Source: Carnobacterium divergens DSM 20623 (GTDB lineage: Bacteria; Bacillota; Bacilli; Lactobacillales; Carnobacteriaceae). Taken from it: a DNA stretch of 64,000 bases. Positions 1 through 64,000 of this stretch are shown one piece after another. Made by a program: the position numbers and the translations under genes. Location: NCBI RefSeq assembly GCF_000744255.1, contig NZ_JQLO01000001.1, positions 2,232,001-2,296,000 of the forward strand, written 5' to 3'. The first letter of the stretch is position 1. Each line of letters opens with the position of its first letter. The notes under the pieces are model-generated. The model ran no database searches. It was not told the DNA's origin and worked only from the letters and a program-made list of their open reading frames with translations.

Positions 1-185
1 ACTCGAGCCTCATTTAAGGAATCATTGTTTTCAGAAATATCCGAAAGTAAATAGCGCAACTCTGAATAAGCTTCCTCTTCCATTCGCTGCCCTTTTCGTT
101 GAAATTCTTTAATCGTGTCTTCTTGGTCTTCTAATTTTTGTCTTGTTTGTTGATAGTCTTTAAGTAATTGTTCTTCCTTATCCAT
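1..185 (-). CDS. DUF3958-like type VII secretion partner, partial
   Basis: The gene starts with ATG at 185 and runs off the left edge, so only the first 61 residues are visible. They are highly charged and helical (begins MDKEEQLLKDYQQTRQKLED), which fits the short coiled-coil partner proteins (DUF3958-like) encoded beside type VII secretion toxins. It lies 15 bases after the lipase stop, with a GGGAA-type ribosome site in the gap, so it is probably co-transcribed with the lipase and binds its targeting domain. The family assignment rests on context, length and composition; a different small partner family is possible. Confidence 0.55.
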   Translation of the reverse strand, partial: MDKEEQLLKDYQQTRQKLEDQEDTIKEFQRKGQRMEEEAYSELRYLLSDISENNDSLNEAR

Positions 186-200
186 CCAACTATTTCCCTT

Positions 201-1478
201 CTACTCTAATTGACGAGCTAGTTCTTGGTCTCTCTGAACCAACTCAGCTATTTTAGACTTAATTTCTGATACAAGACGCGTAAATTTTTCTCTCATTTGT
301 TTCGCCTTCGCAATTTTTTCTCTAAATTCTTCATTTGGAAGAGTCACCATCTTGGACTCGGTACAATCTACTGAATTTAGCATCTCCATGATTTCTCCAT
401 GACTCAAATCTGATGCTCCATTTCGAGCCTTTGACACACATTTTTGCCACAATTTTTCTAAGTCTAACATACCCTCTTGATAAATTTTTATCGTATTGGT
501 CATTGCCAATTCAAACTCTGATGAAGCTAATTGAACAACTGCCAAAGCTTGACTGTCTTCTAAGTATATTTTTTCATTTGTGGATAGCCCTCCACCACTT
601 GCTTGAAATTTAGCTTTTAATTCTTGTAAAACAACCATTCCCATAACGAATTGTTGCATCAATTGACGTTCGCTTTCTTGTTGAATTGCTTTTTTATTAT
701 AGTCGTTCTTAGGAATAATCAAGCGTCCTTTGTCATCAAATTTCCATGTAGACAAATTATGAAACGCTCCTTTAAGAGGATTTAACCCCATCGCTAAACT
801 GATTTTAATCTCTGCCCCAGTACCATTTCCCATAAGATTTCCAATGGCATCCCCACGGTTACGAAAATTCGTTAACCAACCTGGATTATTTTTTACCCAT
901 TCTTTTGCTTCGTTACTCAAAATTCCATACGGATCTGGACCATTAAACCCAACATTTAGCCATTTATTTTCAGCAGCTACCAGTAACGCCAGATATTCTC
1001 CTAAAGAATGACCAGTTGTAGAGATACTGGCGTTGGGGTATTTTTTTCTGATTTCATCCGCAAATTGGAGAGCGGTAACAGATTGAGCATCTACAATTTT
1101 TTTATGAGTCTCAGTCTTACTTGAATTAGAGGGCACTTCCACTGATGTAGTTAAAGTATCCTTGTTTAATCCTACCGTTTGCGTATCTGTAAGGATATCT
1201 AATCCATCATCAGCATTCGTTCCAGCAAATGCAATCACTACTTGAGAGGTGTCTGGTTTTCCATTTTTAATGGGGGCGACTGCCATGGCTTGCATTCCGT
1301 TTTCTACGTTGTCTTTTACTTTTAGAACCTCATAACTATTTATAATTTTATTATCTTTATCAGTAACCTCCAAAATAGAACCTTTTTTAACTGGAATACG
1401 AGCATTTTCTTTCTCTCTTTTAGAATCAACTGCGTAGGCTTTGTCAGCTAAATAATTATACTCATTATCTGTTGGCAT
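201..1478 (-). CDS. Type VII secretion lipase toxin with C-terminal targeting domain
   Basis: The N-terminal half is an alpha/beta-hydrolase lipase: a strand VVIAFAGTNAD precedes the nucleophile elbow GHSLGE, with Ser near residue 158 from the chosen start. The last 150 residues are a long helical region without a signal peptide. This reversed order, enzyme first and helical targeting domain last, is that of the S. aureus type VII lipase TslA, which travels with small helical partners and a membrane-linked immunity protein; both kinds of neighbour are present. I chose ATG 1478, which has GGGGGTG six bases upstream, over ATG 1493. The upstream gene overlaps it by 14 bases. Probable substrate is membrane lipid of competitors. 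Secretion is inferred from architecture; no Ess/Yuk machinery lies in the window. Confidence 0.72.
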   Translation of the reverse strand: MPTDNEYNYLADKAYAVDSKREKENARIPVKKGSILEVTDKDNKIINSYEVLKVKDNVENGMQAMAVAPIKNGKPDTSQVVIAFAGTNADDGLDILTDTQTVGLNKDTLTTSVEVPSNSSKTETHKKIVDAQSVTALQFADEIRKKYPNASISTTGHSLGEYLALLVAAENKWLNVGFNGPDPYGILSNEAKEWVKNNPGWLTNFRNRGDAIGNLMGNGTGAEIKISLAMGLNPLKGAFHNLSTWKFDDKGRLIIPKNDYNKKAIQQESERQLMQQFVMGMVVLQELKAKFQASGGGLSTNEKIYLEDSQALAVVQLASSEFELAMTNTIKIYQEGMLDLEKLWQKCVSKARNGASDLSHGEIMEMLNSVDCTESKMVTLPNEEFREKIAKAKQMREKFTRLVSEIKSKIAELVQRDQELARQLE

Positions 1479-1875
1479 GTTTTTCACCCCCATAATCTAT
1501 TGAAATCTCATCTAGATTTAAAGAAGTTCCCGGCTGTTTTTTCTTTTCTAAAAAGAAAGTTTCTTTGTTGTATGAAATATTAAAATTTGAATTTTTAGTT
1601 AAATTATTTAAATCAAATTGAATTAGTGAATTTGAATTAACTGTTGTAACAATGTGCCAGGTTCCCGTATCTTTTGTTTGAGAAAAATTTCCAAAAGAAA
1701 TGGTTTCAACATTTTCATAGTTTTGCGATATAAACACAGCCATCTTTTTTTTTATTGCTAATTCTTGATCTGATATTTTTTTTTCTTCTTTTTCTTTATT
1801 CAAGAAAGTTTCTCCTCCAATTCCAATTATTAAAATAGCTACTAAGCTAAATAGCCACCACCTCTTTTTGTTCAC
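1465..1875 (-). CDS. Membrane-anchored immunity-like protein (DUF1433-like)
   Basis: About 136 residues from a GTG start at 1875 preceded by GAGG. A hydrophobic segment (WWLFSLVAILIIGIGG) forms an N-terminal membrane anchor; a lysine/glutamate-rich linker and a small mixed alpha/beta domain with QNYENVETISF and KDTGTWHI follow. This is the pattern of DUF1433 proteins encoded beside Gram-positive type VII lipases, where such proteins protect the producer at the outer membrane face. There is no lipobox cysteine, so it is a transmembrane rather than lipoprotein form. It overlaps the lipase start, suggesting coupled translation. A paralogue lies at 2313-2714. The immunity role is inferred from position and family. 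Confidence 0.6.
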   Translation of the reverse strand: MNKKRWWLFSLVAILIIGIGGETFLNKEKEEKKISDQELAIKKKMAVFISQNYENVETISFGNFSQTKDTGTWHIVTTVNSNSLIQFDLNNLTKNSNFNISYNKETFFLEKKKQPGTSLNLDEISIDYGGEKHANR

Positions 1876-1968
1876 AACCAACACCTCTTCAATAATTTTT
1901 AAGTAACACTTGATCCAATACTTTTATTTTAATATAGATGATATTAGAAAGATACCGTTATTTAGTTT

Positions 1969-2316
1969 TTATATAATTTTATGAAAATGTAAGTTAGATT
2001 TTTTACCAACAAAATCCATATTAATTATGATTCGAAAATTTATGCACATGCTTTTGACTACCTTAAATCTTTGGTTTGTATATTTATTGTATCCATTAAA
2101 ATTTAATTTTGTTGATATGTCTAAAGTATTCTTGTTTAATTCTACCGTTTGCGTATCTGTTAGAATATTTAATCCTTCGTCAGCATTCATTCCAGCAAAT
2201 GCAATCACTACTTGAGAGGTGTCTGGTTTTCCATTTTTAATGGGGGCAACTGCCATGGCTTGCATTCCGTTTTCTACGTTGTCTACTGATGTACTGTAAT
2301 CTCTATCAATAATCAT
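1969..2316 (-). pseudogene. Truncated copy of the type VII lipase
   Basis: Residues DNVENGMQAMAVAPIKNGKP and the following 45 or so match the lipase at 201-1478 almost exactly, but the first 60 residues are replaced by nine unrelated ones and the sequence ends in a short unrelated tail long before the GHSLG nucleophile. It still has a good ribosome site (GGAGG before ATG 2316) and overlaps the upstream immunity-like gene by four bases. The nucleotide match over 2150-2290 to 1185-1325 is near perfect, so the duplication is recent or kept alike by gene conversion. It is best read as the remnant of a second toxin left beside its immunity gene. Confidence 0.75.
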
Positions 2317-2714
2317 TGTATACCTCCGTAATTAACGGTTATTTTATCTAAAGAGTTATAACTATCTAATTCTTTTTTTAAACTAAAATCATCTTGATTA
2401 TATCTAGTTGAAATAATCCTAGTTTTATTTTTTTCGAGAATAAATTTAATCGATAACCAATCATCAGGATTTTGGTTAATTTCTAAATCAATAGACCAAC
2501 TACCCGTTTTTTTTGAATATAAGGGGGTATCAAAATCAATTTGAGTAACATCTTTATAATTTTGTACTACATAGATAGCAATTTCATTTTGGGCTTTTAA
2601 CAACTGTTGTTGCTGTTCTTTTTTTTCTTGATCCTTATTCATGTAATATCCGCCTCCAATTCCTAATATTAAAATAGCTACTAAGCTAAATAGCCAATAC
2701 CTCTTTTTTTTCAC
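2313..2714 (-). CDS. Membrane-anchored immunity-like protein (DUF1433-like), second copy
   Basis: About 133 residues from GTG 2714 (GAGG upstream). The N-terminal anchor (YWLFSLVAILILGIGGGYYM) is almost the same as in the gene at 1465-1875, while the outer domain (QNYKDVTQIDF, KTGSWSIDLEIN) has diverged. Conserved anchor with divergent outer domain is what one expects of immunity proteins matched to different toxin variants. An alternative in-frame ATG at 2762 would add 16 residues but lacks a clear ribosome site. The gene heads this module and follows the 340-bp repeat that probably carries the promoter. It may protect against a toxin now reduced to the fragment at 1969-2316. Confidence 0.6.
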   Translation of the reverse strand: MKKKRYWLFSLVAILILGIGGGYYMNKDQEKKEQQQQLLKAQNEIAIYVVQNYKDVTQIDFDTPLYSKKTGSWSIDLEINQNPDDWLSIKFILEKNKTRIISTRYNQDDFSLKKELDSYNSLDKITVNYGGIQ

Positions 2715-2820
2715 AATCAACACCTCTTCAATACTCATATTTCTAATTAGTTGCTTTATCATTCTTCAAATCCATTTTCTCTGTAAATCTTACAAAAGAA
2801 TACATCAACTTTTTCATCTC

Positions 2821-3162
2821 TTACTTTATTGATTCATACAAAACGAACGTTCTTCTATAAACAGAATAACATTTTATACAGTATCTTGTCTATTTTGTTT
2901 GTCACATGATACATTTTTTTATATTAAACAACTGCTATTAACGACTTTTAATCATTGAATACAAAAATACTCTCAAAAACCTTCTAGGCACCAAGAGCAT
3001 TCTTTACTTCTTATAATTATCAAACTTCTTTACTATTTACAACATACTTTCTTCATAACTTATGAGTATACTAAAAGAGTAGTAAGGATGACAGTCATTC
3101 TTACCTAAAGCCAAACTACAAACTAACTTTTTTATTTTCATTTTTTCATTACAACTCCTCCA
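2821..3162 (-). repeat. Direct repeat copy A, leader of a toxin module
   Basis: This stretch matches 23895-24229 along its whole length in the same orientation, with scattered substitutions and small indels. Shared blocks include ATTTTATACAGTATCTTGTC and GAGTAGTAAGGATGACA. Each copy lies directly upstream, on the minus strand, of a type VII toxin module, so it probably carries their promoter. It also contains a short frame with a strong ribosome site. The copies bracket about 21 kb of island and could recombine. The part of the gap 2763-3265 outside this repeat holds only a terminator-like hairpin. Confidence 0.85.
3037..3141 (-). CDS. Short leader-type frame in repeat A (34 aa)
   Basis: ATG 3141 opens a 34-residue frame beginning MKIKKLVCSLALGKNDCHPY. 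GGAGGAG lies 15 bases upstream and an alternative ATG with better spacing reads only ATG-AAA-AAA-TGA. The second repeat copy encodes a similar peptide of 45 residues. The start looks like a truncated signal peptide, so it may be the relic of a secreted-protein gene or a translated leader. Expression is unknown. Confidence 0.3.
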   Translation of the reverse strand: MKIKKLVCSLALGKNDCHPYYSFSILISYEESML

Positions 3163-3226
3163 AAGTGTAATGACATCATGTCTGTACGACTTTAAAATCT
3201 ACAGCCATGATAACTCCTTTTTTGCC

Positions 3227-3255
3227 ACCTGACTCTCCATCAGGTGGTTTTTTCA
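3227..3255. terminator. Terminator hairpin downstream of mcrC
   Basis: CCACCTGA and TCAGGTGG form an 8-bp stem (3227-3249) with T6 on the plus strand and A6 on the other side, so it could act in either direction. It separates mcrC from the toxin module. Confidence 0.6.
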
Positions 3256-3265
3256 ATTGCTTTAA

Positions 3266-4564
3266 TTAAATATTCCATTGCTCTTTGAATTTATTTTCTG
3301 ACTCGTTCATCAAGGTTATAAATGCTTTATAACTATCAACTTGCTGTGGAATTTGAATAGACTGCTTAAATATCAAAGCTCCGTATCCTGATAATCTACC
3401 AATTTCGTTGTATTTTGTTTTCTCAACACTAGGATAGACTACACCAGCTGTTTTTGATTTTAATATATATGAATAACCTATAATTTGATACAAATCTTCA
3501 CGACTAATTCCTTTTGAAGTAAATTCAAGTTTTTTATATTTTGCATCAATAACACTACCTAGTTCATTGTTATAGAAATCGGGATAAACGGTTCTTGTTC
3601 TATCAGAAAATATTGATATACCATCCTTCGATTTTTTATTTCTAGGATGAACGAAATAATCTTTAAGAATCGTATTTACATATTCTTCCCAAAGCCAGGA
3701 AACATCGAATAATATACCATGAATATTCTGGGCTCCTCCCCCTAAATCATGATGTCTATAAGTTAATATCAACAAGCATAACTGTTGAAGTAAGCGATAT
3801 TCAGTATAGTAAGCATGTCTTAGCGGAGTATTTCTGTTGGCATTAATCACTTTTCTCTTGTTACCTAAATTAAACGATGGAGTTGCAAATATAATCGAGG
3901 AAATATTTTGTTTCATAAGCTCTGATGAATTTAAGATAAGTTGGCCATTTTTTGTTGATAGACGAATATATTCTATTGTATGCCGCACTAGTTGCATCAA
4001 GTCGTTATCCTGAGTATATTCTCGAGATGAATAAGCTACTTTACCTGTAAAAGGTATATTTCTTTTAATATGTCTAGCAATATCAATATTTCCTTTAACA
4101 TTGATATTATTGTATTCTATTCTACAATATTGTTTAAAAATACCTTTTCTCATAGCTGTATTTAAATATTGAGGAAATGCATAAATTAAGAATTGATATA
4201 TTTGCTCTTCCATAGATAAATTAGTATTTAAATCAACTACATTGATATTTAAAACTTTTTGTAACATATAGTGTAAAAAATAATCATCTTTATTTTGAGA
4301 AAATCGTGAATGTATTTCTAAATTTTCGCCCCCACAACCAATAAAACCTGCAATATTTTGAAATTTTAATTCCTCATTTATCGTTTCAATAATTTTTGAA
4401 TTACTTTCTAAATCATCTATCACAGAAAAATCACTAGGAAAAATAAGAATATTACTCTCATTTGATAATACTGATAAAGTCTTATCTATTAGTTTAGCTG
4501 AAATTTTAGGATATGTCTTTTTAAATTCAGATTTTGAATAACTATTATTATCTTGGATCCTCAT
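3266..4564 (-). CDS. mcrC: McrC-family endonuclease subunit
   Basis: A 432-residue McrC protein. The C-terminal half has the PD-(D/E)xK nuclease signature split as YPDF followed about ten residues later by DAKYK (residues 325-345). The N-terminal part has the family pattern with an internal GFIGCGG turn and NVKGNIDIARHI. McrC joins the McrB motor to cut DNA with modified cytosines (type IV restriction). ATG 4564 lies inside the last codons of mcrB, a 17-base overlap, with GAGGT upstream, so the two are translationally coupled. Full length for the family; nothing appears broken. Confidence 0.9.
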   Translation of the reverse strand: MRIQDNNSYSKSEFKKTYPKISAKLIDKTLSVLSNESNILIFPSDFSVIDDLESNSKIIETINEELKFQNIAGFIGCGGENLEIHSRFSQNKDDYFLHYMLQKVLNINVVDLNTNLSMEEQIYQFLIYAFPQYLNTAMRKGIFKQYCRIEYNNINVKGNIDIARHIKRNIPFTGKVAYSSREYTQDNDLMQLVRHTIEYIRLSTKNGQLILNSSELMKQNISSIIFATPSFNLGNKRKVINANRNTPLRHAYYTEYRLLQQLCLLILTYRHHDLGGGAQNIHGILFDVSWLWEEYVNTILKDYFVHPRNKKSKDGISIFSDRTRTVYPDFYNNELGSVIDAKYKKLEFTSKGISREDLYQIIGYSYILKSKTAGVVYPSVEKTKYNEIGRLSGYGALIFKQSIQIPQQVDSYKAFITLMNESENKFKEQWNI

Positions 4565-6251
4565 TATAATTTACCTCGTCTATCTTAGTTATCAAGTTAT
4601 AAGCGTCTTTCATAGACTCAATTTTTTGTTTTTCTTCATAGCTACCTCGGATATATTCTTCTAATAACGGCTGAAGGTAATCCTGCCATAAAACTTCATA
4701 ACTATAGTCTAATTCAGGTAACTTTAAAAAGTAACTTGGTCCTATATGATAGTTAGAATTTAAATCATCTATAACAGAAATTTTCTCATTTAAAGAAATT
4801 AAACGATCAGAAGCACTTTCTATTTTATCGTCATCTAACTGTCCTTGCCACATAGAAAGTGTTTCATTTGCTTTTATTTCTATAAATCTAAATCGACGAC
4901 GCATAGCAAAATCAAAACTGTCTACTGAACGATCAATATCATTCATAGTACCAATAATATAAACATTTTCAGGAATATAGAAATTTTCATCATCTTGTCT
5001 AAGATTAGCATATTGCGTTTTTACCGAACCAGATTTTCCCCGATAACTTGGATCAATTGAAAAAAATAGTTCTCCTAATATCTTAGAAATTTCTCCGCGA
5101 TTAATTTCATCGATCACAAAAACAAACTTCTTCCCCTCAACACTATTAGATTCAGATGGTGCTAGATAGGGTACCAAACCAAATTTTTTCTTCATTTTCT
5201 CAATAACAACCAACGCTTGTCCACGATAATAGAGTTGCTTTTTATAATCAGAATTTTTATACAACTCGTATACATAGCGTTTAGGTAATACCCCACCATT
5301 AACACCACTATCATAGGTTACATTAAAATTATTCACACTATTAACAGTAAGGTAAGCCGTTTTCGTCACATATTCTTTTTCATCGGCTGTATTTACATGT
5401 GCAAGATATTTCGCCCACGATTCCTCAAAATTATCTTTTCCTCCGATACGAAGTGCTTCTATCGCTTTTCCACAGAATGACTTAAAAATACCATCTTGTA
5501 GCTCAAATCCCATTTCACCATCATCAGGCGTTACAGGTCGTAAACCTTCTACAAAATCAGTATAATCATAACTTGGATGAAACTGGACGAATTCAAATTG
5601 TTCTGAATCTTTTAATTCCTCTTTAGAAATACCTATAATCTCGGCTGCTATTTCTTTAGCTAAGTAACTCTTTCCCGTTCCTGGAGCACCACGTAAAATA
5701 ATATTCTTCGATTTTTCAAGCTTATATGCCAACTCATTTTTTTTATTCGTGAATTCCATACTTGATTCCTTCTTTCCTACATTTACAAAATCCTCATAAA
5801 AACGAATCAATGTTTTATTGGGCTTTTCTTTAGAAAATAAATCTAGTTCAGCTATCTTATAAGATATACCTAATTCTTTGTCTCTGTTCTTTTCTTTATT
5901 CCACTCTACTATTCTGAGCGAACTAATTTCAAAATTCTGGAAAGTTGTGCGGACATTTGCCCAATTTCCATTTGGTAAACTATAATCAAAATAAGGGATT
6001 TTACTACTGTTCTCACCACTAGTTGGACCGTATGAGCTATTGCTAAATAAATGAATATGGTAGTCAATGCCTGCAATATTTAGTACATCATAGTTTTTAA
6101 CACGACTAAATTTATTATTTTCAAACCCATCAATTCCTATAGTTGTTTTTTTATTTTCGTTGCTTTTAATATTTATATTTGCTTGTTCAACAAAGCGCTT
6201 TAAGAGATATTTAAATTCTTTATATTCATTTCCAGTATCTTTGAAATCCAT
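4548..6251 (-). CDS. mcrB: McrB-family AAA+ GTPase subunit
   Basis: A 567-residue motor of type IV restriction. Walker A GAPGTGKS is at 188-195, Walker B FVFVIDEINRGE near 375-386, and the McrB-type signature MNDIDRSVD near 433 is followed by an arginine-rich MRRRFRF. The first 160 residues are a separate domain, probably DNA reading, unlike the short E. coli McrB N-terminus; its specificity cannot be read. It is the first gene of mcrBC and begins 65 bases from the SCC-like att site at 6316-6342, so it sits at an element boundary. McrB assembles as a GTP-driven ring and recruits McrC. Confidence 0.9.
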   Translation of the reverse strand: MDFKDTGNEYKEFKYLLKRFVEQANINIKSNENKKTTIGIDGFENNKFSRVKNYDVLNIAGIDYHIHLFSNSSYGPTSGENSSKIPYFDYSLPNGNWANVRTTFQNFEISSLRIVEWNKEKNRDKELGISYKIAELDLFSKEKPNKTLIRFYEDFVNVGKKESSMEFTNKKNELAYKLEKSKNIILRGAPGTGKSYLAKEIAAEIIGISKEELKDSEQFEFVQFHPSYDYTDFVEGLRPVTPDDGEMGFELQDGIFKSFCGKAIEALRIGGKDNFEESWAKYLAHVNTADEKEYVTKTAYLTVNSVNNFNVTYDSGVNGGVLPKRYVYELYKNSDYKKQLYYRGQALVVIEKMKKKFGLVPYLAPSESNSVEGKKFVFVIDEINRGEISKILGELFFSIDPSYRGKSGSVKTQYANLRQDDENFYIPENVYIIGTMNDIDRSVDSFDFAMRRRFRFIEIKANETLSMWQGQLDDDKIESASDRLISLNEKISVIDDLNSNYHIGPSYFLKLPELDYSYEVLWQDYLQPLLEEYIRGSYEEKQKIESMKDAYNLITKIDEVNYNEDPR

Positions 6252-6315
6252 TTGTCTTAACCACCCTCAATTTTGTATCGTCTAAATACACTAAAACTAA
6301 TATATTATATTTCCT

Positions 6316-6342
6316 AAAACCTCACTACTTATGATAGGGTTC
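6316..6342. other. SCC-like attachment site, internal copy
   Basis: These 27 bases repeat 24361-24387 in the same orientation with one mismatch. Read on the minus strand they contain codons for the last five RlmH residues, EPYHK, and the stop, followed by GTGAGGTTTT, although no rlmH is present here. SCC elements of staphylococci integrate at this point of rlmH (orfX) and duplicate the same core (TATCATAAGTGATGCGG-like). Here it reads TATCATAAGTAGTGAGG. It marks the left end of the rlmH-proximal element. Confidence 0.8.
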
Positions 6343-6397
6343 TGCGTAACACAAGTGAATGATATTATTTTACATCTATTGAATTTTAATTATTAAT

Positions 6398-9187
6398 TTA
6401 TTCCTCTTTTAATATTATAGATTTATCAGTATCTAATTTTAAACGTTCTCGCTCTTCTCTTATAATACGTTTCACTATTGCAGTATCTGAAATATCCACT
6501 GATTGGGATGTTTGATTAGATATAAATGAATCTTTTGCAAAATTGTCAAAAACTTGCTGTTTTGAATCTAGCATTTCCATCATTGGTTCATCCACACTTT
6601 CTTCAGTCAAAAGTCTATACACAAATACGGGATTTGTTTGTCCCATCCTGTAAGCACGAGCGATAGCCTGAGTCTCAATTGATGGTTTAATTTGTGGTTC
6701 ACAAAATATAATAATACTTGCGGCTTGGATATTTAATCCAAAACCTGCAGCTAATACTTGTGCTGGAAGAACTGCACCCGCAGGGGCCTGTTCAAAATCA
6801 TCTAGTATTTTTTGACGACTACTAGTGCTAACACCTCCCATTATAGGAGGAAGTGCTCTATCACCTAAAATATCTATTACCGTATCTATTACGCTACGAA
6901 AAAAAGAAAAAACTATTATTTTCTCACCATTTTCTCGTGCTTCATCACAAATTTCTAACAACCGTATTTTTTTGGGTGAATATTCAATAGATTTGCCCAT
7001 CCAACCACAACGTCTCATTAGCATAAATTTTCCATCCGCAACAGCCTGTCTATACAATTCTTTTTCTCCATTACCAAAAGATACCCATTCTTCTACTTGT
7101 GTCAACGGGGGTAATTCATTCAAAACATCCTCTTTCTTACGTCTTAAATACACTGGAGCAATAGCTTCTCGATATTTCAAAGGATTTGTATAGAAATCCT
7201 CACTAATTATATTTTCAGCAATATTTGGCTGCAGTACTTTTATCAAAGAAGTCATCTCTTCTACATTATTTTCAATCGGAGTTCCCGTCATATACATCAC
7301 ATACGGAGTTCTTTTTGCAATTGAATTAACTGTTTTAGATCGTTTAGCAAGGTGATTTTTCACATAATGAGCCTCATCTACGATTAATAATTTTAATTTT
7401 AATTCTTCAGGAAATTGAAGTCGCTGTAAGGTTTCAAAGGTCGTTATTCCTACTCCTCCCTTATCTATCCAAAGTTTAGTCCAGCTATCTCTCGATGCAC
7501 CATGAAGTCTATAGGAATTTAATTCACTATGCTTTTTTATCTCTCGTTCCCAATTTACTATAATACTAGCAGGACAAACAACCAAAAATAATGAGCTATC
7601 TTTTATAGCAAGGTGGCTAATTACACCTATAGCTTCTAAGGTTTTCCCAAGACCCATTTCATCACCAATCAAAACTTTTTGTTGAACTAGAGTGTATCTG
7701 ACAGCAAAATTTTGCCATCCACGTAATGATGCTTTTAGTTTGGAAAAATTAAGATCAATTTTAGTCATTTTATCTAAAATGTTTTTTGCTATTTCACTAG
7801 TTCCTGAATTATCAGGACTTATAATACCACCAAATTTTTCAAGTACAGCATAGGAACTAGCAGCATTTCCTTGGAACCAAGAAGTAACATTCTGATCCTC
7901 CAAGAAATTAATATCTATTTTAAACGGATAATATTTTTGCTTAATATGCTCAGCTAATTCATATCCATCAGAAACTTTTCTCTTGAAATCTTCAAAAAGG
8001 TCTAAGTTGGAATCTAAAGAGCACTTTATCCATAATAATAGGATTTGTTTTTTTGTAATTACTTTTTGTAGTGGGAGTTCATCAGTCACTTTTATAAATT
8101 TTTCTAACTGATTGAAAAGCTGCTGATTTTCAACAACAATATACAGTGATTTGATTAATCTATGTTGTATGTTAGTAATGTGATGAGGGTCTATTTTATA
8201 TACTGGATTAGCCGCTAATTTCCTCCTAAATGAATCCAAAGCATTTTGAATCACTTCACTTTTTTTAGGTCCAACACCATCTAACACATCAAATCTTCCA
8301 TCATAATGTTCTAATTCTTTCATATTATTAAAGGATTGAGTTAAAATTGTTACTGGTAGACCTGGGTATGCATCAATAAAATCCTTAAGCGGAAAATTTT
8401 CAAATCGTTGTACTAGAATTTCATTTGCAAATTCCGAACTTAAATTTTTAATATCATTAATTACTTTCTCATATTTAATACTTAACTTCTTTGTTTCCTC
8501 ATTGAATAAGTATAAGTAATTTAATTGTTCTAACAGTTCCTCTAAAGGGGGAACCAATTTAGGATTAGCTAGAGAAAATCCACAAATACCTTGATAGATA
8601 TCTTGTATTTTGTCAAAATCTTCATTAATTATAGCTTTTAGTTTTTCAAGTGGCACATGTACTATAATTTCATACTTATTTATGGAATTAGATAAGTCAC
8701 TTTCTCGGAGAATCTTATTAATATCAATAAGATTATCTACTTGTTGTAAATACTCTTCTTTACCTTGTTTTGTGCTAAAAAATCCTCGTATTTTTCCTTT
8801 TGGTTCTTCAGGTATTGACCTTTCCAATTTCAAATTACCTATTTCTTCATCAAAGGTATTAAACTTATCTTGATTTTGGTACAAAGAGAATGCAATTTCT
8901 AAATTCTGTTTTAAGACTTTATCTTTTGCTATATCTTGTAAAACAAACATACCGTGCTGATATACTTCATGACTAAAATTCAACAAATTATTTTTCTGAT
9001 CATAAAAAAAATTAGATTGTATTTTGCTTAGATTTTTTTGAGGGCTAGTCAACTCATAAAATGTATCGTTAAAAATATTTTTCAACTCATTAATTTGGTT
9101 TTGATACCTAGTAATTATAGTCATATGCTCACGATATTTAGCTAATTGATCAGCTACTGAATCCTTATCAGGCAAACTTACGCCCAT
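6398..9187 (-). CDS. SNF2-family DNA translocase with long N-terminal domain
   Basis: A 929-residue protein. The C-terminal half is an SNF2 motor: motif I DEMGLGKT at 509-516, motif II DEAH at 604-607, motif III MTGTPIENN, and the second RecA lobe with ARAYRMGQTNPVFVYRL. The first 480 residues are mostly helical; DVLDGVGPKKSEVIQNAL near 300-317 resembles a helix-hairpin-helix DNA-binding motif. ATG 9187 has an AAGGCGGG ribosome site. A zinc-ribbon/TM gene and a helical-protein gene lie immediately upstream on the same strand. SNF2 motors occur in several anti-phage systems such as DISARM, but none of the other DISARM genes is here. Its own nuclease domain is not apparent. Role in defence is inferred from location. 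Confidence 0.85.
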   Translation of the reverse strand: MGVSLPDKDSVADQLAKYREHMTIITRYQNQINELKNIFNDTFYELTSPQKNLSKIQSNFFYDQKNNLLNFSHEVYQHGMFVLQDIAKDKVLKQNLEIAFSLYQNQDKFNTFDEEIGNLKLERSIPEEPKGKIRGFFSTKQGKEEYLQQVDNLIDINKILRESDLSNSINKYEIIVHVPLEKLKAIINEDFDKIQDIYQGICGFSLANPKLVPPLEELLEQLNYLYLFNEETKKLSIKYEKVINDIKNLSSEFANEILVQRFENFPLKDFIDAYPGLPVTILTQSFNNMKELEHYDGRFDVLDGVGPKKSEVIQNALDSFRRKLAANPVYKIDPHHITNIQHRLIKSLYIVVENQQLFNQLEKFIKVTDELPLQKVITKKQILLLWIKCSLDSNLDLFEDFKRKVSDGYELAEHIKQKYYPFKIDINFLEDQNVTSWFQGNAASSYAVLEKFGGIISPDNSGTSEIAKNILDKMTKIDLNFSKLKASLRGWQNFAVRYTLVQQKVLIGDEMGLGKTLEAIGVISHLAIKDSSLFLVVCPASIIVNWEREIKKHSELNSYRLHGASRDSWTKLWIDKGGVGITTFETLQRLQFPEELKLKLLIVDEAHYVKNHLAKRSKTVNSIAKRTPYVMYMTGTPIENNVEEMTSLIKVLQPNIAENIISEDFYTNPLKYREAIAPVYLRRKKEDVLNELPPLTQVEEWVSFGNGEKELYRQAVADGKFMLMRRCGWMGKSIEYSPKKIRLLEICDEARENGEKIIVFSFFRSVIDTVIDILGDRALPPIMGGVSTSSRQKILDDFEQAPAGAVLPAQVLAAGFGLNIQAASIIIFCEPQIKPSIETQAIARAYRMGQTNPVFVYRLLTEESVDEPMMEMLDSKQQVFDNFAKDSFISNQTSQSVDISDTAIVKRIIREERERLKLDTDKSIILKEE

Positions 9188-9224
9188 TTATATTCCCGCC
9201 TTTCATTAAATTACATCTCCATTG

Positions 9225-9404
9225 TTAATCTTTTTCTTTTAAAATAGCACCTACTGCTAATATGCTTACCCCTGCAATACTAAACATCCCTTTCAAAAGT
9301 TGATTTTGTTTTTCCTTAGATTTCTTTTTACAATATTCACAAATTATGTCATCTGTATTGTCTGGAATTTCTCTATCACATTTCTTACACGTTTTATTTT
9401 CCAT
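9225..9404 (-). CDS. Small zinc-ribbon protein with C-terminal membrane helix
   Basis: A 59-residue protein starting at ATG 9404 (a TTG at 9410 is nearer the GGGGA ribosome site and is an alternative). CKKC and CEYC, 15 residues apart, form a zinc ribbon; a basic stretch follows, then a hydrophobic helix GMFSIAGVSILAVGAIL. It would be tail-anchored with the ribbon in the cytoplasm. It lies between the SNF2 motor and the 324-residue helical protein with short gaps. I do not recognise a named family; it may tether its neighbours to the membrane. Confidence 0.6.
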   Translation of the reverse strand: MENKTCKKCDREIPDNTDDIICEYCKKKSKEKQNQLLKGMFSIAGVSILAVGAILKEKD

Positions 9405-9453
9405 GTACAATAGTCCCCTGTCTATTTATTAGTTATAGTAATTTAGGAATCAT

Positions 9454-10428
9454 CTACTCTGCAAGCAACTCTTCATGCTTATCAATAAACTTAAGTATTG
9501 ACTCAGATGATTCAATGACTTCATTAGATAAAAACTTGAATGGATTAGTCGCTATAGATAAATATTGATCCAGTTCTAATGCGTCATTACCAGAAAAGTT
9601 TTGAAGAATAATCGCTTTAAAGTTATCTATAGTGTAATTCAACATTTCATACTCGCCTAGTTCATATTGAGTTGCAATTTGATAATAAAATGCATCTTTC
9701 ATATAAGATAAATTTTCAAGTGCAGTTTGGGCTAGTTTGTCCCCAGCATCAGCCGATAAACCAGTAGTTATAAAAGGAATTTTATTCTTAGATTTAGAAG
9801 TAATTAAATGCTTTTTTGTTTCAAGTAGTTGATTTAATAGTAGATTCTTTGCATTGGTAGCTTGACTCATAGACTCTCGTAACAAAACTTTTTTAGTCTC
9901 GGCATCTTTTGCAAGAATAGCCATTTCAAATTTTTCTTTTGCAGATTGAACTTCTGCGTACCTATTCAGATCAAAATTTCTATTTACTTGATCTACTTTC
10001 TCTCCTAATACATCTAAAGTATCACTTATCTGTTGTAATTTCATTGCTAAACCCAAATCTGCAATTGAAGGACCTAAATTTGTTGGTAATTCCTTAATTG
10101 GAATATTTTTAACTATCTTTCCCGTATCAGAATTAACAAATTGAGCATACTTAAGGCCTGATTCTTGATACGTTCCAAAAGATATTGTACCTTTTGCAAG
10201 TTTCTCAGCCATATCTTGCGAAATATCAAGAACCATTTCCCCTTGCTTCATAATCTGCTCTACAAAAGAGGGGATAGTCATTAGTTGAGTAGCTATGGCA
10301 TCAATAAATTTTGCTACATTTTTTTGTTTGTATCTCTCATAAATATTACTTCGGAGTGCCTCATTCTTATTTACTAATACAGTACTATCAATTTCACCAT
10401 TTTGATTTATATATTTTGCATTTTTCAT
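9454..10428 (-). CDS. Uncharacterised helical protein, possible defence-system subunit
   Basis: A 324-residue, cytoplasmic-looking protein with no membrane segment. Most of it is amphipathic helix, with a coiled-coil-like stretch around KLQQISDTLDVLGEKVDQVN. No catalytic motif is recognisable. ATG 10428 is preceded by GGAG. It is the first gene of the three-gene set ending in the SNF2 motor, with gaps of 49 and 37 bases, and probably shares their transcript. The function is unknown; a sensor, effector or scaffold role in defence would fit the location but is inference. Confidence 0.55.
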   Translation of the reverse strand: MKNAKYINQNGEIDSTVLVNKNEALRSNIYERYKQKNVAKFIDAIATQLMTIPSFVEQIMKQGEMVLDISQDMAEKLAKGTISFGTYQESGLKYAQFVNSDTGKIVKNIPIKELPTNLGPSIADLGLAMKLQQISDTLDVLGEKVDQVNRNFDLNRYAEVQSAKEKFEMAILAKDAETKKVLLRESMSQATNAKNLLLNQLLETKKHLITSKSKNKIPFITTGLSADAGDKLAQTALENLSYMKDAFYYQIATQYELGEYEMLNYTIDNFKAIILQNFSGNDALELDQYLSIATNPFKFLSNEVIESSESILKFIDKHEELLAE

Positions 10429-10513
10429 GAGCTACACTCCAAAATTCATATTTGATTTAATTTTATTAGTTGATTTTTTTAAATTCAGAAATTGCATTTC
10501 ATAGTTTAGTTAG

Positions 10514-10757
10514 TTACCTCATCTCATCATCCAACGGTATAATAACTTCATCTAAAACTTCACGCCACTCACGTTTGATAGCTTGTGCATAGCTGAAAGG
10601 TTTTCCTTCTGGATGAATTTCTTTGTAACTCTCATACTTTTTACTTTCAATGATGGCTTTCATATTCGGAATCCGTTCTATACCAATCATAAATTTAATA
10701 GCAAATGAATAAAGCTCCAACTCCGAAACAAACCAACCTTTAGAAAAGTCACTTGTT
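10514..10757 (-). pseudogene. Relic of an hsdR 3' end
   Basis: From about 10757 down to 10514 the minus strand reads the last 80 or so residues of HsdR (for example SYAQAIKREWREVLDEVIIP), nearly the same as the end of the intact hsdR at 12796-15957. Upstream of 10757 the similarity stops abruptly. The copy therefore lacks everything but the tail. With the hsdR end it brackets the Mrr-like pair as a direct repeat of about 245 bases. The differences between copies show it is not brand new. Confidence 0.85.
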
Positions 10758-11157
10758 CATTCATATTAATTCTTTCAAATTTCTTTCTTGATTCTGCACC
10801 GAATTGTTAACTCTTCAAGAGTTGTTTTTATTTTTACTCTTTTTAAAAGAATTCATTTCATAACAGACCATTGTAAAACAGTGAATGTATTATTAAATTT
10901 TTGCCAATCTCTAATTACTATTTCTTTTATTTTATTCCTTAATAAAATGCTACTCACTATTGTACATACCATTTTTCTGAAATTTTAGCACTGTTTCCAT
11001 CAGTATTTGTCTTTTCCTCATCAAACAGAGTCAACTTCGGTATATTTATTCGTACGGATCTTAATCTTCACGTCTTTAAATTTGTTCGTTATATCATCTG
11101 AAAATTCTAGTGGTTGTAGCCTATGACTCCTAACATCTTAATTCTCATTAGAATTAA
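10758..11157. other. Gene-poor gap with a short coding relic
   Basis: About 400 bases with no complete gene. On the minus strand around 11022-11130 there is a coding-like run (includes QPLEFSDDITNKFKDVKI) ending at stop codons, which I cannot assign. The rest is AT-rich with stops in every frame. It is probably debris between the Mrr-like pair and the hsdR relic. Confidence 0.35.
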
Positions 11158-11898
11158 TCATCGAATAAACCAATCTAATTCCTCAGAACCAATAGAAGAA
11201 AAAGGAACCTTACTTTGTTTCAATTCTTCTATTGGGTTAAATAAACTTATTTGAAATTTATTCTTTATTTGTGAATGCTGAATATCTTTCAGATGTCTTT
11301 GGCTAACTCCTACTAATTCAATATCATTGTTCTCTTCCTTTAAATATAACTTTTGAAATTCCATAGCATAATACTTGCTTTCAAAGAGGAAAAGTATATC
11401 ATTAAACAAAACATTTTGTTCAAGAAAACCCTCTCCAGCTTTATTTATAAACATCCAGAATGGATCTCCAATGGTTCTATAGTTTGGAAAAAGGTATTTT
11501 TCGTTTTGGCTTAAAGAGAACGATCTAAAATCAGAATATCTAATAAATTTAATATCTTCATGTTCAGAGACCAACTTAGCTCCTCTTTGTAAATTTGATT
11601 CTGACAAGAATATTCCATTGATATTACCAACACTTTTTAGTTTATATGCAAAATCAGTTAATTGGCTCTTATTTATAGACTTATTCCAACTTTTGCATTC
11701 AATCGCAACTCTATATTGCAGACCAAAATGCTCATATTCATAAAGTACATCAAATTCATGTGTTGCTTTATCTGAACCAATTAAAGGAATTCTTTTAGAG
11801 ATTTTTGCATCAATTCGTTCATCTTCAGCAATCTTTTTACATGTTTCCTCTATAATATCTTCAAGTACTCTTCCTCTATTTTTAAATTTACTAAACAT
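11158..11898 (-). CDS. Mrr-like restriction endonuclease with IGDPFW C-terminal domain
   Basis: About 246 residues from ATG 11898 (GAGGAG nine bases upstream). The N-terminal half has the Mrr-type PD-(D/E)xK core: HEFDVLYEYEH followed by YRVAIECKSWN, giving the D...ECK catalytic set. The C-terminal half begins IGDPFWMFINK and includes GVSQRHLKDI, shared with the upstream gene. The start overlaps the upstream stop by eight bases (ATGTTTAG), so the pair is translationally coupled. Likely role is cleavage of foreign or modified DNA, with the C-terminal domain for pairing or recognition. I do not know a named system with this two-gene layout. Confidence 0.7.
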   Translation of the reverse strand: MFSKFKNRGRVLEDIIEETCKKIAEDERIDAKISKRIPLIGSDKATHEFDVLYEYEHFGLQYRVAIECKSWNKSINKSQLTDFAYKLKSVGNINGIFLSESNLQRGAKLVSEHEDIKFIRYSDFRSFSLSQNEKYLFPNYRTIGDPFWMFINKAGEGFLEQNVLFNDILFLFESKYYAMEFQKLYLKEENNDIELVGVSQRHLKDIQHSQIKNKFQISLFNPIEELKQSKVPFSSIGSEELDWFIR

Positions 11899-12634
11899 AA
11901 TTTTCTCCTCTAAAATATGATTTAAGAATATTTTTATTACCAGGAGCATATATTAGCGGTTCGTACTCATCACTCTTCAAGCTTCCGTATCGTGGAATCA
12001 ACAATCCCAACTTATGACTAGTCGAACCAGTCATACCAGATAGCGTTCTTAAATGATTTTGACTTAATCCATATACTTCATATCCATGATTTCCGTCAGC
12101 AATTTCTTTTGCTTGTTTATATGATAAAAATAATGGAATCATATCCCCACATATATAATAGTTTCCCTTGTTCCCCACATCTGCATCCGTTTCCATTATT
12201 ACCCAAAAAGGATCTCCTATAACGGTTTCGTCTGGTAACATCATCCCAAAACGTTTAATCATACTTTTAATTACTTCTTCTTGAAATACAAATTTACTAG
12301 TTTTCAATTTGTATTCGGCTACTGCTATTGCTTCCTCCGATATGCATAAATCATAATATAGGACACCTTTTGATTTAAATTCCAAATCATCTAAAGTGTT
12401 AGCTAGTTTTAATACATCTTGTGTATTAACCTCTCTACCAGAAACAACATTTATTACTGTTCTTTCAGTATTATTCATTTGAGTAAATTCCAAATAAATA
12501 TCTACATGATTTTCCATTGCTTTACCTTTAATAATCTGATTAGTAACTAATCTAGGTTTGTAGACATTCTCAGAATCAAAATAGCTACTCAACATTCCAA
12601 CAACAAGATTGACAAGAGCTTCGTGTTTTTTCAT
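11891..12634 (-). CDS. Partner paralogue of the Mrr-like endonuclease, catalytic site apparently lost
   Basis: A 247-residue protein from ATG 12634 (AGGAGG upstream). Its C-terminal half parallels the downstream protein: IGDPFWVIMET, then DMIPLFLSYKQAKEIA, then GLSQNHLRTL. The N-terminal half has a similar predicted fold with HVDIYLEF, but where the partner has ECK this one reads VINVVSGREVN, so the catalytic Lys/Glu pair seems absent. An active and an inactive paralogue together suggest a heteromer in which this subunit recognises and the other cuts. This is inference from two sequences only. Confidence 0.6.
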   Translation of the reverse strand: MKKHEALVNLVVGMLSSYFDSENVYKPRLVTNQIIKGKAMENHVDIYLEFTQMNNTERTVINVVSGREVNTQDVLKLANTLDDLEFKSKGVLYYDLCISEEAIAVAEYKLKTSKFVFQEEVIKSMIKRFGMMLPDETVIGDPFWVIMETDADVGNKGNYYICGDMIPLFLSYKQAKEIADGNHGYEVYGLSQNHLRTLSGMTGSTSHKLGLLIPRYGSLKSDEYEPLIYAPGNKNILKSYFRGENYV

Positions 12635-12712
12635 AATATCCTCCTACCTGATGATTATCACGATTTATTTATAGTTTTGTTAAACATAAAAGGATTGATT
12701 ATATTTATTGAA

Positions 12713-12743
12713 TAAAAAAACAAAAGCTGATTTAATAGCTTTT
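12713..12743 (-). terminator. Terminator after hsdR
   Basis: AAAAGCT (12722-12728) and AGCTTTT (12737-12743) pair, and the minus-strand transcript continues into a U7 tract (12714-12720). It ends the hsd transcript ahead of the Mrr-like pair. Confidence 0.6.
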
Positions 12744-12795
12744 ATTTTTTTATTTCACATAAATTTTGTGCTATTTTAATAATTTCACAGCTTCA

Positions 12796-15700
12796 TTACC
12801 TCAACTCGTTATCCAACGGTATAATAACTTCATCTAAAACTTCACGCCATTCACGTTTAATAGCTTGTGCATAGCTGAAAGGTTTTCCTTCTGGATGAAT
12901 TTCTTTGTAGCTCTCATACTTTTTACTCTCAATGATGGCTTTCATATTTGGAATCCTTTCAGTACCAACCATATATTGAATAGCCGACGAATGAAGCTCC
13001 GTATCTGAAACAAACCACTCTTTAGAAAAGTCTTCAATTGCTTGATCTCTTGCTTGTGTAAAGAAGTGTCTCTTAATTGCAAAAATATCTTCATTTTTAT
13101 CTAACGTACCATTATCCATAGCATTTAAAATTTCACGATAGACTTGCTTAACTCCTTCAATCTTATTCAGTTTCTGTAAGGCCTTCTCGATTTCTTCTCG
13201 AATATCTGGACTGTTGGCTAAATACGTTCCTAATAGTTGATCGATATAAGTTGAATCAATATCATAGAGCTTGATACTATTATCTCCGTAAAATTCAATC
13301 CCAGAAAAATCAATGTTTTCTTCTGGATTTTCTTCATTTTGTTCAACTAACGAACCTTTGACAGTATGATAAACTCCAACCTGTTCTTCTAAAATCCCAA
13401 CTTGGTTTTGAAGCGTTTTCGATTGTTCCATGTCATCATTATAGTCATCATAGGTCACTAGTGCTTCATAGGCATTATTCAATTCTTGGAAGGCTTTAAC
13501 ATATTCCACTCTAGTCTCTAATGGGGTATGTTCGTCTACTTCACCTGGTACGAGTACAAACTCATTCATTTTCTTATAGGCTTGTTTAAAGCGTTTTTTC
13601 GATTCATCGTAAGTTGGATAGACTAATCCTGACTCTTCTTTTGCTTCAGAATACAGTTTCGTTGCAGCTGCTACGTTTTTCTCCATTGTATGTGGTTTAC
13701 GGAATGTTACAATCAACCCTTTTGTTTTTTCAGGATAGGTCCGATTGGTACGAGAAAAGGCTTGAATTAAGCCTGCATATTCTAAATTACGGTCCACAAA
13801 CAGCGTTTGAATCGTCGGAGCATCAAAGCCAGTCAATAAACGATCTACAACAATCACTAAATCGACTTGTCGACCAAATTGTTTAAACTCAGCTCTTTTT
13901 CTAGCTAAGCGATTATTGATATCCCCATTGTAGCGATCAATGTCTGCTAACGTCCATGCAGTTCCATAGTATTCATTATATTCTTGAATAATCTCTTCCA
14001 TTTCATCTTGTTGTTCTTTCGCATTCTCTGTATTTTCATCTAAAGAATAGGTAATCGCAATACGAGGAAAATCAGGATCATTCATCGTCCGTCCTTCTCG
14101 AATCGGATGATGTGAAAATTCATTTTGTAGCCAGTCTTCTTCTTTAGTCATTTCTTTTATCGCTTTATAGTAACGTTTTGCATTAGCAATGGAACTTGTT
14201 GTTAGGATAGCTGATTTCTGTGGACGACCATTGGCAAAATCAAACTTCATATAAGAATTATCTGGGCGGAATATCTTATGAATGACTTTTTGAATATGTT
14301 CATCCTTTTCATACACACCAGGATTAATGTATTCTTCCTTTTTACTTCCATCCATTGTATCAATTATTTGGTTGATTCTTTCTGGTGAAAAAGTCGCATA
14401 TTTTTCCACTTCACGTAACTTGTGATGGATTTGATTGTTTAATGAAGTTGGCTCAATAGTATCTTCATGTTCAACTTGAAAACCTAATACGGCGCCATCT
14501 TCTAACGCATTTTTAATGGTGTAAGTATGTAAAACCTCACCGTACTGATCATGTGTTGTTCGTGCCAATTCCCCTTTGACTTGTTTCTTATTTTCATCAA
14601 AAATTGGCGTACCTGTAAAACCAAACCATGTTGAGTTTGGAAAAAATTCTTTGATTTCTTCCATATTTTCTGAACCCAAGGCACGGTGACATTCATCCAC
14701 AATAAAGACAATGTGTTGTCCCAGTAGTTTTTGAAAACGTTTGGTTCCTTTTTTTTCTTCTTGTTTCTTAGCGGATTTTAAAGCAGCATCTAATTTTTGA
14801 CGGGTAGTTACTATTACGACATTTGAATTGGCATCTGCTAAAAGTGTTTCTCTCAGTTCCTTTGCATTCCCAGTTCCCACAATTAAACTATTTGATTTGG
14901 CATTTCCTGAAGAAATTCCTGTATTAAATTCAGATGCGAACTTAGTAAATTCACTCGTTGTTTGGTTATCTAAGTCTTTTCTGTCTACTAACATAATTGT
15001 CCGGTCAATTCCCGATTTTCTGGCTAATAACTTAGTGGAAACAAAACTGGTTAATGTTTTCCCTGATCCTGTAGCATGCCACACATAACCCGATTGATGT
15101 TTATTGGCAGCTGTAAACAAGGCTTCAATAGCGTGAACTTGATAGGGATGCAATACCATTAACGTTTTATTGTCTTGGTCTTCACTAACAATCGTATAGT
15201 TGGCAATTAGTCTGTGGGCGTGAGGAATATTCAGCACTTGTTTGCAAAATTCATAGAGATTATCTACTTTACGATTTTCTTTCGTGCGCCAACTAAAAAG
15301 GAATTTCTGATGTAGCTCTTTAGGCATTCCATTGGCAAAGTAACGTGTGGTTTGTTCATTAGAAACAACAAACAGTTGCAAAGTAGAAAAAATATTATTG
15401 CGGAATACGCCTTCTTCAGCATACTTCTTTACTTGATTAAAAGCTTGATACACACCATCTTTTGCGGTTACTTGTTTTAATTCAATTTGAACGATTGGCA
15501 AGCCATTGATTAATAATGTGACATCAAAACGACGGTCTCGTCCCTCACTACTACTTTTTTGTTTGGCAATCTGATGAACTACCTCGTAAGAAAAGAATCC
15601 GCCACTATTGTATTGATTGGAATAGAGCACTAAAGACATAGAGCCTAAAGTAGGATCTTCCCTTTCAACAGTGATTCGAGCAATTCCATTTTCACCTTTA

Positions 15701-15957
15701 AGCCATTTAGCCGCATCAAAAGGTGTCTGAGTTCGCAATAGAAATTCTGTTTTAATGGCTTCAAATTCTTTGTCGGTTAATGAAACTTCACCGATTTCAG
15801 AAAGGTTATTATGGACAATTTTGTTACGCAGATTATCCCAAAGATCTTCTTCTGACTTTAATTCAGGGCGATAGGTCCATTGATTATGACCTTCTCCAAG
15901 AACTTGAATAAGCTGAGCTTCAACTTCCGCTTCATCACGATGTGGAATTTTATTCAT
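12796..15957 (-). CDS. hsdR: Type I restriction enzyme R subunit
   Basis: A full-length 1053-residue HsdR. The N-terminal nuclease has DVTLLINGLPIVQIELKQ (the ELK of the PD-ExK core); the motor has Walker A HATGSGKTLTS, DECH box VDECHRALG, and motif III GFTGTPIF. The helical C-terminus is the part duplicated at 10514-10757. It cuts unmodified DNA after ATP-driven translocation, but only as part of R2M2S. ATG 15957 lies 14 bases after the hsdS stop with an AGGAGGT site, so it is the third gene of an M-S-R operon. The gene is intact, but hsdM carries a stop. Confidence 0.95.
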   Translation of the reverse strand: MNKIPHRDEAEVEAQLIQVLGEGHNQWTYRPELKSEEDLWDNLRNKIVHNNLSEIGEVSLTDKEFEAIKTEFLLRTQTPFDAAKWLKGENGIARITVEREDPTLGSMSLVLYSNQYNSGGFFSYEVVHQIAKQKSSSEGRDRRFDVTLLINGLPIVQIELKQVTAKDGVYQAFNQVKKYAEEGVFRNNIFSTLQLFVVSNEQTTRYFANGMPKELHQKFLFSWRTKENRKVDNLYEFCKQVLNIPHAHRLIANYTIVSEDQDNKTLMVLHPYQVHAIEALFTAANKHQSGYVWHATGSGKTLTSFVSTKLLARKSGIDRTIMLVDRKDLDNQTTSEFTKFASEFNTGISSGNAKSNSLIVGTGNAKELRETLLADANSNVVIVTTRQKLDAALKSAKKQEEKKGTKRFQKLLGQHIVFIVDECHRALGSENMEEIKEFFPNSTWFGFTGTPIFDENKKQVKGELARTTHDQYGEVLHTYTIKNALEDGAVLGFQVEHEDTIEPTSLNNQIHHKLREVEKYATFSPERINQIIDTMDGSKKEEYINPGVYEKDEHIQKVIHKIFRPDNSYMKFDFANGRPQKSAILTTSSIANAKRYYKAIKEMTKEEDWLQNEFSHHPIREGRTMNDPDFPRIAITYSLDENTENAKEQQDEMEEIIQEYNEYYGTAWTLADIDRYNGDINNRLARKRAEFKQFGRQVDLVIVVDRLLTGFDAPTIQTLFVDRNLEYAGLIQAFSRTNRTYPEKTKGLIVTFRKPHTMEKNVAAATKLYSEAKEESGLVYPTYDESKKRFKQAYKKMNEFVLVPGEVDEHTPLETRVEYVKAFQELNNAYEALVTYDDYNDDMEQSKTLQNQVGILEEQVGVYHTVKGSLVEQNEENPEENIDFSGIEFYGDNSIKLYDIDSTYIDQLLGTYLANSPDIREEIEKALQKLNKIEGVKQVYREILNAMDNGTLDKNEDIFAIKRHFFTQARDQAIEDFSKEWFVSDTELHSSAIQYMVGTERIPNMKAIIESKKYESYKEIHPEGKPFSYAQAIKREWREVLDEVIIPLDNELR

Positions 15958-15970
15958 TTAGCTGTACCTC

Positions 15971-17185
15971 CTATACAAACATCTTTTGTAAGAATGCTTT
16001 CTTAGTATTTTTTAGAATTTCTAACTCTCGTTGATGAAGAGCGATAGTATCGTCAAGTTGTTTGAAGAAGTCTCCGATTTTTCTTTGTTCATTAATATTT
16101 TTAGGGACTGATAAATTCATCTTTTGTAAATCTGGAATATTAATTGATTGTACCGTAGTTCCTGTTTTAACTATAGATTTTAAAATGAAATTTTCTTTGG
16201 ACTGTATTTCTCCAACCAGAAAATTTGTGTCTAACTTATCGTTGTCGAAGATTAATGCTTTAATATCTTGATTTATTGCTACATCAACAGTTGGTATACT
16301 TATTGGGAATCTCTTAGCTAATATGCCGCTTCGACTTACTATTAAAGGTGTTCCTGCTGATACCATTTTAGTAGTATTATCGCTCACTGCTTTTTCTGTA
16401 ATTTTAAACGTGCCCTTATTAACATATTTGGCCTTAATTTCTTGAGAAGACAGCCAAATAATATCTCCATTCCAATATGTTTCATTACCTTTAAATGGGG
16501 TTGCTCCACCAATCAATTTTATTTCATCCGAAAACTTACGCTGTTCCCAAGCGTCATTAAATCCTGGAAAACGTACTTCTGGAACTTTTTCTCCCTCTTT
16601 TGGAAACATCTTTTGCAAGAACCCTTTTTTAAGTTCTTTCAACAAATCTAACTTACCCTTATAAAGTACGATAGTGCTGTCCATGTTATTAAAAAAATTG
16701 GCAATCTTATCTTGTTCATTATCATTGGGGAGGTGAATAGCAATTTGATAGAACGAATCCAATTCAAGATTTCTTCGTACAAGACTTGCACCTTGAGATG
16801 AGGCATTTTTATACGCTTCCAACATTCTTTGTGTTCTTAACTGCGGACCAATAAATTTTGAGTTAGCTTTTGTAAACTTAAAAGTTTTATAGCTAGGTGA
16901 TACTAACCCGACACCGATATTATTAATATTTATATTTCCTAACCATAGATTTTGTGGTGAGAGAACTAAACAACCGTCTTCAATAATTTTATACCCTTGA
17001 TTTGATGTACCAGAAACACGACCTTTTCGTATTTCCATACCACTATTAGTGCTAGATAAAACTTTATATTCATTTTCTATTTTAGATTTAACGCTAAATT
17101 CCTGTAGAATATCTCCCAATTTACGTTGTTTCCAATCGCCAGTAAACTCTGGAAAACGTATTTCTGGTACTTGATTACTCTTCAT
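15971..17185 (-). CDS. hsdS: Type I restriction specificity subunit
   Basis: A 404-residue HsdS with two target-recognition domains (about 1-160 and 205-370), each followed by a conserved helical spacer ending in a repeated FLQKMF motif. Both repeats start with similar PEVRFPGF or PEIRFPEF segments. ATG 17185 overlaps the end of hsdM (11 bases); an upstream TTG at 17206 would extend it inside hsdM and is less likely. The two domains determine a bipartite methylation target that cannot be read from sequence. It appears intact. Confidence 0.93.
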   Translation of the reverse strand: MKSNQVPEIRFPEFTGDWKQRKLGDILQEFSVKSKIENEYKVLSSTNSGMEIRKGRVSGTSNQGYKIIEDGCLVLSPQNLWLGNININNIGVGLVSPSYKTFKFTKANSKFIGPQLRTQRMLEAYKNASSQGASLVRRNLELDSFYQIAIHLPNDNEQDKIANFFNNMDSTIVLYKGKLDLLKELKKGFLQKMFPKEGEKVPEVRFPGFNDAWEQRKFSDEIKLIGGATPFKGNETYWNGDIIWLSSQEIKAKYVNKGTFKITEKAVSDNTTKMVSAGTPLIVSRSGILAKRFPISIPTVDVAINQDIKALIFDNDKLDTNFLVGEIQSKENFILKSIVKTGTTVQSINIPDLQKMNLSVPKNINEQRKIGDFFKQLDDTIALHQRELEILKNTKKAFLQKMFV

Positions 17186-18770
17186 GATCAAATACCTCCA
17201 ATGCACCTTTTATCCATTCTGCATCTTCGGAACTAAATTGTAGAGAAGAAATCGTTTCAAATAACTTCTTTTCTAAAGCACGTTTCTCTTGTCGAATCTC
17301 TTTCATTTCAGTTCCAATCGTCGCCATATCAATCGGTGCTTCCTCTTCAAAAGTATCTACATAACGTGGAATATTCAAATTGTAATCATTTTCTTTGATT
17401 TCATCAAAACTTGCTACATGTGCGTATTTTTCAACTGATTTTCTTTCTTTATAAGTAGAAAGAATTTTTGTGATGTTTTCTTCAGTTAATTTATTTTGAT
17501 TTTTTTCTTTGACAAAATCACTACTAGCATCAATAAATAAAACGTCACGCGTTGTACGACTTTTTTTCAAAATGATAACCGTTGTTGGGATAGAGGTCCC
17601 AAAGAAGAGATTAGCTGGCATACCAATAATCGCATAGATACTGCCATCTTCTAATAATTTCTGTCTAATAGTACCTTCTGCTGCACCACGGAATAAAACA
17701 CCATGTGGAAGAACAATTGCCATTGTTCCTGTATCTTTCAAGTGATAAAAGCCATGAAGTAAGAAAGCAAAGTCAGCTTTTGATTTTGGTGCTAATTTTC
17801 CATAACGATTAAAACGAGAATCATCTAAAAATGTATCATCCGCAGACCATTTAGCTGAATAGGGTGGATTCATTACAACTGAATCAAATGTATATGGTTC
17901 ATCTGTAGGCCAATCTTTATTCAGAGTATCTCCATTCCGTACTTGCATATCTTCTGCATCAACACCATGCAAAATCAAATTCATTTTAGCTAAATTGTAG
18001 GTCGTCGTATTTAATTCTTGTCCATGATATTTTACATTATCTGGATACGTTAAATAGTTACGAACATTTAACATCAGGGAGCCTGAACCCATCGTCGGAT
18101 CAAATACACTGAAAAGATTTTTGTCTTCTTGTCCTAGTGTAACAATTTGTGCCATCATATCTGACACCATATGCGGCGTGTAGAACTCTCCTGCCTTTTT
18201 CCCAGCTTCTGATTCAAACTGACTAATTAGGAATTCATATGCATCACCGATTACGTCGCCTTCATGTCCAAGAACATCTATGTCATTTAACTTTTTCAAA
18301 ACTTCTGTAATCGTTACATTCCGTTGTTGCTCATCTGATCCAAGTTTTTTCGACTGTAAATCAACATCATCAAATAAATTATTAAATTGACTATATTTTG
18401 ATGATAAATCAATGAAGGCCTTATTCAAGTCATTTAGTTGGAAAACATTCTGCTTTGCTTGATTTGCTAACACATTAAATAAATAGTCCGGTTCAATATC
18501 GTATCCTAACGTGTCAATTAATGTATCAATCAAATCAGCTTTTGTGGCATCATCAGAAAGTAACTCTTTATACAGTTCCGTCTGCTTATCTATTGTGTCG
18601 TATTCCTCTAAAGGTTCATCTGCAAGTTCGACTACTTTTTATACTAATTTATCTGAAAGATACTTATAAAAAATCAATCCTAGCAAATAATTTTTATATT
18701 CTGAAGCATCCATTTTACTACGAAGATTATCAGCTGCACTGAATAATCGTTGATTCAATTCTACACTCAT
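17175..18770 (-). pseudogene. hsdM: Type I restriction methylase hsdM with in-frame stop at codon 44
   Basis: ATG 18770 (GAGGAAG upstream) reads [20 protein letters not shown] and on to SDKLV, then TAA at 18639-18641, then continues in the same frame with KVVELADEP to the normal end. Total length of 531 positions matches HsdM. Downstream motifs are intact: FDPTMGSGSL for SAM binding and NPPY for catalysis. The stop removes the N-terminal part only if translation restarts; the first non-ATG candidate is TTG 18533. As written no complete M subunit is made, so both modification and restriction by this operon should fail unless the stop is suppressed or is a sequencing error. Confidence 0.85.
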
Positions 18771-18960
18771 GTTTAACTTCCTCATTTCCTTAAGTGGCCT
18801 TTTTTATAATTCGAAATGAACTATTTTTTGCCATTTTATACTCTATTTCTATTTTAGATGATTACTCCTGCTTATACAAGTTAAATCAAGGTTTTTAAAG
18901 GCTGACTGGCTCAGTAAAGTCTAAAATCATTAAAAAGTATATCCTATTTATATGTACTAT

Positions 18961-19028
18961 AAAAGTATCCAAAAAAAAAAAGAAATCATCTCAAATTTAA
19001 GAGATAATTCCTTTAATGATACTTTTTT
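18961..19028. terminator. Nested hairpin between hsdM and toxin relics
   Basis: AAAAGTATC and GATACTTTT form an outer stem around an inner hairpin (AATCATCTC with GAGATAATT), with A and T tracts at the ends. The surrounding 18771-19185 holds no gene that I can support. Confidence 0.5.
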
Positions 19029-19185
19029 ATTTTGTATATATTAGTATTAGTGTTTTTGCAACATTTTAATTTTCCTTATACTTAAATTCGTTCATACTTA
19101 TCTTTTAAAACCTTCTTAATGGTTCTTTTACTAGATTACATCTGTTCAACTGCACTAAAAGAAAATGGCTATATTCTTCTATTCA

Positions 19186-19362
19186 TTATCCATGATAATC
19201 CCCAGTTTTTTTGTTAATCGTCACAATAGGAAGCTTCTCACTACCACCAGGTAACTCTCCAATCAACTGAGTATACGTATCATCCTTGTTAGAAAAATAA
19301 TAGTTGACTCCTTCCACCGCATCTTGTGCTAAATAGCCATTCTCTTTGACTCTTTTACACAT
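19186..19362 (-). pseudogene. Short coding relic near LXG debris
   Basis: A 58-residue frame from ATG 19362 to TAA 19186 includes NGYLAQDAVEGVNYYFSNKD and ends KKTGDYHG. It reads like the C-terminal part of a secreted toxin or immunity protein. There is no ribosome site, and it lies after another toxin fragment, so I regard it as a remnant. I do not recognise the family. Confidence 0.4.
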
Positions 19363-19390
19363 GGAGCCCAGCCATCAATGCTCGATGTAG

Positions 19391-19693
19391 CTAATGGGGA
19401 CTTGTCTTCAACTTCTTCTTTTCTTTATCTTTCTCACTGATAAATGTATGCTTCTCATCTATCCAATTTAGAGCGTCCTTTATATAAGGAAATTTATTTA
19501 TACTAGAAACATCGGATAAACCACCACCTTGACCAAAGTAATTCATTGTACCGGCTAAAGCACTTACTGGTCCTCCATATTGTGGTCCTTCCAATAGCCC
19601 GCTATTTACTAAAAACTTATTAATACCAACGTATAAGGCCATACTTTTATTTCCATAAGCAGGACTTTTAGGATTTTTATATTCTTCCTAAAC
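19391..19693 (-). pseudogene. Fragment of an LXG toxin C-terminal region
   Basis: From about 19693 the minus strand reads EEYKNPKSPAYGNKSMALY and on to ALNWIDEKHTFISEKDKEK, matching the C-terminal part of the LXG toxin at 21569-23223. It starts directly after a stop and breaks off at KDKEK. No start codon or ribosome site is convincing. It is a remnant of a second toxin whose companion immunity gene survives upstream. Confidence 0.8.
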
Positions 19694-19700
19694 TTTACAT

Positions 19701-20462
19701 TTATTTCCCATACCACTCTTCTTTTGTATAGTTGTATTGTTTTCTAAACTCTTCAGAATATTTTTCGAACAATTTCCCTTTTACATAACTACTTGGAGAA
19801 AATATTAGTGTCGGTAATAAAGTAAAACCAATTAATAATGTAATCAAAATTCCACCCCAAATAATATATTCAAAAACACTTACATTTTCAGTATTTAAAT
19901 TAACATTCATTAGCCACCATTTGTTGAACCTATAAAAAAGAATACCGAGTATAATTACTGACAAGAATGTTTTTAATATTTTAGAAGTTTTTGGACTTAG
20001 TAAACCTGTTTTTTTATGGTATTTTTCACTTGATTCTGGATATTCAGTTTTTATAAAATTAACTATTTTAGAGCGTGCTAAATAATAAGAACATAAGTAT
20101 CCAAAAATAACATATATAAAAGGCACGATATGGTATTTATCTACTTTTATATATAAAAACACAGTTAGAAAAAAAATCATTCCTGTCTGCCATATTGTGA
20201 ACATAAATTTGTTATAATTTACTATTTTAAATAAGCGATTTAGACTTAAATATTTTATTAATATCATACTTAAGCATAAAAAAGAAAAACATGGAAAAAT
20301 TAAAAAATAATTTAGCGACGGAAGAGTGACTAATACTGAAAGTATAAAGCTAGTTATTATTTTGTAAAAAAAAGAACTTGAATTTTTGCGACTATTTACC
20401 ATATTACGAATATCCTCACAGGATATTTTTTTTACTGCTTGTTCAAAACTTATATTTTCCAA
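19701..20462 (-). CDS. Multi-pass membrane protein, orphan immunity-like paralogue
   Basis: A 253-residue membrane protein starting at TTG 20462, six bases after GAGGTGG. It has about six hydrophobic segments and ends with KGKLFEKYSEEFRKQYNYTK and EEWYGK. The protein at 20715-21563 has the same layout and a nearly identical tail (QYNYTKKEWYGD). Genes of this kind directly after LXG toxins are usually immunity proteins against membrane-active or pore-forming toxin tails. Its own toxin is reduced to fragments on both sides. The immunity role is inferred. Confidence 0.6.
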   Translation of the reverse strand: MENISFEQAVKKISCEDIRNMVNSRKNSSSFFYKIITSFILSVLVTLPSLNYFLIFPCFSFLCLSMILIKYLSLNRLFKIVNYNKFMFTIWQTGMIFFLTVFLYIKVDKYHIVPFIYVIFGYLCSYYLARSKIVNFIKTEYPESSEKYHKKTGLLSPKTSKILKTFLSVIILGILFYRFNKWWLMNVNLNTENVSVFEYIIWGGILITLLIGFTLLPTLIFSPSSYVKGKLFEKYSEEFRKQYNYTKEEWYGK

Positions 20463-20463
20463 A

Positions 20464-20586
20464 TTTTACCACCTCGGTAATCCGTTATTAAAATCTTTAA
20501 CATCAACTCGTCCCTCTTGTTTTTCAAACCATTTAAAATATAGTTGCTTTTTTAACTTCTAATGGATATGAAATTTGTTTGACCAT
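20464..20586 (-). mobile_element. IS3-type orfA remnant fused to a toxin tail
   Basis: GGAGGTTTATTTT precedes ATG 20586, which opens MVKQISYPLEVKKATIF before a stop at 20533. The start resembles orfA transposase N-termini of IS3-family elements. Just beyond, another frame reads LYFKWFEKQEGRVDVKDF and ends NNGLPRW at 20464, apparently the tail of a vanished toxin gene that fed into the immunity gene at 20462. Both pieces are fragments; the IS assignment rests on 17 residues. Confidence 0.4.
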
Positions 20587-20636
20587 AAAATAAACCTCCG
20601 TTTTCTTCATTTTACATGAATTCAACGGGGGATTTT

Positions 20637-20714
20637 TATATTTATCTCAACCTATGGGTGTAGTTCCTTGCCTCTCCTACTAGTTTATCTATCTCATAAT
20701 ACTCAAACGTGATA
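20637..20714 (-). pseudogene. Short coding-like tail after the immunity gene
   Basis: Minus-strand codons after the stop of the gene at 20715 read EINITFEYYEIDKLVGEARN and end THRLR before TAA. It looks like the end of a helical partner protein but has no start. Low-confidence remnant. Confidence 0.25.
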
Positions 20715-21563
20715 TTAATCTCCATACCACTCTTTTTTTGTATAGTTATACTGTTCTCTAAACTGTTCAGAGTATTGTGAGATAACTTTCCCTTGAACAT
20801 GATGCTTTACATTAAATAGAAAATATGTTGGTATCAATGAAATGAGTAAAAGTAGTGGAATTCCTATAAATATCCCTATAAGGTTATCCACTAAGCTATT
20901 TTGAATTGTTGGATTTCCATCTACAATACCGTTTAACCACCACTTATTTAATCGATAAACTTGCATACCTATCAAAATTAAGACAGCAACAACACCTGAT
21001 ACTTTTAACATTATATTCATTACTTTTGATGTTTTATAATTCCTATTAAACGCTTCATTTATTTCTTCTAAAATCATATTTTGTTCTACTTTATAATAAA
21101 GAAATAAGAGCACTACTATACAGAAAGTAACTACAACGAACGTAATTCTGTAATCCCCCATATTCATTCCAAATCCTACAATAAAATAGGATATATATGC
21201 TAACTTAGCGCTTATATAACAATATTTTTTATACCCCCAGTTACGCAAAAAATTATTATATTGTTTTAAAAATTGGTACGTGATTAAACAAATAATTAGT
21301 AATTCTAATAAGATAACAACTAATTTAGGAAAAAAAGAATCATTTGTCTCTGTAATTTCTTGAATAAATACTAGTTCCATAAAAATGGGGAAAAATAGTG
21401 CCAGAATTAAAATTAATAATTTTTTTATTCCAATAGAAAATTTTTGATCTTTTTTTTCATTCATAACTAAATCAATATCTTCAAAATTAATATACTTATT
21501 TGCTTCTTTCAAAGATATAGAACTTAAACATTCATCTACTTTGTGACTTAACTTTTTATTCAT
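20715..21563 (-). CDS. Multi-pass membrane immunity-like protein for the LXG toxin
   Basis: A 282-residue protein with about six membrane segments, a charged N-terminus and the tail QYSEQFREQYNYTKKEWYGD. ATG 21563 lies five bases after the toxin stop with GGAGTGA as ribosome site, the normal position of an immunity gene. A paralogue with the same tail is at 19701-20462. A membrane immunity protein suggests that the toxin tail acts on the membrane, but the sequence does not show the mechanism. Confidence 0.65.
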   Translation of the reverse strand: MNKKLSHKVDECLSSISLKEANKYINFEDIDLVMNEKKDQKFSIGIKKLLILILALFFPIFMELVFIQEITETNDSFFPKLVVILLELLIICLITYQFLKQYNNFLRNWGYKKYCYISAKLAYISYFIVGFGMNMGDYRITFVVVTFCIVVLLFLYYKVEQNMILEEINEAFNRNYKTSKVMNIMLKVSGVVAVLILIGMQVYRLNKWWLNGIVDGNPTIQNSLVDNLIGIFIGIPLLLLISLIPTYFLFNVKHHVQGKVISQYSEQFREQYNYTKKEWYGD

Positions 21564-21568
21564 ATAAT

Positions 21569-23223
21569 TTAATTCACTCCGTTCGGAAATATATTTTCGT
21601 TATTAATACTAGGATTCGAGTTAGGACTTCCCGAATGAGACGGAATACCTGGCTTATATTCACTGTTTGGTATTTCAAATCCTGAATAATCACCTGATTG
21701 TAATCCTTCATGCCTTTTTCCATAGATTTCGTACTGCTCTTTTATCCATTTTTCTTTATCTTTCTCACTGATAAATGTATGCTTCTCATCTATCCAATTT
21801 AGAGCATCCTTTATATAAGGAATTTTATTTACACCCGGAACGTCGGATAAACCTCCACCTTGACCAAAATAATTCAATGTACCAGCTAAAGCACCTACTG
21901 GTCCTCCATATTGTGCTCCTTCTAATGGCCCACTATTTACTAAAAACTTATTAATTCCCCCATATAAGGCCATACTTTCATTTCCATACGCTGGACTTTT
22001 AGGATTTGTATACTCTTCATAGGCATACGCAGTAATTGTTAAGGCATCTCCACCATATGCCAAGCCTTCTCTTGTTCCTGGATGTTCTTTTATAAATTTA
22101 GAGATAGGTTTAAACTTCTTAAATAATGTTAAACCAACTTTTGAACCTGCAATGACTTTAGCTCCACTTGGCTATGTGACAGTATACTTGTCACATAGCC
22201 AAGTGGAGCTAATACATCCCATCCTTTATCGCTTAAATGCAATAAATTCCCATATACTTTAGCTTGGTTATCCAAGGACATTTTGCCTACATATAAACCA
22301 AATTTTGGATTGTTTAAGATACTTTTAGCAATATTTTTAGGCAATTGGTTCCATCTTTCTTGTGCGATAAAAATACCCAATGCTGCATCTTGAAGTCCTT
22401 TCGGAAATTTATCTAAAGCCGCAATGACATATCCAAATAGTCGGTCATTATTTTTAATTTTTTCAATCGCTGCTGCTGGATTTTTTGAAAACAGGTCATT
22501 TAATTCTTTGATTGCTGTATTCTTTGCTTTGTCTTCCATTTCACCGACTTTACCAGCATCTTGAAGTGATGTAAACCAGTTTTTCTCAACCCCATCGGGT
22601 AACGTATAGCTTCCATCACTGTTAACAATCGTTGCGTTTAATACCATAACACCTTGCATAGCTATTTTCATATCACTTAAACTATCGCCAAACAGCCCAC
22701 TTGTTTCAGCAGAAAATTGTTGCAACTTTTGTAATTTCTTTTCCAAATCGCGTATACCTTCTTGTAAATCATTTGACATTCTTCCTAAATTTCTCTGAAA
22801 TTCAAACAATGAATCTAGCACTTTAGCAACAGGATTATTTCTTGACAAAGTTTTCGCAATAACAGCGGCGGCATCTACTGATAGTTTCATAGATTTTTTT
22901 ATCGCGATTTGCTGATTCAGATTATCTTCATCTAAATAACCTTCACTTGAAATAACTTGATCTGCAGACTGATATTTCTGAAGATCTTGTTCGATTGAAT
23001 CAATAGCTGTAGTTACTCTTGTAATCGTTGGGATGATTAGCTCACTGAATAACCCTTTACCTGCTGTGTAAGCAGCCCCTGATAATGTTTTACCATCTAT
23101 AGCCGCCACTACTTTTTGACTTCCAGATTTTAATTGGTTAACAGCTTCTGCTCCACTTCTTAAATTACTAGTCAATGCTTGTATCAAATTAGATGAATCA
23201 GCACTTGAATATTTTAATCCCAC
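21569..23223 (-). pseudogene. LXG-domain type VII toxin, frame broken by palindromic insertion
   Basis: GTG 23223 (AAGGAGTGAAG upstream, overlapping the previous gene) opens an LXG-type N-terminal region of about 200 residues: helical, beginning GLKYSSADSSNLIQALTSNL. The frame reads to WDVLAPLGY and then stops at 22129. A second frame continues with SGAKVIAGSKVGLTLFKKF and on to the end at 21569. Between them is a perfect 24-bp inverted repeat (22158-22212). Removing 35 bases restores a continuous frame WDVLAPSGAKV, so the insertion explains the break. The tail has GGPVGALAGTLNYFGQGGG, a glycine-rich membrane-type region. The disrupted gene would yield the targeting domain without the toxin tail. 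Confidence 0.8.
22158..22212. repeat. Perfect 24-bp inverted repeat with 7-base loop inside the LXG gene
   Basis: Arms 22158-22181 and 22189-22212 are exact reverse complements (AGCTCCACTTGGCTATGTGA in the left arm). The outer nine bases of each arm seem to belong to the gene; the inner 35 bases with TGGCTATGTGACA ends look inserted. It may be a transposon footprint, a MITE-like insert or a template-switch event. Confidence 0.85.
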
Positions 23224-23576
23224 GGAACTTCACTCCTTTTCTTATACAGAACTTCCGTTTCATCCTTTATTGACTTTGATTCTGCATTGTAGTTATCTAT
23301 AATTTGATGTTCCGCATCTCTGAATTGTTTTTGAAAAAAATGTTCTTGCTCCTCATTGTGCCTCTGCATAAATCTATTTTCATTACCTCCATGCCGAATA
23401 TTTTCTTTATTTAACATGTTTAACTCTTGAAATCCCCTATGTAGATTTTCTTTTAATTCAGAAATACATTCTTCAATTTTTCTTTTGTCTCTATTTAAAT
23501 CATCTAGCGTATTTTCTTTTTCCGTAATCAAACGGTTATATTTTAATCGTTCTTGATTATTTGTCGTATTATTCAA
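23214..23576 (-). CDS. Coiled-coil partner of the LXG toxin (DUF3958-like)
   Basis: About 120 residues from TTG 23576, which has AAGGAGG six bases upstream; the longer frame to 23618 would overlap the previous gene. The sequence is highly charged and coiled coil (ENTLDDLNRDKRKIEECISE), and matches the size and position of the small helical chaperone-like partners of LXG proteins. It overlaps the toxin start by ten bases, supporting coupled translation and complex formation. The exact family name is inferred. Confidence 0.6.
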   Translation of the reverse strand: MNNTTNNQERLKYNRLITEKENTLDDLNRDKRKIEECISELKENLHRGFQELNMLNKENIRHGGNENRFMQRHNEEQEHFFQKQFRDAEHQIIDNYNAESKSIKDETEVLYKKRSEVPWD

Positions 23577-23586
23577 TTTATCCTCC

Positions 23587-23838
23587 TTAGAATTTAATTT
23601 TACTGTCTTCAATAGCAATCAATTCAGCAATTTTTGGAAACTTATTGCCTTGTTCTTTCACACACTCAATTAAATTAGTTAAATCTGGTAATAATTGATT
23701 CGTTACTTCTGTACCCGTCTTCATACTAGATACATTACTTTCTCCTAAAGAAACTTGTTGACCTTTGTTTACTTCAACTGATTGGATACCAGATATAGCG
23801 TTTGTAGCAGCGCCACTATCAGATGCAATATGACCCAT
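23587..23838 (-). CDS. Small WXG100-like secretion partner (TIGR04197-like)
   Basis: About 83 residues from ATG 23838 (AGAGGATG upstream; ATG 23850 is an alternative). It begins MGHIASDSGAATNAISGIQ and is a two-helix protein typical of the first small gene of LXG operons (TIGR04197). Such proteins pair with the LXG domain for export by the type VII machinery. It is the first gene of this operon and follows repeat copy B, which probably holds the promoter. The secretion machinery is outside the window. Confidence 0.6.
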   Translation of the reverse strand: MGHIASDSGAATNAISGIQSVEVNKGQQVSLGESNVSSMKTGTEVTNQLLPDLTNLIECVKEQGNKFPKIAELIAIEDSKIKF

Positions 23839-23894
23839 AAAAAAAATCATCCTCTTTTATTATTTTTCAAAAAGATACACAAACACTTCTTTTT

Positions 23895-24229
23895 TTACTT
23901 TATTGATTCTTAAAAAAACGAACGTCCTCCTATAAAAAGAATAACATTTTATACAGTATCTTGTCTATTTTATTTGATACATGATACATTTTCTTATATT
24001 AAAAAATGACTATTAACGACTTTTAATTCTTGAATACAAAAATACTCTCAAAAACCTTCTAGGCATTGAGAGCATTCTTTACTTCTTATATTCATCAAAC
24101 TTCTTTACTCTTTTTAACATACTTTCTTCACATTTTGTAAGTATACTAAAAGAGTAGTAAGGATGACACACATTCTTACCTAAAGCCAAACCACAAACTA
24201 ACTTTTTTATTTTCATTACAACTCCTCCA
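23895..24229 (-). repeat. Direct repeat copy B, leader of the LXG module
   Basis: Second copy of the repeat at 2821-3162, same orientation, upstream of the LXG operon. Blocks such as ATTTTATACAGTATCTTGTC are unchanged. It lies 130 bases from the rlmH att site. The gap 23839-24369 contains, beyond this repeat, only a short frame, a palindromic terminator and some AT-rich sequence. Confidence 0.85.
24079..24216 (-). CDS. Short leader-type frame in repeat B (45 aa)
   Basis: ATG 24216 has GGAGGAG at ideal spacing and opens MKIKKLVCGLALGKNVCHPY, 45 residues in all. Copy A encodes a 34-residue version. Two copies keeping the same start and ribosome site suggest that it is or was translated. It has three cysteines and a truncated signal-peptide look. 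Function unknown. Confidence 0.35.
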   Translation of the reverse strand: MKIKKLVCGLALGKNVCHPYYSFSILTKCEESMLKRVKKFDEYKK

Positions 24230-24250
24230 AAAAAATAAAAGAATATTAAA

Positions 24251-24272
24251 AGACCGTTCAATTGAACGGTCT
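24251..24272. terminator. Perfect 22-base palindrome, probable terminator
   Basis: AGACCGTTCAA and TTGAACGGTCT are exact complements without a loop, next to an A-rich stretch on the left (T-rich for minus-strand transcripts). It would end the rlmH transcript before the island. Confidence 0.55.
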
Positions 24273-24360
24273 CAGGTAGTAGCTACATTAATTAATAGGG
24301 CTTCTTATTACTACCCTAAATTTGTTAGATAATTCCCCATACAACAACACTCTCCAAGAA

Positions 24361-24387
24361 AAAACCTCACTACTTATGGTAGGGTTC
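24361..24387. other. SCC-like attachment site at the rlmH 3' end
   Basis: These bases cover the last five codons (EPYHK) and stop of rlmH and ten bases beyond (GTGAGGTTTT on the minus strand). They are repeated at 6316-6342. In staphylococci the same point is the target of ccr recombinases of SCC elements. This copy is the chromosomal boundary of the island. Confidence 0.8.
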
Positions 24388-24849
24388 CCCCTTCATAATC
24401 CGATACCCTCGATAAACCTGCTCCACCAATACCAACCGCATCAACTGATGAGGCAATGTCATTTTCCCAAAGGAAATTTGTGTATTGCTGCGTTTCAGAA
24501 CCGCGTCACTCAGACCCAATGATCCGCCAATCACAAATACCAACTGACTTTTTCCACTAATCCCTAGTTGATCGATTTCTTTTGAAAATTCTTCAGAAGT
24601 ACGTTGTTTTCCTTCAATTGCTAAAGCAAATACATAGGCATTTTCTGGAATTTTACTTAAAATACGCTCGCCTTCTTTTTCTTTTACTTGAATCATTTCA
24701 GCTGCACTCAATTTTTCTGGTGCTTTTTCATCAGGTACTTCAATCAATTCGATTTTACAATACGCTCCCAGACGCTTCACGTATTCCTCAATTCCCATTT
24801 TTAAATATTTTTCTTTTAATTTTCCCACACTAATTATTTTGATATTCAC
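24370..24849 (-). CDS. rlmH: 23S rRNA (pseudouridine1915-N3)-methyltransferase
   Basis: A full-length 159-residue SPOUT methyltransferase: [12 protein letters not shown] is the SAM-binding knot loop and the C-terminus ends [12 protein letters not shown]. It methylates pseudouridine 1915 in helix 69 of 23S rRNA on the assembled 70S ribosome. It starts at GTG 24849, with AAAGGAG upstream. Its 3' end carries the attachment site of the island, whose insertion leaves the coding sequence complete. Its position next to htrA and the wal genes is conserved among relatives. Confidence 0.97.
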
Positions 24850-24872
24850 AGCTTTTCTCCTTTAATCACAGG

Positions 24873-25209
24873 TTATCCACAGAAGTTATCCACATGTCCA
24901 CAATTTCATATCATGATTTGGTAGGCGAACAGAAATTCGCCACCATATATATGGGTTGACTTTTGCAATACGTACATTTTGTTTGATCGTTATCCACAGG
25001 TGTAAACTGCTCTAATACAGGCATCTCAAAACCTGTATAAACAGCGTCATCCAGCGCTTCTTCAATGTGTTCTTGGCAAGCATAAATCGATTTCATCCAC
25101 AGGACCTCCTTTTTTTTGTGGATAAGTTATACACTCCACAATCCTACTATCTTTCATTTTACAGTACTTATCCCCAATGTTCATTACTTTTTTGATTTTC
25201 TTATCCACA
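24873..25209. promoter_or_regulatory. Cluster of DnaA boxes
   Basis: TTATCCACA occurs exactly at 24873, 24886, 24990 and 25201 on the plus strand and at 25117-25125 on the minus strand, with near matches (TTATCCCCA at 25168, TCATCCACA near 25094). Five perfect boxes in 340 bases is far above chance. They span the rlmH promoter region and the CxxH/CxxC gene. They could bind DnaA as a regulatory or titration site. No AT-rich unwinding element is obvious, and dnaA is not in the window, so I do not call it oriC. Confidence 0.7.
24911..25096 (-). CDS. CxxH/CxxC small protein (BA_5709 family)
   Basis: A 61-residue protein from ATG 25096 (AGGAGGT upstream). CQEH near the start and CTYC near residue 42 give the CxxH/CxxC pair of a small family regularly found beside rlmH in Bacilli. 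It is probably a metal-binding protein; the biochemical role is unknown. It lies immediately upstream of rlmH on the same strand, with several DnaA boxes around it. An overlapping frame at 25062-25256 is not coding. Confidence 0.75.
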   Translation of the reverse strand: MKSIYACQEHIEEALDDAVYTGFEMPVLEQFTPVDNDQTKCTYCKSQPIYMVANFCSPTKS

Positions 25210-25246
25210 ATTTTCTTTAAATGACTGTTTTTCTCAGAATAGTCGT

Positions 25247-25274
25247 TTGTGAACAATTAGATTTATGATACAAT
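25247..25274 (+). promoter_or_regulatory. Probable promoter of the hydrolase gene
   Basis: TTGTGA (25247-25252) and TACAAT (25269-25274) are 16 bases apart, about 25 bases before the AAAGGAGG ribosome site at 25298-25305. Confidence 0.5.
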
Positions 25275-25310
25275 CATAGTAATTCATTTATTGTTTTAAA
25301 GGAGGTTTTT

Positions 25311-26234
25311 ATCATCATAAAAGAACGAATCACGTACTTATCTCATAATCAGGAAACACTTATTTCAGCAAGTATCTGGCGACCCCTTGGTGCACCAAAA
25401 GCTATTTTGCAAATTAGTCACGGTATGGCTGAATTTATTGATCGGTATGATGATTTTGCTCGTTATCTATCAGAAAATCAATTTCTTGTAGTCGGAAATG
25501 ATCATTTAGGACATGGCAACTCTGTTGCTGCAGTTGAAGATCGTGGGTATTTTTCAAAAGGAAACGGCAAGCAGCATGTGGTTGAGGATATTAAGAAGCT
25601 CCATGATTTAATTAAAATGGACTACCCTCATTTGCCTTATTTTTTAATGGGGCATAGCATGGGCTCCTTTATTGTTCGTAACTTTCTTCAGCAATATGGA
25701 GATACAATAGATGGCGCAATTTTAATGGGGACTAGTGGTCCAAAGCCTGAATTAAACTTTATTTTAAGTCCTTTAACTTTATTAAATAAAATAAGTCCTA
25801 AAACACGCAATCCACTTGTGGATAAATTAGCTTTTGGCAGTTTTAGCTCTTATTTTGAAGAAACCGGTTCTGATTTTAATTGGTTGTCAAAAAACCAACA
25901 GAATGTCGCTTGGTATGAAGAGCATCCTCAAACGGGTTTTATTTTTACAAACAATGGCTTTTTAACGCTCTTCACGTTACTCAACGATGGCACCAAAAAA
26001 GGATGGGCAACTACTATTCCAACTGAGCTTCCTATTTTAGTAATTTCTGGGGATCAGGATCCAGTTGGTGGTATGGGAAAAGGCGTTCGAAAGGTCTTTC
26101 ATGAGTTGGAAGACGCGCAATTTACAGACATTACCCTTTGCACGTACCCTGAATTGCGTCATGAGATTTTAATGGAAGACTCTTACTTGCTTGTCTATCA
26201 AGATTTACTAAATTGGCTGAATAGACATCTTTAA
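25311..26234 (+). CDS. Alpha/beta hydrolase (lysophospholipase/serine aminopeptidase S33 type) with non-canonical start
   Basis: Oxyanion motif ISHGMAEF, nucleophile GHSMGS, acid in SGDQDPVGGMG and the final histidine in ELRHEIL make a complete monoglyceride-lipase-like enzyme. The coding frame extends upstream of the first ATG (in HGMAEF), through LISASIWRPLGAPKAILQ, to a strong ribosome site AAAGGAGG at 25298-25305. At the right distance the frame has only ATC (25311, 25314) and ATA (25317), no ATG, GTG or TTG. Either a rare start is used, as in infC, or an ATG was lost. Restarting at TTG 25407 would remove the first beta strand. Substrate unknown. Confidence 0.8.
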   Translation: MIIKERITYLSHNQETLISASIWRPLGAPKAILQISHGMAEFIDRYDDFARYLSENQFLVVGNDHLGHGNSVAAVEDRGYFSKGNGKQHVVEDIKKLHDLIKMDYPHLPYFLMGHSMGSFIVRNFLQQYGDTIDGAILMGTSGPKPELNFILSPLTLLNKISPKTRNPLVDKLAFGSFSSYFEETGSDFNWLSKNQQNVAWYEEHPQTGFIFTNNGFLTLFTLLNDGTKKGWATTIPTELPILVISGDQDPVGGMGKGVRKVFHELEDAQFTDITLCTYPELRHEILMEDSYLLVYQDLLNWLNRHL

Positions 26235-26238
26235 ATAG

Positions 26239-26274
26239 AAAAAGACCTAAATCAATCAAGATTTAGGTCTTTTG
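26239..26274. terminator. Bidirectional terminator between hydrolase and htrA
   Basis: AAAGACCTAAATC (26241-26253) pairs with GATTTAGGTCTTT (26260-26272), with A and T tracts on the two sides. It serves the convergent genes. Confidence 0.85.
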
Positions 26275-26278
26275 TATT

Positions 26279-27712
26279 TTAAAGGCTTTTTGAAGCTTCC
26301 ATCGTAACATTAGCCGTTGCTTCTTTACCATCTCGGTAATATTTCACATCAACTTTGTCCCCAACTTTTAAGTTATAAATTACTTTTCTTAGAGACACAT
26401 TGTCAGTCACTGGTGTGCCATTGATTTCAACAATTGTGTCGTATTGTTTTAAACCAGCTTTTTCTGCTGCTGAGTTCGTTTGTACATCCGTAATAACGAC
26501 ACCTTCTGTTACTTTTTCAGGTAATTTAAGCACACGCTCTTGTTGTTGTGCAGAAATTTGTGATAGATCACGAAGCGAAACGCCTAATACTGGACGAACG
26601 ATTTCGCCATTTTTCTCTAATTCGCTAATAATTTTCACAACGTCGTTACTTGGAATCGCAAAGCCCATTCCTTCAACTGTGTCTTGTGAAATTTTCATTG
26701 AATTGATTCCGATGACTTGTCCTGCGATGTTGATTAGAGCCCCACCAGAGTTTCCTGGGTTGATTGCAGCATCTGTTTGGATAGCGGTCATATCCCAATC
26801 TTCTACGCCATCTTCGTTAATGTCCATTGCAACGGTTCTGTTTTTCGCAGAAATAATTCCTTGTGTGACAGAAGTCGCAAAGTTTGTTCCAAGAGGAGAG
26901 CCGATTGCGATTGCTGGTTCACCAACTTTAATGCTGTCTGAATCACCAAATGTCGCTACCGTTTTCACCTTTTCAGAAGGAATGGATAGAACTGCTAAAT
27001 CAGTCCAAACATCCGATCCAATAACTTTAGCTTGAACCTTGGTGCCATCTTTTAAAATAACTTCAACAGCATCTGAACCGTTGATTACATGGTTATTTGT
27101 TACAACATAAGCCGTATCGCCATCTTTTTTATAGATAACGCCACTACCTTCACTTGTTGTTTCTAAATTTGAACTATCGTTGCTTTTAGATTGGCTGTAA
27201 TCCCCACCAAGCATTCCTTGTTGGTTTTGTTTTTGCATATTCGCTACTGAAACTACAGCATCTTCTACTTGCTCAACAGCTTTTGTTGTATCTGTCGTTA
27301 CGTTCGCTTTGACATTACTCGTCACAACGTTGCCTTTATTGGTTGTAGTGTCTGGTACTGAGCTATTATCTTTTGGTAAATATGAAAAGGCTAATCCACC
27401 ACCGACTAAAGCGATAATCAAACCACCAATTAGTCCACCGATTAAGCCACTCTTCCAAGAACCACCAGACTTACGTGGTGAATTCGTTGTTGGTTCTTTT
27501 GGCGGACGACCGCCACCATTTCCGCCGTTTCCTGTTGTCGAAGAGTTTGATGTTGCTCTTTTTGGTGTCTCTTTTTGTGTTTCCCGTGAAACATTTGCAG
27601 CAGATTCTTGCGATATTTTAGCTTCATTTTCTGAACTTACGAATTCATTTTTTTCTACTTCTGTTTGATTATTTTCTTCTGGAATAAGATTTCCATTTGC
27701 ATCGTATCTCAC
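26279..27712 (-). CDS. htrA: HtrA/DegP-type membrane serine protease
   Basis: A 477-residue protease starting at GTG 27712. An 88-residue cytoplasmic region rich in Asn, Gly and Pro precedes a glycine-rich membrane helix (about 89-111). The trypsin-like domain has His208 (TNNHVING), Asp238 (DVWTDLAVL) and Ser322 (NPGNSGGAL), and a PDZ domain covers roughly 380-470. It degrades misfolded exported proteins at the membrane's outer face. It follows walJ, as in related genomes, but a hairpin at 27875-27903 suggests separate transcription. Catalytic residues are all present. Confidence 0.96.
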   Translation of the reverse strand: MRYDANGNLIPEENNQTEVEKNEFVSSENEAKISQESAANVSRETQKETPKRATSNSSTTGNGGNGGGRPPKEPTTNSPRKSGGSWKSGLIGGLIGGLIIALVGGGLAFSYLPKDNSSVPDTTTNKGNVVTSNVKANVTTDTTKAVEQVEDAVVSVANMQKQNQQGMLGGDYSQSKSNDSSNLETTSEGSGVIYKKDGDTAYVVTNNHVINGSDAVEVILKDGTKVQAKVIGSDVWTDLAVLSIPSEKVKTVATFGDSDSIKVGEPAIAIGSPLGTNFATSVTQGIISAKNRTVAMDINEDGVEDWDMTAIQTDAAINPGNSGGALINIAGQVIGINSMKISQDTVEGMGFAIPSNDVVKIISELEKNGEIVRPVLGVSLRDLSQISAQQQERVLKLPEKVTEGVVITDVQTNSAAEKAGLKQYDTIVEINGTPVTDNVSLRKVIYNLKVGDKVDVKYYRDGKEATANVTMEASKSL

Positions 27713-27874
27713 TTTTCATCCACCTCTTTAGTTGTATTTTATACTCTTAGTTTACCTTTAATTTTTGAATTTTATATGAATATTATAGGAAAAAATAAGC
27801 TATTCTTCTATTAATTCTATCACAATTTCTTCAAAATCGATAAGGTTTCACATTATTTTTTGGTATTAAAAAAA

Positions 27875-27903
27875 TCTCTGACATAAGGTTACTTATGCAG
27901 AGA
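27875..27903 (-). terminator. Terminator after walJ
   Basis: TCTCTGACATAAG and CTTATGCAGAGA pair with one mismatch, and minus-strand transcripts run into a T7 tract just below 27875. Confidence 0.75.
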
Positions 27904-27910
27904 CTTTATT

Positions 27911-28723
27911 TTATACATTAAATAACGGAGAGGCTACTTCTGGGTCTGTATCATAAACACTAAAGGTTTCATTAACGCCTGTCCCTTTTTCTTTTAAAAT
28001 ATCCGTTGCCGTCATATGTGCCAATTCTTTAATATTGTTATCCTTGCTTAAATGTCCTAAATAAATTCGCTTGGTTGCGTCACCTAATACATCTGCCATG
28101 GCAATTGCGCCATCTTCATTTGACAAATGACCTTTATCGCCTAAAATACGCTGTTTTAAAGACCACGGGTATTGACCCATTCTAAGCATCTCTAAATCAT
28201 GATTGCTTTCAAAAAGATACGCATCTGCATTTTGAATCACACCGCGCATACGGTCACTTACATAACCTGTATCTGTTAACATTGCAAAACGTTTATTATT
28301 TTTATGGAAGCAATAAAATTGTGGTTCCACTGCATCATGAGAAACGCCGAAGCTTTCCACGTCAATGTCACCGATTGTCATTACTTTTCCCATTTCAAAA
28401 ATATGTTTTTGTTCTGTTTTGACTTCGCCAATAATAGGGGACATCGCTGCCCAGGTTTTTTCATTTGCATATACGTCAAGCTTGTATTTGCGAGCCAAGA
28501 CGCCTACTCCGTGAATATGGTCACGATGTTCATGTGTAACCAATATCCCATCAACATCTGCAATATCGCGATCAATTTGTTTCATTAATTCGGTTACTTT
28601 TTTCCCACTTAACCCACTGTCTACCAATAATCGTTGATTGGCGGACTCTATATACGTCACATTTCCTGAGCTGCCACTCGCTAGAATACTGACTTTTAAT
28701 CCTTGATTATTCTCCATCATCAT
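27911..28723 (-). CDS. walJ: WalJ (YycJ) metallo-beta-lactamase-fold hydrolase
   Basis: A 270-residue MBL-fold protein: HEHRDH supplies metal ligands, after the LLVDSGLSG strand and before GHLSNEDG and GHLSKDNN. WalJ-type proteins act on DNA as 5' exonucleases and are encoded in wal operons. Three successive ATG codons begin the frame (GAGGAGG upstream); which is used is open. A hairpin separates it from walI, so expression may be partly independent of the wal promoter. Confidence 0.93.
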
Positions 28724-28807
28724 GAAACTAGTGCCTCCTCAATCTATCTTCTATAGTTTACATCAAAAATGGAGGAATGCAAATAAGGAAAGATGATATT
28801 TAACTAA

Positions 28808-28841
28808 AAAGACAAGCTTCCCAATTAGGAAACTTGTCTTT
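28808..28841 (-). terminator. Hairpin between walI and walJ
   Basis: AAAGACAAG and CTTGTCTTT pair around an inner TTCC/GGAA stem, with a T-rich minus-strand 3' side. It may attenuate read-through into walJ. Confidence 0.65.
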
Positions 28842-29708
28842 CTATTCCATAGCACTATCCGTCGCTTCATCTGCTGAATCGGTTGCATCTGTTCGATTAG
28901 ACATATCTTTGATGATTGAACCATCAATTGCATTTACGAGTTTTATTTTCACTTCATTGGATGTTTTCACTTCAACATACCAAATAGGTCCATAAATGCT
29001 CAAATCTTCCAACCCCAATGTACGATGATAACTTAAAATTGGTTTGCGAATTTCGCTGTTTGCTTGAACTTCACTATTTTGGTAAAGCAACTCGACCGCT
29101 CGTTTTTCTGAAATCAGCTCACGACTTTTTCCGGTTACTTTAACTGGACCAGCGTAAGTTTGTTCATAAGAAATAATTCGGTTGTCATTGTCTAAATGGA
29201 AGGTGATCTGACCCGTTCCATCCGTAATCGGAATATTGTTAGCAACTTGTGTGTATACTAGCTCTTTTTTGTCTGGTGTGAATTTAAAATATTGATACTC
29301 ACTACCAAATAAAATTTGATCATTTTTAATAAATTCATCAACTTTTGCTAAATCAGACCGCTTAAACTCACGTCCTGCTGGCATCAATTCAAAAGAGCTC
29401 GTTAAAATACTGTATAGCAAATTGCTGCTTTCCATCCGTTTCACAGTTTGTTTATTTAATTTTGATAAATTTTGTTCTAAAAGATCTTCATTTTCAGCTT
29501 TGACAAAAGGAACAGCTATCTTTTCATCTGATAGCTTCGCTGGAACTTCGATGGATTCCTTCTTCATTTCTTCTAAAGTATTGATTTTTAAACTACTATC
29601 ATTTTGGTAAGAAATGGTTTTATTTTTATCCAAATAGGAAGACAGCAAAAAGATATTTAAGCATAGAAATGTAATGGTGAAAATAATTTCTATTCGTTTA
29701 AAGTCCAT
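28842..29708 (-). CDS. walI: WalI (YycI) regulatory membrane protein
   Basis: A 288-residue protein with one N-terminal membrane helix (IIFTITFLCLNIFLLSSYL) and an outer YycI-type domain. With WalH it contacts WalK in the membrane and modulates its activity. It overlaps walH by 11 bases. The acidic C-terminal tail (DATDSADEATDSAME) is unusual but is probably just a linker-like end. Full length for the family. Confidence 0.92.
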   Translation of the reverse strand: MDFKRIEIIFTITFLCLNIFLLSSYLDKNKTISYQNDSSLKINTLEEMKKESIEVPAKLSDEKIAVPFVKAENEDLLEQNLSKLNKQTVKRMESSNLLYSILTSSFELMPAGREFKRSDLAKVDEFIKNDQILFGSEYQYFKFTPDKKELVYTQVANNIPITDGTGQITFHLDNDNRIISYEQTYAGPVKVTGKSRELISEKRAVELLYQNSEVQANSEIRKPILSYHRTLGLEDLSIYGPIWYVEVKTSNEVKIKLVNAIDGSIIKDMSNRTDATDSADEATDSAME

Positions 29709-31035
29709 CTGTAGTCCCCCCTTTTTGGCTAATTAAACTTTCTGCGTTTAACCAGACTCCATTGATACATGCATACCAACTCGGTTCAAGATCGACAACA
29801 CGACTGGATTCTTTACTGTTGGTCCAACAATACCCAATTTCAAGCCCTTCGATTTGTTCATTTTCAATTCCAACTTGATTCAAAGACGCTAAGATATCCG
29901 TACCTTTTACTAATTGTTTCTCATCTTCTTTATCAGATAAAGGGGTTTGGGCAACAATTAAAGGGACTTGCAATTGAGATAATCCATTTTCGGCAACGGT
30001 TATATAGGTCGCTCCCATGTCATCTTCATTTGTACTATTTTGAGTGGTATTGCTAAAGATTGGATAGCCTTCAATATAACGTCGGTAAATGGCTTGTTGT
30101 TTTTGATTATTGTAATTAAAGTAATGAACTGCCCCAGGCCAGTTTTCGTATTTTTGTAGCTCATAGAAGCTGCTTTTCAGCATATCGACTAAATCAAATT
30201 TATTCGTGGTTGTTCGATTACGATAATACGATAAAATATTGGTGGACTGCCTTACTTTCATTCGACTAATATTATCATTGAACTGCTCATAACCAGCCTC
30301 TGCTGTTGACTCTTTTACTTCAGAGGTATCATCGAACAAACGATAAATAAAGAAACTATTCGGTTGTGTTTCTACCATATAAGCGTATTGCGGCAATTTC
30401 ACTTCTTCAGTTGGCAGATAAACATACTTGCTTCCCAATTTTTGAAGGGCAACTGCTGTGTAGTTTTTATCACTCCCATTTAAGAGCTCACTCATTTTTT
30501 TCTTATCTGCATTTTCTAACTCGCCAGAATAAATTTTCTGTTCGCGGTCATTGTAAAAATGAATGATTGTTGGATTATCTAATGAAATCGTAATTCTTTG
30601 GAAGGTTTCATTTTTATAGACATTTGCTAGTTTCCCAAAAAACTTACTGAATAACCCGAATGGCAATTCATTAGGAAAAACAAGTTCAACATTATTATTT
30701 TCTGAGAGTTTTTCAGTGTACTCCTCTCCTGAATATACTTCTGAAGAATCGATTGAAGCAAATGACCAGGTCGCAAATTCTTTGTTAAAATTTCTCATTA
30801 TTTCAGTATCTACCGTCAATTCCTTCGTGTTGTTTTTATGGAGAACAACCATTGTCGGAACAAATACTTCATTGTCTTTTCTAGAAACAGTAATTTCTGA
30901 TAGTTTATTTGTGTTGCTATTTGCTTTTTTTTCATCTTTTCCTGGCATTGTCCAAATCGCCCAGGTTAATACTAAGCTTAGAGCAACTAGAAAAATCAAA
31001 AATCCTCGAATAAAATGTATGCTTTTCATTCCCAT
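29698..31035 (-). CDS. walH: WalH (YycH) regulatory membrane protein
   Basis: A 445-residue protein with a single N-terminal membrane helix (GFLIFLVALSLVLTWAIW) followed by the large YycH outer domain. It overlaps walK upstream by ten bases and walI downstream by 11, giving a tightly coupled operon. It partners with WalI to tune the WalK kinase controlling cell-wall hydrolases. No defects seen. Confidence 0.93.
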   Translation of the reverse strand: MGMKSIHFIRGFLIFLVALSLVLTWAIWTMPGKDEKKANSNTNKLSEITVSRKDNEVFVPTMVVLHKNNTKELTVDTEIMRNFNKEFATWSFASIDSSEVYSGEEYTEKLSENNNVELVFPNELPFGLFSKFFGKLANVYKNETFQRITISLDNPTIIHFYNDREQKIYSGELENADKKKMSELLNGSDKNYTAVALQKLGSKYVYLPTEEVKLPQYAYMVETQPNSFFIYRLFDDTSEVKESTAEAGYEQFNDNISRMKVRQSTNILSYYRNRTTTNKFDLVDMLKSSFYELQKYENWPGAVHYFNYNNQKQQAIYRRYIEGYPIFSNTTQNSTNEDDMGATYITVAENGLSQLQVPLIVAQTPLSDKEDEKQLVKGTDILASLNQVGIENEQIEGLEIGYCWTNSKESSRVVDLEPSWYACINGVWLNAESLISQKGGTTDGL

Positions 31036-32861
31036 TCATCCTCCTCATATGGAACATAAGGTAAGGCAATGAAAAAGGTTGATCCTACATTTTCAGCACT
31101 TTCTAACCAAATTTTCCCGCCATGTTTTTGCACAACTTCTTTTGAAATTGCTAAACCTAGCCCTGTTCCACCCATTGATCTAGCACGGGCTTTATCTACT
31201 CTAAAGAAACGGTCAAAGACATGCGGAATATCCTTTTTAGGAACTCCTAAGCCTTCGTCGGCTATGCTTAAAACAACACTATTATGTGTTTCTACTAAGC
31301 GGCACGTAATGGTTCCTCCTGCTGGAGAATACTTGATAGCGTTATTCATAATATTATCCATTACTTGAATCATTTTATCCGCATCAACTTCAACCCATAA
31401 ATCACGTTTGGTAAATTCACGTTTAATGACAAAAGGTTTTTCAGGTTTGTCATTGGATTGAATCATCATATCAAACCGATTTAGCACATGGCTAAACAAT
31501 TCATTGATATTGACATATTCCAATGAAAGAACATCTTTTCCTGCATCCATTCGCGAAAGATTTAGCAAATCACTAATCATGCGGATCATGCGATCTGTTT
31601 CCTCTTGAGTGACTGCTAAGAATTTAGGTGCGATTTCAGGATCTTTCCAAGCCCCATCATTCAAAGCTTCTAAATAACTTCTCATACTGGTTAATGGCGT
31701 TCTCAATTCATGAGAAACATTTGATACAAAATCACGACGTTCGCGCTCTACTTTTTCTTGTTCCGTAATATCATGTAACACACAAACCAAACCGCTAATA
31801 AATCCAGTCTCTCTTTGAATCAATGAAAATTCACCACGTAAAGTCACTTCATTCTCTTCTGTTGAGAAATCCAATATCAACTCTTCTTGTGTTTCTAACA
31901 ACTGACGGAACGTAAAATGATGCTCGATTTTTAGAATTTCTAAAATAGAGCGTCCTAAAGCGTAATCTTGTGTTAAATTCAGTAAATCCAACGCTGTTTC
32001 GTTGATAATAACGACTTTCCCACGACGATCTGTAGCCACAACACCATCTGACATATGTGCTAGTACACCATCTAACCTGCGTCTCTCCGCTTCTGTCGAT
32101 TCTTGTGCTTCTTCTACTTTTGTAGAAAGGTTATTAACAGCCAGTGACAACTGACCAAGTTCATCTTGTCCGTAAATCTTCACTTGACCAGAATAATCCC
32201 CTTCAGCCATTTGAATCGCTTGTTTTTTCATTTCGGAAATAGGTTTCGTTATTGCCCGGGAAATAAACAGCGCTAAAATGACTGTAACCACCGCTGCAAT
32301 CATTGATGCTCTAAAGAAAATAATCGTAATATCGTTAATTTGATCGTATACTGATTCAATATTCGACTCTAAATTAATGACTCCTAACACTTTATTATCG
32401 TCTGAAATAATCGGTACAACCAATTTCCAAACACGTTCATTTGTGCTTTCGTCTGAATACTGCCTTGTTATTTCACTTCCAACTAACAATGCCTGCTTAA
32501 CATCAAAGTCAGTAGATTTGCGACCTACCATATTTTCTTGGTAATCACTTGTACCAACAATATAATATTTCCCATCTATCACTTCTGCTTTAATTACATT
32601 TTTAGCCGAGAAATCCGTTAATAATCTCCTAACATCCGATTCAAAATTTTTGGAATCGGGCTTTTTTAATAAGGGTTGCAGATTGTTATCCAAAAATCCC
32701 ACTCTTAACCTCATTTGTTCTTGAAAATTATCAACCATTTGTGTTTCCAATTGTCCGACAAAATAAGCGCCAATGATTTCTAGCGCTACGATTAGCAGAA
32801 ATACAAATACAATAACAATTTTAAAATGGATGGATTGAAAAATTTTAATTCGTTTATTCAT
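31026..32861 (-). CDS. walK: WalK sensor histidine kinase
   Basis: A 611-residue kinase: two membrane helices (about 11-33 and 183-200) bracket an extracellular Cache-type domain, followed by HAMP, a PAS domain near 262-370, the phosphoacceptor His384 in SHELRTPL and an HATPase domain with GTGLGLAIS. It phosphorylates WalR in response to cell-wall state and is essential in most low-GC Gram-positives. It starts six bases after the walR stop. All key residues are present. Confidence 0.97.
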   Translation of the reverse strand: MNKRIKIFQSIHFKIVIVFVFLLIVALEIIGAYFVGQLETQMVDNFQEQMRLRVGFLDNNLQPLLKKPDSKNFESDVRRLLTDFSAKNVIKAEVIDGKYYIVGTSDYQENMVGRKSTDFDVKQALLVGSEITRQYSDESTNERVWKLVVPIISDDNKVLGVINLESNIESVYDQINDITIIFFRASMIAAVVTVILALFISRAITKPISEMKKQAIQMAEGDYSGQVKIYGQDELGQLSLAVNNLSTKVEEAQESTEAERRRLDGVLAHMSDGVVATDRRGKVVIINETALDLLNLTQDYALGRSILEILKIEHHFTFRQLLETQEELILDFSTEENEVTLRGEFSLIQRETGFISGLVCVLHDITEQEKVERERRDFVSNVSHELRTPLTSMRSYLEALNDGAWKDPEIAPKFLAVTQEETDRMIRMISDLLNLSRMDAGKDVLSLEYVNINELFSHVLNRFDMMIQSNDKPEKPFVIKREFTKRDLWVEVDADKMIQVMDNIMNNAIKYSPAGGTITCRLVETHNSVVLSIADEGLGVPKKDIPHVFDRFFRVDKARARSMGGTGLGLAISKEVVQKHGGKIWLESAENVGSTFFIALPYVPYEEDEWE

Positions 32862-32867
32862 GAACGA

Positions 32868-33575
32868 TTACTCCTGTTCAGGGTTTCTCAAATAGTACCC
32901 AACACCACGTCTTGTTACTAACCAAGCTGGGTGGCTAGGATTGTCTTCAATTTTTTCTCTTAAACGTCTCACGGTTACATCGACTGTTCGAACGTCACCA
33001 AAATAGTCATATCCCCAAACCGTTTGCAACAAATGTTCTCTTGTCATGACTTGTCCTAGATGTTTTGCTAAATAGTGCAGCAATTCAAATTCGCGATGCG
33101 TCAATTCAATTTTTTCGCCACGTTTTGAAACAATATAAGCATCTGGATGAACCGTTAAAGCACCAACTTCAATCTCATTGTTGTCTTCTTCTTCCACCAC
33201 CGCTGTTCCAATTGAACCGTGTCTTCTTAAGTTTGCTTTAACACGTGCCACTAATTCACGGTTTGAAAAAGGCTTCGTAACATAGTCATCTGCTCCTAAT
33301 TCAAGTCCTAAAACCTTATCGATTTCTGAATCTTTAGCTGTTACCATAATAATCGGCATATCATAATTTTTACGAACTTCACGACAAACTTCCAAACCGT
33401 CTACTTTTGGCAACATTAAATCTAACAGAATTAAATCTGGTTCCACATCTGGTACCATCGCTAACGCTTCTTCTCCATCATAAGCTGTAAAAACTTCATA
33501 TCCTTCTTTAGTTAAATTAAATTTCACAATATCTGAAATCGGCTTCTCATCATCTACTACTAATATTTTTTTCAT
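32868..33575 (-). CDS. walR: WalR response regulator
   Basis: A 235-residue OmpR-type regulator: acidic pocket DD at 9-10, phosphoacceptor Asp52 in LILLDLMLP and a winged-helix domain ending [13 protein letters not shown] and TRRGVGYYL. It controls cell-wall hydrolase genes with WalK. ATG 33575 has AAGGAGG upstream. It heads the wal operon, with a consensus-like promoter at 33686-33714. Confidence 0.98.
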
Positions 33576-33685
33576 ATTGTAACCCTCCTTGGATTCAATA
33601 AAACGTTTAATACGGATGGCAAATTTTGCGTTCAGCTTAAAGATAACTATGCATTTTTTTGCCCAGTAAGCTCATCCTATCCTCC

Positions 33686-33714
33686 ATTATACCTAACCAG
33701 TGTAGGAAGTGCAA
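33686..33714 (-). promoter_or_regulatory. Promoter of the wal operon
   Basis: On the minus strand TTGCAC (33714-33709) and TATAAT (33691-33686) are separated by 17 bases, about 110 bases before walR. A long 5' leader follows; no further genes lie between. Confidence 0.75.
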
Positions 33715-33780
33715 AATTTTCATAAAATTAGCAAATCAATAACTCTATTCTTATCTAAAAATATCCGCAATTAAAATAAA

Positions 33781-33813
33781 AACCCGTGATTTTCAAGTTG
33801 AAAATCACGGGTT
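33781..33813. terminator. Terminator after the PTS operon
   Basis: Arms AACCCGTGATTTTCAA and TTGAAAATCACGGGTT pair perfectly around a single G, with A and T tracts outside. It ends the EIICB transcript and shields the wal promoter. Confidence 0.9.
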
Positions 33814-33821
33814 TTTTAGTT

Positions 33822-35267
33822 TTATTTATCTAATTCATTTTTTAATTTATCTGCAATAAACTCAACATCGGTTCCAACAATAACCTGAACAGCTGTTTCG
33901 TTGATTTTCACAACACCACGTGCTCCTGCTTTTTTCAACGCTTGCTCGTTCACAATACTTGTATCTTTCATTTGTAAACGCAAACGAGTCGTACAATTGT
34001 CGATACTTGTGAAATTATCAGGTCCGCCAAGTGCCGTAATATACTTAGCTGCCATAATGTCGTATTTATCTCCTGTTGGAGCCACATCATTTTCAGAAGT
34101 ACCTAACCCCGCCACTGCTGTTTGAACGCCTGCATTTGGAACTTCTGCTGCTAAATCTGCTTCATCCTCATCGTCTTCACGACCGGGTGTTTTAATATCA
34201 AATTTAAGAATAGAGAAGTAAAAAATCACAAAGTACACAACTGCAAAAACGAAGCCGATTGGAATCAACATCCAAGCTTTTGTACCTAGACCAAAGTTTA
34301 ACGCATAATCAATCGCCCCTGCACTGAACGTGAAGCCCATTTTAATGCCTAATAAATTCGTTACAAATCCAGCGATTCCAGCTAAAACTGCGTGAACTAC
34401 ATACAACGGAAAGGCAACAAACATAAATGAAAATTCAAGCGGTTCTGTAATACCTGTTAAAAAGGCTGTAACAGCAACCGATAACATCATTCCAAAAGTT
34501 GCTTTACGTTTGTTTGGTTTAGCTGCAGCCACCATTGCCATTGCAGCAGCTGGTAAGCCGAACATCATAATTGGGAAGAATCCTACTTGGAAAGCTCCGG
34601 CTGTTGGGTCTCCCGCAAAGAAACGGTTGATATCGCCATTCGCCATGACACCTGTTGCAGCGTCTGGGAATGAACCATAGGCAAACCACAAGTATGAATT
34701 TAATACATGATGTAAGCCTGTTGGAATTAACATACGGTTAGCAAATTCAAAGACACCTGCTCCTAAAGCACCTGCACCAACGATAAAGCTGTTGATGTGG
34801 TCTAATCCGTTTTGAACCGTTGGCCAAATCAGGCCAAAAATAGCGACTAATAAAAGCGCTGCAATCACATTCAATAATAACGCGATATGACGACCGTTGA
34901 AGTAAGGCGAACCTTCATATTTATCGTAAACACGGTTGTAAATCAGTGGCGACATCAGACCTGCGATAAAACCGGCGAAGACACCCATATTGATGTTTTC
35001 ATTAATGCCAATAACACCAAAGTTCAATACGAAATAAATCAATGCGCCTCCAAGAGCCGCAATCCCGCTATTGTCTTTTGACAATCCAATGGCAATTCCC
35101 ATTGCGAACATCAACGAAAGATAAGTGAAAATTGAATTTCCACCGGCATTCATAAACGGTACATTTAACACATCTGCTGCACCAAGTCGATTTAACAACC
35201 CAGCAGCAGGTAATACTGCGATTGGAAGCATTAACGCTTTCCCAATTTTTTGCATTTGATTTAACAT
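33822..35267 (-). CDS. PTS glucose/N-acetylglucosamine-family EIICB transporter
   Basis: A 481-residue EIICB: about ten membrane segments, the signature GITEPLEFSFMF and the histidine-containing IPTGLHHVLNS of the glucose family, then an acidic linker and an EIIB domain with the phosphorylated cysteine in IDNCTTRLRLQ. It has no fused EIIA; the separate EIIA at 36719-37237 in the same operon would supply it. The layout resembles NagE/NagP more than PtsG, but the sugar cannot be decided. It starts at ATG 35267, 25 bases after the half-length EIIC. Confidence 0.9.
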   Translation of the reverse strand: MLNQMQKIGKALMLPIAVLPAAGLLNRLGAADVLNVPFMNAGGNSIFTYLSLMFAMGIAIGLSKDNSGIAALGGALIYFVLNFGVIGINENINMGVFAGFIAGLMSPLIYNRVYDKYEGSPYFNGRHIALLLNVIAALLLVAIFGLIWPTVQNGLDHINSFIVGAGALGAGVFEFANRMLIPTGLHHVLNSYLWFAYGSFPDAATGVMANGDINRFFAGDPTAGAFQVGFFPIMMFGLPAAAMAMVAAAKPNKRKATFGMMLSVAVTAFLTGITEPLEFSFMFVAFPLYVVHAVLAGIAGFVTNLLGIKMGFTFSAGAIDYALNFGLGTKAWMLIPIGFVFAVVYFVIFYFSILKFDIKTPGREDDEDEADLAAEVPNAGVQTAVAGLGTSENDVAPTGDKYDIMAAKYITALGGPDNFTSIDNCTTRLRLQMKDTSIVNEQALKKAGARGVVKINETAVQVIVGTDVEFIADKLKNELDK

Positions 35268-35291
35268 GATTAAAATCCTCCTATTTAACTC

Positions 35292-35810
35292 TTATAAATG
35301 TGGAATAACAACGTTGGCAATAAATGAACCGATAAACAAAGCGACAACGCTGGTTACGATTGGAACGAAACGACGTCCACCAAAGAAGGCCAACCATTCT
35401 GGCATTTTGATGTTGTAAAATTTGTTATACAATACGCCTGCAACAATTCCCATGAACAATCCACAAAGGATAAAGAAGAGTTGATCTGATCCTACTGAAC
35501 CAAATAATTTAATCGGAGATGTTACTAGAAATGCTGTTTTAGGATCAACTAAGACTGAAAATGAAGACCCAAACACTAAGTAACCGACAGCTCCAGCTAA
35601 AGCAGAAGCACCACTGTGATCAAATCCAATCCCAGTTGCTACAGAAATAGAAACAACTAACGGAAAGATCAATTTATACGCATTAAAAATCCCTACAAAA
35701 GCACCTACACCTGTTAGTGAAAGGGCCCAAAAAATTAATAACGAAACTACTGATACCGCAATATAAGATAAGGCAATTCCATATCTTTTTGCTAATGACT
35801 CTTTTTTCAT
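35292..35810 (-). CDS. Free-standing N-terminal half of a PTS EIIC domain
   Basis: A 172-residue membrane protein matching only the first part of glucose-family EIIC: YKLIFPLVVSISVATGIGF, then GASALAGAVGYLVFG and VLYNKFYNIKMPEWLAFFGG, then a last membrane helix and a stop. It lacks the GITEP region and an EIIB. ATG 35810 has GGAGGAA at good spacing and the gene lies between the antiterminator and full-length EIICB, so it seems to be expressed. It may be a remnant of a duplicated transporter or a subunit modifying the partner. Confidence 0.75.
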   Translation of the reverse strand: MKKESLAKRYGIALSYIAVSVVSLLIFWALSLTGVGAFVGIFNAYKLIFPLVVSISVATGIGFDHSGASALAGAVGYLVFGSSFSVLVDPKTAFLVTSPIKLFGSVGSDQLFFILCGLFMGIVAGVLYNKFYNIKMPEWLAFFGGRRFVPIVTSVVALFIGSFIANVVIPHL

Positions 35811-35843
35811 TTTAAAATTCCTCCAAATTCAAACTTCTTTTAC

Positions 35844-36674
35844 TCATGATAAATTACTTAGTCGCTCAATATGAATCGTGATGTAGCCTAACTCATCTTC
35901 AGGCAGACTAATCCCAAAATCCACATGTAGCATCGTAGAAACCTTTAATGCTACTTGATAACTAAGGTCGTACTTCTTTTTAATAATGGCTAATACATCT
36001 TGATCCATCGCATGATATTTTTTTGTATAAAATCGTTCTAAAACAAATCTTAAATGAGTTACTAAACGAGAATAAGACAAACTCATCTCCGAACTAGTGA
36101 AATCAATTGCTAATTCTTCACTTACCACACGAGCCATCTCTGAAACCATAGTGATTTCACGAATACTTTTATTGTTTCCATACTCACTCGTTCTAGCACT
36201 ATGAATATGAATTGCAATATAAGCCGCTTCATCTAATGTAAAGGTAATTCCAAATTGCGTTGAAAGATACTCAATTGCCCATTCAGCGATTAAAAATTCT
36301 TCACTATAAAGCACTTCGATTTCTTTACGCAATTTATTTTGAACAATGATGCCATTTTTTAACCGATCCATCGCAAAGGCGATATGATCTGCTAATGCAA
36401 TATGAATGTGTTCATTTAATTTCTCTTTTAAAATCGTTTCAGCGTGTTCAATAATGCGTTCTGACGCAAAAAAGTAGACTTCATCAATTTGAGACAACAA
36501 TTGTTGGAAGTTTTCTTGTTCAGTTTCCATCACAAACATTTGCTCAATGTCTCGTTCATGAACAAGGTCATTCTTTTTTTTATTGAACCCGATTCCCTTG
36601 CCGATTGCCACTTTTTCAATGGCGCCATCGGCAACAAGAACGGCATTTTGATTAAATACTTTTTTTATTTTCAC
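35844..36674 (-). CDS. BglG/LicT/GlcT-family transcription antiterminator
   Basis: A 276-residue protein: an RNA-binding CAT domain (about 1-58, begins MKIKKVFNQNAVLVAD) and two PTS regulation domains. PRD1 has His in LADHIAFAMDR and IAIHIHSAR, PRD2 in LVTHLRFVLER and ITIHIERL. Phosphorylation by PTS proteins would switch RNA binding. The operon leader before crr has an RNA hairpin overlapping a terminator (37268-37362), the expected target. Sugar specificity is that of the neighbouring EIICB. Confidence 0.92.
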   Translation of the reverse strand: MKIKKVFNQNAVLVADGAIEKVAIGKGIGFNKKKNDLVHERDIEQMFVMETEQENFQQLLSQIDEVYFFASERIIEHAETILKEKLNEHIHIALADHIAFAMDRLKNGIIVQNKLRKEIEVLYSEEFLIAEWAIEYLSTQFGITFTLDEAAYIAIHIHSARTSEYGNNKSIREITMVSEMARVVSEELAIDFTSSEMSLSYSRLVTHLRFVLERFYTKKYHAMDQDVLAIIKKKYDLSYQVALKVSTMLHVDFGISLPEDELGYITIHIERLSNLS

Positions 36675-36718
36675 GTTAGATCATCTGCTCCTTCAGTTAC
36701 TCCCTGAGAACACAACCT

Positions 36719-37237
36719 TTAGGCTTTAGAAACCACCATTGCAACTGTTTCACCAGCTACAGCTTCGCCACTTCCCTTGAAGTCATAGTTATAAGACTCA
36801 ATATTGCCATTTGTTACGATTACCGGCGTGATAATGCTTGGTGCATTTGCAATTAAAAATTCGCGATCGATTTTTACTAATGGGCCGCCTTTTTTTACAA
36901 CGTCTCCCACTTTCACTTGCGCATCAAATCCTTTACCTTGTAAGGCAACAGTATCCAATCCAACATGAATTAACACTTCTACGCCACTTTCTGCTTGAAT
37001 GCCGTATGCGTGTAAAGTATCCGCAACTTGTACTAATGTTCCGCCAATTGGTGCTACGATAACATCTGAAGTTGGTTCTACCGCAAAACCTTCACCCATC
37101 ATTTTTTCAGCAAAAACAGGATCTGGTACTTCATTGATTGGTAAAATTTTACCATCTGCAATTGCAACTAATGCTTCATTTACACCTGCAACCTCAACTA
37201 CTTCTTCTTTTTTCTTCTTGTTAAAAAATAAACCCAT
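36719..37237 (-). CDS. crr: PTS EIIA glucose-type phosphocarrier
   Basis: A 172-residue EIIA(Glc) from ATG 37237 (AAGGGAG upstream); a longer frame to 37339 would read through the regulatory hairpin and is less likely. Active-site histidine is in VLIHVGLDTV, with the flanking GIQAESGVEV pattern of the family. It begins with a short lysine-rich tail (MGLFFNKKKKEEV). It passes phosphate from HPr to the EIIB domain of the operon's transporter. First gene of the operon. Confidence 0.93.
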   Translation of the reverse strand: MGLFFNKKKKEEVVEVAGVNEALVAIADGKILPINEVPDPVFAEKMMGEGFAVEPTSDVIVAPIGGTLVQVADTLHAYGIQAESGVEVLIHVGLDTVALQGKGFDAQVKVGDVVKKGGPLVKIDREFLIANAPSIITPVIVTNGNIESYNYDFKGSGEAVAGETVAMVVSKA

Positions 37238-37267
37238 GTTAAAAACTCCCTTCTTATTTTGAACACT

Positions 37268-37362
37268 ATAAAAAGGCACGACAAAAGGAATCCCTATTTG
37301 AGATTTTTTCAAAGCCCAATTAGCGAAGTCTTTTATCATGCCTAATACAACTTAGTCACATG
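37268..37362 (-). promoter_or_regulatory. Putative RNA antiterminator overlapping a terminator, crr leader
   Basis: On the minus strand CATGTGACTAAG and the following TTGTATTAGGCATG fold into an imperfect hairpin (37337-37362). Its 3' arm overlaps GGCATGATAAAAG (37330-37342), which can instead pair, with two G-U pairs, to CTTTTGTCGTGCC (37275-37287), followed by TTTTTAT. These alternatives fit a BglG-type RAT/terminator switch for the antiterminator encoded two genes on. The 42-base terminator loop is long, so the fold needs testing. Confidence 0.6.
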
Positions 37363-37888
37363 AAAAACAATCAGACAAGTTGCCTGATTTCTAAATTATG
37401 GCTTAATTTTATGCTTCACAGCTGAAAAAATCAACTGTTTTTTTCAATTTAATTGATTTTCTAATCGAACTATCCTTTATTCTTTAATATGAAAAAAACA
37501 GTTATTAAACTTGATAAATATAGTTTTCATATTATGTTAACTAATTCAATTACAATAACTTTTTTCTTATTATAAGGATTGAAATAACTTGTTTTTATTA
37601 TACCCTTATCGAATTCAAAAAAACATGTTTTTGCTTCATTCTTGACCTAAGTATATAAAATGCTATCTGCTATCTCACTCAAAAACTTCCATTCACCTAG
37701 ACCAATTTACCAAACTTCTTATTATTTATCTTTCAATTCACTTCCACTCAGTTCAAAATAAACATTTCATAAAAAATGAACTCTAAACAACACACTCTCA
37801 CTATCTCACATAATTAAATAACTCTAATAAAAATGAATTTTTATACAAACATGGAATGAAAACGATTTTAAATAACAAAATCTTTGTG
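37363..37888. other. AT-rich intergenic region between crr and the cysteine operon
   Basis: Over 500 bases between divergent operons without a gene or RNA motif that I can support. It includes an inverted repeat (ATCAGACAAGTTGCCTGAT near 37369) that may belong to the crr promoter region. Base composition is strongly AT-rich with many runs. Confidence 0.5.
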
Positions 37889-37917
37889 TTGCTTATTTTT
37901 TAAAAGTGAACTATAAT
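37889..37917 (+). promoter_or_regulatory. Promoter of the methionine-to-cysteine operon
   Basis: TTGCTT (37889-37894) and TATAAT (37912-37917) with a 17-base spacer, about 65 bases before the first gene. Confidence 0.75.
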
Positions 37918-37984
37918 TCATATTAATAAATTTTTCATAGGATTCTCATTGTTTTACTAACAAATCAAAAGGAGTTTTTCGCAA

Positions 37985-40056
<2,072 letters not shown>

Positions 40057-40068
40057 GAGGATTTCATT

Positions 40069-40707
40069 ATGGGAAGAGAATTTTTAACTGTTTTTTCAGA
40101 ATGGGCAACCGATTACGATACCTTTGTTGAAGGAAAGGATCCAGCTTATCAAGCTGTTTTTCAGAACTATAAAGAAATTTTAAATCAAGTAGTTCGCCGT
40201 AGTGGGGACTCTGTTTTAGAATTTGGAATTGGAACTGGAAATCTAACAAGCTTTTTATTAGCAAGTGGCAAACGGGTTTTTCCAATCGAACCCTCTTTAG
40301 AAATGCGCCAATTAGCAAAAGAGAAATTACCTGCTGATTTCATTATTTATGATGGTGATTTAGAGCAGTATCCTCGCCCTACTTTTCCAATCGACACTAT
40401 CGTTAGCACTTATGTTTTTCACCACCTAACAGATTCTGAAAAGCAACGTGCGTTGAAAGATTATTATCACCAATTAACAGCTGATGGAAAAATTATCTTT
40501 GCCGATACGATGTTTGAAAGTACTCAAGCGTATCAAAGTGCCATTGAAAATGCCGAAATATCGGGATTTTATGATTTAGCATCTGATTTAAAGCGTGAAT
40601 ACTATCCCTTAATTTCAACTATGAGAGACGCTTTTCAAAAGGCAGGATTTACCGTTTCATTTGAACAAATGAACGATTTCGTTTGGCTTGTAGAAGCACA
40701 AAAATGA
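40069..40707 (+). CDS. SAM-dependent methyltransferase, YrrT-like
   Basis: A 212-residue class I methyltransferase: motif I VLEFGIGTGNLTSFLL, acidic residue after FPIEPS, and VSTYVFHHLTD as motif IV/post-I. In Bacillus the mcc operon contains a similar gene (yrrT) acting in SAM recycling. The start ATG 40069 is 12 bases after mccB with AAGAGGA. The acceptor is unknown. Confidence 0.85.
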   Translation: MGREFLTVFSEWATDYDTFVEGKDPAYQAVFQNYKEILNQVVRRSGDSVLEFGIGTGNLTSFLLASGKRVFPIEPSLEMRQLAKEKLPADFIIYDGDLEQYPRPTFPIDTIVSTYVFHHLTDSEKQRALKDYYHQLTADGKIIFADTMFESTQAYQSAIENAEISGFYDLASDLKREYYPLISTMRDAFQKAGFTVSFEQMNDFVWLVEAQK

Positions 40708-40725
40708 CTACTGGAGGTAACAATC

Positions 40726-41190
40726 ATGGAAAAAATGAATGTTGAGAGTTTTAATTTAGACCATACAAAGGTCAAAGCCCCATATGTTCGTCTTGCTGGA
40801 AAAAAAGCAGGTGACAATGGAGATATCATTTATAAATACGATGTGCGTTTTAAGCAACCCAATAAAGAACACATGGAAATGGCAAGTTTACATTCATTAG
40901 AACATCTAACTGCTGAGTTGATTCGCAATCATGCGGACTATATTGTTGACTGGAGTCCGATGGGATGCCAAACTGGTTTCTATTTAACGGTCATTAATCA
41001 TGATAACTACAATGAAATTTTAGATGTTTTAGAAGCAACTATGAAGGATGTTTTGATTGCTACAGAAGTTCCTGCCAGCAATGAAATCCAATGTGGTTGG
41101 GCTGCAAGTCATACATTGACAGGCGCTCAGGAATTAGCTAAAGAATTTTTAGCTAAACGAGCAGAATGGGAAATTGTCTTTGCATCATAA
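40726..41190 (+). CDS. luxS: S-ribosylhomocysteine lyase
   Basis: A 154-residue LuxS with the metal-binding [14 protein letters not shown] (His56 and His60) and the later GCQTGFYL with the third ligand region. It cleaves S-ribosylhomocysteine to homocysteine, feeding mccA, and DPD, the autoinducer-2 precursor. It is last in the operon, 18 bases after the methyltransferase, before a strong terminator. The nucleosidase gene needed for its substrate (mtnN/pfs) is not in the operon and must lie elsewhere. Confidence 0.97.
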
Positions 41191-41194
41191 TTAA

Positions 41195-41237
41195 AAAACA
41201 GCCAAATGAACCTTTTAACGATCATTTGGCTGTTTTT
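41195..41237 (+). terminator. Terminator after luxS
   Basis: AAACAGCCAAATGA and TCATTTGGCTGTTT pair, followed by T5 on the plus strand. Confidence 0.92.
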
Positions 41238-41307
41238 ATTTTGTACTTTTCCAGTCAATCATAGTACACTAAAATTATCTAACACATTAGAAAGGATTGT
41301 GAACACG

Positions 41308-41649
41308 GTGGAATTCAAAGCATTATTAGAAATGCTGATTTTAGTTTTAAATACCTTATCCATTTTAGTCATTGTTTGGGGTGTATTATTAGCGATGATA
41401 GATTTTACTAAAACAATCATCTTCCCTTATTCAAGAAACGATACCGTTTACCGCAATAATGTTATCAAAAATCAATTAGGCTCTTATATTTTATTTGGTT
41501 TAGAAATTTTGATTGCTGCAGATATTATTGAATCCATTTTAAACCCAACATTAGATGATATGATTATGTTGGCATCGATTGTTGTCATTCGAACGGTCAT
41601 TTCCTATTTCTTAACAAAAGAAATTGAATCTAACGAAAAAAATGCTTAG
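41308..41649 (+). CDS. DUF1622-like small membrane protein
   Basis: About 113 residues from GTG 41308 (AAAGGATTG upstream); a longer frame would start inside the luxS terminator. Three membrane segments: LLEMLILVLNTLSILVIVWG, GSYILFGLEILIAADIIESI and MIMLASIVVIRTVISYFLT. The pattern with AADIIE between helices is that of DUF1622. Function unknown. It is a single gene with a possible weak promoter just before it. Confidence 0.7.
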   Translation: MEFKALLEMLILVLNTLSILVIVWGVLLAMIDFTKTIIFPYSRNDTVYRNNVIKNQLGSYILFGLEILIAADIIESILNPTLDDMIMLASIVVIRTVISYFLTKEIESNEKNA

Positions 41650-41756
41650 TTTTCAATGTTCCATGTGTAACATGTCCTTTTTTTAAATGATGACAGATAG
41701 TTGTCAGCTTTTAAATGCTAAACTAACCTTATCAATTAAAGGGAGTGACAAACACA

Positions 41757-42131
41757 ATGAGCAAATCAATTCATGGGTTGAAAATCAGAACAAATAATCA
41801 ACAACTCCATCCCATTCTCGACTTATGGAGCCGCGTTCCAAATATGGAACTCAAAGGCGCTATCTATGCTGTTTATTTTAACTATGAGAGTGATTTCACT
41901 GGCGATTATGACCTTTTAGTAGGAAATGAAACAGCAAAATTTGAAGAAACCATTCTACTAAATGATGGAAATTATCTAGAAATCCCTGTTAAAACTGCTT
42001 CGCCATCAGGCGTCGATGAAGCTTGGCAAAAAATTTGGCGCGATGCAAAGATAAACCAAGTTCGTACCTATCAAACAGATTTTGAATATTATGCTGAGGA
42101 TGGCAGCATTAAAATTTTCCTTTCTATATAA
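41757..42131 (+). CDS. GyrI-like/AraC effector-binding domain protein
   Basis: About 124 residues from ATG 41757 (AAAGGGAG upstream). The single domain with YDLLVGNE and an alternating strand pattern resembles the GyrI-like small-molecule-binding fold found in AraC-type regulators and in free-standing sensor proteins. No DNA-binding domain is present. It could bind or sequester a small hydrophobic compound. It is monocistronic and ends in a hairpin at 42130-42180. Confidence 0.7.
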   Translation: MSKSIHGLKIRTNNQQLHPILDLWSRVPNMELKGAIYAVYFNYESDFTGDYDLLVGNETAKFEETILLNDGNYLEIPVKTASPSGVDEAWQKIWRDAKINQVRTYQTDFEYYAEDGSIKIFLSI

Positions 42132-42181
42132 AACCTAAAAACCGCCATTCATAATTTTTGAATCGTGGTTTTTAGGTTTTT
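42130..42181 (+). terminator. Terminator after the GyrI-like gene
   Basis: AAAACCTAAAAACC pairs with GGTTTTTAGGTTTT, ending in a T run. Confidence 0.85.
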
Positions 42182-42325
42182 TGAATGCTGAATAACAAAA
42201 CTAAGAATGATCATTTGTAACAGTATTTGAATAATTTTAATTAATTCAACGTAAAAATTTAAAATGAATAGCGTATATTTTACATGAAAGTAAAAAAATC
42301 AGACAAAGCTTAAAAGGAGGAAAAA

Positions 42326-43240
42326 ATGAAAAATAGAAAGTACGTAAGTTTGCTAGTCATAACGCTGGGGGTTGCGTTGGTTGTCGGAGCCGGAGCTATT
42401 TTAAAACCTAGTAAAGATGTGGCCAAAACAAAAATAGACACTAAGTTACAAAAAAAGGATGCTTCTCTCAATTTTGAAAAATTAGAAAAAAAGTATGATG
42501 CTACGTTGGGCGTTTATGGATTAGATACTGAAACGAATAAAGTAGTCGCTTATAACGAAGATCAACGCTTTGCCTTTGCATCGACCTATAAAGCTTTAGC
42601 AGGAGGGTTAGTATTAAATGAATCCTCTTGGGATGAATTAAATCAAACCATTATGATTAAAAAAGAAGATTTAGTCACTTATTCTCCAATCACAGAAAAA
42701 TATGTAGATATCGGAATGCCCTTAAAAGAATTAATTAGTGCAGCAATTCAATACAGTGATAACACCGCTGGAAATTTCCTCTTTAAACAGCTTGGTGGCC
42801 CTAAAGGGTTTCAAACGAAGCTAGCAGAACTGGGCGATTACACCACTGATTCTTCACGCTTTGAGACCGAATTGAATGAAGCTACCCCAGGTGATATCAG
42901 AGATACTAGTACACCAAAAGAAATTGCGCTAGACTTAAAAAAATTAGCTATTGATCACAAACTTCCAACAGACAAACTAGAATTTTATAAAAAACAGCTG
43001 ATAGAAAATACTACTGGAAGTAAGCTAATTCGTGCCGGTATTCCATCAGATGTTATCGTAGGCGATAAATCAGGAGCTGGTTCATACGGGACTCGTAATG
43101 ATATTGCTGTGTTGTATCCGCCCAATAGAAAGCCTATCGTTTTGGTTATTTTTTCAAATAAAGAACAACAAGAAAGTGACTATAATGATGAATTAATTGC
43201 TGAAACGGCTAAAATTGTTAGTGATGATTTCAATTTATAG
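42326..43240 (+). CDS. bla: Class A beta-lactamase, membrane anchored
   Basis: A 304-residue enzyme with all class A elements: Ser86-x-x-Lys89 in FASTYK, SDN in YSDNTAGN, the omega-loop glutamate in FETELNEATPGD and KSG in VGDKSGAGSYG. An N-terminal hydrophobic segment (SLLVITLGVALVVGAGAIL) without lipobox indicates an anchored form. ATG 42326 follows AAAGGAGG. No BlaR/BlaI regulator is adjacent, so expression may be constitutive. It resembles, from memory, the CAD-1 enzyme described in C. divergens; I could not check this. Penicillinase activity is likely. Confidence 0.92.
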   Translation: MKNRKYVSLLVITLGVALVVGAGAILKPSKDVAKTKIDTKLQKKDASLNFEKLEKKYDATLGVYGLDTETNKVVAYNEDQRFAFASTYKALAGGLVLNESSWDELNQTIMIKKEDLVTYSPITEKYVDIGMPLKELISAAIQYSDNTAGNFLFKQLGGPKGFQTKLAELGDYTTDSSRFETELNEATPGDIRDTSTPKEIALDLKKLAIDHKLPTDKLEFYKKQLIENTTGSKLIRAGIPSDVIVGDKSGAGSYGTRNDIAVLYPPNRKPIVLVIFSNKEQQESDYNDELIAETAKIVSDDFNL

Positions 43241-43262
43241 ATAGCTAAAACAGGAACCGCAA

Positions 43263-43310
43263 AAAAGACAAGCTCTGTTGAATTAATAAATTCAACAGAG
43301 CTTGTCTTTT
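43263..43310. terminator. Bidirectional terminator between bla and the 89-aa gene
   Basis: Perfect 22-bp arms (43263-43284 and 43289-43310) around AATA, with A and T tracts on the ends. It serves convergent genes. Confidence 0.93.
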
Positions 43311-43311
43311 T

Positions 43312-43581
43312 TTAATTAGCTGAGTAAAGTATTACTTTCCCATTAAATTCATGTGCAATTTCGTTTTTTGTTCCAGTCACCTTTCCTTTGCTTTTAAGAT
43401 CTAATGTAGCAAAATAAAAAGTAATGGTTTGGTCTTCTTTTAAAATCATTGTAAAATAAAAGATTATTTTTTCTTCATTAGAAACGATAAATACTGGTGA
43501 AAATTGAACGGCTTCTATACCGATACCTTCAGCTAAATTTAAAAAATCAAATGTCGTTAATGTCGTTCCCTCCTGCTCCAT
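43312..43581 (-). CDS. Uncharacterised small protein (89 aa)
   Basis: ATG 43581 has AGAGGAGAG seven bases upstream. The sequence predicts a small beta-rich cytoplasmic domain (FYFTMILKEDQTITFYFATL). I do not recognise a family. It is monocistronic between the beta-lactamase terminator and the tRNA. The good ribosome site and shared terminator make it likely to be real. Confidence 0.6.
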   Translation of the reverse strand: MEQEGTTLTTFDFLNLAEGIGIEAVQFSPVFIVSNEEKIIFYFTMILKEDQTITFYFATLDLKSKGKVTGTKNEIAHEFNGKVILYSAN

Positions 43582-43710
43582 TCATAAACTCTCCTCTCTC
43601 GTTAAAACTAAATTATCTATTCGATTACTTTATCAAGATCTACAAAAACGATTTATTTACAGGTTAATCCTATTCGTCTTTAGTAACTAGTAAATTAAGT
43701 TAGACATAAA

Positions 43711-43758
43711 AAGGCGCATAAACATTGGGTGTGTCCTTCATTCCAATGTTTATGCGTC
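43711..43758 (-). terminator. Terminator after tRNA-Lys
   Basis: ACGCATAAACATTGG pairs with CCAATGTTTATGCG; the minus-strand transcript ends in T5 after the stem. Confidence 0.85.
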
Positions 43759-43777
43759 TTGTAGGAAAATTAAATTA

Positions 43778-43850
<73 letters not shown>

Positions 43851-43995
43851 GAAAAAAACTTGTCTTATAAAACTAATTTTAACACCATTTTATCCATTTC
43901 GCAAACTTTTTTCTGATAGTTCTATTATTTTATACAATTATCCTATCTCTATTTTTTAATCAAGTTTTTTCTGTTTAAAGCCACTTATTTTTAAA

Positions 43996-44580
43996 TTAGT
44001 TCACTAACAATTTCTTTTTTTTCCTTGAAATGGAGTTTTTTTTGCAATGCGTATAAATCGTTTGTTTGGACAATTGACACTCTTCTGAAATCTCATCAAT
44101 ACTTAATGAGGTAAATTGGTAAAGATTTAAGGCCTGATTAATCTTCTCGAATTGAACAGGTCTGCCTAATGTCACTCCTTTTTCTTTAGCTGCTGAAAGA
44201 CCTGCTAAAATTCGTTCTCGAATCAAATCTGCCTCCATCTCAGCAAAAGCACTCATGATAGTAAACATTAATTTTCCCATTGGTGTTGAAGTATCAATAT
44301 TGTTTTCAATACTAACAAAGTTGATCTTTTTTTCTTCAAACATCTCCATCAACGTCAATAACTGCTTGGTTCCACGCGCCAATCGATCCAACTTAAAAAT
44401 GACAAACGTATCTCCTGGCTGCAGTATTTTTAATGCTTTATTTAATTCGCTTCGTTCTCTTTTTCGACCACTTTCATATTCTTGAAACATTTTATCAACA
44501 CCATATTTTTCTAATGCACTTTGCTGCGAATCGAATTTTTGATGCTGAGTACTCACTCTCATATAACCAATAACTGCCAT
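43996..44580 (-). CDS. Serine recombinase (resolvase/invertase type), left copy
   Basis: About 194 residues. Catalytic Ser is in YMRVSTQHQ, with FVIFKLDRLARG and AEMEADLIRERI of the resolvase/invertase fold, and a C-terminal helix-turn-helix (SIDEISEECQLSKQTIYTHC). ATG 44580 begins MAVIGYMRVS; the AGGAG is 13 bases off, so GTG upstream is an alternative. It diverges from the Mga-like gene at 44794. A paralogue lies at the other end of the WxL locus on the opposite strand. Such enzymes invert or resolve DNA between short sites. Confidence 0.9.
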   Translation of the reverse strand: MAVIGYMRVSTQHQKFDSQQSALEKYGVDKMFQEYESGRKRERSELNKALKILQPGDTFVIFKLDRLARGTKQLLTLMEMFEEKKINFVSIENNIDTSTPMGKLMFTIMSAFAEMEADLIRERILAGLSAAKEKGVTLGRPVQFEKINQALNLYQFTSLSIDEISEECQLSKQTIYTHCKKNSISRKKKKLLVN

Positions 44581-44793
44581 CTTTATTTCCCAACTCCTAA
44601 TCACTTTTTAATTTTTCTGATATCCATATATTAGCACTATTCTATTTTCAAAACTTATCCAAAAAGAATATGGAATAGGTCAAAAATGTAAAAAAGTAGT
44701 TTTCGTGCCAACTCTCGTATTGAAAAAAAAAATTCAGTACTGTATGCTCTAAGCTGACAAATAGTTATTTAAAAATGAAGAGAGGCACAGTAA

Positions 44794-46299
44794 ATGATTC
44801 CCTTATTTGACAAAGGAAACAAAAGTAGATTTTTGCTATTCAAACACCTTTTATATAAAAATCGTTCTTGCTCATTGATTGAGCTTTCCCATAATACCGC
44901 AATCTCAAAAAATTCAGTTTTAAAACATATCGATCAAATTCAACTTGACCTAAACACCTTCTACCCTTCAAATGAACTTGCTATCCTAAAAAGTAAGGAA
45001 GGCTTTCATCTGTTAAACAAGACACAGCTTCCCACTAATTTTTTAGTGGATCAAATCAAATTATTTTATTTGCAAAAGTCATTGAAATATCAAGTGCTCG
45101 AGGAGTTGATTATTCATGGCGCTCCTTCTGTAGAGGCGCTAAGTATAAATCTATATATTAGCGTCCCAAATACGTATAAGAAGTTGAAAGAACTTGAGCC
45201 CATTCTTAAAGATTTTCATTTAACCATAAAATTTGGGGCTAAACTAACGAGCAACTTAATTGGTACTGAAAAGGATATCCGTTCCTTTATTTTTTATTTT
45301 TTTTGGAACGCCTATAAAGGAATTGAACCTTTTCGTGAGTGCAATGAAATCGCCACAACTCATTTAAATCTGAATTCTTCTAAGTTTATTTTAGAAAAAC
45401 ATTCAGCTCTTAACCGAATGACTTCTCTTATCACCTTATGTTCATGGCGCATTAAAGACAAGCAAGCCTTAATTGATTTAGATCCCGAAATACAGATGAT
45501 TTTCGAACAATTTTCACTCGTAAATGATGTTTCCTCTGATTTGGACGAAAATATTCCTACCCTTGATCCAAACCATCTAAAAAAAGAAAAGCTCTACTTC
45601 AATTACCTTGCACGACTTCATGTTGGCAATCTTGATTCTCCTCAGCAAAAGAGACAAATAGCTTTGTACCTTTTAGAACTTGATGCAAAGCTAATTAAAT
45701 TAAGTAAAGAGTTACTTGAACAATTTATTGAGTATTTTAAATTGAATCTTACACTAGATGAGCGTTTATTTTACTTTTATTATATTGTCTCTCTTCAGCT
45801 CTATATTTTTTACATTGGAATTTATCCAGAAAAATTAATGATGACGCCAATTGCAATACCCGATACTTTAAAAGAAGACGACTATGTAAGTAGTATTAGT
45901 CAAGAAATCAAGAGATTTTGCAAGAAATTTTTACAAACAAATTCCTTTAAAAAAGAATTTTCTATTGATTCTCATTTGGCTCCAGTGGCTCATTCAATGT
46001 TCTATTTTTTATTAGAATTTCAACATTCTTTTAAATTAAAACTCTATATTCAATACTCTAAAAAAAATTACGGTGAAGAGTTGATTGAAGCAAAAATCTT
46101 TCAAATCTTTTCAAGAGACCATTTGACCATCACATCGGATAGTAATAACGCTGATTTTATTATTTCAGATAGCTATGAAAATAATAACTGTGAAACTCCA
46201 CTTTTTTATTTAGAGGATATCTTCAATCCGCAAATCTGGGAAGTTTTAATTAGCCAAATTCAGCAATTGCTTTTTCTTAAATCGTTTAATAAACAATAA
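44794..46299 (+). CDS. Mga-like transcriptional regulator of the WxL locus
   Basis: A 501-residue protein. An N-terminal HTH (SLIELSHNTAISKNSVLKHI) and a second HTH (PSVEALSINLYISVPNTYKK) are followed by PRD-like helical domains and a C-terminal EIIB-like region. This is the Mga/AtxA architecture, which controls surface-protein genes. It lies just left of the WxL cluster, in convergent orientation to it, with a terminator between. ATG 44794 has AGAGAGGC upstream. Target promoters are inferred. Confidence 0.82.
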   Translation: MIPLFDKGNKSRFLLFKHLLYKNRSCSLIELSHNTAISKNSVLKHIDQIQLDLNTFYPSNELAILKSKEGFHLLNKTQLPTNFLVDQIKLFYLQKSLKYQVLEELIIHGAPSVEALSINLYISVPNTYKKLKELEPILKDFHLTIKFGAKLTSNLIGTEKDIRSFIFYFFWNAYKGIEPFRECNEIATTHLNLNSSKFILEKHSALNRMTSLITLCSWRIKDKQALIDLDPEIQMIFEQFSLVNDVSSDLDENIPTLDPNHLKKEKLYFNYLARLHVGNLDSPQQKRQIALYLLELDAKLIKLSKELLEQFIEYFKLNLTLDERLFYFYYIVSLQLYIFYIGIYPEKLMMTPIAIPDTLKEDDYVSSISQEIKRFCKKFLQTNSFKKEFSIDSHLAPVAHSMFYFLLEFQHSFKLKLYIQYSKKNYGEELIEAKIFQIFSRDHLTITSDSNNADFIISDSYENNNCETPLFYLEDIFNPQIWEVLISQIQQLLFLKSFNKQ

Positions 46300-46300
46300 A

Positions 46301-46336
46301 AAAACACGCCAAACGATAAATTGTTTGACGTGTTTT
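46301..46336. terminator. Bidirectional terminator between regulator and WxL gene
   Basis: AAAACACGCCAAAC pairs with GTTTGACGTGTTTT with one mismatch, A and T tracts outside. Confidence 0.88.
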
Positions 46337-46342
46337 CCTATT

Positions 46343-49300
46343 TTATGGTGCATTTTCCAAGGTGTAGGAAATAGCTCCTGTGTAATCATCCGCATAAATA
46401 CCCGGATCGACTTTTAACTGTAATCCTTCTTCAAGATTGGAATCAAAAGAGACTTTAGTCAACTGACTTACAGTATCTGACTGCTTGTAAATGACTTCTT
46501 CACTCTTATTTAAAACAATCTCATTTTTATCTTTAGTTCTAAAGATAAAGTTACCTGGTAATTTGTGTTTTGACGAAGTTAGTTCAGTAACAACACTAGC
46601 TTTTATTTCCCATGGTTTTCGATCTGCTTTATTTCTTGTATCTGAAATTTCAAAGAATAGGTTGTTATTCGGTCCTTTACCATCATCAATTAGTTTTGGT
46701 TTATAGACTTGGGTATTGGAATTAATTGTTAGCTCTCCAAATCCAACTGTAGAAGCAAATTTTGTAAAGTTAATATTTCCATTAAAAATATAATCAACAA
46801 CTGTTCCGCTTCGTTCAAATAATCCACTTTCGTTCGCAGGGGGGGTCGCTAAATCATATCCTTTATCTTCAATTTCTTCAATAATCCATATCACATCAAT
46901 TTCTGACATTAAATCGTAATGATCATTGATTTTTCCAATTAATTCGTATGGCTCATAACCTACTATCGGTTGTCGATCACCATCTAAAAAGTTTACCGTT
47001 ACAGTAGACAGAGCCGGAACAATATCAATCTGTTTCACTGGTTTTTCTGCTGCTGGAAGTTCGAAGTTTTCTTTGACAACATCCCCTGAAGTTCCTTTAA
47101 TCGTTGCTTCGAAGGTTAATTGTTGATCTATTAAATCTTCTGAATCAATCACTTGTCCTGCAAAATGGAGATTCAATGTTTCCCCTGCTACAAAACTTGT
47201 TGGAAATTGTGCTTCTAATTGATTTAACGCAGCATTGAAACTGATGGTTCCCTTTGTTCCATCTTGCTTTGTAATGCTTAAATCTTTGAGCTTACTTCCA
47301 TCAATCATTGTAGAATCAAGTGGGACTCTAATGGTCGAATCAATCAGCTGTGAATATTGAGTTGTCATGTTCATTGCTAAATCAAAGGTGAAGTCTTCTC
47401 CCGGTGAAAGGTTGGTTCTTTCTTCACCATCTGTTTTTACTGAAATCGTTGAATCAAATTTAGGTTTTGGTGCTTTAAACCTAAAGATCTTAGAATAGGT
47501 TGACGTATTTACCCCTTTAGCACTTGATAGATAAACTCGAACCGTATGATCCCCTGGTGCAACTAACGAAACTGGAATTTCAAAATCTTGTGCTAATCCA
47601 ACTTCTTCTAATGATTTATAAGAAACAGGATAGTTTTGATAAGCCCCACCATCAATACTATATTTGATCGTATTCGTACTCGTACCATCTTCATAATTAC
47701 GCCAAGACCCTTTGATCACACCACCGGTATCGCCAGTAGTATAATAGGAATCGCCTTCCTCTAAATGCAGTTTAGGGAGACTTGATACAGCTTCTGTAGC
47801 ATAGGCCCATGAATTTGATATCGATTCGCCAACCGCTAAGTCTTTAGGATTCCATTTCATACTGATTGTTGTATTTGTATTAGTTGATGTATCCTCTTTA
47901 ATTTGAGTGTTTGGAGCAATGGCATCTCGTTCATCTCCTGCTGAATACAAATCTGTTGGGTTTTTAAAGCCCTTCATAAATTTTGTAATGTCTCGATTCC
48001 CATCTCTTGATCTAAAGGATTCTGACCAAGCAGCCCATGAATCGGGTCCATCTTCTCGGTAATTAGGGTAAATTTCAGCTCGGTGTCCACCAGCTGTTGC
48101 TGTTCCAAAAATCCCTTTATTATTTCCCATATATTTTATCGTACCCGCTGTTTTCGTTCCAATACTACCTAAATCATTCGTTATCTTTGCTGTTTTAAAC
48201 TCAGGTGTATAATTAAACCCTGTCATCAAACCAGGAATGGTACTATCCCCAATATTCGTATACGTGTAAATAACATTCACAACATCTGTTTCAAGGTTAG
48301 GAATATAAGCAACCGTTACATGAAATTTATATGTGTCAATCGTTACATCATAAGCAAACTTACGACCAATATCCTCTGTTTTTTTATATACCTTAAAGGT
48401 GTTTATATCAACATTGCTCACTTTCGACTCATCCGAAGGATAACCAATGTCTGTTTTTGGACCTACGGAAATTTCCTGTAATGTATTGATGTCATTGTTA
48501 ACTGCCACTACAAGTCCTAAGGATTTAAAATCAGTCTCTCCATGCATAGTCACACTTTCAGCACTATTTACAGTTGGATTTTTACCAAGATAACCACTAA
48601 CCGTACTAGGTACATACCAAGCGATCGTATTCGTCTTAGATTCATCTCGTGAATGATACTGTATTGCAGGTACATCCACTCTAAACGCTCGAATCTGTTC
48701 CTCTAGAGTTGGTATTTTTGATGAATTGTTTCTTCCACCACCTGGATTTAAGCTTGTCATTAATACCCCTTTAGGCAATAGGGTTGAACTGAATACTTCA
48801 CTTTTTTGTTGGAATAACCATGAACCAAAGGTATTCGAAGAAATATCCCCCCAACCTGTCAGATCATCAAGTCGATTTAAGGACAACATCTGTGGTGCTT
48901 CTGCAAAGGTTGTCAGTTCTTCGTTTTGTACTGACTCTGCTTCTTCAAATTCTGTCTCACTTTTTTCGATTGCATTCACTTCAAATGGAACAGATTTTTG
49001 TTTTTCAACAGTTGAAATTACCTTCACTTGATATTTGCCCACAGAGTTAGCCTTCAAACTAAATGTAATAGCTTCCCCTGCTGTTTGCTCTAAGGTTAAC
49101 TGTCTTGTCTTTTCAGAATAAGTAATCCCAGTTATTTCTTTTTCAGGTGTAACCCAGTCAAGCTCTTTTGGAAGCTCAATTACATATTTCCCAACATCTA
49201 GGTGACTAATTGTTGCATTAAAAGGCTCCTCGATTAGCACTTCTTTTACTTCCTCATTTTGATTCTTCATTGCAATCGTCACAACAGGTGCTTGAGATTG

Positions 49301-49393
49301 AGCTAGAATCGACTTGACTGGTAACTCCATAACTTGTTGACCTAGCAGTAGCAACGCCACTAATGCAACTGGAAAAAGAACACGTTTTTTCAT
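46343..49393 (-). CDS. Large WxL-domain surface protein
   Basis: A 1016-residue secreted protein. The signal peptide (VLFPVALVALLLLGQQVM) is cleaved near residue 32. A long beta-rich region includes a lectin-like segment and Ig-like repeats around residues 540-740, then a MucBP-type module (VTVNFLDGDRQPIVGY). The C-terminal WxL domain has PWEIKASVV in the first motif, but the last strand reads ISYTLENAP without the second tryptophan. WxL domains bind peptidoglycan non-covalently. It overlaps the preceding small gene by four bases and is last in the operon. Confidence 0.85.
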   Translation of the reverse strand: MKKRVLFPVALVALLLLGQQVMELPVKSILAQSQAPVVTIAMKNQNEEVKEVLIEEPFNATISHLDVGKYVIELPKELDWVTPEKEITGITYSEKTRQLTLEQTAGEAITFSLKANSVGKYQVKVISTVEKQKSVPFEVNAIEKSETEFEEAESVQNEELTTFAEAPQMLSLNRLDDLTGWGDISSNTFGSWLFQQKSEVFSSTLLPKGVLMTSLNPGGGRNNSSKIPTLEEQIRAFRVDVPAIQYHSRDESKTNTIAWYVPSTVSGYLGKNPTVNSAESVTMHGETDFKSLGLVVAVNNDINTLQEISVGPKTDIGYPSDESKVSNVDINTFKVYKKTEDIGRKFAYDVTIDTYKFHVTVAYIPNLETDVVNVIYTYTNIGDSTIPGLMTGFNYTPEFKTAKITNDLGSIGTKTAGTIKYMGNNKGIFGTATAGGHRAEIYPNYREDGPDSWAAWSESFRSRDGNRDITKFMKGFKNPTDLYSAGDERDAIAPNTQIKEDTSTNTNTTISMKWNPKDLAVGESISNSWAYATEAVSSLPKLHLEEGDSYYTTGDTGGVIKGSWRNYEDGTSTNTIKYSIDGGAYQNYPVSYKSLEEVGLAQDFEIPVSLVAPGDHTVRVYLSSAKGVNTSTYSKIFRFKAPKPKFDSTISVKTDGEERTNLSPGEDFTFDLAMNMTTQYSQLIDSTIRVPLDSTMIDGSKLKDLSITKQDGTKGTISFNAALNQLEAQFPTSFVAGETLNLHFAGQVIDSEDLIDQQLTFEATIKGTSGDVVKENFELPAAEKPVKQIDIVPALSTVTVNFLDGDRQPIVGYEPYELIGKINDHYDLMSEIDVIWIIEEIEDKGYDLATPPANESGLFERSGTVVDYIFNGNINFTKFASTVGFGELTINSNTQVYKPKLIDDGKGPNNNLFFEISDTRNKADRKPWEIKASVVTELTSSKHKLPGNFIFRTKDKNEIVLNKSEEVIYKQSDTVSQLTKVSFDSNLEEGLQLKVDPGIYADDYTGAISYTLENAP

Positions 49394-49701
49394 TTTTTAA
49401 CCTCCTTTTTACGTTTTTTTCTACGCTTTTTAGATTTGAATAATATAATAACCAACACCATCAATTGACACATCATCAAAAAGAAAATTGCCATCATAAG
49501 TAAAAAGAGTGCATGTACCTCATTTAATTGGCTACTCATTCCAATAATCAATACTGTGAAAAGAAAGCCAATCATCAAAACACCGACTGTTACTAATGAA
49601 TGAGAGAAAATCTTTTTAGCTTTGATAAAAAGATAAAAACCACTAAATAAAAAGCTAAAAAGTAAACCAAAGATAAAGTAGATAACTGCTAGTGAATTCA
49701 T
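49390..49701 (-). CDS. Small multi-pass membrane protein of the WxL operon
   Basis: 103 residues with four hydrophobic segments (first LAVIYFIFGLLFSFLFSGFY) and a very basic C-terminus (KSKKRRKKRKKEVKK). It lies between the broken DUF916 gene and the large WxL gene, overlapping the latter by ATGA. ATG 49701 is 12 bases after GGAGTGA; another frame has an ATG nearer. I do not recognise a family; a role in export or anchoring of the large WxL protein would fit. Confidence 0.6.
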   Translation of the reverse strand: MNSLAVIYFIFGLLFSFLFSGFYLFIKAKKIFSHSLVTVGVLMIGFLFTVLIIGMSSQLNEVHALFLLMMAIFFLMMCQLMVLVIILFKSKKRRKKRKKEVKK

Positions 49702-49710
49702 GAAACATAA

Positions 49711-50831
49711 TCACTCCTTTCTCTTAATGTTTGATGTCATTTTTGAATTAGCAGATGCTGCTTTTTTTCGTTTTTTTCGTTTCAGTTCCTGCCTTTTTTT
49801 AATCTTTTTTTTCTTATCTATTTGAATTTTAGCAATGATTATCGCCATCAATACAATCAGTATTCCTAACAAACCTATTACGACATATAGCCACCAACTG
49901 ATTGGATTTTCAGTTAGATCTATCGCTTGACGATTGATTTCTTTTGCTTCTTTTCTAGTAATTGTAAACTCTTTTTCGAATTCCCACTTTTTGGTCAATT
50001 CTTTGGGTTCCCCATCAATCCCATGATTTTTTATGGATGCCTTGATTGTATAATTTCCTGCCCGCAATGGTTGGTTTTTCCAATCAATGCCGTAATCAAA
50101 ATTAGAATTAGGGGCCATTTTAAGGCCTTTTTTAGTTAAGTTAATTAAACTTTTCTGGCTTCCTTTTCGATAAATCGTTGTTTCTATTTCAATATCTCGC
50201 ATCAATGTCATAGTAGGATTTTGTAAATTGATCGTCACTCCCGTATGTCCATTAATAGAAGCAGCTTTAATTTTTGTTTGATCCATTTTAATCTCTGGAA
50301 TCACTACATCATCGGTTTCACGTAATTGAATACCAAGAGAATAAGCAAATTTATTTTTAATTTGCACACCTTTATCTGAAGTGGTTTCTTTTTTTGTTGT
50401 TTCTTGTTCTGTAAAACGAACGCCACCTAAAACAATGCCTTGAAATTGCTTCTCTGGCATTGTCACCTGCATTTTATAAGGCAGCTCTGATTGTGCTGGA
50501 ATCTTAATTTCTTTTTCACTCATAATCAAACTTGGTAAAGGCATTTTTAAGGAAGAATCGTATCGAATTTGGTTTACATCTATTTTTTTTTCTGATGCGT
50601 GTTTATTGTAGCTCTTTGCTGCTGCTTTTGCTTTTTCTAAATTCCAGCTGTAATCAAGAATTCCATTTTCAAATCAAAATAGGTTTGATTTTTATCTAGT
50701 TGATTTTCTGGATGGATGGGCCGAATTGAGAACCCTAATCCTTGTTCTTGTGCGTCTCCTATTAATGGAACGCTACATAAAGCAAGTAAAATCACGAGTA
50801 TCTGAATCCAATTTTTAATGCTTTTGTTCAC
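49711..50831 (-). pseudogene. DUF916/DUF3324 WxL-associated protein broken by a deletion
   Basis: GTG 50831 (GGGGGAAATA upstream) starts a signal peptide and the DUF916 opening (SIRPIHPENQLDKNQTYFDL). The frame stops near 50638 after KMEFLITAGI. In the next frame NGILDYSWNLEKAKAAAKSY follows at once and continues through DUF3324 and the C-terminal membrane helix to 49711. Compared with the intact paralogue at 51720-52895, about 33 residues between YFDL and NG..DYS are missing, and the deletion is out of frame. The downstream part has no signal peptide of its own. Confidence 0.85.
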
Positions 50832-50873
50832 TCTATTTCCCCCTAATAATGGTTTTCTTGATTAAGCTAGTCT

Positions 50874-51695
50874 TTATTTTGGTGCTGCTGTTAACTCCCA
50901 TGTTAAGTCAGATGTGTACTGAACATTTTTTTCTGCCCCTGCAGATGGAGGAACCGTTAAGATGACATTGGTATTTAACGTATCTTTCGTCCATACTACT
51001 GGCGTGTCACTACTTAACGTTCCACTATAAAACTGATTAAAAACCATTCTGGTTCCTGCTGCTCCATGACCTTCGAGTGCTGTGATAATATCTTTAGATG
51101 GTGCTGGATTTGCTCCCGTTCCCGTAGTCCCAATCACAATATCTCCATCTGCTTCATGAGTATCATAGAGTCCATCAATTACTAGTAGACCTGAATCTGA
51201 TTCAGCAGTATTATAAACCTGCTTGCCCATTTCAAAAGTAATCGTTGCATTTTTTAAAATCTTTTGATTCGTTTCAGGGGTATTTCCTACAAATGGACTA
51301 GCTGATACACTTACTGTCCATCCTGCTTTTGAACCACGAGCATCTTCCACTGCTAAAATGCTAGGCATATATTTTGGATTTTTTTTCTCAATATCTTTTT
51401 TATCGTAAAACAACATACTTTTTGCAAAATAAGTTTCTTTTTTTGTTGAGATTTTTTTTTCCCCAAAATCAAAAGATGGTGCATAAGTAATCGCAAGTGA
51501 ACCCGTTGGTTTTTCTCCTTCTGGTTGAGGGACAATTAACTCACCATCTGCATCATCTGGTCGAACGATATCTCCCGTAACTTCACCTTCTGAAAAACGT
51601 ACTTTACTATCTGTTACTGGTGCTGCTATGACAGCCATTTCAGGAGTTAATATCATACCAATTGCGATTAATCCTACCATTCTTTTTAACTTCAT
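50874..51695 (-). CDS. WxL-domain surface protein 1
   Basis: A 273-residue secreted protein with a signal peptide ending near VIAAP. The WxL domain has a first motif KAGWTVSVS and a second at the very end, DLTWELTAAPK. It has the usual linker with proline and glutamate (PQPEGEKPTGSL). It would bind the cell wall through its C-terminus. It lies just upstream of the broken DUF916 gene and downstream of an intact one. ATG 51695 has GGGGGAAG upstream. Confidence 0.88.
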   Translation of the reverse strand: MKLKRMVGLIAIGMILTPEMAVIAAPVTDSKVRFSEGEVTGDIVRPDDADGELIVPQPEGEKPTGSLAITYAPSFDFGEKKISTKKETYFAKSMLFYDKKDIEKKNPKYMPSILAVEDARGSKAGWTVSVSASPFVGNTPETNQKILKNATITFEMGKQVYNTAESDSGLLVIDGLYDTHEADGDIVIGTTGTGANPAPSKDIITALEGHGAAGTRMVFNQFYSGTLSSDTPVVWTKDTLNTNVILTVPPSAGAEKNVQYTSDLTWELTAAPK

Positions 51696-51719
51696 TTTAC
51701 TTCCCCCTACTGCTATATC

Positions 51720-52895
51720 TTACTCATCTACTTTTTTAGATTTTCTTTTTTTACTAGATGCTGCTGCTTTTTGTTGTTGCGCGCGTCTTCTTTTGCGTGC
51801 TCGTGCTTCTTCTCTTCGTTTTGCTTCTTTTTTCTTATCGATATAACGTTTAATCAAGTATAAAATCAAGAGTAATAGGAATGCGATTCCTAAACCAATT
51901 AAGACATATACCCACCAAGGAGTTGGAGTTACTTCTAATTCAACAGCTTCTTTATTTAAGACCTCTGCTTCTTTTTTAGTAATCGTAAACTCTTCATCCC
52001 AAGACCAGTCTTTATTGTAATCTTCTGAATGGGCAGTTACTTTTGCACGGTATTTTCCTGCTTTAAATTCTTGATTTTCCCAACTCACTCCATAATTGAA
52101 GTTTGAATTTGGCGCCATCTTTAAGCTTTCTTGCTTTGATTCATGTAAAACTTCTTGACTGCCTTTTTTATAAATTTTTGCATCAACTGTTAAATTACGA
52201 ATATAAACAGGCTCAGTATTTTGAAGATTAATTCCTAGTACATTACGGTAGTTGACTTGCTTAGGTTTAATTTTTGTTTTGTCTAATTTCATGTCCGCTA
52301 CTAATTCGCTAATGTCTTCTTTTTCTCTTAACTGAATCCCCATTACATAAACGTATTTGTTTTTTATTTGAACGCCACCATCACCTGAATTTTTCTGATT
52401 AGGGTCTTCTTTTTGCTGTAAGTAAATTCCGCCAGCAACGACTCCTTCGATGGGTTCATTTGGCATTTTCACATGAACTTTGACAATTTTATCTGATTTA
52501 GCTGGTACAACAGTTTCCTTTTCAATAACAGCAATTTGTGATAGTGGTACTTTTAAAGTTGAGTCGGTTTTTGGTTTACTAAAGCTATAATCAACCACTC
52601 CATTGTCATTTGTAACAGCAGAATTGGCTGAGGCAATCATTGTCAAATCTTTATCCGTCGAATTTCGTAATACGACTTCTAATTCTTGTTCTTGACCTGG
52701 CTTCATTAGTAAATCAAAATACGATTGATCTTTATTGATTTGGTTATCTGGTAAATTGGCTGAGATAGAAATACTCGTAGGTTCGGATTGACTTGAACCC
52801 GATTCCCCATCGGCAACTGCCCGTTTAGGTTGTATGCTAAAACTTGAACTGATTATCGCTAAAGCGATCATTACAATTGATATTTTATTTTTCAC
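51720..52895 (-). CDS. DUF916/DUF3324 WxL-associated surface protein
   Basis: A 391-residue protein from GTG 52895 (AAGGAGAC upstream; the longer frame to 52958 lacks a site). Signal peptide, then DUF916 (SANLPDNQINKDQSYFDL), DUF3324 (VYVMGIQLREKEDISEL, APNSNFNYGVSWEN), a C-terminal membrane helix (WWVYVLIGLGIAFLLLLIL) and a basic tail. Such proteins bind peptidoglycan and partner WxL proteins, anchoring them in the membrane. It is the only intact one in the window; a deleted paralogue lies at 49711-50831. Confidence 0.9.
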   Translation of the reverse strand: MKNKISIVMIALAIISSSFSIQPKRAVADGESGSSQSEPTSISISANLPDNQINKDQSYFDLLMKPGQEQELEVVLRNSTDKDLTMIASANSAVTNDNGVVDYSFSKPKTDSTLKVPLSQIAVIEKETVVPAKSDKIVKVHVKMPNEPIEGVVAGGIYLQQKEDPNQKNSGDGGVQIKNKYVYVMGIQLREKEDISELVADMKLDKTKIKPKQVNYRNVLGINLQNTEPVYIRNLTVDAKIYKKGSQEVLHESKQESLKMAPNSNFNYGVSWENQEFKAGKYRAKVTAHSEDYNKDWSWDEEFTITKKEAEVLNKEAVELEVTPTPWWVYVLIGLGIAFLLLLILYLIKRYIDKKKEAKRREEARARKRRRAQQQKAAASSKKRKSKKVDE

Positions 52896-53031
52896 TGTCT
52901 TGTCTCCTTGTCTTGTATTGATACTTTTATGAAACGGGCCACTTATTATATAACACAAGATTTCCGTCTGAATACGTATAAAGAATGGACAAAATAATGC
53001 TGTCCATTCTTCTTTTTATTTTAACAAGTGT

Positions 53032-53844
53032 TTATGCTTCTGGTGTTAAGCTCAAAGCCCATGTCACAGTTGCTTCATAAGTTTGAACAGCTTTAACAGT
53101 TGATCCTGGTACATTTAATTGAACGTTATCAAAGGTATCTGTTTCAGCGTATACTTTATCACCTGTGTAAGCACTGTCCATTACATAAGAAGTCAGTGCA
53201 TTACCTGTTCCATTTTTAGCAGATAAAAGCTCTTGTGCTGTTGAAGATAAGATAACTTCTTTTTTCCAATTTAAACCATCAACACTCGGTAAAGTTACAA
53301 GTCCAGAACCATCTGTTGCAGAATCTGCTGCGACTACGCTGTTATAAACTTTTCCCCCACCAATTTTGATTGTTGCCCCCGTCAATTCTGCTTTGTCTGC
53401 TCCGATAAAATTAGACATTGATACATTTAATGCCCATTTGGCATCTGCATTTGAACGACCTGATGTATCTGAAATTTGAACTAGTGGTGCCTTTAAAACC
53501 GTTCCTTTTTCTGGTGCAACTTTTTCAAATTTCGTCACTTTTGCAGAATAGTCTTTTGTTTTAGTTGTTAATTCTTGATTTCCAAAATTAAATTTAGGTG
53601 TGCTTACGATCATCACTTGTCCTTTTCCACCAGGTTCATTTGTTTCTGGATCCGGTACTACTACTAAAGGTGGTTTTGTATCTGGAATCGTTACGTTATT
53701 ATCTCCTTCACTTGGAATATATTTTACACTTGCTTTTGGTGCAGCAGGTGTTCCTACAGTTGTATCTGTTGCTAATGCTGGTGCTGCTACGCTTAATAAT
53801 GTTGCGGTTGTGATTCCTACTACTGCTAATTTAGTTAATTTCAT
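53032..53844 (-). CDS. WxL-domain surface protein 2
   Basis: 270 residues; signal peptide ends at PALAT. First motif AKWALNVSMSNF, second ATVTWALSLTPEA at the C-terminus. The linker TKPPLVVVPDPETNEPGGKG is proline rich. ATG 53844 has GGGGGAACC upstream. Its N-terminus (MKLTKLAVVG) is the same as in the next gene upstream, showing recent tandem duplication. Confidence 0.88.
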   Translation of the reverse strand: MKLTKLAVVGITTATLLSVAAPALATDTTVGTPAAPKASVKYIPSEGDNNVTIPDTKPPLVVVPDPETNEPGGKGQVMIVSTPKFNFGNQELTTKTKDYSAKVTKFEKVAPEKGTVLKAPLVQISDTSGRSNADAKWALNVSMSNFIGADKAELTGATIKIGGGKVYNSVVAADSATDGSGLVTLPSVDGLNWKKEVILSSTAQELLSAKNGTGNALTSYVMDSAYTGDKVYAETDTFDNVQLNVPGSTVKAVQTYEATVTWALSLTPEA

Positions 53845-53905
53845 GATGGTTCCCCCAAAATTTCTTTTTTATTTTTATCTCTTTTTTAATTGTTAATTAT
53901 TCGTA

Positions 53906-54733
53906 TTAAGCGTCTGGAGTTGCTGCAATTGTCCAAGTTAAGTCAGCAACATAGTTGTAATCTTTGTTCTTTTTAGCTGATGCTGGAACAGATAATTGAA
54001 TGCCTTCATTAGTTCCTTGTGTATCTGTTGGTTTTGGAACTTCCGTGCCGTCTTTTGTGAAGAATGCTGACCATTGACCGCCACCTTTACCAGCACTTGC
54101 AGCTAGAATTGGGTGTCCAGCGTCGCCATCTATTGCTTCAACTGTTACAGCTTTAGAAACTGGTTTCAATGCATCTTCAACACCTGAGTTTGTTTGAACA
54201 AATGCTGTACTGAAAAGTAATTGTGCTCCTACTAAACCTTCCGTTCCCTCTGGTGCTGCTTCACCTGTTTGTGTGAAAGCTTTAAATTCAGTTGATTTAG
54301 CTGTTAACGTCCAGCCTTTATAATCTCCACTACGCTCATCTGTAATTTGTACATAAGTTGGATAATATTTCACATCCGTAAAATCACCTGTTGAGTCATT
54401 TTTAAAGTTTACTTTTACGTCTTTAACTGGGTTGATAACAGTTTTACCTGCAATTGACATTGTTCCAAAGTCTAAATTTGGCGCTTGGTCAATACGTAAA
54501 AATCCTGCTCCACCTGGATTTGCTGGATCTGGTTTTACCACTGTTCCGCCGTCTTCGCCACTACCATTATCACCTGGATCTGTTGGAGTTGTTTCACCGC
54601 CACCTTCTTGGAAGTTTACTGCTCCTTTTGAAGTTGCTGGTGCTCCTACTTCACTTGCTGCCAATGCTGGAACTGTTGAGCCTAATACTGTTGTTGCCAT
54701 TAATCCTACTACTGCTAATTTTGTTAATTTCAT
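53906..54733 (-). CDS. WxL-domain surface protein 3
   Basis: 275 residues; signal peptide ends at PALAA. First motif YKGWTLTAKSTEF, second VADLTWTIAATPDA. The linker is rich in Gly, Pro and Asp (DPGDNGSGEDGG). Start ATG 54733 follows GGGGAAAT. It has an 11-residue N-terminus identical to WxL protein 2. Cell-wall binding by the C-terminal domain is expected. Confidence 0.88.
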   Translation of the reverse strand: MKLTKLAVVGLMATTVLGSTVPALAASEVGAPATSKGAVNFQEGGGETTPTDPGDNGSGEDGGTVVKPDPANPGGAGFLRIDQAPNLDFGTMSIAGKTVINPVKDVKVNFKNDSTGDFTDVKYYPTYVQITDERSGDYKGWTLTAKSTEFKAFTQTGEAAPEGTEGLVGAQLLFSTAFVQTNSGVEDALKPVSKAVTVEAIDGDAGHPILAASAGKGGGQWSAFFTKDGTEVPKPTDTQGTNEGIQLSVPASAKKNKDYNYVADLTWTIAATPDA

Positions 54734-54768
54734 GATTTATTTCCCCTATTCTTTTCTTTTTTAGTGTT

Positions 54769-55497
54769 TTAAATTTCTGGTGTTGCTACAATTGTCCATG
54801 TTAATTCAGCTTCATAGCTGACATCTTTATTTTTTTTAATTTCCCCTGGAATTTTCAAGGTAACTGCGTTGTTCTCAGTTGCAGTTGCATCTGATATTTC
54901 TCCAAAAAGCGTATTCCAACTTCCAATGCCTTCATTTTCTTTTGCAGAAGTAACTGTCACAAAACCAGCATCTTCTGCTGTTGATAATGTTACCTTCTTA
55001 AAGATTGATGGAGCTACTCTGTTAGCTTCTTGCTCGATTGATAAATCAGCTGCTTGCGTTGCTGTCAGTGCTAATTCTGCTCCTTCTAATAAGCTACCAT
55101 TCAGTTTATTGGCATCTGTAAGAGGGACATTCGCTTCATCTAATTGAGTGAATTGACGTGTTTGTTGAACTTGTAACTGCCAGCCCGCTCCATTTCCACG
55201 GTTATCAATCGTTTGAACATTTAATGGCAAGTATTTTCCATTCTTTTCATCTTCTGCTGAATAAACTGAATTAATTGTTACTGTATCTCCTTTGGTTGGA
55301 GTTGTTCCGAAGTTAATTTTAGAAACCTTATTAATTCGTAATGTTCCTAAAGTTGCATCTTCATCATCGTAATCAAAATTCACATATCCATTAGACTTAG
55401 CTGGTTGGCCAACTTCTTCTACTGCCAATGCAGAAGTTCCTAAAAAAACGGTTGAGAAAAGTAGCGTTCCGATTAAACTTAACATTGTTTTTTTCAT
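54769..55497 (-). CDS. WxL-domain surface protein 4
   Basis: 242 residues; signal peptide ends at SALAV. First motif DNRGNGAGWQLQVQ, second AELTWTIVATPEI. The N-terminal linker is short. AGGTAGGAA lies before ATG 55497. It begins nine bases after the next upstream gene's stop, so the two are co-transcribed. Confidence 0.88.
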   Translation of the reverse strand: MKKTMLSLIGTLLFSTVFLGTSALAVEEVGQPAKSNGYVNFDYDDEDATLGTLRINKVSKINFGTTPTKGDTVTINSVYSAEDEKNGKYLPLNVQTIDNRGNGAGWQLQVQQTRQFTQLDEANVPLTDANKLNGSLLEGAELALTATQAADLSIEQEANRVAPSIFKKVTLSTAEDAGFVTVTSAKENEGIGSWNTLFGEISDATATENNAVTLKIPGEIKKNKDVSYEAELTWTIVATPEI

Positions 55498-55506
55498 ATT
55501 CGGTTC

Positions 55507-56304
55507 CTACCTTCCCGTTTCGTCTGCAGAGGGTTCACTCATTAGCAGCCAAGTCAATTCAGTCGTATATTTACCATCTTTTACTTTAGCAGTGGTCCCT
55601 GGTACAGATAGGGTAATCGCTGTATTTTTTTCTCCTGCTGGTGCTGCGGATAATTCGTCACCTAATAAATTGTCTGTTAGTCCCATTCCTTCGCCCTTAG
55701 CAGCATTTACTAGCGGATGGTAATTTTCATCTAGCCCCAACTCAACCTTTTTATTCAATCCTGTAGGAACAATATTTCCAACTGATTTTGCGACTGATTT
55801 CGTTGCAGTTAAGCTTAAAATAGCCCCTGTTAATTCCGATGTTCCTGCTGAATTGGTTTTTCCATCTACTTCATGGAACCCATTGCTTTTAACAAACAAA
55901 CCCCAACCTGCATTTGTTGCGCGATTGTCCTTAATTTGGATGTAAGAGGGTAAGTGTTTTCCAGCTTCTACGACGCCTTCTTTATCATAAGAAACGTCTT
56001 GTGCACGATACAGTGCATGATAAACTTTATCATCCCCAGAGATAACTTGCTCACCAAAATCAATATGCGAAATGCGATTAATACTTAATGGACCACTGTT
56101 GTTTGGATTATCTGGATCTATGTCTTCCAATTTAAAGCGAATTTCACCTTCTGATTTTGCTTTAGCTGCTTCTTTTTCCGTTAATTCTGAGGTATCTTTT
56201 GACGGAATATTTCCCTCACGATTAGCTTCGTCTGCTAATGCAACGGAGCTTCCTAAAATACTAGAGCTTAAAATACCAACCAATACTAATTTTTTTAAGT
56301 TCAT
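55507..56304 (-). CDS. WxL-domain surface protein 5
   Basis: 265 residues; signal peptide ends at VALAD. First motif NAGWGLFVKSNGF, second ELTWLLMSEPSA. It is closest to WxL protein 6 next to it (both have DPxNPNNSGPL and IDFGEQ.ISG), so the pair arose by tandem duplication. AGAAGTGG lies before ATG 56304. The last five residues extend past the usual WxL end. Confidence 0.88.
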   Translation of the reverse strand: MNLKKLVLVGILSSSILGSSVALADEANREGNIPSKDTSELTEKEAAKAKSEGEIRFKLEDIDPDNPNNSGPLSINRISHIDFGEQVISGDDKVYHALYRAQDVSYDKEGVVEAGKHLPSYIQIKDNRATNAGWGLFVKSNGFHEVDGKTNSAGTSELTGAILSLTATKSVAKSVGNIVPTGLNKKVELGLDENYHPLVNAAKGEGMGLTDNLLGDELSAAPAGEKNTAITLSVPGTTAKVKDGKYTTELTWLLMSEPSADETGR

Positions 56305-56345
56305 TTTTCCACTTCTTTCTTACTTAAGTACTCTGACTTAGTAGT

Positions 56346-57092
56346 TTATTTTGTTGTTGCTGTTATTGGATCGTTCATTAATAACCATGTGATAGATGTT
56401 GTATATTTGGCATCTTTTGCTTTAGTTGATGAACCTGGTACAAATAATGAAATAGCTTTGTTTGTCACTGTTCCATTTGTATTTTTTTCACCCATCAATA
56501 CATCAACAGTTCCCATTCCTTTACCATCTGTTGCCGTTACTAATGATTGATACTCATTTGTTAACGTCACGCCATTTTCTTTAAGAAATTGATCGGGTAA
56601 TGTACTTGGTTGATTATTTGAAACAGTTGCCCCTTGAACAGAAGTAACATTGAATGTTAAATCAGCTGCTTTCAACTCAGTTTGAGCAGCGTCATTTGTT
56701 TTAAATCCATCATTTTTAATGAAAAGTTGCCAACCTTTATTGGTTCCACGATTATCTTCTACTTGCACATAAGCAGGCATATTTTCTCCAATAACATTTC
56801 CATCAACATCATATTCTTTATCTAAATCACGATAATTTGCATAATATGTGGTGTCATTCCCGGAGATTAGTTGTTCACCAAAATCAATGGCAGAAATTCG
56901 TTTAATCATAAGTGGTCCACTGTTATTTGGGTTTTCTGGATCAACTGGTTTTTGTTTAAAGAAGATATCTGCTTGTGATTGTTCTGTTGCAGCTTCATTA
57001 GGTTTAAGTGTTGATTCTGCAAATGCAGGAACCGCTAGCGCAAAACTGGATGAAACAACTAACCCCATTAAACTAATTTTTGTTAATTTCAT
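56346..57092 (-). CDS. WxL-domain surface protein 6
   Basis: 248 residues; signal peptide ends at PAFAE. First motif NKGWQLFIKNDGF, second SITWLLMNDPITATTK. Near-identical blocks with WxL protein 5. AGGGGGAAAG precedes ATG 57092. Wall association is expected through the C-terminal domain. Confidence 0.88.
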   Translation of the reverse strand: MKLTKISLMGLVVSSSFALAVPAFAESTLKPNEAATEQSQADIFFKQKPVDPENPNNSGPLMIKRISAIDFGEQLISGNDTTYYANYRDLDKEYDVDGNVIGENMPAYVQVEDNRGTNKGWQLFIKNDGFKTNDAAQTELKAADLTFNVTSVQGATVSNNQPSTLPDQFLKENGVTLTNEYQSLVTATDGKGMGTVDVLMGEKNTNGTVTNKAISLFVPGSSTKAKDAKYTTSITWLLMNDPITATTK

Positions 57093-57128
57093 TTTCTTTC
57101 CCCCTAAGTTTGAATAGTTCTAACTTTT

Positions 57129-57893
57129 TTAGTTACCTGGCGTATCACTCAATAGCCAGACAAGTGTTGTTGTATAACTTTCTTGATTGATTTTAAGATT
57201 TGCAGGAACGGTTACTTGAACCCCTTCAGTATTATCTGCATTCTTTAAAAATCCAGTCGTCCATGTGCCAATTCCTTGACCAACTTGATTTTCATTTTCC
57301 CCTTTAGCAGACATAAGTGTTGAGAATTCACCTTCACCTGTGTTTATTACAACAAGGTCAACGTTTGAACGCGTGCTTGGTTTCGCTGCAGCATCTACTT
57401 GACCATTTTTAGAACTTGCAGTTGCATTGTTTAGTGTAAGAAACGCACCCTTTAATTCTGAACCTGATGCAGATCTTAAAGCACTTTGTTGTTTCACTTG
57501 AAGCGTCCAACCTGAAGCTGTTCCGCGATTATCGGTTACTTGAATATAGTTTGGTACTTCTTTTTTAATTCCCGTTTCTTTAACGGTTACAAAATCTGGA
57601 AGAGCGTAATAGATTCTTTCTGCTCCTGAGACTTTTTGTTTCGCAAATGAAATGGAGGATGCATAATCAATGCTTAACGGTCCTTTTTCTCCTGTACCTG
57701 GCTTATCCTCAATCTCATCCTTTGGTTCTGACGGATCGATTGGTTTTGTCATTTCATCATTTTTGATGTACGAAAGATCTACATTTGAGTCAACTTGACT
57801 ATTTGTTTCAGCGGCTAATGCATGTGGCACTAACACACTCAAACCTAATAATGCTACTATTCCCAACAAACTTTTTTTGATAACTACTTTCAT
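57129..57893 (-). CDS. WxL-domain surface protein 7
   Basis: 254 residues; signal peptide ends at HALAA. First motif ASGWTLQVKQQ, second TLVWLLSDTPGN. The acidic linker SEPKDEIEDKPGTGEKGPL precedes the domain. GAAAGGTGG lies before ATG 57893. First of the seven small WxL genes in transcription order, behind the LPXTG gene. Confidence 0.88.
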   Translation of the reverse strand: MKVVIKKSLLGIVALLGLSVLVPHALAAETNSQVDSNVDLSYIKNDEMTKPIDPSEPKDEIEDKPGTGEKGPLSIDYASSISFAKQKVSGAERIYYALPDFVTVKETGIKKEVPNYIQVTDNRGTASGWTLQVKQQSALRSASGSELKGAFLTLNNATASSKNGQVDAAAKPSTRSNVDLVVINTGEGEFSTLMSAKGENENQVGQGIGTWTTGFLKNADNTEGVQVTVPANLKINQESYTTTLVWLLSDTPGN

Positions 57894-57928
57894 TTCCTTC
57901 CACCTTTCTATCTAAATCGGATATAGTT

Positions 57929-58258
57929 TTACATTCTTGATTTTGATTCATTCTCATCTCTTTTTTTGATTGCTATATAATAAGCAATCAACATTAAAAA
58001 TAACCCTGCTAACAGAGAACCACGATTAACAGACTCACTTGTTTGTGGCAACTTCCCTTGGATAGGTGGGTCTATTAATGGAATGTTAATGTCTGAATCA
58101 TCATTAGGTTGAGGAAAATTGGGTGGCTCGTATTCTTCTCCTTCAAAGGTAATTCCTACCTCTGATTCCGTTGAGCTTTCCGCCTTTACTTCATCCGTTA
58201 ATATAAAACTAAAAGAAAGTAAGAGAGTAACAACAAATAGGTTTATAAGTCTTTTCAT
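57929..58258 (-). CDS. Small LPXTG-anchored protein of the WxL locus
   Basis: 109 residues: signal peptide (NLFVVTLLLSFSFILTDEVK), a short acidic and proline-rich outer segment, sortase motif LPQTSE, a membrane helix (GSLLAGLFLMLIAYYIAIKK) and a charged tail. Sortase would link it to peptidoglycan. Such short LPXTG proteins are regular members of WxL clusters. AAAGGAG precedes ATG 58258. Probably the first main gene of the operon. Confidence 0.88.
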   Translation of the reverse strand: MKRLINLFVVTLLLSFSFILTDEVKAESSTESEVGITFEGEEYEPPNFPQPNDDSDINIPLIDPPIQGKLPQTSESVNRGSLLAGLFLMLIAYYIAIKKRDENESKSRM

Positions 58259-58378
58259 TTGTTTTCTCCTTTCTTTTTGATTTTCTTAATGAATTACTAG
58301 CCTCAATCTTTTTTACTTATTTTCAGCAATCAGACTAGTCTCATCTCACCCCCCTTCAATCACTCTTGTTCCTATGCT

Positions 58379-58582
58379 TTACAAAGAAATCAGCAACGCC
58401 TCTTGAAATTCCTCAATAAGTTCAATTTTTTTCAATTTAAAAAAGGACTTTTCAATTGATTCTTTAACGGTTGATTCATTAAATGACGTTGGAAAAATCA
58501 ACATTTTGTTAATTAAACGATTATCTTCTGTTCGAAAACAAACATTATAGACCGTGACATCTGACCAGTAATCTTCATTCAT
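58379..58582 (-). CDS. Uncharacterised 67-aa protein at the head of the WxL locus
   Basis: A short helical, cytoplasmic-looking protein starting MNEDYWSDVTVYNVCFRTED. ATG 58582 has a weak AAGGGAT site. It lies upstream of the LPXTG gene in the same direction. No family recognised; it could be a leader or regulator. The coding call rests on length, start and context only. Confidence 0.4.
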   Translation of the reverse strand: MNEDYWSDVTVYNVCFRTEDNRLINKMLIFPTSFNESTVKESIEKSFFKLKKIELIEEFQEALLISL

Positions 58583-58980
58583 TTTTTACTCACTATCCCT
58601 TCATTTTATTTCGTTCGTTATTCCATTTTGTGTTAACTCCATATTTGATAGGTAAATACTAGTCTAGAAAACATATGATAATTAGAAAATCAAGTAAAAC
58701 GAAAAAAAAGATTTCCAAAAAAATAAGAAATCCTTTAGTATAGGCATTTTAAAAAAATAAAAAATTTTATATATCTAGTTATTTTATTGGTCAAAAAATC
58801 ATAAGTTTATTATAGATATATATCAAAGTCAATAGTAAAAAAGCGCGCTTTATTTAATAACAGAAAACGAACATATTTCACATCATTTTTTTAATCATCT
58901 TTCAACAATCTAGTTTCATAGCAAAAACAAAATAATCTTTATACACAGAATTTAGGTTTATTATGAAAGGAGCCACACAG
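58583..58980. promoter_or_regulatory. Divergent AT-rich control region of the WxL locus and recombinase
   Basis: About 400 bases between divergent genes, extremely AT-rich, with an imperfect hairpin (AAAGATTTCC and GAAATCCTTT near 58707-58735). It must hold promoters for both directions, and possibly Mga-type or recombinase sites. I cannot place a specific -35/-10 pair with confidence. Confidence 0.4.
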
Positions 58981-59589
58981 ATGGCAATAATTGGCTATAT
59001 GCGAGTAAGCACACATCAACAAAAGTTTGATTCTCAGCAAAAAGCGCTTGAATTATACGGTGTCGATAAAATATACAAAGAATATGAAAGCGGCCGAAAA
59101 ATTGCGCGTGCTGAATTGAATAAAGCATTAGCCTCGTTAAAACCAGGCGATACTTTCGTCATCTTCAAATTAGATCGCCTTGCAAGAGGAACAAAACAGT
59201 TACTAAACTTATTAGAAGAATTCGAAAAAAATAATATTAATTTTATCAGCATTCAAAATAATATTGATACTTCCACTCCAATGGGTCGTTTTTTCTTTAC
59301 CATTATGAGTGCCTTTGCAGAGATGGAAGCTGATTTGATTCGAGAACGGGTATTGGCTGGCTTAGATGCTGCTAAATTAAATGGAAAACAATTAGGTCGT
59401 CCACCTCGGACCAAGGAACTTGAAAAAGCATTACACCTTTACCACACTTCGGATTTATCTGTCGCTAAAATTGCTAAAATCTGCAATGTTTCGACTGCGA
59501 CTATTTACAATCATTTAAAAAAAGAAGGTATTTCTAGAAATAAGAAAACTCTTGAATCACGAAAGGATAAAAATATAAATGTTACCTAA
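58981..59589 (+). CDS. Serine recombinase (resolvase/invertase type), right copy
   Basis: 202 residues from ATG 58981 (AAAGGAGCC upstream). Catalytic Ser in YMRVSTHQQ, FVIFKLDRLARG, AEMEADLIRERV and a C-terminal HTH (SVAKIAKICNVSTATIYNHL). It is closely related to the recombinase at 43996-44580 and lies on the opposite strand, 14 kb away, on the far side of the WxL genes. It overlaps the following regulator gene by 11 bases and probably shares its transcript. Confidence 0.9.
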   Translation: MAIIGYMRVSTHQQKFDSQQKALELYGVDKIYKEYESGRKIARAELNKALASLKPGDTFVIFKLDRLARGTKQLLNLLEEFEKNNINFISIQNNIDTSTPMGRFFFTIMSAFAEMEADLIRERVLAGLDAAKLNGKQLGRPPRTKELEKALHLYHTSDLSVAKIAKICNVSTATIYNHLKKEGISRNKKTLESRKDKNINVT

Positions 59590-60993
59590 TCTCGCTAACT
59601 TAGATAAAATTGCCTATCGAAAAATTGAAATTTTAAAATTATTAGCCGCTCAAAATCTTCCTTGCTCAGCGAGTGTTTTAAGTACAAAACTGAATATTAG
59701 CGGAAAAACCTTACTAAATTATTTATCCGACTTAGAACCTTATTTAGCTAACTATAGACAACACATTCGACTTATTAAAACGAAAGAGGGCTATTATTTA
59801 TCGAAAAAGAATTCTTTTTCGATGAACACTCTTTATTATGACATTGAAAAAGAAACACTATTTTATTCCTTTTTTTCGTACAATTTTCATTACCAAAATG
59901 AAACGATCGATTCTTATGCAAAAAAACAATTTGTGAGTTACAGTTACCTATATCGTCACATTCGCTTAATGAATCAATTGTTGAAACCTTTCAAAATATC
60001 TTACAACCTTTCTCCTTTAAAATTAAATGGTTCAGAAGTACGAATTCGTTTTTTTGCATTTTTGTATTATTTTCATACTTGTAATGGTATTGCTTGGCCA
60101 TTTCATCTCGTTTCTGCTCAAAAGTATGAGCCACTCATTGGGCAGTTGGAACAACTAACTTTTCAAAAGCTGTCATTAATTCAAAAAGAGAAACTTCGCT
60201 ATTGGCTGGCTATTTGTGAAACAAGGTATATCTTAGAGGATTACATTGATTATCGAGAAACGCTCTATCAAAAGGTTGCAGAACATCATCCTCTTTTTTC
60301 AGTTCTCCAGCCTTTAATCGATAATTTTCTAAACAAATTTACTATTCCTAATGAAACAAATGAGAGCTATTTTTTATTATCCAAAATATCTTAAAAATCC
60401 CAACTGATTCTCTTTTACACATCCAGGATGAGCCAATAGTTAAAAAAACAACTCAATTTTTAGAAAATATCAAAGTCATTTTCCCGAAAATTCACCTGTC
60501 ATCAATTTTTAAAGAAGAACTTCTTTACTTGATGTATTCAGCCGATCACTTAGGAGATTCATATATTCACTTTTTAGAAAAGCCAACGCATTCATCTACT
60601 TTTACTTATCGTTATGAGGCTGAATTAACACAACTTTTTACTAAAAATAAATGTTCTAGAAATAATTCTTACCATTTTCAGGATAGTGTCACGAAATTAA
60701 TAGAAACACAATTAGCTACCGAAAATTATCAACCGCAAATTAAAATTCTAGTGGTTACAAAGCTAGATAACTTACAAAAACGTTCTTTACTCCAAAAGCT
60801 CAATAACCTTCCTTTTCAATTACTACTAACGGAACAAACTGAAGAAAATGTTGATTTGATTTTATCTGATTTCTATCTTAATAATCAATCAACACCGACT
60901 TTTTACTGGAATAGTTTGCCGCTAGAAAATGATTGGACTAATTTAATTGAAACTCTTCAAAATTTTGAAAAACAAAAAATTGAAACCTACTAA
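59579..60993 (+). pseudogene. Mga-like regulator with a frameshift in a T6 run
   Basis: ATG 59579 begins MLPNLANLDKIAYRKIEILK and reads to SYFLLSKIS, stopping at 60394. In the next frame FIIQNILKIPTDSLLHIQD follows directly and continues to 60993. Inserting one T in the run 60370-60375 joins them into about 471 residues, near the 501 of the regulator at 44794. The first part has the HTH domains and PRD-like region; the second has the EIIB-like end. It could be a decayed gene, a slippage switch or a sequencing error. Confidence 0.8.
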
Positions 60994-60996
60994 TTA

Positions 60997-61040
60997 AAAA
61001 AAGCTAAGGTCCATTCTGTTTAGAATGAATCTTAGCTTTT
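60997..61040. terminator. Bidirectional terminator between regulator and pdp
   Basis: AAAGCTAAG and CTTAGCTTT pair with an inner ATTCT/AGAAT stem; A and T tracts outside. Confidence 0.88.
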
Positions 61041-61045
61041 AATAG

Positions 61046-62347
61046 TTAGTCTACAATCACACTGTGAACTAGTTTTGGTTCAGTTGCATGCTCTGAAATC
61101 GTAATATTTTCATAGATTTTTTCTTTTACATTTTCAACGTCTTCACGGTTTGCATAAATGGTTACTAATGATTCCCCTTTTTCAACAGCATCTCCTACTT
61201 TTTTACGTAGCATTAACCCTACTGCTAAATCAATCTCATCTTCTTTCGTTGCACGCCCTGCGCCTAGTAACATCGCTGCAATTCCAATTTCATCGGCCAC
61301 CATATTCGATACAACGCCAGATTCTTTTGCTGGAACTTCGATTAAATATTTTGCTTGCGGTAATTTCTCTGGATTGTCTACAACCGATCCATCGCCACCT
61401 TGATTGTTTAGGAATTCTTTGAATTTTTCTAAGGCTTTGCCATTTTCCATCACTTCAATCAGCATTTTGCGTGCTTCTTCAAGATCTTTAGCTTTTTTAG
61501 CTAAAACAACCATTTGGCTGCCTAAAATTAATACTAATTCAGTTAAATCTTCTGGACCTTCACCTTTTAAGGTATCAATCGCTTCTTTTACTTCTAGTGA
61601 ATTTCCGATAGCCAATCCTAGTGGTTGTGACATATCTGAAATAACAGCCATTGTTTGGCGGTTAACATTATTTCCAATACGTACCATTGCATGGGCTAGG
61701 TTTTCAGCATCTTCTTGTGTTTTCATGAAGGCGCCTGCTCCAGTTTTTACATCTAAAACAATCGCATCCGCGCCAGCTGCAATTTTTTTACTCATAATTG
61801 AACTTGCTATTAGTGGAATGGAGTTAACCGTTCCTGTTACATCACGTAATGCGTAGATTTTTTTATCTGCTGGTGTTAAATTCCCCGTTTGACCAATCAC
61901 CGCTACTTTATCACGGTTGACTAAATCAATAAATTGATCCTTTGTAATTTCTACATGGAAGCCTTCGACTGCTTCTAATTTATCAATCGTTCCGCCTGTA
62001 TGCCCTAAACCACGCCCCGACATCTTAGCTACTGGAATATCTAAAGCCGCCACTAAAGGAGCTAAAACAAGGGTTGTCGTGTCACCCACGCCACCTGTTG
62101 AATGTTTGTCTACTTTAATTCCTTCGATTGCAGATAAATCAATGGTTTCGCCAGAATTTACAATTGCCATTGTTAAATCAGCGCGTTCACGATCTGTCAT
62201 ATCTTGGAAATAAATCGCCATTGCTAATGCACTTGCTTGATAATCAGGAATCGAACCGTCTGTATATCCATTAATAAAAAATTGAATTTCTTCAGTTGTT
62301 AATTCTTTGCCATCTCTTTTTTTCTCAATAACATCTACCATTCTCAT
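61046..62347 (-). CDS. pdp: Pyrimidine-nucleoside phosphorylase
   Basis: 433 residues from ATG 62347 ([13 protein letters not shown]), the usual length and start of the family; an upstream in-frame ATG would add four residues. The signature [16 protein letters not shown] and phosphate-binding [12 protein letters not shown] are intact. It splits thymidine, deoxyuridine and uridine to the base and (deoxy)ribose-1-phosphate. It follows deoC in one direction with a hairpin between. Confidence 0.95.
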
Positions 62348-62443
62348 GTTCTTCACCATTCCATTCTTCTTTTATTGTCCTAATTAGAGGACTAAAGTTA
62401 TTTGTACTGCATGTTGAATACGGTTACTTTTTATTGTTGATGG

Positions 62444-62475
62444 AAAGATAGGTAGCTTAATACTCCCTATCTTTT
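62444..62475 (-). terminator. Hairpin between deoC and pdp
   Basis: AAAGATAGG pairs with CCTATCTTT. It may reduce read-through from deoC or stabilise its mRNA. Confidence 0.5.
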
Positions 62476-62488
62476 CATCATTTTATTT

Positions 62489-63160
62489 TTAGTAGCCGTC
62501 TGTTTTAGCTTGTTTGTCATTTGTTACGATTGCAACACTTGCACTTGCACCAATTCTTGAAGCTCCTGCTTTAATCATTGCATCTACATCTTCTGTTGTA
62601 CGGATTCCGCCTGATGCCTTCACTCCAATAGTTGGTCCAACGGTTTTACGCATCAAAGCGATATCTGCTGCTGTCGCGCCACCAGTTGAGAAACCAGTCG
62701 ATGTTTTAACAAAATCGGCTCCTGCTTCAACAGATAATTCAGAAGCACGGATTTTTTCTTCGTCTGTTAACAAACATGTTTCAAGAATAACTTTCACTAA
62801 AGCTTTTCCGTTAGCTGCATTAACAACGGCTTTAATATCATTTAATACGGTTGCTTCGTCCCCTGATTTTAAAGCTCCTACGTTAATTACCATATCAACT
62901 TCAGTTGCGCCATTTTTAATTGCATCTTCTGTTTCGAACGCTTTTGTTGCAGAAGTATTTGCGCCTAATGGAAAACCGATAACGGTACAAATGTCAACAC
63001 CTGTGCCCGCTAATTCTTTACTTGCAAGTGCTACCCAATATGGATTTAAACATACGGATGCAAATTTGTATTCTTTTGCTTCTTCAATTATTTTTAAAAC
63101 CGCTTCTTTTGTTGCTTCTGGTTTTAAAAGTGTGTGATCAATCATTTTTGCTACGTTCAT
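62489..63160 (-). CDS. deoC: Deoxyribose-phosphate aldolase
   Basis: 223 residues from ATG 63160 (AGGAG eight bases upstream; GTG 63169 overlaps that site). Schiff-base lysine in [13 protein letters not shown] and the second lysine in VKASGGIRT are present. It cleaves deoxyribose-5-phosphate to glyceraldehyde-3-phosphate and acetaldehyde. First gene of the operon, with promoter and operator just upstream. Confidence 0.96.
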
Positions 63161-63191
63161 TTGTATCACTCCTAGTTCGATTTATATTTTT

Positions 63192-63220
63192 ATTATAACC
63201 TTTCTTTGAACATATGTAAA
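63192..63220 (-). promoter_or_regulatory. Promoter of deoC
   Basis: On the minus strand TTTACA (63220-63215) and TATAAT (63197-63192) with a 17-base spacer, about 30 bases before the start codon. Confidence 0.8.
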
Positions 63221-63242
63221 ACATAATATGAAATTATGTTCA
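63207..63242. promoter_or_regulatory. Putative operator of the deo operon
   Basis: TGAACATA (63207-63214) and TATGTTCA (63235-63242) are an inverted pair that overlaps the -35 region. Spacing of 20 bases fits binding by the neighbouring SorC/DeoR-type regulator. B. subtilis DeoR binds a TGAAC-containing palindrome. Confidence 0.55.
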
Positions 63243-63369
63243 ATTTCTTTTTAGCTAATACTAACACCGAAAAATTTAAAGCCAATATTACTAAATTAAT
63301 GACTTTTTCGTTCTTTCGTGTTACAAGTATCTACAGCCTATCTAGGAAAACAAGCTCATTGCTTATGTT

Positions 63370-63440
63370 TTTTCATAAAAAAAAAAAAATTGGCTAGTAA
63401 GTTTAGAGATCAGTATCTCAATCTTTACCAGTCAATTTAT
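63370..63440 (-). terminator. Terminator after the deo regulator
   Basis: The minus strand has an imperfect stem (TTGACTGGTAAAG with CTTACTAGCCAA) around GAGATACTGATCTC, then T12. The remaining 63243-63508 holds no gene. Confidence 0.75.
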
Positions 63441-63508
63441 TTTTATAGATCGCTTAAAAAGTAAGTGGCTCTTTTTTGCATATACTAAAAATAGATGAAC
63501 TAAGTTTT

Positions 63509-64000
63509 TTAATAGGCTAATAATTCTGCAGCCGTAAATTGATCAATAATTAATACATTCGCATAATTTCCAACTAAAGCACCATTAATTGCTTCGACTT
63601 TTCGCTCGCCACCCGCAACTAAAATAGACTGCTCTTTCTTACGCAAGTCTGCTAATTCTATCCCAATTGTTCGTTGGTTAATCTCTTTATCACTAATATT
63701 GCCTTTTTTATCAAAAAAGCGTGAACAAATATCGCCAACAGCATTCTCTTTTAGAAAATGAACTTCTTGATTGTTAAAGTAACCTAGTCGAAATAACAAT
63801 GCTTCATCACGAACTGTTCCTACCGTAAACATGGCAATCGTCGCTTTTTTACCCATTTCAATGATCTGATGGATATGGCGATCTTGCTCCACTAGTTCTT
63901 TAGCCACAACATTATCCAATACCACTGGTAATGGCAAATTACGTGCTGTCGTTTGAAATCCTTCAGCAAATAGCGCCAACGTTTCATTTGCATAATTGTT
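63509..64000 (-). CDS. deoR: SorC/DeoR-type deoxyribonucleoside regulator, partial
   Basis: The C-terminal 163 residues are visible; the gene continues beyond the right edge. The domain is the sugar-phosphate-binding fold of SorC-family regulators: FTVGTVRDEALLFRLGYFN, DICSRFFDKKGN and LVAGGERKVEAINGALVGN. In Bacillus DeoR of this family represses deoC-nupC-pdp and is induced by deoxyribose-5-phosphate. The neighbouring deoC-pdp operon and operator support the same role. The DNA-binding domain is outside the window. Confidence 0.85.
   Translation of the reverse strand, partial: NNYANETLALFAEGFQTTARNLPLPVVLDNVVAKELVEQDRHIHQIIEMGKKATIAMFTVGTVRDEALLFRLGYFNNQEVHFLKENAVGDICSRFFDKKGNISDKEINQRTIGIELADLRKKEQSILVAGGERKVEAINGALVGNYANVLIIDQFTAAELLAY

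Follow-up and report, generated by a model that had tools for sequence, protein, structure and literature searches.

An Mrr-type nuclease and its putative pseudonuclease paralogue form a recurrent gene pair that may serve as a two-part defence system

The window, which is the whole 64,000-nucleotide stretch of Carnobacterium divergens DNA analysed here, contains two adjacent genes, B and A, whose coordinates are collected in Table 1 with those of their surroundings. A sequence-only reading of this DNA had described the genes as overlapping by eight bases, sharing a C-terminal domain, and differing in a nuclease motif (ECK) that one has and the other has lost, and all three points hold. The overlap is exactly 8 bp. 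Gene A starts with the ATG at 11898, and a GAGGAG ribosome-binding site lies ahead of it, inside the end of gene B; the longer open reading frame of gene A (11158-11949) begins upstream of this RBS-backed ATG. Translational coupling of B and A via the overlap is likely, and the identical 8-bp overlap is found in Enterococcus ureasiticus and Listeria marthii. In plain blastp, the C-terminal domain is common to both proteins (E 1e-07 over 88 residues). Profile-profile comparison extends the homology to about the full length (99.8%, E 1.2e-29, 233 columns), and identifies B as a full-length paralogue of A.

Table 1 Gene pair, its domains and motifs, and flanking features in the window
Feature	Position	Strand	Remark
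Gene B, putative pseudonuclease subunit	11891-12634	minus	247 aa, first of pair; no Pfam, PADLOC, NCBIfam or PHROGs family
Gene A, Mrr-type nuclease subunit	11158-11898	minus	246 aa, second of pair; Mrr_cat PF04471, E 2.1e-6
Overlap, gene B end and gene A start	11891-11898	minus	8 bp
A, catalytic motif E67-C68-K69 codons	11692-11700	minus	invariant in 13/13 A proteins
A, E13 codon	11860-11862	minus	
A, D50 codon	11749-11751	minus	
B, N62-V63-V64 (equivalent of ECK)	12443-12451	minus	no catalytic E or K; lysine lost in 13/13 B proteins
A, C-terminal Tic22/SseB-like domain (IGDPFW ... GVSQxHL)	11161-11484	minus	2z0r Z 9.0, 90 residues
B, C-terminal domain, same predicted fold (IGDPFW ... GLSQxHL)	11894-12232	minus	2z0r Z 8.6, 88 residues; Tic22 4e6z Z 5.9
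hsdR, complete	12796-15957	minus	upstream of pair
hsdS	15971-17206		upstream of pair
hsdM	17175-18533		upstream of pair
hsdR 3' fragment, 237 bp	10514-10750	minus	downstream of pair; 90% identical to 12796-13032
rlmH	24370-24849		
rlmH 3' end, attL-like copy of 27-bp direct repeat	24361-24387	minus	
attR-like copy of the repeat	6316-6342	minus	TATCATAA core of SCC/ECC att sites

A scores 28.3 bits against the Mrr_cat family (Pfam PF04471; curated cut-off 21), and carries the full E, D, ExK catalytic set of PD-(D/E)xK nucleases. Across the 13 A proteins aligned, E13, D50, E67, C68 and K69 are all invariant. At the corresponding sites, the 13 B proteins have V, I, L, K, T or H for E13, N, K or R for E67 (once E, leaving 12 of 13 replaced), V, I or T for C68, and V or I for K69. 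The site of D50, occupied by D or once by E, is the sole catalytic position kept. The ExK motif is absent from B, with the lysine missing in every protein, and where A reads IECK, B of the window reads INVV. The Pfam search with window B gave no PF04471 match at E<=1 and no credible match at all, and the best PF04471 score among the other B proteins is 17.9 bits, under the cut-off. Judging from its residues, B has lost the canonical catalytic site, and the loss is an old one.

B has conserved features of its own. A B-specific block, Y-x-E-F-x-Q-M-N-N-x-E, lies at the hairpin preceding the lost motif, and D45, E49, E57, K38 and K89 show little or no variation among B proteins. Migration of the lysine has precedents in the PD-(D/E)xK superfamily, and B could still be active if its metal site had moved to D45, E49, E57 and an invariant lysine (K38 or K89), in which case both chains would cut. 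We regard this as very unlikely, because in B the strand that once held ExK has become hydrophobic (NVV, KTI, ETV) and the glutamate of helix 1 has gone as well.

For the presumed pseudonuclease and its active partner alike, single-chain models are of moderate confidence, with unreliable inter-domain placement (pLDDT 79.5 for A and 77.1 for B; pTM about 0.5; 15 and 10 sequences, respectively). The A model matches AF1548 (1y88) with Z 15.1, and the same structure is the closest match of the B model (Z 10.9, 104 residues, rmsd 2.8). From this match and the profile homology to A, B is predicted to retain the nuclease fold. The earlier suggestion of an active and an inactive paralogue is thus upheld by sequence, fold and conservation in 13 pairs. 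Residues 1-26 of A are modelled as one helix preceding the nuclease strands; the Pfam search of A gave Mrr_cat alone, with no Mrr_N domain detected. A sequence search against solved structures gave nothing useful.

The C-terminal domains of both models appear to resemble Tic22/SseB folds. No sequence family reached its cut-off for this domain, the best being DUF3110 (E 0.015 on a stand-alone relative). SseB domains are related to Tic22 peptide-binding chaperones and have been linked to conflict systems (PMC9503650), and the domain in A and B may act in peptide binding or pairing. It is also encoded alone (133-143 aa) in two Peptococcaceae (L035 9989-10420 and L037 9950-10351), upstream of genes that, judged by eye, are apparently for electron transfer.

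The B profile was scanned against 84,980 species genomes. Eleven B-family loci were found in this collection, and A directly follows B in all of them. Their hosts are Enterococcus ureasiticus, E. thailandicus, Lactococcus piscium, Listeria marthii, Listeria floridensis, three Streptococcus, one Peptostreptococcaceae genome and two Bacillota assemblies. Together with the window and two loci from a survey of the order (L007 and L010), the pair occurs at 14 loci, answering the question raised beforehand of whether the pairs recur or the homologues never occur together. Gene order is invariably B then A, with a spacing of -8 to +38 bp. In the survey of the order (345 genomes), the nine genomes with family A are the same nine with family B, and in the Streptococcus and Enterococcaceae surveys every family-A gene is adjoined by B. 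Two loci have a broken member, as B is truncated beside an intact A in Streptococcus sp. 121 (L028) and A is frameshifted beside an intact B in Listeria floridensis (L029). Unless these are draft errors, one partner can be lost, at least briefly.

In the tree, A proteins form one clade and B proteins form one clade (support 100/100). Protein distances among A and among B are correlated with r of 0.92, and none of 5000 permutations gave a value as high. For A, the dN/dS ratio lies within 0.10-0.23. For B, five out of six comparisons give 0.13-0.34; the sixth (0.45) is between near-identical sequences whose differences are too few to be informative. B is under purifying selection, and its divergence among pairs reaches down to about 35% identity. 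The lost catalytic residues would also fit a functionless duplicate in decay, but this is scarcely credible given the purifying selection, the single origin, the presence of B in every pair and the B-specific invariant residues. A decayed pseudogene is likewise contradicted by the selection and conservation. Recurrent pairing, single clades, correlated distances and purifying selection together argue that B is a maintained pseudonuclease.

The pair lies between a complete hsdR, upstream, and a short hsdR fragment, downstream, which is in frame and shares its stop with the complete gene. The sequence-only reading had placed the pair as a cassette between two hsdR 3' ends. The flanking by hsdR stands, but only the downstream copy is a bare 3' end, whereas the upstream copy is the whole gene. 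Past the fragment there are a 324-aa gene, a gene for an SNF2 helicase similar to DpdE/DrmD models, and genes like McrB/McrC. The 324-aa gene (9454-10428, between the fragment and the helicase) matches no family. Membership of a type I RM operon does not hold for the pair in general, because no homologue of the window hsdR was found in the other pair loci.

Location of the pair on an island is supported. Two 27-bp direct repeats, 26/27 identical, delimit a cassette-chromosome-like island of about 18 kb at rlmH, and the pair lies within it. The TATCATAA core of the attR-like copy matches a published att-site core (PMC6222049). No Ccr-type large serine recombinase (PF07508) was found in the whole host genome. 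Small genes surround one for an LXG-domain protein (22129-23223, Pfam E 1.3e-8), likely forming an interbacterial toxin cluster adjoining rlmH. In Listeria floridensis, rlmH-end repeats bracket 5.9 kb (L029 6463-12415) with SIR2-HerA and the pair; here the SIR2-HerA genes are interrupted, besides the frameshift in A. From these flanking repeats, the pair appears to travel as rlmH-targeted cassette cargo in the window host and L. floridensis. The E. ureasiticus pair (L019) is possibly such cargo as well, as att-like sequences are present at 11560, just past A, and at 16276, past SIR2-HerA, as if cassettes were stacked, with a large serine recombinase of interrupted frame nearby (5048-6748).

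Recognised defence genes were found within 10 kb of the pair in 8 of the 12 loci inspected, a raw count without background control. They are type I RM and McrBC in the window, PDC-M46 and SIR2-HerA in L019, SIR2-HerA in L021 and L029, PDC-S53 in L023, GmrSD in L024, DUF4297-HerA in L025, and Gabija in L027. Four of these 12 loci (L019, L021, L025 and L029) have a HerA-type system, made of proteins other than A and B, near the pair, and the pair could be an accessory module of SIR2-HerA or DUF4297-HerA. That is highly unlikely, however. No HerA was seen near the pair in the window, nor were homologues of these HerA proteins found in the other loci; gene order and effector vary between loci; and in E. 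ureasiticus an att-like sequence separates the pair from SIR2-HerA, as if they were on distinct cassettes. HerA systems and the pair are better read as shared cassette cargo.

Viral carriage was considered and rejected, since the B profile gave no match to viral contigs and tblastn of A and B gave none to phage records. The A profile gave weak Mrr-domain matches alone among viral contigs, and plasmids yielded distant solo homologues alone.

Solo genes with an ECK motif and the same C-terminal domain are present on Pantoea plasmids and in Clostridium, Holdemania and Methanosarcina (L003, L004, L014, L015, L030, L031, L033 and L034), as well as in a Streptococcus and a Listeria-group genome. They have the two-domain architecture of A in one gene instead of two. 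Because they have this C-terminal domain without B, a partner is not intrinsically needed. In two of three Methanosarcina genomes (L032 and L036), the gene is duplicated in tandem, and in the tree these duplicates belong to neither the A nor the B clade. The first tandem copy reads ECQ and is fused to TPR repeats in one (L032 7688-10339), and is without E13 in the other (L036 1880-3546). Duplication followed by damage to the first copy seems, from these sequences, to have begun twice.

We consider it somewhat probable that A and B are the subunits of an obligate heteromeric nuclease that would defend against incoming DNA. Obligate pairing and co-inheritance make a physical A-B heteromer a reasonable inference, and DNA would be its substrate. 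A would supply the sole PD-(D/E)xK active site. B, with its fold kept and its metal site gone, would be the recognition and/or regulatory half, like ERCC1 for XPF. The C-terminal Tic22/SseB-like domains would most likely hold the chains together and/or bind an infection-signalling peptide. Since there would be one active site per heterodimer, the heterodimer would be expected to nick, or to cut both strands as a 2:2 assembly. More tentatively, the pair could be a two-gene defence system, so far without a name, in which an Mrr-type nuclease has its pseudonuclease paralogue as the sensor or specificity half and is triggered via the paired peptide-binding domains.

The main rival is that B is an antitoxin-like inhibitor that silences a self-harmful A, and that its removal or occupation by a phage would release A. 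B is upstream of and coupled to A, as for many antitoxins, the pairing is obligate, and B is similar to A and could form a dimer with it. Even so, we hold this rather unlikely. The intact A beside a truncated B in Streptococcus sp. 121 mildly suggests, barring sequencing error, that A alone is non-lethal, and the solo ECK homologues persist without B. Moreover, B matches A in length and carries a conserved motif of its own at the nuclease hairpin, which exceeds the needs of a simple inhibitor.

If A and B do work as a heteromeric nuclease, the pair would show a route from a one-gene nuclease to a controlled two-part system, with the separate Methanosarcina duplication for comparison. Eukaryotic repair offers well-known cases of an active nuclease completed by a pseudonuclease partner; to our knowledge, free-standing partners of this kind are little described in bacterial defence. 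This small pair is conserved across Lactobacillales and clostridia, falls outside the defence-system models searched, and would be easily tested as a two-gene clone.

Neither window A nor window B had a match in PADLOC-DB 2.0.0 at E<=1, in agreement with the earlier remark that no named defence system of this layout was known to its author. NCBIfam and PHROGs had no family for A or B, and no description of an active/inactive Mrr pair was found in the limited body of literature searched. In fold and E-D-ECK residues, A is like the Mrr_cat (PF04471) nucleases, including AF1548, and the nuclease domains of MspJI and Can2/Card1/Cdn1. It differs from the Mrr family in being without a detected Mrr_N and in having an extra Tic22/SseB-like C-terminal domain and a fixed pseudonuclease partner.

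A catalytic subunit with a second subunit is also the layout of active/inactive nuclease heterodimers such as XPF-ERCC1 and of the two-subunit restriction enzymes R.BspD6I, BbvCI and BtsI (for BspD6I and BtsI, PMC6261011 and PMC2909958), although there is no evidence that the pairing has a shared ancestry. The restriction enzymes named have a catalytic part for both strands, unlike the proposed A-B heteromer, and most pair loci are without a dedicated methyltransferase. Inactive REase (iREase) domains of Orc/CDC6-HerA conflict systems (PMC10853773), and NA-iREase1 in Pfam, resemble the pair in that a dead REase is beside an active one in a defence context. Those iREases are domains within an ATPase, whereas B is a free-standing full-length paralogue in a unit without ATPase.
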